From assembly GCA_015486375.1 (NCBI GenBank), contig WFRR01000127.1:1-33948 (forward strand): DNA of 33,948 nt. Reading direction: 5' to 3'. The notes under the pieces were generated by a model that did no database searches, was not told the origin of the DNA, and was given only the letters and a program-made list of their open reading frames with translations. Below, one piece after another: positions 1 through 33,948 of the stretch (positions are counted from its first letter, which is position 1; each line of letters starts with the position of its first letter). The position numbers and the translations under genes were made by a program. The DNA is from Thiotrichaceae bacterium (GTDB lineage Bacteria > Pseudomonadota > Gammaproteobacteria > Thiotrichales > Thiotrichaceae).

Positions 1-96
1 TGGACTTTTAGATCATATACTGTATGTGAACCTTTTCGATATTTTCTCATTCACTTGACACCTAAAACCACAGTGTACTAAAAGTCTTGCACTAAA
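1..96. promoter_or_regulatory. Upstream region with possible promoter for the coiled-coil gene
   Basis: This is non-coding sequence at the window edge. A perfect TTGACA lies at 55-60, followed 18 bases later by TAAAAG (79-84), which matches 4 of 6 positions of the -10 consensus. A short palindrome (TGCACT-AA-AGTGCA, 88-101) spans the GTG start of the following gene. If this promoter is real, the transcript would begin only a few bases before the GTG, leaving little or no leader. Nothing identifies an upstream gene. Confidence 0.3.
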
Positions 97-1059
97 GTGC
101 ATAGTTTTGACTATCGCATCGAGACAATAAAGCAAATTGAGGAGCTGGATAAAACTCAAATACAAGCACAGTATGAACAACAAAATTTACAAATTAACCT
201 TAATAATGTCAACAATGACAATACTAATTTTAAGCAAGATAATGCTAAATTAGAAAAAGAGAATAACGAATACAAAGATACGATTCATTCATTTAATATC
301 AGTGAGCTTAAAGAACGACAAGAGCGACAAGATTTAGAAATCACCTTAAAGCATAAAAACAATACGGTTCAGCAACTTAAACAAGACAAAGTTAGTTTAC
401 AAGAGGAACAGCAAAAACAAAAACTAGCACTAGATGCATTAAGTGAGGTTGAACATAATAATGATGAATTAAAGCAAGAACTACAAAAACAAAGTTCGCA
501 GGCACTTGAACTTAAAGCAGAAAAAATTCACCTAGAAAAACTAACAAACACCCAAAATCAAGAGCTTGAGGTCTTATCTAAAACAACCTCTGAAAGAAAT
601 AGGTTACAAGAAGAGCTACAATACCAAAGTGAGCGATTTGATCAACTTAAACAAGAAAAAACTACACTTGATGGATTTAATCAAACCCAAAAACAGGAAA
701 TTAAAGGTTTAGTTGAAATAAAGCAGCATAGAAATAAGTTGCAAAATGAGATTCAAGCATTACAGGATAAATATAGTGAGCTAAAAATCAATTTAGCGAA
801 TTCGCAACAACAGAATAATTTATTAAATGAATCATATACTGAACTGAATATTAATCATGAAACATTGCAAACTCAATCTTCATCTAATACAGAAAAAGTT
901 GAAAAACTTGGTATTAGCAATGCTAAATTAAAAAGTAATTTCAATCAATTAGTTGATGATAATAATAATTTGATTGATCGTTTACGTGCTGTTTCTAGTG
1001 TGGTGGCTGCAGTGGGTATTCATGAAGATGCTATTTATAAAGCCTATACCAAAAAGTAA
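97..1059 (+). CDS. Long coiled-coil protein with three 45-residue tandem repeats
   Basis: This 320-residue protein is almost entirely coiled coil, rich in Gln, Lys, Glu, Asn and Leu, with no signal peptide or membrane segment. Residues 94-138, 139-183 and 184-228 form three consecutive repeats of exactly 45 residues. Each begins LK(Q/A)(D/E)K and shares an (N)xLQ(E/N)E-like stretch near position 30. A fourth copy starts at 229 and decays. The last 25 residues are different and hydrophobic (SVVAAVG), possibly a capping or binding tail. An in-frame TAA at 79-81 limits the start; GTG 97 is the only early start but has no clear Shine-Dalgarno, so a later start or a 5'-truncated gene cannot be excluded. 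No family is recognised. It precedes a membrane coiled-coil protein and a MamK-like actin, so a structural or filament-linked role is plausible but inferred from position only. Confidence 0.75.
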   Translation: MHSFDYRIETIKQIEELDKTQIQAQYEQQNLQINLNNVNNDNTNFKQDNAKLEKENNEYKDTIHSFNISELKERQERQDLEITLKHKNNTVQQLKQDKVSLQEEQQKQKLALDALSEVEHNNDELKQELQKQSSQALELKAEKIHLEKLTNTQNQELEVLSKTTSERNRLQEELQYQSERFDQLKQEKTTLDGFNQTQKQEIKGLVEIKQHRNKLQNEIQALQDKYSELKINLANSQQQNNLLNESYTELNINHETLQTQSSSNTEKVEKLGISNAKLKSNFNQLVDDNNNLIDRLRAVSSVVAAVGIHEDAIYKAYTKK

Positions 1060-1076
1060 GGTAATAGAACTAGATG

Positions 1077-1098
1077 CTGAAATACTAAGGTATTTCAG
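1077..1098. repeat. Perfect 9-bp inverted repeat after the coiled-coil gene
   Basis: The arms CTGAAATAC (1077-1085) and GTATTTCAG (1090-1098) pair perfectly around a 4-base loop, 17 bases after the stop codon. No T-run follows on the + strand (the next bases are GTCTTGACAG), so it is not a classical intrinsic terminator. It could be a 3'-end-stabilising hairpin or a protein-binding site. A TTGACA hexamer follows at 1102-1107. Confidence 0.5.
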
Positions 1099-1157
1099 GT
1101 CTTGACAGCTTAAAATAGTTGCATACTTATCTGAAATACTTAATAATTAGAGTAATT

Positions 1158-1185
1158 TAGTATAGAAATAGAATATTCTATACTA
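1158..1185. promoter_or_regulatory. Nested palindromes upstream of the MamK-like operon, candidate operator/promoter
   Basis: The outer inverted repeat TAGTATAG (1158-1165) / CTATACTA (1178-1185) encloses a perfect 12-bp palindrome, TAGAATATTCTA (1169-1180). TATACT at 1179-1184 could be a -10 element, with a weak -35 (TTTAGT, 1156-1161) at 17-bp spacing. The palindrome would then cover the promoter core, as an operator for a dimeric repressor does. It ends 48 bases before the ATG at 1234. The symmetry is seen directly; promoter and operator function are inferred. Confidence 0.4.
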
Positions 1186-1233
1186 TACAATGGTCAATAT
1201 ATTAACTCAGCTAACATGAAAGGAATATAGATA

Positions 1234-1575
1234 ATGCCAAATACTGTTTTGATACTCCCTACAACAAAATCGTTGGGTTTATATTTAGTCTCTGGAACAA
1301 CATTACTTATTGGTGGCGTATTGGTATGGAGTATTTGGCAACAACGTCAAAAGTCTAAAAAAATTCAATCAATGCAGAATAAATTATCAGAACAGCTTGA
1401 TAATTTAGAAGCACAAAGAAATAAGACTACGCCATTACCCACAGAACAAAACAATTTAAAAGAAGCTAAAGCTTCTTCTATTCTTCAAACATCATACCAA
1501 TTAGCTAAAAACTCCAAAAATGATCTATTTGAACAACTAATCAGCGATAATATTGCACTAAGAGCAGCGAATTAA
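1234..1575 (+). CDS. Small single-pass membrane protein with cytoplasmic coiled coil
   Basis: This is a 113-residue protein. One hydrophobic segment spans about residues 14-35, followed by a basic cluster (R38, K40, K42, K43) that predicts a cytoplasmic C-terminus. A short coiled coil follows (about 42-62), then a polar linker. AAAGGA, about 9 bases before the ATG, is a plausible ribosome site. The stop codon is one base from the start of the MamK-like gene, so the two are almost certainly co-translated. It may anchor or adapt the actin-like filament at the membrane, a role filled by other small proteins such as MamJ in magnetosome systems, but no similarity to MamJ is visible. No family is recognised. 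Confidence 0.8.
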   Translation: MPNTVLILPTTKSLGLYLVSGTTLLIGGVLVWSIWQQRQKSKKIQSMQNKLSEQLDNLEAQRNKTTPLPTEQNNLKEAKASSILQTSYQLAKNSKNDLFEQLISDNIALRAAN

Positions 1576-1576
1576 A

Positions 1577-2584
1577 ATGTCTATTTATTATATCGGTATT
1601 GATTTAGGAACAAGTCAATCATCTATTACCACTTCGACAGGAAAACGTATTAGTTTAAAAACATGTATCGGTTACCCAAAAGACATTATTTCTCAGAAAC
1701 GCTTAGGTAAGGATTACTTATTAGGTGATGAGGCTTTAATAAATCGTCTTGCGGTTAACTTAATTTGGCCACTGGCGGAAGGTGTTATTATTCAAGATGA
1801 AGATCAAGCTTTGCAAGCAACTCAGATAATTTTACAAGAACTAATTAAGTCTAGTTTACCTGAAATGCAAGAAGGTGATCTCTTATACGCCGCAATTGGT
1901 GTTCCTGCACAAGCGAGTATTGTTAATAAAAAGGCTATTATCGAAATTACTAAAGATTTTATTGATAAAATTTTAATTGTAAGTGAACCCTTTGCTGTTG
2001 CTTATTCTTGTGGACGTTTTGATGAATGTTTAATTGTAGATATTGGTGCAGGAACAACTGACTTATGTAGAATGCATGGTTCATTACCTGAAAAAGAAGA
2101 CCAATTAACATTAAAAGTAGCTGGAAATTTTCTTGATAAGGAAATCAGTAAAAATATTTTAGCAGAATACCCTAATGTACAATTAACACCAAAAATTATT
2201 AAAGAAATAAAAGAAAAATTTGGTTTTGTCACTGATAATATTGATCCTATTAAAGTAGTGTTAAATACTCAAGGACTCCCTGATATTTATGATATTACCG
2301 CACTACTTAAAAAGGCTTGCTTAAATTTAACTAACCCTGTAAGTCAAGCAGTTCAACAATTAGTAGGTTCTTTTGATCCTGACTTTCAAGAAAAATTACG
2401 TAATAATATTATTATTGCAGGTGGTGGTTCACGTTTAAAGGGTATTGATCTTGCAATAGAGAAGAATCTTGAAATATATGGCGGTGGTAAAGTAGAATGT
2501 GTACAAGATGCTGAATATTGTGGTAGTGTAGGTGCGTTAAAAATGTGTATGGAAATGCCTGATGAATATTGGGAATGTATTTAA
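1577..2584 (+). CDS. mamK-like: MamK-like bacterial actin (filament-forming ATPase)
   Basis: This is a 335-residue actin/Hsp70-fold ATPase. The phosphate-1 loop is at residues 7-13 (GIDLGTS), the phosphate-2 region at 153-162 (VDIGAGTTD) and the adenosine loop at 281-285 (AGGGS). Beyond these shared folds it matches magnetosome MamK at distinctive places as I recall that sequence: GYPKD (32-36), SEPF (136-139), EDQ-TL followed by AGN (174-184), and an ending like PxxYW. MamK Glu143 and Asp161, needed for ATP-dependent filament dynamics, align with E137 and D155 at the same spacing. Length is near the family norm (about 347-360), and MreB, FtsA, ParM and DnaK fit less well. MamK forms cytoplasmic filaments that position magnetosomes. 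No other mam gene is visible here, so the cargo is unknown. It is one base downstream of a membrane coiled-coil gene, in very AT-rich DNA. Confidence 0.85.
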   Translation: MSIYYIGIDLGTSQSSITTSTGKRISLKTCIGYPKDIISQKRLGKDYLLGDEALINRLAVNLIWPLAEGVIIQDEDQALQATQIILQELIKSSLPEMQEGDLLYAAIGVPAQASIVNKKAIIEITKDFIDKILIVSEPFAVAYSCGRFDECLIVDIGAGTTDLCRMHGSLPEKEDQLTLKVAGNFLDKEISKNILAEYPNVQLTPKIIKEIKEKFGFVTDNIDPIKVVLNTQGLPDIYDITALLKKACLNLTNPVSQAVQQLVGSFDPDFQEKLRNNIIIAGGGSRLKGIDLAIEKNLEIYGGGKVECVQDAEYCGSVGALKMCMEMPDEYWECI

Positions 2585-2615
2585 TTCTTGATAAGATATA
2601 GAGTTAAAAGATTAA

Positions 2616-3311
2616 TTGAATTTTATAATACAAAAAAATCTATCTAAGATTTCTCTACCATTAGAAAGTGATAGTATTCATATTTATATACTATCTGTTA
2701 ATGATATTAATATAGAAGATATTAATATTTTAAATGAAACTGAAAAAGAAAGTGCTGCTAGTTTTAAATTTCTTATTGATCAGCAACGTTATCAAGCTAC
2801 CCATATATCTTTACGCCACTTATTAAGTTACTATGGACAGCTTTCACCTGAACAGTGGACATTTTCTAAAAATGCTTATGGTAAACCTGCAGTTAGTAAT
2901 TTAAAATATCAATGGTTACAATTTAATTTATCATATTCAGAAAATTTTATTGCATATGCGATTACTAATAATCAGTCAGTAGGAATTGATATTGAAAAGT
3001 ATAGATATATAGAAGATTTACAATCTCTATGTCATTTTTCTTTATCGCCTATGGAAGCAGAAAGTATATTATCAATACATGATAAAAATGAACGACAAAA
3101 TAAATTCTTTACCTATTGGACATTAAAAGAATCATATATTAAAGCACGAGGTATGGGGTTATCAATTCCATTAAAAGAATTTAATTTTACAAAGATAAAA
3201 GAAAAATGGCATTTAAATTGTAATGCTGTGTTACATGATAATGGTTCAAATTGGAAGTTTATAACATTCCAGTTTAAGCAATATTGCTTATCTATTGGCG
3301 TACGAAAATAA
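2616..3311 (+). CDS. Sfp-type 4'-phosphopantetheinyl transferase
   Basis: This 231-residue enzyme transfers phosphopantetheine from coenzyme A to the conserved serine of carrier proteins. Metal-binding D125 and E127 lie in GIDIEKY, and the signature W168-x2-K171-E172-x3-K176-A is intact (WTLKESYIKA). Length matches the Sfp/Gsp two-half fold. The likely start is TTG at 2616, since no in-frame ATG occurs until about residue 146 and AAAAG lies a few bases upstream. It begins 31 bases after the MamK-like gene, in the same direction. It is the only such enzyme in the window and could activate the four carrier domains of the assembly line and the stand-alone ACP, though it is not inside that cluster's transcripts. 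Confidence 0.9.
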   Translation: MNFIIQKNLSKISLPLESDSIHIYILSVNDINIEDINILNETEKESAASFKFLIDQQRYQATHISLRHLLSYYGQLSPEQWTFSKNAYGKPAVSNLKYQWLQFNLSYSENFIAYAITNNQSVGIDIEKYRYIEDLQSLCHFSLSPMEAESILSIHDKNERQNKFFTYWTLKESYIKARGMGLSIPLKEFNFTKIKEKWHLNCNAVLHDNGSNWKFITFQFKQYCLSIGVRK

Positions 3312-3385
3312 ATACAACCCATATTATTAATTATCAAATTTTATTACTAGTGTAATCACTTAAATCATTATTTAGGAGAAAGTTA

Positions 3386-5410
3386 ATGTTATTTCTTATA
3401 GGTTTGCTAACTGGAGGAACACTACTTACAGGAGCTAAATTACGAAAAAATAACAATAAATTAGCAAATAATAAAGAACATACTGTTGATTTAAAAGATA
3501 AGGTGCTAATAAAAAAAGAACCGAAGGATATAGTAGAAAAAGATCATAACTTACTTATTTCTACTACATCACTAGGCTTTATTATTTCTGGACAAATATT
3601 ATTTTCTCCTTTAACTTTTATTGGCGTTACAGGACTTATTTATCTTGTCTGGCCAACTTGGAAACAAGCCTATTATGATATAACTCAGAAAAAACGTTTT
3701 ACACGTATGGTACTAGAAGCCATTATATTACCTGGATCAATTTTACTTGGTCAATATTTTATTGTTGCACTTTCCTATTCTTTTTTATACTTTTCGTTAA
3801 ATAAATCAGCGAAAGCAAAAGATAATGTAAGTAAAAATTTAAATAAAATATTCACTCATCCTTCTAACCGTCTAGTTTATGTTATACGTGATAATGTCGA
3901 GGTCGAGTTATTACTAAGTGATGTACAAAAAGATGATATTTTAGTTATTGGGGCAGGTGAGACCATTCCTATTGATGGTACTATTATTAGAGGTCATTCG
4001 ACCATCGATCAACAACATTTAACAGGTGAATTTAAATCTATTGAGAAACAAGTTAATGATTATGTGTTTGCTTCAAGTTTACTTTTAAGTGGACAAATTC
4101 ATGTCTGTGTTGATAAAACAGGGAAAGAAATACTTTCTAATCAAGGTACTCAGATACTTAATGAAATGACTCAGTTCACGGATCATTTAGAATTACGAGG
4201 TACAGATTTAGGAAATAAATTATCACTTCCTTTATTTTTATTGGGAAGTGCAACGAGTGCCATGAAGGGTGTAAAAGCAGGAATGGCCATTGTTTGGATG
4301 CCATTAGATGACGCACTTTATTCAATGGGACCATTAAGTGTATTAAATTACCTTAATATAGCTATGAAACACAATATCCTTATTAAGGATGGCCGAACTT
4401 TAGAAATCTTACGAAAAGTTGACACATTTATTTTTGATAAAACAGGAACGCTAACTAAAGAAATTCCTCTTGTTGCAAAGATACATAATTTTCGTTCTAG
4501 CTCTCAAAAAGATATTTTATATTATGCTGCTGCTGCTGAACAAAAACAAGAACATCCCATTGCACTTGCTATTTTAAAAGCCGCCTCTATTCACAACATT
4601 AAATTACCTTCCATAACAGATAATGCTTATATAACAGGCTATGGAATAACTGTAATGTTAGAGAACGAGGAAATTCAGGTTGGAAGCTATCGTTTTATGG
4701 AAAAATTATCAATTAAATTTCCAGATAATTTAAATACTATTAAGCTAAAAGCCGATGATTCAGGTTATTCCTTAATCTATATAGCAGTTAATAACAATAT
4801 TATCGGTATAATAGAGCTGCATACACAGTTACGTGCTGATACAGTTTCTACTATTGACACATTGCAGCGTTTAGGTCATCGAGTTTGTATTATCTCTGGT
4901 GATCATGAAAGTCCTACCCAACATTTAGCCAAACAGTTAGGCATTAAGCATTATTTTTCTGAGATATTACCACAAGATAAATCAACTATTATTAAAAATA
5001 TGCAAAAAGAAGGGCGAGTTGTTTGTTATATAGGTGATGGTATTAATGATACCATTGCATTAAAACAAGCTGAAGTTTCTATTTCGTTACAGGGTGCGTC
5101 TTCACTTGCAATAGATACTGCTCATATTATACTAATGGATGGTGAAATTAAACAATTAATTAAACTTATTACATTAGCGAAAGAATTGGAAAAAACACAT
5201 AGGAAAATCATCTTATCCAGTGCAATACCAAGTATTATTATTGTTGGTGGGGTGCTTTTTGTTCACTTAAGATTAACAGCTAGTATTATCACCTATATAA
5301 GTAGTATGGCCATGAGCCTTAACTATGCTATGTTTCCTTTACTAAAGGATAATTACTCCACTCAGAAAGAGAAAAATTCGCACAGTTTAGATGAAGAAAT
5401 TAAAAAGTAA
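3386..5410 (+). CDS. P1B-like P-type ATPase with degenerate ion motif (MPL)
   Basis: This is a 674-residue membrane ATPase. Catalytic motifs are intact: actuator T213-G214-E215, phosphorylated D351 in DKTGT, the heavy-metal-class HP pair H390-P391, and G550-D551-G552-x2-D555. Hydrophobic segments occur before the actuator (about 52-85 and 108-140), before the phosphorylation domain and at the C-terminus. The N-terminus is basic with no Cys-x-x-Cys metal-binding domain. The transmembrane motif that binds metal in P1B pumps (CPC, SPC or TPC) reads M305-P306-L307, without cysteine, although the following segment and ILIKDG are conserved. The substrate may therefore not be Cu, Zn or Cd; a hydrophobic or non-thiophilic cargo, or a regulatory role, is possible. 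A good AGGAGA site precedes the ATG. It lies 74 bases after the transferase gene and is probably in the same operon. Confidence 0.85.
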   Translation: MLFLIGLLTGGTLLTGAKLRKNNNKLANNKEHTVDLKDKVLIKKEPKDIVEKDHNLLISTTSLGFIISGQILFSPLTFIGVTGLIYLVWPTWKQAYYDITQKKRFTRMVLEAIILPGSILLGQYFIVALSYSFLYFSLNKSAKAKDNVSKNLNKIFTHPSNRLVYVIRDNVEVELLLSDVQKDDILVIGAGETIPIDGTIIRGHSTIDQQHLTGEFKSIEKQVNDYVFASSLLLSGQIHVCVDKTGKEILSNQGTQILNEMTQFTDHLELRGTDLGNKLSLPLFLLGSATSAMKGVKAGMAIVWMPLDDALYSMGPLSVLNYLNIAMKHNILIKDGRTLEILRKVDTFIFDKTGTLTKEIPLVAKIHNFRSSSQKDILYYAAAAEQKQEHPIALAILKAASIHNIKLPSITDNAYITGYGITVMLENEEIQVGSYRFMEKLSIKFPDNLNTIKLKADDSGYSLIYIAVNNNIIGIIELHTQLRADTVSTIDTLQRLGHRVCIISGDHESPTQHLAKQLGIKHYFSEILPQDKSTIIKNMQKEGRVVCYIGDGINDTIALKQAEVSISLQGASSLAIDTAHIILMDGEIKQLIKLITLAKELEKTHRKIILSSAIPSIIIVGGVLFVHLRLTASIITYISSMAMSLNYAMFPLLKDNYSTQKEKNSHSLDEEIKK

Positions 5411-5487
5411 CTTTTTTGGTAACTGTAACAATCTCTATTATTTAAGATGGATCAATCAATTATTGATTAATTAAAAATAATTTTTAT

Positions 5488-6771
5488 TCAGTCTGATAGG
5501 TCTTTAGATTTTGTTAATATCTCAAATAATGCCTGTTTAATAATATTACACCCTTTAGATAATAATTTCTTTTCGATAGTTAATGCAGGTAATAACTTAA
5601 GCACTTGACCATTTCTTCCTGTAGACTCAATTACTAATCCATTATTAAAGCATGCTTTAATAATGTTGTTAACAAGCTCTGGTTGATTAAGCTTAGATAA
5701 ATCAATACCCCATATTAGACCAATGCCACGAATTTGAATCTTGGGATGTAAAGCCTGAATTTCTGTTTCTAAAAAATACTGAAGATAATGTTCTTTCAAT
5801 ATAATATCTTTAGTAAAATTACTATCAGACCAATAATAATCTAAAGTAACTGCTCCTGTTACAAAAGCTAATTGATTACCGCGAAATGTACCATTATGTT
5901 CTCCAGCCTGCCAAATATCTAGGTGAGGTTTATATAAAGCTAATGCAAATGGTAGGCCATATCCACTAATAGACTTTGATAATACAACAATATCGGGCAC
6001 AATTTCTGCACGCTCAAAAGAGAAAAATGTACCTGTACGCCCACAGCCGACTTGTATATCATCACAAATTAGTAAAATATCGTGAATTTCAGATAATAAC
6101 TTAAGCTGTTTTAACCATTTATTTGACGTAATATTAACTCCACCCTCTGCCTGAGTAGTTTCAAAAATAATTGCAGCAGGCTTTTCAATACCAGAATTAG
6201 GATCTTCAAGGACAGCATTAATGTAATTAATTGAATCAAAATTAGTCATAGAATGAGCAGGATAGGGCATAAAGTTAACATTATTGAGTATCGTACCAGA
6301 AGCGGCACGATGATATTTATTACCCGTAAGAGCTAAGCTTCCAAGTGTCATTCCATGAAATCCACCCATAAAAGAAAAAATTCCAGTCCGTCCTGTTACC
6401 TTTCGCGCAAGCTTTATAGCAGCTTCTACTGCATTTGTTCCTGTCGGACCACAAAATTGTACTTTATAATCTAATTTTCGGGGTTGTAAGATATTTTCTT
6501 TAAAGCTTGATAAAAAGTTACGTTTAGCAGTAGTATAAAAATCAAGACCATGAGTAATATAATTATTACTTAAATAACTAATTAATGCTTGCTTCATTTG
6601 TTTATTATTATGACCATAATTTAATGCACCTGCGCCAGCAAAGAAATCAATATATTTCTGGCCTGATTCAGTATATAAAATAGAACCTTGAGCTTTATTA
6701 AATACAATAGGGAATGATCGGCAATAAGCACGAACATTAGATTCAATCTTAGTAATATCTTCTTCATTCAT
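5488..6771 (-). CDS. Diaminobutyrate--2-oxoglutarate aminotransferase (EctB/Dat family)
   Basis: This is a 427-residue class III PLP aminotransferase that would convert aspartate semialdehyde and glutamate to L-2,4-diaminobutyrate. K266 (LSKSISGYG) is the PLP lysine and D237 (CDDIQ) pairs with the pyridine nitrogen. The N-terminal RxYCRSFP and IDFFAGAGALNYGHNN stretches are typical of EctB and Dat. No ectA or ectC is present, so ectoine synthesis is not indicated. Its start overlaps the end of the decarboxylase gene by 8 bases, and that pair makes 1,3-diaminopropane in siderophore clusters (rhizobactin RhbA/RhbB) and in norspermidine pathways. Here it probably supplies diaminobutyrate or diaminopropane as a building block or polyamine precursor. 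Confidence 0.88.
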   Translation of the reverse strand: MNEEDITKIESNVRAYCRSFPIVFNKAQGSILYTESGQKYIDFFAGAGALNYGHNNKQMKQALISYLSNNYITHGLDFYTTAKRNFLSSFKENILQPRKLDYKVQFCGPTGTNAVEAAIKLARKVTGRTGIFSFMGGFHGMTLGSLALTGNKYHRAASGTILNNVNFMPYPAHSMTNFDSINYINAVLEDPNSGIEKPAAIIFETTQAEGGVNITSNKWLKQLKLLSEIHDILLICDDIQVGCGRTGTFFSFERAEIVPDIVVLSKSISGYGLPFALALYKPHLDIWQAGEHNGTFRGNQLAFVTGAVTLDYYWSDSNFTKDIILKEHYLQYFLETEIQALHPKIQIRGIGLIWGIDLSKLNQPELVNNIIKACFNNGLVIESTGRNGQVLKLLPALTIEKKLLSKGCNIIKQALFEILTKSKDLSD

Positions 6772-8287
6772 TTAATGGTAATTCTCTAATTTTAGAAAGT
6801 AGACCTTTAATATCACTTAAATTTGTCATCGGGTTCATTAATGTGAATTTTAAGTAAGATTGTTTGTGAAATTTAGTAAAACCAATAACAGCTTGCCCTG
6901 TTTTTAATAATTCTAAACGAACTTGATCATTAATACTATTATAATTATACCAATATCCATTTTTTTTATTATTAGGAATATTAGAAGGTATATATCGAAA
7001 TACTAGCGTATTAATTATCGGTGGAGTTGCTAATTCAAAATCAGGTGATGATGCAATTAATTTAGCAGCATTAGCTGTTAATTTAATAAGATAATCAATA
7101 ATTTCTCCTAGTAACACTTCACCATGTACTTGTAAGCTCATGTAAATTTTGAGAGCATCAAAACGGCGAGTTGTTTGTATTGATTTGCTAACTAAATCGG
7201 GTAAGCCAACTTCAGCATTGGATTCAGGGTTAAGATAATCTACATTAATTTTCATTAAATCAAAATGGGCATTATTCTTTAATAGAAATATCCCACAACT
7301 AATAGACTGAAAAAAAAGTTTATGGAAGTCAATTGTTAAAGAGTCTGCTAGTTCAATACCTATTAATTTACTGCGATGTGTTTGGCTAAATAATAACGCA
7401 CCGCCAAAAGCAGCATCAATATGAAACCAGATATCCAACCTTTTAGCACATCGTCCTAACTCTTGTAATGGTGAAATACTACCTAAATCGGTTGTACCTG
7501 CCGTACAAACTATAGCAATAGGTAAAAGATCTTGCTGAGTTAGGATATTAAAGTATTTTTCAACTGCACTTGCCGTAAGATGTTGATTCTCATCTATAGG
7601 TATTTCAACTACTGATTGTTCTCCTAAGCCAAGTAGTCTTGCAGATTGGATAACACTGAAATGTGCATCTTTCGAGCAAATAATACGGAAACGATGTGCT
7701 TGGGGTGGTAAACCTTGTTTTGCAATAGACCAATTAAATAATTTTTTAGCTGCATTATCTCTTGCTAGTAGTATTCCCATAAAGTTAGATTGTGTTCCAC
7801 CACTTGTAAATATACCATCAGCTAGATTACCCAGTTGATATTTTTTACAAAACCATTGTATAAGTTCTTGCTCAACAAGCGTTGCTGTACCACTTTGATC
7901 CCAAGAGTCCATAGATTGGTTCATTACTCCGATAATAACCTCAGCAATAATAGAAGACAATAGTGGTGGGCAATGCAAATGAGCAATACATAATGGATGA
8001 TTGATATTGATAGAATGCTGTACAATAACTTCACCTACTTCATCAATTACCTTATTTACAGATTTTGAACTAGAAGAATTAATCATCTGCTTAATTCTAT
8101 CTTGTAAAGTTAAAATAGACTCACCAGAGTAACTTTTATCTAAACTACCAAACCTTTCAAGTAGCATAGATTGAACAGTCGCCATAGAATCTTTAAAGTT
8201 TTCTTGACTTATAAATGAATTACTTAAAAAATATTGCTCAAATACTCTCTTATCATTTAAAAAACTAGAATTTATATTACTATTCAT
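6764..8287 (-). CDS. L-2,4-diaminobutyrate decarboxylase (group II PLP decarboxylase)
   Basis: This is a 507-residue group II amino-acid decarboxylase. H209 (DAHFS) stacks on PLP, D291 (HIDAAFGG) contacts the ring, and K323 (DFHK) forms the Schiff base. The length and the N-terminal Ile-Asn-His-Pro region before the PLP domain fit the RhbB/Ddc subgroup better than aromatic decarboxylases. The product would be 1,3-diaminopropane. It is translationally coupled to the downstream aminotransferase through an 8-base overlap. A 97-base gap separates it from the thioesterase gene upstream, so the three genes may share one transcript. Substrate assignment rests mainly on the pairing, and a related diamine or amino-acid substrate is possible. 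Confidence 0.85.
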   Translation of the reverse strand: MNSNINSSFLNDKRVFEQYFLSNSFISQENFKDSMATVQSMLLERFGSLDKSYSGESILTLQDRIKQMINSSSSKSVNKVIDEVGEVIVQHSININHPLCIAHLHCPPLLSSIIAEVIIGVMNQSMDSWDQSGTATLVEQELIQWFCKKYQLGNLADGIFTSGGTQSNFMGILLARDNAAKKLFNWSIAKQGLPPQAHRFRIICSKDAHFSVIQSARLLGLGEQSVVEIPIDENQHLTASAVEKYFNILTQQDLLPIAIVCTAGTTDLGSISPLQELGRCAKRLDIWFHIDAAFGGALLFSQTHRSKLIGIELADSLTIDFHKLFFQSISCGIFLLKNNAHFDLMKINVDYLNPESNAEVGLPDLVSKSIQTTRRFDALKIYMSLQVHGEVLLGEIIDYLIKLTANAAKLIASSPDFELATPPIINTLVFRYIPSNIPNNKKNGYWYNYNSINDQVRLELLKTGQAVIGFTKFHKQSYLKFTLMNPMTNLSDIKGLLSKIRELPLNE

Positions 8288-8384
8288 TATGAGTTATTTT
8301 TAACCTATTGTATTCTTGTTTTAATCTCTTTCCTAGATATCAAATATCAATATTCAAAACAAATTAGTTGACTCTTCTTCATAT

Positions 8385-9125
8385 CTAAAATGCCTGACCT
8401 AATTTTTGACTAATTGAATACTGATGTTCATTCAGAAAAAAATGCCCACCTGTATAAGTAACTTCTTCAAAGTTTGCGCTAGTTTCTTGCTGCCAATGAA
8501 ACATCTGTTCTGGTTTAGCAAAACTATCATTATCACCTTTTAATACCGTAATTGGGCAAGGTAATGGTACTTCTTGTTGATATTGATAAGTTTCATTTAA
8601 ACAAAAATCAGCACGAAGCATCGGAAGCAACATATCCATTAATATTTTATTTAACAATACTTCCTCTCGTGTGTTACCGTACTCTCGAATACCTTCAATA
8701 AAATTCTTTTCAGGAAGTTGGTGCAATTCTTTATTAGGGTTAGATAATTGGGGGGGGCGAAACCCTGAAACAAACAAATGTATAGGTAATGAAAGTTTTT
8801 TCCTGCGTAATTCTCGACATAACTCAAAGGCAATTAATGCACCTAAGCTATGTCCAAAGAATATAAAAGGTTGGTTAGTCAAGGGGGCTATCTCTTTTGA
8901 TAATTCTTTGACAAGTAGAGGTAAATGGGAAATGGGCATTTCTCCAAATCGACTTTCTCTACCCGGTAATTGAACACCTATAAAATCTACATGACTGTCG
9001 CAAAAATCTTTTGCCCAATGGCTATAAATAGATGTTCCTGCACCTGAATAAGGAAATGCAAATATTCGGGCTCCTCCCTGAGAGGAATATCCGTATGTTG
9101 TTAACCAAGGAGAGTCAATATTCAT
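8385..9125 (-). CDS. Type II thioesterase (GrsT/RifR-like editing hydrolase)
   Basis: This is a 246-residue alpha/beta hydrolase of the stand-alone thioesterase family that removes stalled or wrong acyl groups from PKS and NRPS carrier domains. The nucleophile S93 lies in GHSLGA, with acid candidates D198/D200 in LKGDND and H228 in GGHFF. The N-terminal FPYSGAGTS and the downstream QLPGRE are family hallmarks. Length is typical. It is the promoter-proximal gene of the - strand group with the decarboxylase and aminotransferase, which ties that group to the assembly line. It is divergent from the sulfatase gene across 332 bases. Confidence 0.93.
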   Translation of the reverse strand: MNIDSPWLTTYGYSSQGGARIFAFPYSGAGTSIYSHWAKDFCDSHVDFIGVQLPGRESRFGEMPISHLPLLVKELSKEIAPLTNQPFIFFGHSLGALIAFELCRELRRKKLSLPIHLFVSGFRPPQLSNPNKELHQLPEKNFIEGIREYGNTREEVLLNKILMDMLLPMLRADFCLNETYQYQQEVPLPCPITVLKGDNDSFAKPEQMFHWQQETSANFEEVTYTGGHFFLNEHQYSISQKLGQAF

Positions 9126-9457
9126 TTAGAATAATTCCTAAAAATTTACGCATCTTAGTATTGAATCATAATGTAAGAAAAGTAAAAACAACATTTATTT
9201 ACATAAATTTCATAAAAAGAAACAACTACAATAATTAGTTCAGACTGCGTCGTAAAGAAATGTTAAATTACCTTCACCTTAGTATAATACCTACCTATCA
9301 TCTCTATAACTATGTTTATATCATAGCTACCACTTAATGCCCATTCAAATAACGAATTTAATTAAATATAGATAATCATGTAGATATAATTTACTTAATG
9401 GTTAGAACTTTAATTAATTGATCACTCACTCAACTCACCAATGACAGAGCAGCAATA
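9126..9457. promoter_or_regulatory. Divergent intergenic region between thioesterase and sulfatase genes
   Basis: This is 332 bases of AT-rich non-coding DNA between divergent starts. Two perfect TATAAT hexamers lie on the + strand at 9283-9288 and 9385-9390. Neither has a good TTGACA at 16-18 bp (the second has TTAAAT, 3 of 6), so both are only tentative -10 elements for the sulfatase. No convincing - strand promoter, hairpin or small gene was found. Confidence 0.3.
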
Positions 9458-11647
9458 ATGAATAAATTAATTAAACATGGTTTAGCATCTGCAATAGCAG
9501 CCGCTTTACTTGTAGGTTGTAATAATAATAGTAGTGAAACAACTGAAGTAACAGTAACAACGCCGCAAGTAAAACCTAACTTTGTTACCATCGTTATTGA
9601 TGATATGGGTTATTCTGACCTAGGTGTATTTGGCGGAGAAGTTAATACACCTAATTTGGATCAACTGGCGGGTGATGGTATTGTTTTATCTAATTTTTAT
9701 GCAGCAGCAACCTCCTCAGTTTCACGTTCTATGCTTTTTAGTGGTAAAGATAACCATAAAAATGGTTTAGGCACAATGCGTGAATTGATAGCACGTGCCC
9801 CACGACCAGAGCAAACAGGTCAGCCAGGTTATGAAGGCATTTTATCTTTGGATATCCTTCCTTTCCCCGAAGTACTCCAAGATAATAATTACTATACCAT
9901 GATGACAGGTAAATGGCATATGGGTGGTGATGAAGAAAATGAAGAAGCATATTATGCGATTAATCGAGGCTTTAGTGCTACTAAATCTTTACTCTTAGGT
10001 GGCGGTGACATTGATTTTTTAGTCAATGAAGAAGGTAAGTTCTTGACTGAACATACAGATACCTATGGTGGACGGAAGAGCTTATATAATGACAATGGTG
10101 TGGAAGCAGATTTTAGCCACTTAACTGGATTAACACATAGTACTAATAATTTTACTAATAGTGCTATTGCTATGCTGGATAATCGGGATAAAGATAAGCC
10201 ATTTTACTTAAATATGGCTTACCTTGCACCGCATACACCATGGCAAGCCCCTAAAGAATTAATTGACAAGTATGCACCTGTTTACGCTGCAGGCTGGGAT
10301 AATATACGTCAACAACGTTTTGATCGCTTAAAGACAAAAGGCTATATCTCAGCAAATGCTACCTTGTCACCTCGCCCTGGGAATATTAAAGCGTGGGATA
10401 ATTTAACTGATAGAGAAAAGCTATTTGAAGCACGAAGAATGGCAATTTACGCAGCAGAAATTGAGTTGCTTGATCAAAATATTGGTCATCTTATTCAGAA
10501 CCTGAAAGATAAAGGTCTTTATGAAAATACAGTCTTTTTTGTTTATTCAGATAATGGAGCTGCTCACAAGGGGTTTGCACATGTTCCTGAAGGGCTGACC
10601 AATTATAATATAACTAAGGTAAACGATATATCTCAAGCTGAGTTTGATACTGTGTTAGATCAGTTGGGTGGATCAAAATCCTTTGTTGGTCCAAATGCAG
10701 GTTGGGGAAATGTTTCTAGTACACCTTTTAGTGGCTATAAGGCTGATGAACGTGATGGTGGCATCCATACTGCTGCTTTTCTTCATTATGCAAAAGCAAA
10801 AACAAAAGGGGTTAAGAGCAATTGCTTACATTCATTAACGGATGTTGCTCCTACTATTTTAGATATGGCAGATACTCAATATCCTTCTGAATATCGAGGC
10901 AAACTGAATGCACCAATGGATGGTGTTTCCATGAAAGCTATTTTTGACGGTGACCTTAGCTGTGATCAAAAGCGCAGCCTTGGTTTTGAGTTAAATGGAG
11001 CTAAAGCTGTGCGTCAAGGTGACTTTAAAATTTCTCAATTAGCTAATTCTGGCAACCATATTGGACTTTATAACCTTGTAAATGATCCTTCTGAACAAAA
11101 TGATCTTTCAACAGAATCCTTTGATTTATATCAAGAATTGCTAGGCTTATATCAGCAGTATGCTAAAGAAAGTGGTGTTGTTGAAATAAATAGCGTCTAT
11201 TTAAGCGAGGAACTTGCTGATGCGAATCTCACAACTGCTAAGATTCGAGGCGGAAGCTCTGCGATAAGCAGTGCAGGGTTGACTGGAACGTTTAAAACAG
11301 AAGGATCATTTAAATCCACCGCATCTGTCAAGATTGAGGGAGAAATTCGACCCGAAGCTGCTCATGTTGGACAATTTGGTGAAGTATATGTAACGGTTAA
11401 GGATATAAGCTCAGGAAGAAGTTATGCTTTAACAAGCGCAGGCTTTGTAGAAAGTGCAGACTTAATTGCCTTCCAAACTATCGCTGAATTACCCAATATG
11501 GTTACTCTTGCTATTTTTGATGGTGTACTTTCAAGCAGTATATTTAATACACCTGCAAATTTTGAAATCACTTTATCCTATAAACTTGCTGATGGAACAT
11601 TAATTGATAATGCAGCGAAGCCAATAAAAATAACAATTACTGAATAA
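9458..11647 (+). CDS. Arylsulfatase-family lipoprotein with atypical active-site motif
   Basis: This is a 729-residue protein of the alkaline-phosphatase/sulfatase superfamily. A lipoprotein signal (L18-V19-G20-C21, then Asn) predicts anchoring in the outer membrane, facing the periplasm or surface. The sulfatase domain (about 38-560) keeps metal ligands D48, D49, D365 and N366, and K152, H154 (GKWH), H259 and K428. At the formylglycine site, Pseudomonas-type enzymes have Cys-x-Pro-x-Arg; here it reads S86-S87-V88-S89-R90. The nucleophile is thus Ser and the proline is replaced by valine. Ser-type sulfatases need a radical-SAM maturase, and none is encoded in the window. The beta-rich tail (about 590-729) is extra and may bind ligand or surface. 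The gene lies among biosynthesis genes and is paired, far downstream, with a sulfotransferase. It could remove sulfate from the product, act as a phospho- or sulfo-hydrolase using Ser, or be inactive. Confidence 0.85.
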   Translation: MNKLIKHGLASAIAAALLVGCNNNSSETTEVTVTTPQVKPNFVTIVIDDMGYSDLGVFGGEVNTPNLDQLAGDGIVLSNFYAAATSSVSRSMLFSGKDNHKNGLGTMRELIARAPRPEQTGQPGYEGILSLDILPFPEVLQDNNYYTMMTGKWHMGGDEENEEAYYAINRGFSATKSLLLGGGDIDFLVNEEGKFLTEHTDTYGGRKSLYNDNGVEADFSHLTGLTHSTNNFTNSAIAMLDNRDKDKPFYLNMAYLAPHTPWQAPKELIDKYAPVYAAGWDNIRQQRFDRLKTKGYISANATLSPRPGNIKAWDNLTDREKLFEARRMAIYAAEIELLDQNIGHLIQNLKDKGLYENTVFFVYSDNGAAHKGFAHVPEGLTNYNITKVNDISQAEFDTVLDQLGGSKSFVGPNAGWGNVSSTPFSGYKADERDGGIHTAAFLHYAKAKTKGVKSNCLHSLTDVAPTILDMADTQYPSEYRGKLNAPMDGVSMKAIFDGDLSCDQKRSLGFELNGAKAVRQGDFKISQLANSGNHIGLYNLVNDPSEQNDLSTESFDLYQELLGLYQQYAKESGVVEINSVYLSEELADANLTTAKIRGGSSAISSAGLTGTFKTEGSFKSTASVKIEGEIRPEAAHVGQFGEVYVTVKDISSGRSYALTSAGFVESADLIAFQTIAELPNMVTLAIFDGVLSSSIFNTPANFEITLSYKLADGTLIDNAAKPIKITITE

Positions 11648-11676
11648 GTAGTTTTTATTTTTTAGTCAATTAAATT

Positions 11677-11711
11677 AAAGCTCAGAGGTTTTAAAATCTC
11701 TGAGCTTTTTT
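11677..11711 (+). terminator. Intrinsic terminator after the sulfatase gene
   Basis: An 11-bp perfect stem (AAAGCTCAGAG 11677-11687 / CTCTGAGCTTT 11698-11708) has a 10-base loop and is followed by T residues to 11711. It starts 30 bases after the sulfatase stop. Read on the other strand it is followed by TTTAATTTA, so it may also terminate the converging carrier-protein operon. Confidence 0.85.
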
Positions 11712-11834
11712 GTTAATATTACTTAAACTTTATTTCTTAGTTTAACGAAATGAAGTGCAGTTTAAACAGAATCAACCCCAAATCCTTCATAGGAAGTTCA
11801 TTTTCCAGAGAAGATATTAAGTCAACAGAACCCA

Positions 11835-12089
11835 TTAAAAACTTGGGTTTTTATTCTTCACAAAATTACCAAGCGCATTAATAGAACTAAAGTGTTCTGG
11901 CACTATATCAGTACTTCCAAAGGTAATATTATAACTTCCTTCCAGATAAGTAATAAGATTCATAATGGCTAGCGAGTCCATAGTGCCATCTTCTATTAAA
12001 TCATAATCATTATTAAAATTAGTAGGTTCTGCACCTTGAAAAAGATCATTAATTAAATGTTCACGTATTTCTTGGTATAAATTTTCCAT
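11835..12089 (-). CDS. Stand-alone acyl/peptidyl carrier protein
   Basis: This is an 84-residue carrier protein. S39 in GTMDSL is the phosphopantetheine attachment site, and the helix pattern around it fits the four-helix ACP fold. Its ATG directly follows the stop of the acyl-AMP ligase gene (TAAATG, no gap), so the two are translationally coupled and the ligase very likely loads this carrier. The group bound could be the starter, or the unit missing from the assembly-line modules that lack an adenylation domain. The other candidate for charging it is the FkbH-like enzyme downstream. Activation requires the Sfp-type transferase. Confidence 0.9.
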   Translation of the reverse strand: MENLYQEIREHLINDLFQGAEPTNFNNDYDLIEDGTMDSLAIMNLITYLEGSYNITFGSTDIVPEHFSSINALGNFVKNKNPSF

Positions 12090-13565
12090 TTAGGATTCCT
12101 TAATTAGTTTATTAGCATTGCGAATTAACTTACCACTACTGGTATATGTTAGTTGTGTAACTATATGGTATTGTTTAGGTATTTTATATTGGGCTAAATA
12201 TTGTTGACAAAAAAGATTTAACTTAATTATATCAATATCATTTTGTTTTTCTGTTAAAACGATTTGGGCATAAGGCAGCTCTCCTGCATGATGGTCTTTA
12301 TAAGCAAAAACACAGGCCGTAGCAATCAAAGGATGTTTTTCCAATACTGTTTCAACTTCTTGTGGGAAAAATTTCATACCCGCAACACTAATAATCTCTT
12401 TACTTCGACCTACAATATAAAGAAAACCATCAGTATCTATTTCCCCCAAATCACCTGTTTTAAAATAACCATTATTTTGTGCCAATATATCTTTACGAGA
12501 TTGCCAAGGTGAATAATAAGCATCAATAATACCCTTACCGCTAATCATAATCTCACTTTGATCCGATATTTCTGAGGCAGATAGTTTTATCTTATAATCA
12601 GGTAAGGGAATACCCACTGAACCTTGTTTTATTCTTAAATTACTTAAATTAATGGCGGGTAAGCCTATTTCAATAATCCCGTAGGTTTCATTCAAAACAT
12701 GTCCAAAGCGCGTATAAAAATCATCAGCTATTTCTGGGCGTAGCCCTGTAGTCGTAACAATAGCAAAACGTAATTCAGAAGGAAGTGTTTGACCACTATT
12801 ATCATTAAGCATCAAATTATAATGTGTCGGTGCGCCATAAATAAAAGTACTTTTATAGCTTTGTGCTGCCCTTAAGAGTGTAATACCAAAATTATTTGAA
12901 ACTAAGATAATGCTCGCGCCAAAAGTCAAATAAGCAACAATAGAAACTGCAAAATGATAAGCCATAGATAACAACCATAAAATACGATCATTACTATCAA
13001 TCTGTAATCCATGATTCGCTGCATGAATGCGCTCATAAATAGTTTCGTGTGATAACACAACTCCTTTTGCATTTCCTGTTGTACCTGAAGTAAAACGAAT
13101 AAATGCTACATTAATATTTTCTAATCCCGGTGGCGGCTTTACTGTTTGTGTAATAGGAGCGAATAATACCGCTTGTTTTCCCAAATTTAATCTTATATTT
13201 TTTTTACAGCAGGATTCAATATTTTTGATAAGACGTATACTTGAAAGGACATGATTCAGATGAATATGTTGAAATATCTGTACCTTTTCTTCTACTGCTA
13301 ACTCAACAGGAATTGGAGTAACATACGCCCCGCAATGCCACACAGCATAAGTGTACGCAATGTAATCTGCGCCGTTAGGGTAATGCAACCCAATATTATC
13401 ACCTGCTTTAACACCTAATTCTTTTAATTCTTTCGCAACTAGAATAATTTTTTCTTTAAACTCACCATAGCTGATATTGTCATTTTTACCTGGTCCAATA
13501 ATGAGTGGTTTATTTGGTTGTGTATCTGCCTTACGATAAAAACACTCGGTTAAATTTAATTTCAT
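12090..13565 (-). CDS. Acyl-AMP ligase (ANL superfamily), likely loads the stand-alone carrier protein
   Basis: This is a 491-residue adenylate-forming enzyme. The ATP loop T159-SGTTG-N-AKG is intact. The GDLGEIDTDG hinge, GRSKEIISVAG and the C-terminal catalytic lysine K479 (SSGK) complete the two-domain fold. It is shorter than fatty acyl-AMP ligases and the FAAL-specific insertion is not apparent. The substrate cannot be read with confidence: a carboxylic or amino acid is activated as the adenylate and passed to a phosphopantetheine thiol. It lies between a flavoprotein and a carrier protein with zero-base junctions, a layout used to activate, tether and oxidise a small acyl unit. It is the only complete adenylating enzyme in the window besides the cysteine-specific NRPS domain. 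Confidence 0.88.
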   Translation of the reverse strand: MKLNLTECFYRKADTQPNKPLIIGPGKNDNISYGEFKEKIILVAKELKELGVKAGDNIGLHYPNGADYIAYTYAVWHCGAYVTPIPVELAVEEKVQIFQHIHLNHVLSSIRLIKNIESCCKKNIRLNLGKQAVLFAPITQTVKPPPGLENINVAFIRFTSGTTGNAKGVVLSHETIYERIHAANHGLQIDSNDRILWLLSMAYHFAVSIVAYLTFGASIILVSNNFGITLLRAAQSYKSTFIYGAPTHYNLMLNDNSGQTLPSELRFAIVTTTGLRPEIADDFYTRFGHVLNETYGIIEIGLPAINLSNLRIKQGSVGIPLPDYKIKLSASEISDQSEIMISGKGIIDAYYSPWQSRKDILAQNNGYFKTGDLGEIDTDGFLYIVGRSKEIISVAGMKFFPQEVETVLEKHPLIATACVFAYKDHHAGELPYAQIVLTEKQNDIDIIKLNLFCQQYLAQYKIPKQYHIVTQLTYTSSGKLIRNANKLIKES

Positions 13566-14747
13566 TTAATAAAATCCTTTGATAATTTGTTTTCCTACTG
13601 CTTCCCCCATAGCCCAGCAAGTACCTACTACACGTGCTGAGGCTTGTACTCGTGGTTCAGCTGAAAGACATTTTCCTGCTACCCATAAATTTTTAAATCC
13701 TGCTACTTTTAATGTACGCTGTGGAATAGAATAAGTATGTCCAACAGGAAAATATTCAAGGCATACTCCTTTTTTGGGATTCCAATATTCAATCGGCCAA
13801 CTAGCGATACAAGCCGAATCGTTAAATTTTCGTCCTGTTCTAATATCTTCTTCGGTCAAACAATATTCTCCTTGTACTTGACCACCATCTCTAATTCCTA
13901 ACTGACCTATTTTATAAATATAGCCCTCTCTAAATTCTGTTATTGTTTTTAAGTAAGATAATAAAATAAGTATTACCTGATTCATTCGCTCAATCTCATA
14001 TTTATCCTGTTGAATACTAAATTTAACATATATTTCATCAGCATAATGACCACTATCTAGCCAAAGAGTAGCGCATTCTTTAGGTAATATTTTATCTTTA
14101 GTTGCTTTGCGAATACGGTGTAATAGAGCAACACTGCGTGGGAAATTGAGAGCTTTAGGATTTACGCCTCGTAATTGAATAATTAACCCTGCCAATGCTG
14201 CTCCATTACTTACTAAAGATGGATTAATTTGTCGTACCACGGCAGCATCACCTGTAGTATCAACCACAACATCTGCCTGTAGTTTTATGATTTTTTGTTT
14301 ATTTTTAATATGAAGAGTCGAAATTTTTTGTTTAAATGAAGATAGAATAATATCGCTTTTTATGATACTACTTTTAAATAAAATTTCAATATTAGAATAA
14401 CTTTTCAACCATTTTTTAATGACCGCTTCATAAACTTCTGGATCTATATTTAAAACCCAAATTTTACCCATTTTTCTCTTGCGTGTAGTAGTAGATGCTT
14501 TAATTAAACGTTTCTCTAAACTAACAGGTAACCCCTTATTGATATATTGACCTTTATCATCATATAACCCTCCAAGAGTATGAATGAGTGCTTGACTTAC
14601 TGTGCCACCAACCTTTTCAGATGTTTCAAGTAATATTACCTTTGTTTGCCTGTCATTAGCGACAGCTAAAGCCGTTGCTATACCTGCTGCACCTGCGCCT
14701 GCAATGACCACTATTTTTTGATTAGATTTTAAAATTCTCTTGCACAT
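13566..14747 (-). CDS. FAD-dependent oxidoreductase (FAD_oxidored-like)
   Basis: This is a 393-residue flavoprotein. The dinucleotide fold GxGxxG is at residues 17-22 (GAGAAG), with ribose-binding E41 at the end of strand 2. The C-terminal VAGKCLSAEPRVQASARVVG segment followed by AMGEAVG matches the second FAD motif of the FAD_oxidored family. There is no signal peptide. Its stop codon abuts the ligase ATG (TAAATG), so it is first in a three-gene - strand operon with ligase and carrier protein. It probably oxidises the ligase substrate or the carrier-bound unit, but the reaction cannot be deduced. Codon use is very AT-rich: the stretch 14281-14340 has only 10 G or C in 60 bases. Confidence 0.85.
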   Translation of the reverse strand: MCKRILKSNQKIVVIAGAGAAGIATALAVANDRQTKVILLETSEKVGGTVSQALIHTLGGLYDDKGQYINKGLPVSLEKRLIKASTTTRKRKMGKIWVLNIDPEVYEAVIKKWLKSYSNIEILFKSSIIKSDIILSSFKQKISTLHIKNKQKIIKLQADVVVDTTGDAAVVRQINPSLVSNGAALAGLIIQLRGVNPKALNFPRSVALLHRIRKATKDKILPKECATLWLDSGHYADEIYVKFSIQQDKYEIERMNQVILILLSYLKTITEFREGYIYKIGQLGIRDGGQVQGEYCLTEEDIRTGRKFNDSACIASWPIEYWNPKKGVCLEYFPVGHTYSIPQRTLKVAGFKNLWVAGKCLSAEPRVQASARVVGTCWAMGEAVGKQIIKGFY

Positions 14748-15318
14748 GTATTTGCATATCCTTATTATAGTGAAATCTATTATAAATGGAGTTTATGCTG
14801 ACCTTCCATGATTTTTACTACTAAATATGTCTATTTTAGACTATATCACGCAGGTGTAAATTATGAGTAGTGTATTCGATATCTAGTTAAGTTAAAATAT
14901 TAAGAATATTCCTAATGCCGCCTGCACCTTGGAAATTAGTCAATGGTTAGCAATGGATGAACTAAGAAAAGCTGATCAACTGAGTTCAGTTAATAAAAAA
15001 TTCATGGATTACATCGCACTTGACAGCTAGCAACAAAACTTTACAATAATAAATTTGAAATTTACTAAGTACATCTGTTACAAAGTCCCTCCCATAATAA
15101 TTAACTTTGGTTATTATATAATAATCTTCAACCAAACTTTATTTGAAAAGAACGGTAGAGCTGTATTCCATTCCATAATAGGATATTCTCGTTAGCCTGT
15201 ATTTAAATAAAGTATAGATCAAGTATCTCCTCAGTATATTATAAAGTGGCTAAGGCATTAATTATAATAATGTATTTTAAAGAATAAAATTATTAACATC
15301 GTTAGGAGAAAACTAATA
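14748..15318. promoter_or_regulatory. 571-base divergent control region between flavoprotein and PKS operons
   Basis: This non-coding stretch separates the - strand flavoprotein trio from the + strand assembly line. It holds a strong + strand promoter candidate (15020-15047, listed separately), a long PKS leader of about 265 bases, and two TATAAT sequences on the - strand (14764-14769 and 14779-14784) close to the flavoprotein start, neither with a recognisable -35. An open frame without a normal start (14896-15030) is discussed among the findings. A good AGGAG at 15304-15308, ten bases before GTG 15319, fixes the PKS start. No known riboswitch or operator was recognised. Confidence 0.5.
15020..15047 (+). 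promoter_or_regulatory. Sigma70-type promoter candidate for the PKS/NRPS operon
   Basis: A perfect TTGACA (15020-15025), a 16-base spacer and TACAAT (15042-15047, 5 of 6) make the best promoter match in the window. Transcription would start near 15054, leaving about 265 bases of leader before the PKS GTG, long enough for leader-based regulation. Confidence 0.5.
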
Positions 15319-18300
15319 GTGACTGAATTAATCGATCTTTGGGAGGCAACCCGTACAATTATCAGTTTACGTAATCAAGCTCCCATGCTTAAAAGCGTAA
15401 AAAATGTACAAGCTTCTTTTCCACTATCTTTATCACAAGAACGCTTATTTGCTTTAGATTCTTTACACCCCGACAAAGCGTTGTATAACATACCTTATGC
15501 TTTTCATTTAAAAGGTACGTTAGATGTTTCATTACTTAGCCAAAGTTTAACGCATATTGTAAAGCAACAAACTGTTTTGAGAACACATTTTGAAGTAACT
15601 GATGGGCATGTTAAGCAACGTATTCAAGCTCCACAAACGATAGAATTAGAAGCCATTGATGTATCCCGTAAACCATTACAACAAATAAAACAACAAATTA
15701 TTACAGCACTACGTCAATCACTAAACTTACATACAAAATCTCCTGCATTTCGCTATTGTTTATATCAACTAGCAGCTAATGAATATGTTTTAGGATTTAC
15801 TTTTCATCATATTATTTCTGACTATTGGTCAGAAAATCTATTTTTTAAAGAATTGAGTGAGCTATACAACCAAAAAAAATCGAATAAATTAGCAAAACCA
15901 CAAAGTATTACATATACTGATTTTTCACATTGGCAACGTCAATGGTTTTGTCAAAAAGGTGTGTTAGATTTTTTATTACAGTATTGGCATCCACAATTGC
16001 AAGGTTTAAATCAGCCTGATTTACCAGTAGAGAATTCACTTAATAATGAACGACATATTGCCTTTGAAAAAGTAAATTTGTCAGTGAGTCAAGTAAGCGA
16101 ATTTAAAACGCTGGCACGTCAACAAAAAGTTCAATTATTTAGTGTATTACTGAGTGCCTTTACGCAATTACTTGCCGAACATCTTAATACCACGGATATT
16201 GGTGTGTTTAGTCCAATAAGCAATCGTAATCGTATTGAATTACAAAAATTGATGGGGGATTTTTCTAATCCAGCAATTTTACGCACCGATTTATCAGGTA
16301 ATCCTACACAGAGTGAATTATTAAAGCGAGTTGGACGAGTCGTATCAGGCGCGATTGCTCATCAGGATTTACCTCTTCAGTTGATTAAAGCCTCTATTCC
16401 TCTAAAATTACCCCAAACGAGTTTTTCTTATTTAAATATTCCACAAGAAACAATTAGCTTCAAAGCATTAGAAGTTGAAGCATGGGATTTAGGTCTAGGT
16501 ACCCTTGATTTCGATTTATTTTTATTATTGATACAGCAAAAAGGGAAAATAACTGGGTATTTAAAATACGATACACGCTTATTCTCATCAGCAACGATTC
16601 AGAGCTTGATTGAAAAATTTAATCGCCTCCTTGACAAGATGGTCGCGCATCCTGAGCAAACCCTTGAACTAAAGGCGCAAGTTTCTCCTTTGGAAAAGAG
16701 CAAACAAGCACTCTTGCTCCCTATTCCAGAACTGATTAAACAAGTACAACAACCATTAGAAACATCAAAAGCATCCAGTCAAAAAAGCAAGTTATGGCAA
16801 CAACTACAACAGATGTCTACAGCAGAACGGCAGGTACAATTAAAGCAAACTATTAAAACTGAAGTGCAGTCCATTGCAGGTGTACTTCCTACGGATGAAC
16901 AGGGATTTTTTGATTTAGGTCTTGATTCATTAACTTCGATTCAATTAAGTAATCGCTTGTCGTTAGTCTTAAAGACTTTCTTAGCACCCACGCTGACATT
17001 AGAACACCCGAGTGTGAGTCGCTTGGCAGAATACTTAAATAACACACTATTTGAAGAAGAAGTAGTAACAACAAATAGCTCGACAGCGCAGTCAACAAAC
17101 AATGAAGCCATTGCTATTGTAGGTATGGGCTGTCGCTTTCCAGGTGGTGCACATAACTTAGAGAAATTTTGGGACTTATTATATCAAGGACAAGAGACAG
17201 TGACTGATATTCCTGCCTCACGCTGGTCGATTGATGATTATTATGACCCAGAAATGGGTACACCTGGCAAAATGTATATACAACAAGCCAGCTTTTTGCA
17301 GCATCCGATTGAGGAGTTTGATGCACCTTTCTTTGGTATGTCTCCATTAGAAGCACAGCAACTTGATCCTAAACAGCGTCTATTATTAGAAGTAACCTGG
17401 GAAGCACTTGAAAATGCGGGAATTGCAACCGATGCTTTACCGAATCAAACAGGTATTTTTGTCGGTTTAATGGAAAGCGAAATTGGTCTAAAAACAGGTT
17501 CTGATGATGTCTATGCCACTACAGGCACATTGACTGCTATGTCAACAGGACGTTTAAGCTATTTGCTCGGTGTGCAAGGTCCTAACCTAAGTCTTGATAC
17601 AGCCTGCTCTTCTTCACTGGTAGCATTACACCTTGCGTGTCAGTCCTTACGTGCGGAAGAATGTGAGCTTGCGGTGACAGGCGGAGTCAATGTGATACTC
17701 TCTCCCGAATTAATGGTGAGTTTATCAGGCATGACTGCTTTATCACCTGATGGGCGTTGTAAAACCTTTGATGAAAAGGCGGATGGTTTTGGACGTGGTG
17801 AAGGCTGTGGCATTGTAGTCCTGAAGCGTTTATCTGATGCTGTTACTGCAGGGGATCAGATTTGGGCAACAATTCAAGGGTCTGCGGTTAATCATGATGG
17901 TGCGAGCAGTGGTTTAACCGTGCCAGATAAAGTGGCACAAACAGCGTTGATTCGTCAAGCCTTACAACGCGCTAACATCAGCGGCAATGAGGTATCTTAT
18001 GTTGAAGCCCATGGCACAGGCACTAAATTAGGTGACCCGATTGAAGTACGTGCCTTGGCGGATGCCTTGGGGGAACGCGATACGCCTTTGAGTATTGGTT
18101 CAGTAAAAACCAACTTAGGGCATTTAGATGCCAGTGCAGGCATTGCGGGGCTCATCAAAGTTGCACTGAGCTTGCACCATAAAATTATTCCACCGCATCT
18201 ACATTTTAAACGTGCTAATCCTTTAATAGATTGGGATAATCTCCCGTTTCAAATTCCTTTAGAAGCAATACCGTGGCAAAGCAATCATACACCACGTATT

Positions 18301-21300
18301 GCAGGGGTTAGTGGCTTTGGTATGGGCGGCACTAATGCTCATGCCATTTTGCAGCAAGCACCTAGCCAAAGGCACAGTGAAGCATTAAGCAAAGATCCAA
18401 CGACAACAGAACGTTCTGCACATGTATTATTGTTAAGCGGAAAAACTGAGGCAGCATTGACGGATCAAATCGCACAATATTTAGCGTATTGTACCGCACA
18501 CCCTGAAAGCAATCTTGCTGATATGTGCTATACCGCCAACACAGGGCGGACGCATTATGCTCATCGTGTTGCTATAGTGGCACAGGATATTGCCGATTTA
18601 ACAAAAAAATTACGCGCGGCTGCAATAGATCAACACCCAAAACCTATACAAGAAACAGCACAGATTGCCTTTTTATTTACAGGACAAGGCTCACAATATT
18701 GGGGGATGGGACGGGAATTATTTGAAACTGAGCCAGTGTTCAAAGACATCCTAAAACAGTGTGATAAGATATTGATGTCCTGTGCAGAGATGCCACTCTT
18801 AGAAATCCTTTACGCTGAAAAAGAACAAGCAACAGAGCAACTGTTCCACACGAAATATACCCAACCTGCTTTGTTTGCACTTGAATATGCGCTCGCAAAA
18901 CTTTGGCAGTCATGGGGAATAAGTCCCACAGCACTGATTGGACATAGTGTGGGGGAATATGTTGCTGCCTGTATTGCAGGTGTGTTTAGTTTAAAAGAAG
19001 GCTTAACTTTGGTTGCAGAACGGGGGCGCTTAATGCAGGCATTGCCTGCTAATGGCACGATGGTCGCAATCCAATGTACTAAAGATACTATTGAACCGAT
19101 TCTAGCTGATTATCGACAACAAGTGACGATTGCAGGTTTTAATGCTCCGCAAAGTTTGGTGTTATCAGGTAAAAATACCGCTATCGAAGCGATTATTACA
19201 ATCTTGGAAAACAAACAGATTAAATGCTATCCCTTGAAGGTGTTTCATGCCTTCCACTCTGCTTTAATGGAGCCAATGTTAGCGGAATTTGCAAAGGTTG
19301 CTGAAACGATTGAATATAAAACACCTAACTCCCAGTTTAGCCTGATTTCCAATGTGACAGGCTCAGCCATTACCCATATTGATGCAGCGTATTGGGTTGA
19401 TCATATTCGTCAGCCTGTACATTTTGCACAGGGAATGGAAACATTAGCAACATTAGGTATTGATACCTTTATTGAAATAGGAGCAAAACCGACCTTAGTT
19501 GGTCTAGGACAGCAGTGTACTAGTGCATCACAACAGATGACATGGTTACCTAGTTTATACTCTAAGGAGTCAAGCGATTGGGAGCAATTATTAACAAGCC
19601 TTAGTGAGCTTCATGTACGTGGAGGTCAGGTTGACTGGCAAGTGTTGGATGCGGCTTATTCACGCCGTAAACTATCATTACCCACCTATCCCTTCCAACG
19701 CCAACGTCATTGGGTCGATAAACCTGCGGCCGCTTTTAACCCACTAGCACAAACAGGTCATCCCTTATTAGGTGAGCGTTTACCTACCATTGCCAATAGC
19801 GATAGAGTGGTGTTTCAAAATCAACTTTCTGCACTTTCTCCACACTATCTGAATGATCACCAAGTCTATGGTCAGGTGATTACCCCTGCTACCGCATATT
19901 TAGAAATGGCATTATTCGCCGCGCAACAGGTCGTTGGCGATGAAAACTATTGCCTCCAGAATATAGTGCTATTACAGCCATTGGTGTTATCAACCAGCGA
20001 TGAGAGTCAGGTTCAATTACAACTAACCCCTAGCGCGACAGGCTATCAATGGAAAGTATTTAGTCTTAAGCCTCATAGCAATGATGAATGGGAGTTGCAT
20101 ATTGAAGGCGAACTAACGATCTCTATTCAAAATACAAGCACTGCCGATATGAATAATGACACACTCAGCCAAGTGCAACAGCGTTGTACTGAGGAAATGT
20201 CCTTAGAAGATTATCATAATGCCATTCCTGATGATCTTTATTACGGTGATGATTTCCAAGTTTTACAACAGTTATTTAGCGGTGACAAAGAAGCCTTAGG
20301 CTTGATTGAGCTTTCTACACACTTAGATCCTCATGCCTATAACCTTCACCCTGTCGTACTCGATGGTTGTTTACGTGTTGTTCAAGCAATTAATTTTGAA
20401 GATAACGATGCACTGTATTTGCCGTTTAGTTTTGATCAGATTGAATTATTTAGCAACAGCCCATTACGTCATGTATGGAGTTTTGTGCAATGGCGTACTG
20501 ATGTCACGGGTACACGGCTTGTCGATGTGACGTTGTTTGCGCCAGACGGATCGCAAGTCGCAAAAGTCACAGGTTTTAGTTTGCGTCAAGCAAATCGCCA
20601 AGCAATGACAGGTTCTGCGTTGCGACACGATTATTTGTATGAATTAGCGTGGCAAGATGCACCACAGGCTAATACCTCACCTTATGCAACGACTAAAGGA
20701 CGTTGGTTAATCATCGCCGATGCACAGCAACCACAAGCAAATGCCTTAGTGGTATTATTACGTGCCAGGGGGGAAACGGTTGAGTTTTCTCAAACGATGC
20801 AACAGTCCTTGAGTGATTATCGTGCGGTGGTTTATTTTGCTACTCCTTCTTCTCTTCATCAGCAAGCCATGCCTGAAACCGTATTGGATATTTCCTGTCA
20901 GGCACTGAATTTTGTACAAAACCTTATTGAGGCACAGGCAAGTCCAGACCTTCATTTTATTATCCAAGAAGGATTAGAAGAATCAGGTTTATGGGGTTTA
21001 GGGCGTACCTTAATGTGGGAACAGCCTGATTTAAACTGTAAATGTTTAGAGATTAACGAACATACCTCAGCGGATACCTTATTTAATGCCTTGTGGTTTG
21101 CTGATAATGAAAACCAACTTAAATTAACTACTGATAGCGCACGCCAAATCGCACGCTTAACGCCGCTTAAGGCTAAAACTGATACTCAAACAGAACAATC
21201 TAGCCATGATTTCAAAGTACAACTTGAACGCTATGGTTTATTAGAAAGTCTGCATTTAGTCCCATTACAACGTCAAGCACCTGATGCACAACAGGTTGAA

Positions 21301-23298
21301 GTACAGGTACGTGCATCAAGCTTAAATTTTCGTGATGTCCTCAATGCGTTAGGAATGCTGAAATCTTATTATGACCCTGAGCTGGGTTTTGATGACCCTA
21401 AAAAACTTCCCTTTGGTTTTGAAGCGGCAGGCATTGTAAGTCGTCTTGGCAAGGACGTGCGTGATATCTGTGTCGGTGATGAGGTTATGGTTTGGCAACA
21501 TTTTGGTAGTCTTGCCTCCTTTATTACCGTGGATGTCTCATTAATCACTGCTAAACCCAAGCATTTAAGTTTTGACCAAGCAGCAACAATTCCTATTGTA
21601 TTTTTAACGGCTTATTATGCTTTGGTAAAATTGGCGGGTATAAAGGCAGGCGATAAGGTACTAATTCATTCAGCTGCTGGCGGTGTCGGTCAAGCAGCGG
21701 TTCAGATTGCTCACCATATGGGAGCTGAGGTCTTTGCAACGGCAAGTGAACCTAAGTGGGATTTCTTAGCTTCGCAAGGTATTCAGCATATTATGAATTC
21801 GCGCACGCTTGAGTTTGCAGAACAAATTAATACCCTAACGGATGGGCAAGGTGTTGATATTGTGCTTAATAGTTTGAATGGGGATTATATTAAAAAGAAT
21901 TTTGACAGTTTGGCACACAATGGACGCTTTGTTGAACTGGGTAAAATAGATACTTGGGATCAACAACAAGCCACACGCTATCGTCAGGATATTGCTTATA
22001 CTTGCTTTGATTGGTCTGAAATGCACAAAGCGATGAAATTAAGAGGACAACTCGAAACACTGTTTGTGCAGCAAAAACTTAAGCCATTACCTGCTAAGGT
22101 TTTTTCAATTAATGCAGTAGGTGATGCGTTTCAATTTATGGCAAATGCCAAACAAATTGGCAAAGTCGTATTATCCATCCCCGATCAACAATCGCAGGGC
22201 ATTAACATTGCAGCAAATCAGTCTTATTTGATTACAGGTGGACTAGGCGGTTTAGGTTTTAAAATTGCCCAATGGTTAGTAGTACAAGGTGCAACCCATT
22301 TAGTATTAAGTGGTCGTAGTCAAGCTACAACGCACACTCAACAGGCGATTGATGCTTTAGAAGCGGATGGTGTTCACGTTAAGGTTATGATGACAGATAT
22401 CTCAAAGGTTGAAGAAGTAGAGACCTTGGTTGAAGCCAGTCATGCTTTTGCACCTTTGAAAGGTATTATCCATTTAGCAGGGGTAGTCGATGACGGTATT
22501 ATTAGTCAACAAACTCCCGCACGCTTTGCGAAAGTCTTTGCGCCTAAAGTGCAAGGCAGTTGGTTGCTACATCAAACCTGTCAACATTTACCGTTAGATT
22601 TCTTTGTATGCTTCTCCTCACAAACCGCTCTGTTAGGCAATGGTGGACAGGCAAACTATGCTGCCGCTAATGCCTTTATGGATAGCCTTATGCAACAACG
22701 CCACCGTCAAGGACAAACGGGGTTAAGTATCAACTGGGGTGCATGGTCTGAAATTGGCATGGCAAAAGATTTAGTTGCAAATGATAAAGATGTGATTACC
22801 CCTGAAATGGGCGTTGCATTATTTGGGCTGTTATTACAATACGCAAAACCACAAGCAGGAGTTTTTCCTTATCGCTGGGAGGAATTTGCTAAAAAACTCC
22901 CTTCACTGACAGGTTTTTCTGTCTTATCAGGGCTTATTAAGCCGACAACGAGCAAAGAGCAATCTGTCAGCACGAGTCTACGTCAGAAAATTAGCCAAGC
23001 CGAGCTTGATACTCGTCTTGAGTTGATCAAAGCCTATCTTAAAACCAGTATCGAACCAATTGTGGGCAGAGTTCCTGAAGAAGATGATGGTTTTTTTGTA
23101 GCATTGGATATGGATTCCTTAAAATCGATTCAATTAACCAATCGTTTAGGGGCAGATTTAGAAGTCTCGGTATCGGTCACCACCATTTTAGAGCATTCAA
23201 GTATTGTATTATTAGCAGCGGTTTTACTGAAAAAACTAGGGTTTAGCCCCTTAGAAGAAGTGGCAATAGAAGATGATTATGAGCAAGGTGAACTATGA
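15319..23298 (+). CDS. Hybrid PKS: C-PCP-KS-AT-DH-ER-KR-ACP
   Basis: This is a 2659-residue megasynthase. Residues 30-460 form a condensation domain with H163-H164-x3-D168 followed by Tyr instead of Gly. A carrier with S537 (GLDSL) follows, without an adenylation domain. The ketosynthase has C763 (TACSSS), H898 (HGTGT) and H935 (GHLD). The acyltransferase has S1210 (GHSVGE) and H1310-A-F-H-S, the signature for malonyl-CoA. The dehydratase has H1514 (HxxxGxxxxP) and D1682. The enoylreductase (about 1965-2290) has its NADPH loop at G2121-G2124. The ketoreductase has GGLGGLG at 2307-2313, S2434, Y2447 and a VDD motif (B-type). The final carrier has S2600. No methyltransferase was found. It would add one fully reduced two-carbon unit after an amide-forming step on a carrier charged in trans. 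The GTG start is supported by AGGAG. The acidic tail fits the docking domain of the next protein, whose ATG overlaps the stop (ATGA). Confidence 0.95.
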   Translation: MTELIDLWEATRTIISLRNQAPMLKSVKNVQASFPLSLSQERLFALDSLHPDKALYNIPYAFHLKGTLDVSLLSQSLTHIVKQQTVLRTHFEVTDGHVKQRIQAPQTIELEAIDVSRKPLQQIKQQIITALRQSLNLHTKSPAFRYCLYQLAANEYVLGFTFHHIISDYWSENLFFKELSELYNQKKSNKLAKPQSITYTDFSHWQRQWFCQKGVLDFLLQYWHPQLQGLNQPDLPVENSLNNERHIAFEKVNLSVSQVSEFKTLARQQKVQLFSVLLSAFTQLLAEHLNTTDIGVFSPISNRNRIELQKLMGDFSNPAILRTDLSGNPTQSELLKRVGRVVSGAIAHQDLPLQLIKASIPLKLPQTSFSYLNIPQETISFKALEVEAWDLGLGTLDFDLFLLLIQQKGKITGYLKYDTRLFSSATIQSLIEKFNRLLDKMVAHPEQTLELKAQVSPLEKSKQALLLPIPELIKQVQQPLETSKASSQKSKLWQQLQQMSTAERQVQLKQTIKTEVQSIAGVLPTDEQGFFDLGLDSLTSIQLSNRLSLVLKTFLAPTLTLEHPSVSRLAEYLNNTLFEEEVVTTNSSTAQSTNNEAIAIVGMGCRFPGGAHNLEKFWDLLYQGQETVTDIPASRWSIDDYYDPEMGTPGKMYIQQASFLQHPIEEFDAPFFGMSPLEAQQLDPKQRLLLEVTWEALENAGIATDALPNQTGIFVGLMESEIGLKTGSDDVYATTGTLTAMSTGRLSYLLGVQGPNLSLDTACSSSLVALHLACQSLRAEECELAVTGGVNVILSPELMVSLSGMTALSPDGRCKTFDEKADGFGRGEGCGIVVLKRLSDAVTAGDQIWATIQGSAVNHDGASSGLTVPDKVAQTALIRQALQRANISGNEVSYVEAHGTGTKLGDPIEVRALADALGERDTPLSIGSVKTNLGHLDASAGIAGLIKVALSLHHKIIPPHLHFKRANPLIDWDNLPFQIPLEAIPWQSNHTPRIAGVSGFGMGGTNAHAILQQAPSQRHSEALSKDPTTTERSAHVLLLSGKTEAALTDQIAQYLAYCTAHPESNLADMCYTANTGRTHYAHRVAIVAQDIADLTKKLRAAAIDQHPKPIQETAQIAFLFTGQGSQYWGMGRELFETEPVFKDILKQCDKILMSCAEMPLLEILYAEKEQATEQLFHTKYTQPALFALEYALAKLWQSWGISPTALIGHSVGEYVAACIAGVFSLKEGLTLVAERGRLMQALPANGTMVAIQCTKDTIEPILADYRQQVTIAGFNAPQSLVLSGKNTAIEAIITILENKQIKCYPLKVFHAFHSALMEPMLAEFAKVAETIEYKTPNSQFSLISNVTGSAITHIDAAYWVDHIRQPVHFAQGMETLATLGIDTFIEIGAKPTLVGLGQQCTSASQQMTWLPSLYSKESSDWEQLLTSLSELHVRGGQVDWQVLDAAYSRRKLSLPTYPFQRQRHWVDKPAAAFNPLAQTGHPLLGERLPTIANSDRVVFQNQLSALSPHYLNDHQVYGQVITPATAYLEMALFAAQQVVGDENYCLQNIVLLQPLVLSTSDESQVQLQLTPSATGYQWKVFSLKPHSNDEWELHIEGELTISIQNTSTADMNNDTLSQVQQRCTEEMSLEDYHNAIPDDLYYGDDFQVLQQLFSGDKEALGLIELSTHLDPHAYNLHPVVLDGCLRVVQAINFEDNDALYLPFSFDQIELFSNSPLRHVWSFVQWRTDVTGTRLVDVTLFAPDGSQVAKVTGFSLRQANRQAMTGSALRHDYLYELAWQDAPQANTSPYATTKGRWLIIADAQQPQANALVVLLRARGETVEFSQTMQQSLSDYRAVVYFATPSSLHQQAMPETVLDISCQALNFVQNLIEAQASPDLHFIIQEGLEESGLWGLGRTLMWEQPDLNCKCLEINEHTSADTLFNALWFADNENQLKLTTDSARQIARLTPLKAKTDTQTEQSSHDFKVQLERYGLLESLHLVPLQRQAPDAQQVEVQVRASSLNFRDVLNALGMLKSYYDPELGFDDPKKLPFGFEAAGIVSRLGKDVRDICVGDEVMVWQHFGSLASFITVDVSLITAKPKHLSFDQAATIPIVFLTAYYALVKLAGIKAGDKVLIHSAAGGVGQAAVQIAHHMGAEVFATASEPKWDFLASQGIQHIMNSRTLEFAEQINTLTDGQGVDIVLNSLNGDYIKKNFDSLAHNGRFVELGKIDTWDQQQATRYRQDIAYTCFDWSEMHKAMKLRGQLETLFVQQKLKPLPAKVFSINAVGDAFQFMANAKQIGKVVLSIPDQQSQGINIAANQSYLITGGLGGLGFKIAQWLVVQGATHLVLSGRSQATTHTQQAIDALEADGVHVKVMMTDISKVEEVETLVEASHAFAPLKGIIHLAGVVDDGIISQQTPARFAKVFAPKVQGSWLLHQTCQHLPLDFFVCFSSQTALLGNGGQANYAAANAFMDSLMQQRHRQGQTGLSINWGAWSEIGMAKDLVANDKDVITPEMGVALFGLLLQYAKPQAGVFPYRWEEFAKKLPSLTGFSVLSGLIKPTTSKEQSVSTSLRQKISQAELDTRLELIKAYLKTSIEPIVGRVPEEDDGFFVALDMDSLKSIQLTNRLGADLEVSVSVTTILEHSSIVLLAAVLLKKLGFSPLEEVAIEDDYEQGEL

Positions 23299-26200
23299 AA
23301 CAAATTGAAATATTATTAGCAGAATTAAAACAATACAATATTACCTTATGGACAGAAAACCAAGTTTTGCGTTACCGTGCGCCTAAAGGTGGGCTCAGTA
23401 TCTCTTTTCGGGAACAAATTAAAGCCCATAAAGCGGATTTAATTACCTTTTTAAGTACTCAACAAGCTAGCAGTGAAATAGAAAATAGTACTGAGTCATT
23501 GCCACAAATCACTCCTGACCCAGAAGCTGCCTTTGAACCTTTCCCATTAAGTGCAATCCAGCAAGCCTATTGGTTGGGTCGGCAATCTCATCTAGATTTA
23601 GGCAACGTTGCTACTCAAGTATATCAAGAATGGTCGGTGGTAGACTTAGACATCGAACGGCTCAATTTAGCGTGGCAAAAAGTCATGGCACGTCATGCAA
23701 TTTTACGCACAATTGTAAAAGAAGATGGACAACAACAGGTATTAGCGAGTGTGCCTGATTATCAATTATCTGTGCATGAATTACCTCTGTTGGATGCGGA
23801 TGCAACAGCACAAGCATTAAGTAACATTCGTGATGAAATAAACGGTCATATCCACCAAGCGGGTGATTGGCCACTCTTTGATGCGCGGATTACTAAGCTA
23901 ACGGATACAACCCACCTGCATTTTTGCATGGATATGTTGATTGTCGATAGCTGGAGTATTGAGCTAGTGATTAAAGATTGGCAAACTTTCTATCTTGATT
24001 TGGATGCTCAACTACCCCCATTGGAACTCACTTTTCGTGATTATCGCGTGATGGATAAACACTTTGAAGAGACCTCTAGTACTTATCAATATGCAAAAGC
24101 GTATTGGATGGAGCGGATAGATAAGCTTGCCCCCGCGCCTAAATTACCCTTAGCAAAAAACCTCAACGAGATCGAAACACCACAGTTTACATGGACTGAA
24201 AAACGCCTGAGCGCACCGTTATGGAAAGCATTAAAAAGCAAAGCTGCCGCACATCATCTGCAACCTTCAGCACTCTTAGTCGCAGTATTTGCTGAAGCCT
24301 TAGGGCGTTGGAGTAAAACCCCACATTTGACCTTAAATCAAACCTTTTTTCATCGTTTACCATTTCATTCACAAGTCAATGAGGTCGCGGGTGAATTTAC
24401 CTCAACACTCTTAGTAGAGGTGGATAATCGTGAAGCTGCGCCCTTTATTAAACGTGTTAAGCAGGTGCAAGCACAAGCCTGGAAAGACTTAGACCAGCGC
24501 TATTTTAGCGGTGTGGAGGTATTACGTGAATTTAATCGTCGTCATAAAAGTTCAGAATTAATGCCTGTGGTATTTACCAACTTATTAGGTGTAAAAGCGG
24601 CATCTAATATTGTCTGGGGAGAGCGAGTACATCAATTGGCACAAACCTCACAAGTGTATTTAGATCATATTGTGCGTGAAATTGACGATGAACTCAGTTT
24701 AAACTGGAGTGCTATTGAAGACTTGTTTCCTACCGATTTATTGGAGGATATGTTCACCAGTCAATATCAGTTGCTAGAACGCCTTGCCACTGATGATGCC
24801 GCGTGGACAGAGTTATATCCTTTACAGTTGCCCAAAAAACAACGTTTACAACGTCAGCAGGTCAATGCAACTGAAACCACCGCGCCTGATGTACTATTGC
24901 ATGAGTTGTTTTTGCAACAGGCAAAACGAACTCCTAACCATATCGCGGTTATTAGTGCTGATAAAACACTTACCTATCAGCAACTTTATCAACAGGCAAA
25001 TCAGGTAGCACATTGGCTGCGCGATCAAGGGGTTGAACCGAATCAATTGGTTGCTGTGGTGATTGAAAAAAGTTGGCAACAAGTGGTTGCGGTAATGGGG
25101 ATATTAATGTCAGGGGGTGCGTATTTACCGATTGACCCTCAGTTACCCCATGAACGTCAAGCATATTTGCTAGAACAGGCAAAGGTGCGCTGTGTCGTAA
25201 CACAACAGAAATGGCAAGCGGTACTGGATTGGCCGATAGAACGCTGTCTAATAGTAACAATGCTAGACGATTCTATTTCGTTACCTGCATTAAATTCTGT
25301 GCAAAGCATTACTGATTTGGCCTATGTGATTTATACCTCAGGTTCGACAGGCAATCCGAAAGGGGTAATGATTGATCATCGTGGCGCAGTGAACACGCTG
25401 CTAGATATGAACGCACGTTTTAATATCACGGCTAAAGATCGTATGTTAGCGCTATCGGCATTAAATTTTGATTTATCTGTGTATGATATTTTTGGCCTAT
25501 TAGCGGTCGGCGGCGCAATGGTCATACCTTCACCCGATGGGCGGCGTGATCCGTCACACTGGAATGCGTTAATGCAGCAACATCACGTTACGCTATGGAA
25601 TACAGTGGCAGCATTAATGCAGATGTTGGTTGAATACCAAGCAGGTCAAGGGCAAAATACCACACAAACTGCCGCATTACGCTTAGTGATTATGAGCGGT
25701 GATTGGATACCTGTTGATCTACCTGATCGTATTCGAACATTGTATCCCAGCACAGAAATCACCAGTTTAGGAGGTGCAACAGAAGCCTCAATTTGGTCTA
25801 TTTATTACCCCATTACAACGGTTAATCCAAACTGGAAAAGTATACCCTATGGTAAGCCAATGGATAATCAGACCTTCTATGTCTTAAATGAACAATTAGA
25901 ACCCTGTCCTATTTGGCTAGCAGGACAGCTCTATATTGGCGGTATTGGGTTAGCATTGGGTTATTGGCAAGATAAAGAAAAAACCGATGCTAGCTTTTTC
26001 ATTCACCCGCGCACAGGTGAACGCTTATACAAAACAGGAGATTTAGGTCGCTATTTAGCAGATGGCAATATTGAGTTTCTAGGACGTGAAGATTTCCAAG
26101 TAAAAATTGGTGGACACCGCGTCGAACTCGGTGAAATTGAAACCCATTTGCTGAAACATAAGGCGGTACAAAAAGTCATTGTGGCGGCAGTGGGAGAAAC

Positions 26201-27626
26201 CCATCATGATAAACAATTAGTCGCCTATATTATTCCTAATGAAACAGGCTCAAACGCTGATGCAACTCCAGTCATTGATGAAACAACAGTGGATGAAGCC
26301 ATTCAAACTTTAGATCCTGATGAGGTACTTCGTGATCCTGTGGCGCGATTACAATTTAAATTAAAGCAATATGGTCTACGTCCATCCGATCATGCATCGT
26401 CTAATATAGTGTTACCTGAGGTAAAATTGGAGAAAAATGACTATCTTAATCGGCAAAGCTTTCATCAGTTTTTAGACGCTCCGATTGATATTCAACAACT
26501 GAGTCAATGTTTAAGTTGTTTAACGCCCTACCCATTTGATGACGCGGCTTTGCCAAAATACCGTTACCCCTCCTCAGGGAATTTGTATGCAATTCAAAGT
26601 TATTTATATATTAAACCTGAACGCGTCAATGGTATTGCAGGTGGTTTTTATTACTACCATCCGCTCAAGCATAGCCTGCAATTACTCTCTGCTGAGCCTA
26701 TGATAGAACAGGAGTTATACGGTGGCGGCAATCAAATGGTCTTTGATCAAGCGGCGTTTAGTCTATTTTTAATCGTAGAATACAACGCCATTAAACCTCT
26801 CTACGGGGATTATTCGCGTGATTTATGCTTAGTTGAAGCGGGTTATATGAGCCAACTATTAATGAGCGAAGTCACCGAACAGGCACTCGGTTTATGTCCA
26901 ATTGGTGGGCTTTATTTTGATCCATTACGAGAAAAATTTGGTTTAAGTGACAGCCATGAATTATTGCATAGCTTTTTAGGTGGTGGTATTGCTACAGAGC
27001 AAACACAACAATTAGAACAAGCACCGAGTATAACTACCAGTACAGCTTCATCAGATGTTGCCGATGCCAAAGAAGAAAGCACAGAAGAACCGCTCAGTGA
27101 ATGTTTACAAGCTTATCTTCGTGACAAATTACCGCATTATATGGTGCCTCATTTATATGTCGAACTGGCTGAATTTCCACTCACTGCTAATGCTAAAATA
27201 GATAGAAAGGCGTTACCACACCCTGATTTAAGCAAACAATCAACAGAGTTTGTTCAACCGACTAATGAATTAGAACATCAACTGGCTGAATCAGTACAAA
27301 AATTATTTAAGCTGAAGTCGATTAGCCTGCATGATGATTTCTTTAATTTAGGAGCAGATTCACTCGATATGGTGCAATTATATAATGAAATTCAAACGAC
27401 ATTTCAACGAGAAATAAAAATGGCTGATATTTTTAGCCATACGACAATCTATAAGTTAGCTGAATTCCTCAGTAAAGCTCAAATAAAAGAAACAGCATCG
27501 CCAACTAACATGATTCCAAGTTCAGACCTTAACTCTGAACAGATTGATCAGCTTTCAGTCAATTTAGACAATTTAACGGAAGCTGAGATCGAGTTATTAC
27601 TCACACAACTCGATGTTGAAGTCTAA
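23295..27626 (+). CDS. NRPS: docking-Cy-A(Ox)-PCP, cysteine-activating thiazole module
   Basis: This 1443-residue protein starts with a TubC-type docking domain (about 1-55). A heterocyclisation domain follows, with D213-x4-D218-x2-S221 in place of HHxxxDG. The adenylation domain (core YTSGSTG near 680) has pocket residues D726, L727, Y730, N769, I799, S801, L825, I833 and W834, plus K1301. This is one residue from the classical cysteine code DLYNLSLIWK. An FMN-dependent oxidase domain (about 1010-1240, with RYPSSGN at 1090-1096) is inserted between the main part and the last A-domain motif, the arrangement found in EpoB. The carrier has S1356. Together these would condense, cyclise and oxidise cysteine to a thiazole. 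The C-terminal tail (LTEAEIELLL) resembles short linker helices. It overlaps the PKS gene by 4 bases. Confidence 0.95.
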   Translation: MKQIEILLAELKQYNITLWTENQVLRYRAPKGGLSISFREQIKAHKADLITFLSTQQASSEIENSTESLPQITPDPEAAFEPFPLSAIQQAYWLGRQSHLDLGNVATQVYQEWSVVDLDIERLNLAWQKVMARHAILRTIVKEDGQQQVLASVPDYQLSVHELPLLDADATAQALSNIRDEINGHIHQAGDWPLFDARITKLTDTTHLHFCMDMLIVDSWSIELVIKDWQTFYLDLDAQLPPLELTFRDYRVMDKHFEETSSTYQYAKAYWMERIDKLAPAPKLPLAKNLNEIETPQFTWTEKRLSAPLWKALKSKAAAHHLQPSALLVAVFAEALGRWSKTPHLTLNQTFFHRLPFHSQVNEVAGEFTSTLLVEVDNREAAPFIKRVKQVQAQAWKDLDQRYFSGVEVLREFNRRHKSSELMPVVFTNLLGVKAASNIVWGERVHQLAQTSQVYLDHIVREIDDELSLNWSAIEDLFPTDLLEDMFTSQYQLLERLATDDAAWTELYPLQLPKKQRLQRQQVNATETTAPDVLLHELFLQQAKRTPNHIAVISADKTLTYQQLYQQANQVAHWLRDQGVEPNQLVAVVIEKSWQQVVAVMGILMSGGAYLPIDPQLPHERQAYLLEQAKVRCVVTQQKWQAVLDWPIERCLIVTMLDDSISLPALNSVQSITDLAYVIYTSGSTGNPKGVMIDHRGAVNTLLDMNARFNITAKDRMLALSALNFDLSVYDIFGLLAVGGAMVIPSPDGRRDPSHWNALMQQHHVTLWNTVAALMQMLVEYQAGQGQNTTQTAALRLVIMSGDWIPVDLPDRIRTLYPSTEITSLGGATEASIWSIYYPITTVNPNWKSIPYGKPMDNQTFYVLNEQLEPCPIWLAGQLYIGGIGLALGYWQDKEKTDASFFIHPRTGERLYKTGDLGRYLADGNIEFLGREDFQVKIGGHRVELGEIETHLLKHKAVQKVIVAAVGETHHDKQLVAYIIPNETGSNADATPVIDETTVDEAIQTLDPDEVLRDPVARLQFKLKQYGLRPSDHASSNIVLPEVKLEKNDYLNRQSFHQFLDAPIDIQQLSQCLSCLTPYPFDDAALPKYRYPSSGNLYAIQSYLYIKPERVNGIAGGFYYYHPLKHSLQLLSAEPMIEQELYGGGNQMVFDQAAFSLFLIVEYNAIKPLYGDYSRDLCLVEAGYMSQLLMSEVTEQALGLCPIGGLYFDPLREKFGLSDSHELLHSFLGGGIATEQTQQLEQAPSITTSTASSDVADAKEESTEEPLSECLQAYLRDKLPHYMVPHLYVELAEFPLTANAKIDRKALPHPDLSKQSTEFVQPTNELEHQLAESVQKLFKLKSISLHDDFFNLGADSLDMVQLYNEIQTTFQREIKMADIFSHTTIYKLAEFLSKAQIKETASPTNMIPSSDLNSEQIDQLSVNLDNLTEAEIELLLTQLDVEV

Positions 27627-27732
27627 ATTATTCATAGTCTATCGATTTTAATAAATTGTTTTACGGCGTAATGGTAAATGATACGTAACACATCATTCCA
27701 TTGCTCTATTACCTAGGAAAAGAAACACTATA
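27627..27732. promoter_or_regulatory. Gap between NRPS genes with imperfect inverted repeat
   Basis: This is the only sizeable gap in the assembly-line operon (106 bases). AATGGTAAATGAT (27670-27682) and ATCATTCCATT (27692-27702) can pair with a two-base bulge and a 9-base loop. No T-run follows, so termination is not supported. TAGGAAAAG just before the ATG at 27733 is the ribosome site. Confidence 0.3.
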
Positions 27733-30543
27733 ATGAGTCAAAAATCATTGTCAGAAAAACGGGCTTTGCTCGCTAAACTATTAAAGCGACAAGCTTACGA
27801 TTATCCATTATCACATGGACAACAAGCACTTTGGTCTATTCACCAAAGCGTCCCTGATAGTTCAGCCTATACGATGGCTTGGCCTATTAAGCTACAAGGT
27901 GATCTAAAGATAACGGTACTACAACAAGCCTTGCAAGTACTCATCAATCGCCATGCAGCCTTACGCACCATCGTAAAGCTTGTGGATGGAGAACCGATAC
28001 AAACGGTGCAACCCACGGGGAGTTATCATTATCAAGAACATCAGATGCTAGGATGTTCGGAGCAAGAGCTGAATACAGCAGTTAAAAGGGTTTATGAAAA
28101 ACCTTTTGATTTAACTCAAGGGCCTGTTCTACGTGCTGATATTTTTCAGACTGCGCCTCAATTGAATATTCTCTTAATAACGATGCACCATGTCTTTGGT
28201 GATGCCAGCTCAATCACTTTATTAGCTAATGAGTTGCTAACACTTTACCAAGCTGAATTAAGTGGAGAAAAGGTGACACTACCTTTGTTGCCTAGCAGTT
28301 ACGCAGATTTTGTACGGGCTGAAACAGCCATGTTAAACAGTTCAAGTTGTGAGGATTTAGTTCAGTTTTGGCAACAACGATTAGGTGAAAAGACCCCTAT
28401 TCTCAAATTGCCCACTGATTATCCACGCCCTGCTGTGCAGACTTACAATGGTTCATCGTTTTCATTTTTGCTACCGACGCAGCTAACGCAACAATTTAAA
28501 CAGTTTGCTCAACAAAAAGCGGTTACCCCATTTGTATTGCTATTAACCGTTTTTCAAGTACTTCTTTACCGCTATACAGGACAGAAAGATATTTGGCTAG
28601 GTACACCTGCCTCAGTCGCACGTCGTGATCCCCAATTTGCTAACCTTTTGGGTTACTTAGCAAATACCGTTGTATTGCCAACAAAAATTGATGATCCTGC
28701 TCAGCTTACTTTTCAGGAAATTTTATCAGAAAATAAACAAAACCTTTTCGATGTTATTGAACATTCCGCTTATCCTTTTCTTTTACTGGTAAAAAATTTC
28801 CAAACTACACGTGATACAAGTTATTCACCCTTATTTCAAGCTACGCTTGATTACCAAGCCCATGTGTTACCTAAAACGGTGGGTGATTTGCTCGTTTCAC
28901 CGTTTGATTTTGCACAAATGGAAGGACAATTTGAGTTACGCTTTGGTTTCACGGAAGCAAATCCATTAAAGTATCGAATTTATTATAATACGGATTTATT
29001 CCGAGCTGAAACTATTGAACGTATGGCAGAACACTTTCAAGTGTTACTTGCTGCTATCGTTGATAATGCAGATTGTTCTATTGCCCAATTACCGATGTTA
29101 TCTAAAGGTGAAGTTCAACAACTTCAAATCTGGCGAGATACAACAGCAATGGATTATCTCGCAGATCTAAAAGATACGGCGATGACGAATTTATTCCAGC
29201 AACAGATTGCTACTAACAAGCCTCAATTTTATCTTTTAGATGCTAATTATCAGTTGGTACCCACAGGTGTATCAGGGCAGATTTGTATAGGTAACCTTTA
29301 TTTGAGTGATAATGATCTTAATCATCTCGGATTTACACCTGAACAATTTGTTGATGTTGAATTATTTGGAAAAATGGAGCAAATATTTCCAACGGGACAT
29401 TTTGCCAAATGGAGTATTGATGGCAATATTGAAGCTGTTGTTGAGGCACAGAAAGTCTCATCAAAATCAACAACACGGGAAACGCGCTATGTCTATCCAC
29501 GAGATGAAATAGAATTTCAACTTGTCCAGCTATGGGAAGAATTATTTGATATTTCTCCCATTAGTGTATTAGATGACTTTTTTGAAATTGGTGGTGATTC
29601 TTTACTCGGCATACGGCTTATCTTTAGTATTCAAAAAACATTTGGTGTTTCAATTCCGATGCAGGTATTGCTTGAATATAAAACGCCCGAAAAGCTGACA
29701 GGTCTTATACGTGAAGATTATGTTGCTCCAGCATGGTCTCCTCTGGTTTGTTTACAATCTGAGGGAGAGAAAAATCCTCTGTTTATGGTACATGCTTCTG
29801 GGGGATCAGCTTTTGATTTTCTTGAAATATCGAAGAGTATGGGAACTGAACGCCCATTTTATGCAATTCAGCCTAGAGGCACTGAAATGGGCGATGAATT
29901 TCATCCCTCTATTGAAGCAATGGCAACAGATTATGTGACGGCGATTCGTAGTGTGCAAGAGACAGGGCCTTATCTTTTAGGTGGGTGGTCGTTTGGTGCA
30001 TCAGTTGCATTTGAAATGATAAGAATTTTAGAACAAGCAGGTGAAACGGTATCCCTTTTAATTATGATTGATACGCCAGAACCAACGGCGGATGTTTGCA
30101 AAGAAAATGATTTTGACTTTTTAATGGATCGAATCCCTCATTTTTATGGAGCCAATTTAGAGGATTTAGACTTAGAACAATCTACCGAGAAAAAGGTAGA
30201 GTATTTACTTGAAGAGGTTAAGCTCACGGGTCTCTTCGCTCCAGATATTGATCAAGACTATGCTAAGCACTGGCTTAAAATGTATAAACATCATAATCAA
30301 TTGGTGGGTTTATATACACCTGAAGGAACAATTAACAGCAAAATTATTTTTATTAAACCGTCTGAAGAAATACCTTTTGATGAACAAATGGGTAATCCTA
30401 GTGTGGAATGGCAACCTTTTACACGCAACAAATATCTGGTTATTGATGGACCTGGAAATCACTTTAGTATGGTGTCACCGTTGAACACCGAACCTTTAGT
30501 TAATTTATTAAAAGACTGTATCAGAGAACACCATGATGATTAA
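27733..30543 (+). CDS. Terminal NRPS: C-truncated A-PCP-TE
   Basis: This is a 936-residue protein. The condensation domain (about 22-460) has H152-H153-x3-D157 followed by Ala instead of Gly; the catalytic second His is present. Between it and the carrier (S623, GGDSL), where about 500 residues of adenylation domain belong, only about 100 remain (478-575). They match just the middle core of an A domain: YLLDxxYQLVPTGVSGQ, then TGHFAKW and DGNIE, where TGDLARW is usual. The ATP loop and the final lysine region are gone, so it cannot activate an amino acid. The thioesterase (about 655-930) has S753 (GWSFGA), D780 and H910, all intact, so hydrolysis or cyclisation and release is expected. The carrier must be charged in trans, or the step skipped. 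The N-terminal helix (LSEKRALLAKLL) resembles NRPS linkers. Its end overlaps the next gene by 11 bases. Confidence 0.93.
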   Translation: MSQKSLSEKRALLAKLLKRQAYDYPLSHGQQALWSIHQSVPDSSAYTMAWPIKLQGDLKITVLQQALQVLINRHAALRTIVKLVDGEPIQTVQPTGSYHYQEHQMLGCSEQELNTAVKRVYEKPFDLTQGPVLRADIFQTAPQLNILLITMHHVFGDASSITLLANELLTLYQAELSGEKVTLPLLPSSYADFVRAETAMLNSSSCEDLVQFWQQRLGEKTPILKLPTDYPRPAVQTYNGSSFSFLLPTQLTQQFKQFAQQKAVTPFVLLLTVFQVLLYRYTGQKDIWLGTPASVARRDPQFANLLGYLANTVVLPTKIDDPAQLTFQEILSENKQNLFDVIEHSAYPFLLLVKNFQTTRDTSYSPLFQATLDYQAHVLPKTVGDLLVSPFDFAQMEGQFELRFGFTEANPLKYRIYYNTDLFRAETIERMAEHFQVLLAAIVDNADCSIAQLPMLSKGEVQQLQIWRDTTAMDYLADLKDTAMTNLFQQQIATNKPQFYLLDANYQLVPTGVSGQICIGNLYLSDNDLNHLGFTPEQFVDVELFGKMEQIFPTGHFAKWSIDGNIEAVVEAQKVSSKSTTRETRYVYPRDEIEFQLVQLWEELFDISPISVLDDFFEIGGDSLLGIRLIFSIQKTFGVSIPMQVLLEYKTPEKLTGLIREDYVAPAWSPLVCLQSEGEKNPLFMVHASGGSAFDFLEISKSMGTERPFYAIQPRGTEMGDEFHPSIEAMATDYVTAIRSVQETGPYLLGGWSFGASVAFEMIRILEQAGETVSLLIMIDTPEPTADVCKENDFDFLMDRIPHFYGANLEDLDLEQSTEKKVEYLLEEVKLTGLFAPDIDQDYAKHWLKMYKHHNQLVGLYTPEGTINSKIIFIKPSEEIPFDEQMGNPSVEWQPFTRNKYLVIDGPGNHFSMVSPLNTEPLVNLLKDCIREHHDD

Positions 30544-30976
30544 AAAACCCAATATTATGAATAATTTTGATCTGACATTTCACCATTTTGGTCTTGCAGT
30601 ACATGAACCTGAGCAAGCATTTTCCTTTTTGGAGGCTTTAGGCTATGAGAATGGGGAATCGATGTTTGATCCTTTACAAGGAGTGAATTTAGCCATGTCT
30701 TATCATGCTGAGATGCCTGCTGTGGAAGTGATATGGCCAGGCGCAAAACCTTCTCCTATTGATGGAATGCTTAAGCGTCGGGATAGTATGATTTATCACC
30801 TTTGCTACACATCCAGTAACCCTGATTTGTCCTTGACGAAAATACAAGAAGCTGGATTCGCTGTGCTAGCTGTGACTCAACCACAGGCGGCTATTTTATT
30901 TGGAGGGCGTGAGGTTTCTTTCCATATGGTTGCAGGATTTGGTCTGATTGAAATCATTTACCCCATCAACGAATAG
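30533..30976 (+). CDS. VOC-fold protein, methylmalonyl-CoA epimerase-like
   Basis: This is a 147-residue glyoxalase/bleomycin-resistance (VOC) fold with two beta-alpha-beta3 repeats. Likely metal ligands are H18 (HHFGLAV), a His near 89 (IYHLCY) and a Glu near 142 (LIEIIYP), in the same positions as in methylmalonyl-CoA epimerase. It overlaps the terminal NRPS by 11 bases and ends 13 bases before the FkbH-like gene. Such proteins often sit beside FkbH genes, where they may handle a carrier-bound hydroxy-acyl unit. Epimerase, isomerase or resistance roles cannot be separated by sequence. A later ATG (residue 9) could be the true start. Confidence 0.75.
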   Translation: MMIKKPNIMNNFDLTFHHFGLAVHEPEQAFSFLEALGYENGESMFDPLQGVNLAMSYHAEMPAVEVIWPGAKPSPIDGMLKRRDSMIYHLCYTSSNPDLSLTKIQEAGFAVLAVTQPQAAILFGGREVSFHMVAGFGLIEIIYPINE

Positions 30977-30989
30977 AAGATTTTCTCGT

Positions 30990-32891
30990 ATGCACTCTGA
31001 TTTATATACTCAACTGGCGTGGTTGCCACGCCCACCGAAAAACTTTAGCACTCTTTGCTCCACTATTCTTGATCCTTCTGAAGATCAAGGGTTGCGAATT
31101 CGTACCTTGGCGACTTATGGACTGGACGAAAATGCCTTGAATACCTTGGCTAAGGTTATAGAAAAAGCAAAAACTAAGCCGTTGTCTCTGACACCTTTTC
31201 GACTTGCTATTATCAGCAATTCCACCTCAGACTTTTTAACTCCTTCCTTAATTGCGACGGCAGCTCGACATGGATTCGTCCTTGAATGTATCAAGGCAGA
31301 TTTTGGCCAAACGGTTCAAGAAGCAATCAATCCTGAATCACCCATTAATCAGGCTCAACCCGATGCGGTTCTCATTGCGATTGATTATCGGGGTTTGCCT
31401 TTACAGACTAGCCCTGGCAACCAAGAAGCACATGATGCAACAGTCTCTGCGTGTTTGCAGTACTTAGAGGGAATTCGCGCGGGTTTTCACGCGAATAGCA
31501 ATGCATTTTGTATCATTCAGACCATTGCTCGTCCTGTGGAATTACTGACAGGTAGTTTTGAATGTGCCTTATCTGGCACCCTGCGTAGTTTAGTCAATGA
31601 CATTAATAGCGGTATCGCGGAAAGTATTATTAATACGGCGGATGTGCTATTGGATATTGCGGGTTTAGCTGAAACTGTCGGTTTGAATCAGTGGCATGAT
31701 CCTATTTTCTGGAATTTGGCAAAACTACCTTTTTCCAGCCATTTTCTTCCTCTTTATGCCGAGCATGTGTGCCGAACACTCGCCGCCCAGCGTGCTAAAA
31801 ACCGTCGTTGCCTGATTTTAGACTTAGACAATACCGTATGGGGCGGCATCATTGGCGATGATGGCTTGGAAGGCATTGTCATCGGTCAGGGTGATGCCAC
31901 AGGTGAGGCTCATTTAGATATTCAGCAAACTGCCCTTGCTCTACGTGATCGAGGCATCGTGCTGGCAGTATCTTCGAAGAATACGGATAAAATCGCACGC
32001 CAACCCTTCCGTGAACATCCCGATATGTTATTGAAAGAAAAACATTTCGCCGTTTTTCAAGCGAATTGGAATGACAAAGCGACAAACATAGCGGCGATTG
32101 CGAAAGAATTATCATTAGGGCTAGATGCAATGGTGTTCTTGGATGACAATCCAGCAGAACGTGATCTGGTACGGAAAATGTTGCCTCAGGTAGCCGTTCC
32201 AGAGTTGCCTGATAATCCAGCTTTATACAGCCGTTATTTGTTGGCAGGGGGCTATTTTGAAACAGTCGCTTTTTCAGCAGAAGATAATAAGCGGGCTGAG
32301 TTTTACCAAGAAAATGCGCGTCGTATCGCGTTACAGCAACAAGTCGGGGATCTTGATGCCTACCTGAATTCTTTGGCAATGAAAGTGAATTTTCAACCCT
32401 TTGATGATACTGGAAGAGCAAGGATCACCCAACTCATTAATAAAACCAATCAATTTAATTTAACCACCAAGCGTCATACTGAGAACGAAGTAAAAGCCAT
32501 CCAATCTTCCTCCGATTGCTTTACGCTTCAGGTGCGTCTATCCGATGTATTTGGTGACAACGGCATGATTAGCGTTATTAGCTGTCGTAGCCTTGATAGT
32601 GATAGTTGGCATATTGAGACTTGGTTGATGAGTTGTCGTGTCTTAGGTCGTAATGTTGAAAAAGCCGTATTCCAAGAAATTATAAATCAGGCTCGTCATC
32701 AAGGTATAAGTCAGCTCCTTGGCACTTATCACCCAACTGAACGTAATCAACTCGTAAAAGATCATTACGCAAACTTAGGTTTTGAAAACCTCGGTGATGA
32801 AGCGGATGGTACAACCCATTGGCTATTTGATGTCGCTTTGTACCAAGAAGAAATACTCCCTATGACCGTATCACCATCAATCCTTCCTTAA
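30990..32891 (+). CDS. FkbH-like HAD enzyme (glyceryl-carrier loading) with N-terminal extension
   Basis: This protein of about 633 residues has a central HAD domain with nucleophile D278 and D280 (LDLDNTVWGG). FLDDNPAERDLV lies downstream, and a C-terminal GNAT-like half carries the ALGRN-like variant VLGRNVEKAVF. FkbH enzymes take 1,3-bisphosphoglycerate and place a glyceryl unit, dephosphorylated, on a carrier protein. The N-terminal 240 residues (IISNSTSD near the start) match the extra domain of longer FkbH forms. The methoxymalonate partners (acyl-CoA dehydrogenases, O-methyltransferase) are absent, so a glyceryl or lactyl-type unit is more likely than methoxymalonyl. I chose ATG 30990 over an upstream TTG at 30948 that would overlap the VOC gene. 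Base composition is higher here (30 G or C in 31801-31860). Confidence 0.88.
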   Translation: MHSDLYTQLAWLPRPPKNFSTLCSTILDPSEDQGLRIRTLATYGLDENALNTLAKVIEKAKTKPLSLTPFRLAIISNSTSDFLTPSLIATAARHGFVLECIKADFGQTVQEAINPESPINQAQPDAVLIAIDYRGLPLQTSPGNQEAHDATVSACLQYLEGIRAGFHANSNAFCIIQTIARPVELLTGSFECALSGTLRSLVNDINSGIAESIINTADVLLDIAGLAETVGLNQWHDPIFWNLAKLPFSSHFLPLYAEHVCRTLAAQRAKNRRCLILDLDNTVWGGIIGDDGLEGIVIGQGDATGEAHLDIQQTALALRDRGIVLAVSSKNTDKIARQPFREHPDMLLKEKHFAVFQANWNDKATNIAAIAKELSLGLDAMVFLDDNPAERDLVRKMLPQVAVPELPDNPALYSRYLLAGGYFETVAFSAEDNKRAEFYQENARRIALQQQVGDLDAYLNSLAMKVNFQPFDDTGRARITQLINKTNQFNLTTKRHTENEVKAIQSSSDCFTLQVRLSDVFGDNGMISVISCRSLDSDSWHIETWLMSCRVLGRNVEKAVFQEIINQARHQGISQLLGTYHPTERNQLVKDHYANLGFENLGDEADGTTHWLFDVALYQEEILPMTVSPSILP

Positions 32892-32935
32892 TTGAATTGA
32901 AGTAAGCAGAAATTGAGTAAACAGTAGATTTTAAA

Positions 32936-33865
32936 ATGAAAAAAACAGAGTATTCTATGAAAAAACAATCTGTCATTGCAGGAAAAGCAGTACGCTTTCA
33001 ACATAAAACACAGGAAGTACCATTTTATCATACCGAATTTGATGGTGATGTTTTTACGCTTGCGCTTTCTGAGGAAACAGCACCAACTTATTTAGGTGGG
33101 ACGTTTAAAACACGAAGTGATGATCTTTTCATCATGACGTATCCTAAATCAGGTACGCATTGGGTAAGCTATATTAGTGATCAAATTGCCAAAAAAGCAT
33201 CGCTGCAACGTTTGGAAAAAGACCTTTACATTGGAGGAATTCCTTTTTTAGATCGCACCCCACCTGCAGAATTAGCTAGCTTGTCCTCTCCAAGGGCCAT
33301 GTATAGTCATTTGCCTTATCGCTTTACCCCACATCATCCCACACAGCTATTAAAATATATTGTAGTGGCTCGAAATCCCAAAGATGTTGCAGTATCACAG
33401 TTTAATTTTTTAAAAAATATGAAAATGTTCGATTTTGAGGGAAGCTGGGATGATTTTCTTACGCTCTTTATGGATGGAAAAGGATTTGGCGGTTCATACT
33501 TTGATTGGGTGCTTCAATGGTGGGAGCATCAAAATAATGATAATGTACTATTTATCACTTATGAAGATTTAAAAAAAGATCTGGTAAAAGAAGTTGGTAT
33601 GATTAGTCATTTTTTAAATCATTCGCTTTCTTCTACAGAATTACAAGAAGTCGCTGCAGCTTGTACCTTTGAGGCAATGAAAAAAAATAAGATAGGGGCA
33701 ATTGAAAAAAATAAAGCTAAAACAATGAAAAAAGATCAATCCTTTTATCGTAAAGGTATTATTGGTGACTGGCAGAATTATTTTTCACCTGAGCAAACTA
33801 AGGCATTTGATGATTGGTGCGAGTTAAATCTAAAAGGAACAGGTTTACATTTCGAATTTAGTTGA
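32936..33865 (+). CDS. PAPS-dependent sulfotransferase (cytosolic SULT-like)
   Basis: This is a 309-residue sulfotransferase of the PF00685 type. The 5'-phosphosulfate loop T68-YPKSGTHW includes K71. The catalytic base is H125 in YSHLP. The 3'-phosphate loop is VARNPKDVAVSQ, and R272-KG-x2-GDW closes the cofactor site. All are intact, so it should move sulfate from PAPS to a hydroxyl or amine of a small molecule in the cytoplasm. It lies 44 bases after the FkbH-like gene in the same direction, so the natural product or its free hydroxyl is the likely acceptor. ATG 32957 is an alternative start. PAPS synthesis genes are not in the window. Confidence 0.92.
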   Translation: MKKTEYSMKKQSVIAGKAVRFQHKTQEVPFYHTEFDGDVFTLALSEETAPTYLGGTFKTRSDDLFIMTYPKSGTHWVSYISDQIAKKASLQRLEKDLYIGGIPFLDRTPPAELASLSSPRAMYSHLPYRFTPHHPTQLLKYIVVARNPKDVAVSQFNFLKNMKMFDFEGSWDDFLTLFMDGKGFGGSYFDWVLQWWEHQNNDNVLFITYEDLKKDLVKEVGMISHFLNHSLSSTELQEVAAACTFEAMKKNKIGAIEKNKAKTMKKDQSFYRKGIIGDWQNYFSPEQTKAFDDWCELNLKGTGLHFEFS

Positions 33866-33948
33866 AATTTTTAAATTCACAAAAATAATTCTTTAAATAT
33901 AGGAAGCTGTAAAAGAACCTAGTTTTTCATATTGTCATTCTATTCTAA

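Follow-up and report, generated by a model that had tools for sequence, protein, structure and literature searches.

A Bbp-clade actin of a Thiotrichaceae bacterium is encoded next to a putative membrane adaptor with a conserved C-terminal tail

We analysed a stretch of 33,948 nucleotides, hereafter the window, from the genome of a Thiotrichaceae bacterium (contig WFRR01000127.1), the assembly of which (GCA_015486375.1) comprises 2.67 Mb in 175 contigs and is 97% complete. Near the start of the window, two open reading frames on one strand, 1234-1575 (113 aa) and 1577-2584 (335 aa), are separated by a single base, the stop codon TAA at 1573-1575 being followed by an A and then by the ATG at 1577. 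The features of this region are as follows:

97 to 1059, forward strand: long coiled-coil protein of 320 aa, with no family match except a weak one to SMC
1234 to 1575, forward strand: putative adaptor gene, encoding a coiled-coil protein of 113 aa with one transmembrane helix and a conserved C-terminal tail
1279 to 1335, forward strand: predicted transmembrane helix, residues 16-34 of the 113-aa protein (hydropathy scan, mean hydropathy 1.8)
1519 to 1563, forward strand: conserved tail NDLFEQLISDNIALR, residues 96-110 of the same protein, in which N106 and R110 are invariant in 30 aligned tails
1577 to 2584, forward strand: Bbp-clade actin-like ATPase of 335 aa, assigned from family scores, nearest structures and tree
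1985 to 1987, forward strand: E137 of the actin, aligned with residue 143 of the MamK chain 5ljw
2039 to 2041, forward strand: D155 of the actin, aligned with residue 161 of the same chain

An initial annotation, made from the letters alone, had described an actin gene that is coupled to a gene for a small membrane protein with a coiled coil and lies after a coiled-coil gene. All of these elements were borne out, namely the one-base gap on a shared strand, the single transmembrane helix (residues 16-34) followed by a coil, and the 320-aa coiled-coil product of 97-1059.

The product of 1577-2584 scored 381.8 bits (E 2.4e-114) against the NCBIfam MamK model NF040964, just below its curated cut-off of 400 bits, and its scores against BeeR (199.5 bits) and MreB (75 bits), which have the actin fold in common with it, were both far lower. 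The nearest solved structures are those of Magnetospirillum MamK (E about 1e-76), and the AF2 fold of a Thiomargarita orthologue (locus L016; 68% identical to the window actin) matched best to the MamK filament 5ljv (Z 42.0, rmsd 1.5, 324 residues). Judged by sequence, the window actin is a MamK-family protein outside MreB, and the initial description of a MamK-type actin holds given the NF040964 score and the nearest structures; an MreB-like protein has its own gene in this genome, and a plasmid search returned a distant MreB-like protein as its sole result. E137 and D155 had been read as a mark of magnetosome MamK. They do align with MamK residues 143 and 161, but these we take to belong to the general actin ATPase site, so that the two residues argue for an active ATPase and not for MamK identity; the alignment stands, its specificity for MamK does not.

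In the phylogenetic tree, all 30 Bbp actins, including that of the window, formed one clade (support 99/99), within which the window sequence grouped with two sequences of its own family (99/82). The 12 Desulfobacterales magnetosome MamKs formed a separate clade (100/100), to which the Bbp clade is sister and in which it is not nested. A third Desulfobacterales MamK-family group was distinct from both Bbp and magnetosome MamK, the window actin stood apart from MamK of AMB-1 as well, and BeeR and MreB fell outside the MamK/Bbp group; with MreB as a far outgroup, the actin does not belong with MreB. The window actin is Bbp (“big bacteria protein”), a kind of actin already published in 2023 (PMC10580974). 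Two earlier claims fall here: the actin clade is not undescribed, and the tree makes it a sister of Desulfobacterales magnetosomal MamK and not, as had been proposed, a MamK derivative.

Bbp was described by Geelhoed et al. (2023; PMC10580974) from giant cable bacteria and from other bacteria of large size, with a similarity cut of at least 65% to the protein of Ca. Electrothrix gigas, whose bbp gene is accompanied by a Kelch gene and by a second, hypothetical gene that has no known domains. According to the same paper, the hosts are mostly large or filamentous, with exceptions also listed, and multicellular magnetotactic bacteria carry both Bbp and magnetosomal MamK. The present data match that description in the host groups (Beggiatoales, Thiotrichales, Desulfonema and multicellular magnetotactic bacteria) and in the placement near MamK; they differ in that no tail, transmembrane adaptor or receiver-type adaptor is described there. 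Relatives of the window actin at 64-75% identity were found in Thioploca, Thiomargarita, Parabeggiatoa, two members of the window's own family, and Desulfobacterales including Desulfonema magnum. Bbp occurs in Beggiatoales (20/43 genomes), in some members of the window's order, Thiotrichales (3/63 genomes), and in Desulfobacterales, and one genome (G150) has both Bbp and magnetosomal MamK.

In the 113-aa partner, the coil lies C-terminal of the transmembrane helix, and basic residues after the helix indicate that the C-terminal part is probably cytoplasmic. The tail comprises the last 15-20 residues, a helix with the pattern [LF]xxx[IV][IV]x[DE]NxxLR. For the Thiomargarita partner modelled alone, AF2 gave a transmembrane helix (residues 24-41), a coil, a low-confidence linker and a confident C-terminal helix. 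The window pair itself combines a C-terminal tail carrying the invariant N and R with an adjacent Bbp actin.

A tail-bearing gene lies directly upstream of the actin, on the same strand, in 22/30 Bbp loci; in L118 the tail partner is 2.8 kb upstream, the tail of L012 has Lys in place of Arg, and that of L009 has a C-terminal extension. Among all 4,754 stop-to-stop open reading frames of 60 codons or more in the loci compared, 33 matched the tail pattern near the C-terminus, and each of these (33/33) is the actin's immediate upstream neighbour; some of the scanned loci had supplied the pattern, so for those the scan is partly circular. Two profile searches, one with the whole partner and one with the tail alone, are less affected by this. 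With a profile of the whole partner (threshold E<1e-10), matches were found among Beggiatoales in 19/20 genomes with Bbp vs. 1/23 genomes without it (Fisher 5e-10, kinship not corrected for), in keeping with the expectation that the small gene accompanies the actin in relatives. Among Thiotrichales, the partner was present in 3/3 genomes with Bbp, one of which (G056) reached no better than 4.9e-5, its partner gene being disrupted in the assembly though its tail is intact, and the 60 genomes without Bbp gave nothing better than 6e-5. The pairing of actin and partner is far beyond chance. Partner distances correlate with actin distances (Mantel r 0.86, 0/5000 permutations); any two genes inherited together would, however, be expected to show such a correlation and such linkage.

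Some tail proteins lie away from the actin. A tail-only profile was run on whole genomes and found one unlinked tail protein each in G066 (Desulfonema magnum), G070, G071, G143 and G150, all of which have Bbp and lack an adjacent partner. These proteins, which were outside the profile, had E values of 8.5e-7 to 9.8e-5 and open frames of 347-374 aa with the tail at the C-terminus; in ten genomes that lack Bbp, the same profile found no match below E 0.15. In total, 29/30 Bbp actins have a tail protein somewhere in the genome, the exception, L111, being 140 bases from a contig end. The sole Bbp-less Beggiatoales genome with a partner (G086, 2.3 Mb), in which no actin was detected, carries an orphan copy, as does G064. 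In G064, G063 and G086 (L156, L172, L173, L163), additional or orphan tail adaptors are encoded apart from any actin gene, which suggests several adaptors per filament system.

The part of the protein that precedes the tail differs between lineages. Gammaproteobacterial partners share the layout of transmembrane helix, coil, linker and tail. Those of Desulfobacterales genomes with Bbp mostly start with a receiver domain (PF00072, E down to 1.5e-17), as the five unlinked proteins do, followed by a middle stretch that matches nothing in Pfam, then by a coil and the tail; within an invariant S-G-x-E-M, the usual phospho-Asp position is taken by Gly, which by alignment makes phosphorylation there unlikely. 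In Desulfobacterales magnetosome clusters, which contain MamB/M-, MamN- and MamE-like genes, the gene that immediately precedes mamK encodes the tail, here joined to a third N-terminus without clear transmembrane helix; the match is strict in 9/12 loci, and a tenth (L087) has Ala for Arg. These magnetosomal MamKs are like Bbp in combining an actin fold with an upstream gene for the same tail, and differ in their identity of 37-41%, their separate clade, their mam gene clusters and an adaptor with no obvious transmembrane helix. In one Planctomycetota locus, a coil protein with the tail is encoded upstream of the actin.

The tail is not a general feature of MamK: none was found in the fetched regions of six Desulfobacterales loci of the third MamK-family clade, nor, up to about 1.5 kb from the actin, in 18 loci drawn from across Desulfobacterota. 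The third-clade loci (L094-L098, L105), which had no strong magnetosome gene matches and no tail partner in the fetched region, have their actin genes next to a conserved gene (family 18) that resembles a cell-wall amidase. In some Desulfobacterota genomes (G638, G787, G686 and G729; L219-L220, L223-L224, L232-L235), two MamK-family actin genes lie close together, with no tail nearby.

Clade membership, co-occurrence, conservation of the tail and the change of N-terminus are direct observations, and binding of the tail to the filament, which we infer from them, is a good hypothesis. The reading we favour, and consider fairly probable, is a Bbp filament module with interchangeable adaptors, in which the tail would engage the Bbp/MamK filament and the N-terminus would be the cargo or anchor end. 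From its fold and conserved ATPase residues, Bbp would form ATP-dependent filaments like MamK. The membrane helix of the adaptor would anchor it, the cytoplasmic coiled coil would probably oligomerise it, and, after a flexible linker, the amphipathic C-terminal tail would dock on the actin. The exchangeable N-terminus would be a membrane helix, a degenerate receiver domain or, in magnetosome clusters, another module, and the anchored site would most likely be an internal membrane or a site at the envelope. A membrane adaptor had been proposed initially, and this role is plausible as a prediction; the neighbouring genes give no hint of the other cargo that had been proposed with it. The two genes are naturally fused by read-through in L016, and in an AF2 model of this fusion the tail helix was confident, but no more so beside the actin (block means about 71-83) than alone (71-91), with only four alignment rows covering the tail and partner-only rows misaligned onto the actin. 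Other observations that weigh against the reading are the lack of the tail near the other MamK-family actins and the tail proteins that lie apart from any actin in three genomes. We regard it as evenly balanced whether one portable C-terminal tail is a common docking code for Bbp and Desulfobacterales MamK actins, carried on varied N-terminal modules (membrane, degenerate receiver protein, magnetosome) and sometimes by several adaptors per genome.

Three proteins of magnetotactic bacteria, compared by description, serve as precedents for this reading and resemble the window adaptor. McaB of Magnetospirillum magneticum AMB-1, which has one transmembrane helix and a coiled coil and binds MamK (PMC13170167), is likewise small with one N-terminal transmembrane helix and a coiled coil, but differs in working together with McaA. 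MamJ of Magnetospirillum and Mg-1g50 of MV-1 are encoded directly upstream of mamK and tether the filament to the magnetosome (PMC10653835); they share with the window adaptor the gene position directly upstream of the actin, but are larger and lineage-restricted.

An alternative that we regard as unlikely is that Bbp and its transmembrane partner form an envelope or shape module comparable to MreB with RodZ or MreC, which would direct the synthesis of the wall in cells that are large or filamentous and would hold no cargo. The partner is a single-transmembrane coiled-coil protein, as this would lead one to expect, the Bbp hosts are mostly large or filamentous (PMC10580974), two loci of the window's family have genes for an OmpA-like protein and a transmembrane coil protein near Bbp, and L118 has an amidase-like gene near Bbp. 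However, the adaptor of Desulfobacterales genomes with Bbp has a receiver domain and no transmembrane helix, the same tail stands beside magnetosomal mamK, an organelle-positioning actin, and the window genome has an MreB-like gene of its own.

It is somewhat less likely again that the tail protein chiefly governs how Bbp nucleates or turns over, its transmembrane helix serving for placement alone and without any link to cargo. Such regulators exist, since MamJ tunes MamK turnover (PMC10653835) and McaA/McaB alter MamK dynamics (PMC13170167), and a degenerate receiver domain on the Desulfobacterales adaptors would suit this role; the tail, however, is joined to three or four N-termini that are unrelated to each other, and these look more like anchors than like one regulatory function.

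The genes around the pair were considered as further parts of the system. The C-terminus of the coiled-coil protein 97-1059 is 53.6% identical over 69 aa to the product of a coil gene in the sister genome G056 (L082, 15346-15552), which lies 5 kb downstream of Bbp and is its sole relative among the loci compared; 97-1059 may encode a third component, in the window's sub-lineage only. Downstream of the pair are genes for a phosphopantetheinyl transferase and a P-type ATPase, together with a PKS/NRPS locus that includes diaminobutyrate genes. The PKS/NRPS locus (15319-27626 and flanks) encodes condensation, ketosynthase, KR and DH domains, an FkbH-like protein, a sulfotransferase, a diaminobutyrate aminotransferase and decarboxylase, and a sulfatase. 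The P-type ATPase (3386-5410) is P1B-like and lacks the CPC metal motif, as do those of L115 (7089-9086 and 10497-12518, in actin-forward orientation); this family is expanded in Beggiatoales, where its genes are often beside PLP-decarboxylase or NRPS genes. We rejected the ATPase as a part of the system, or as a ferrosome-type FezB, since its family is large and spread through Beggiatoales whether or not Bbp is present, and the nearest copy seen lies beside a decarboxylase gene in a Bbp-less genome; for the same reasons we assign it to the biosynthetic locus. That the actin pair itself belongs to this downstream locus (P-type ATPase and PKS/NRPS cluster) is very improbable: Bbp has an ATPase of the family no more than 2 kb away in the window, L013, L014 and L115 (on both sides in L115), but no such ATPase is nearby in 25/30 Bbp loci, the family reaches up to 20 copies per Beggiatoales genome, Bbp-less ones included, and the closest copy seen (57.6%), that beside the decarboxylase gene, is in Bbp-less G101.

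The initial annotation had also placed the operon outside any magnetosome gene set, and this was upheld as far as a magnetosome gene search covering MamN and MamB reaches. No match to MamN was found in the 97%-complete window genome, and its best MamB-like match scored 201.8 bits, on a par with the non-magnetosome relatives (mostly 179-218 bits in gammaproteobacteria with Bbp, vs. 240-267 bits in positive controls) and thus at the level of an ordinary cation transporter. The window actin, scoring below 400 bits, falling outside the magnetosomal clade and lacking an accompanying MamN, is not a magnetosomal MamK by these measures. A relic of a magnetosome island, with MamK left after loss of magnetotaxis, would fit an actin of the MamK family, but it is largely refuted and the least credible of the alternatives, as Bbp is a clade of its own that coexists with magnetosomal MamK in G150, MamN is absent, the MamB-like score is ordinary, and many genomes conserve both the actin and its tail partner.

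Within the open-licence literature, the conserved tail of the partner and its exchangeable carriers seem to be undescribed. Bbp is an actin tied to very large bacterial cells, and the tailed partner of the favoured filament module is a first handle on how its filament is attached. The tail ties this actin of giant bacteria to the machinery of magnetosome positioning, and the partner makes the attachment of Bbp testable in cultured Desulfonema magnum.
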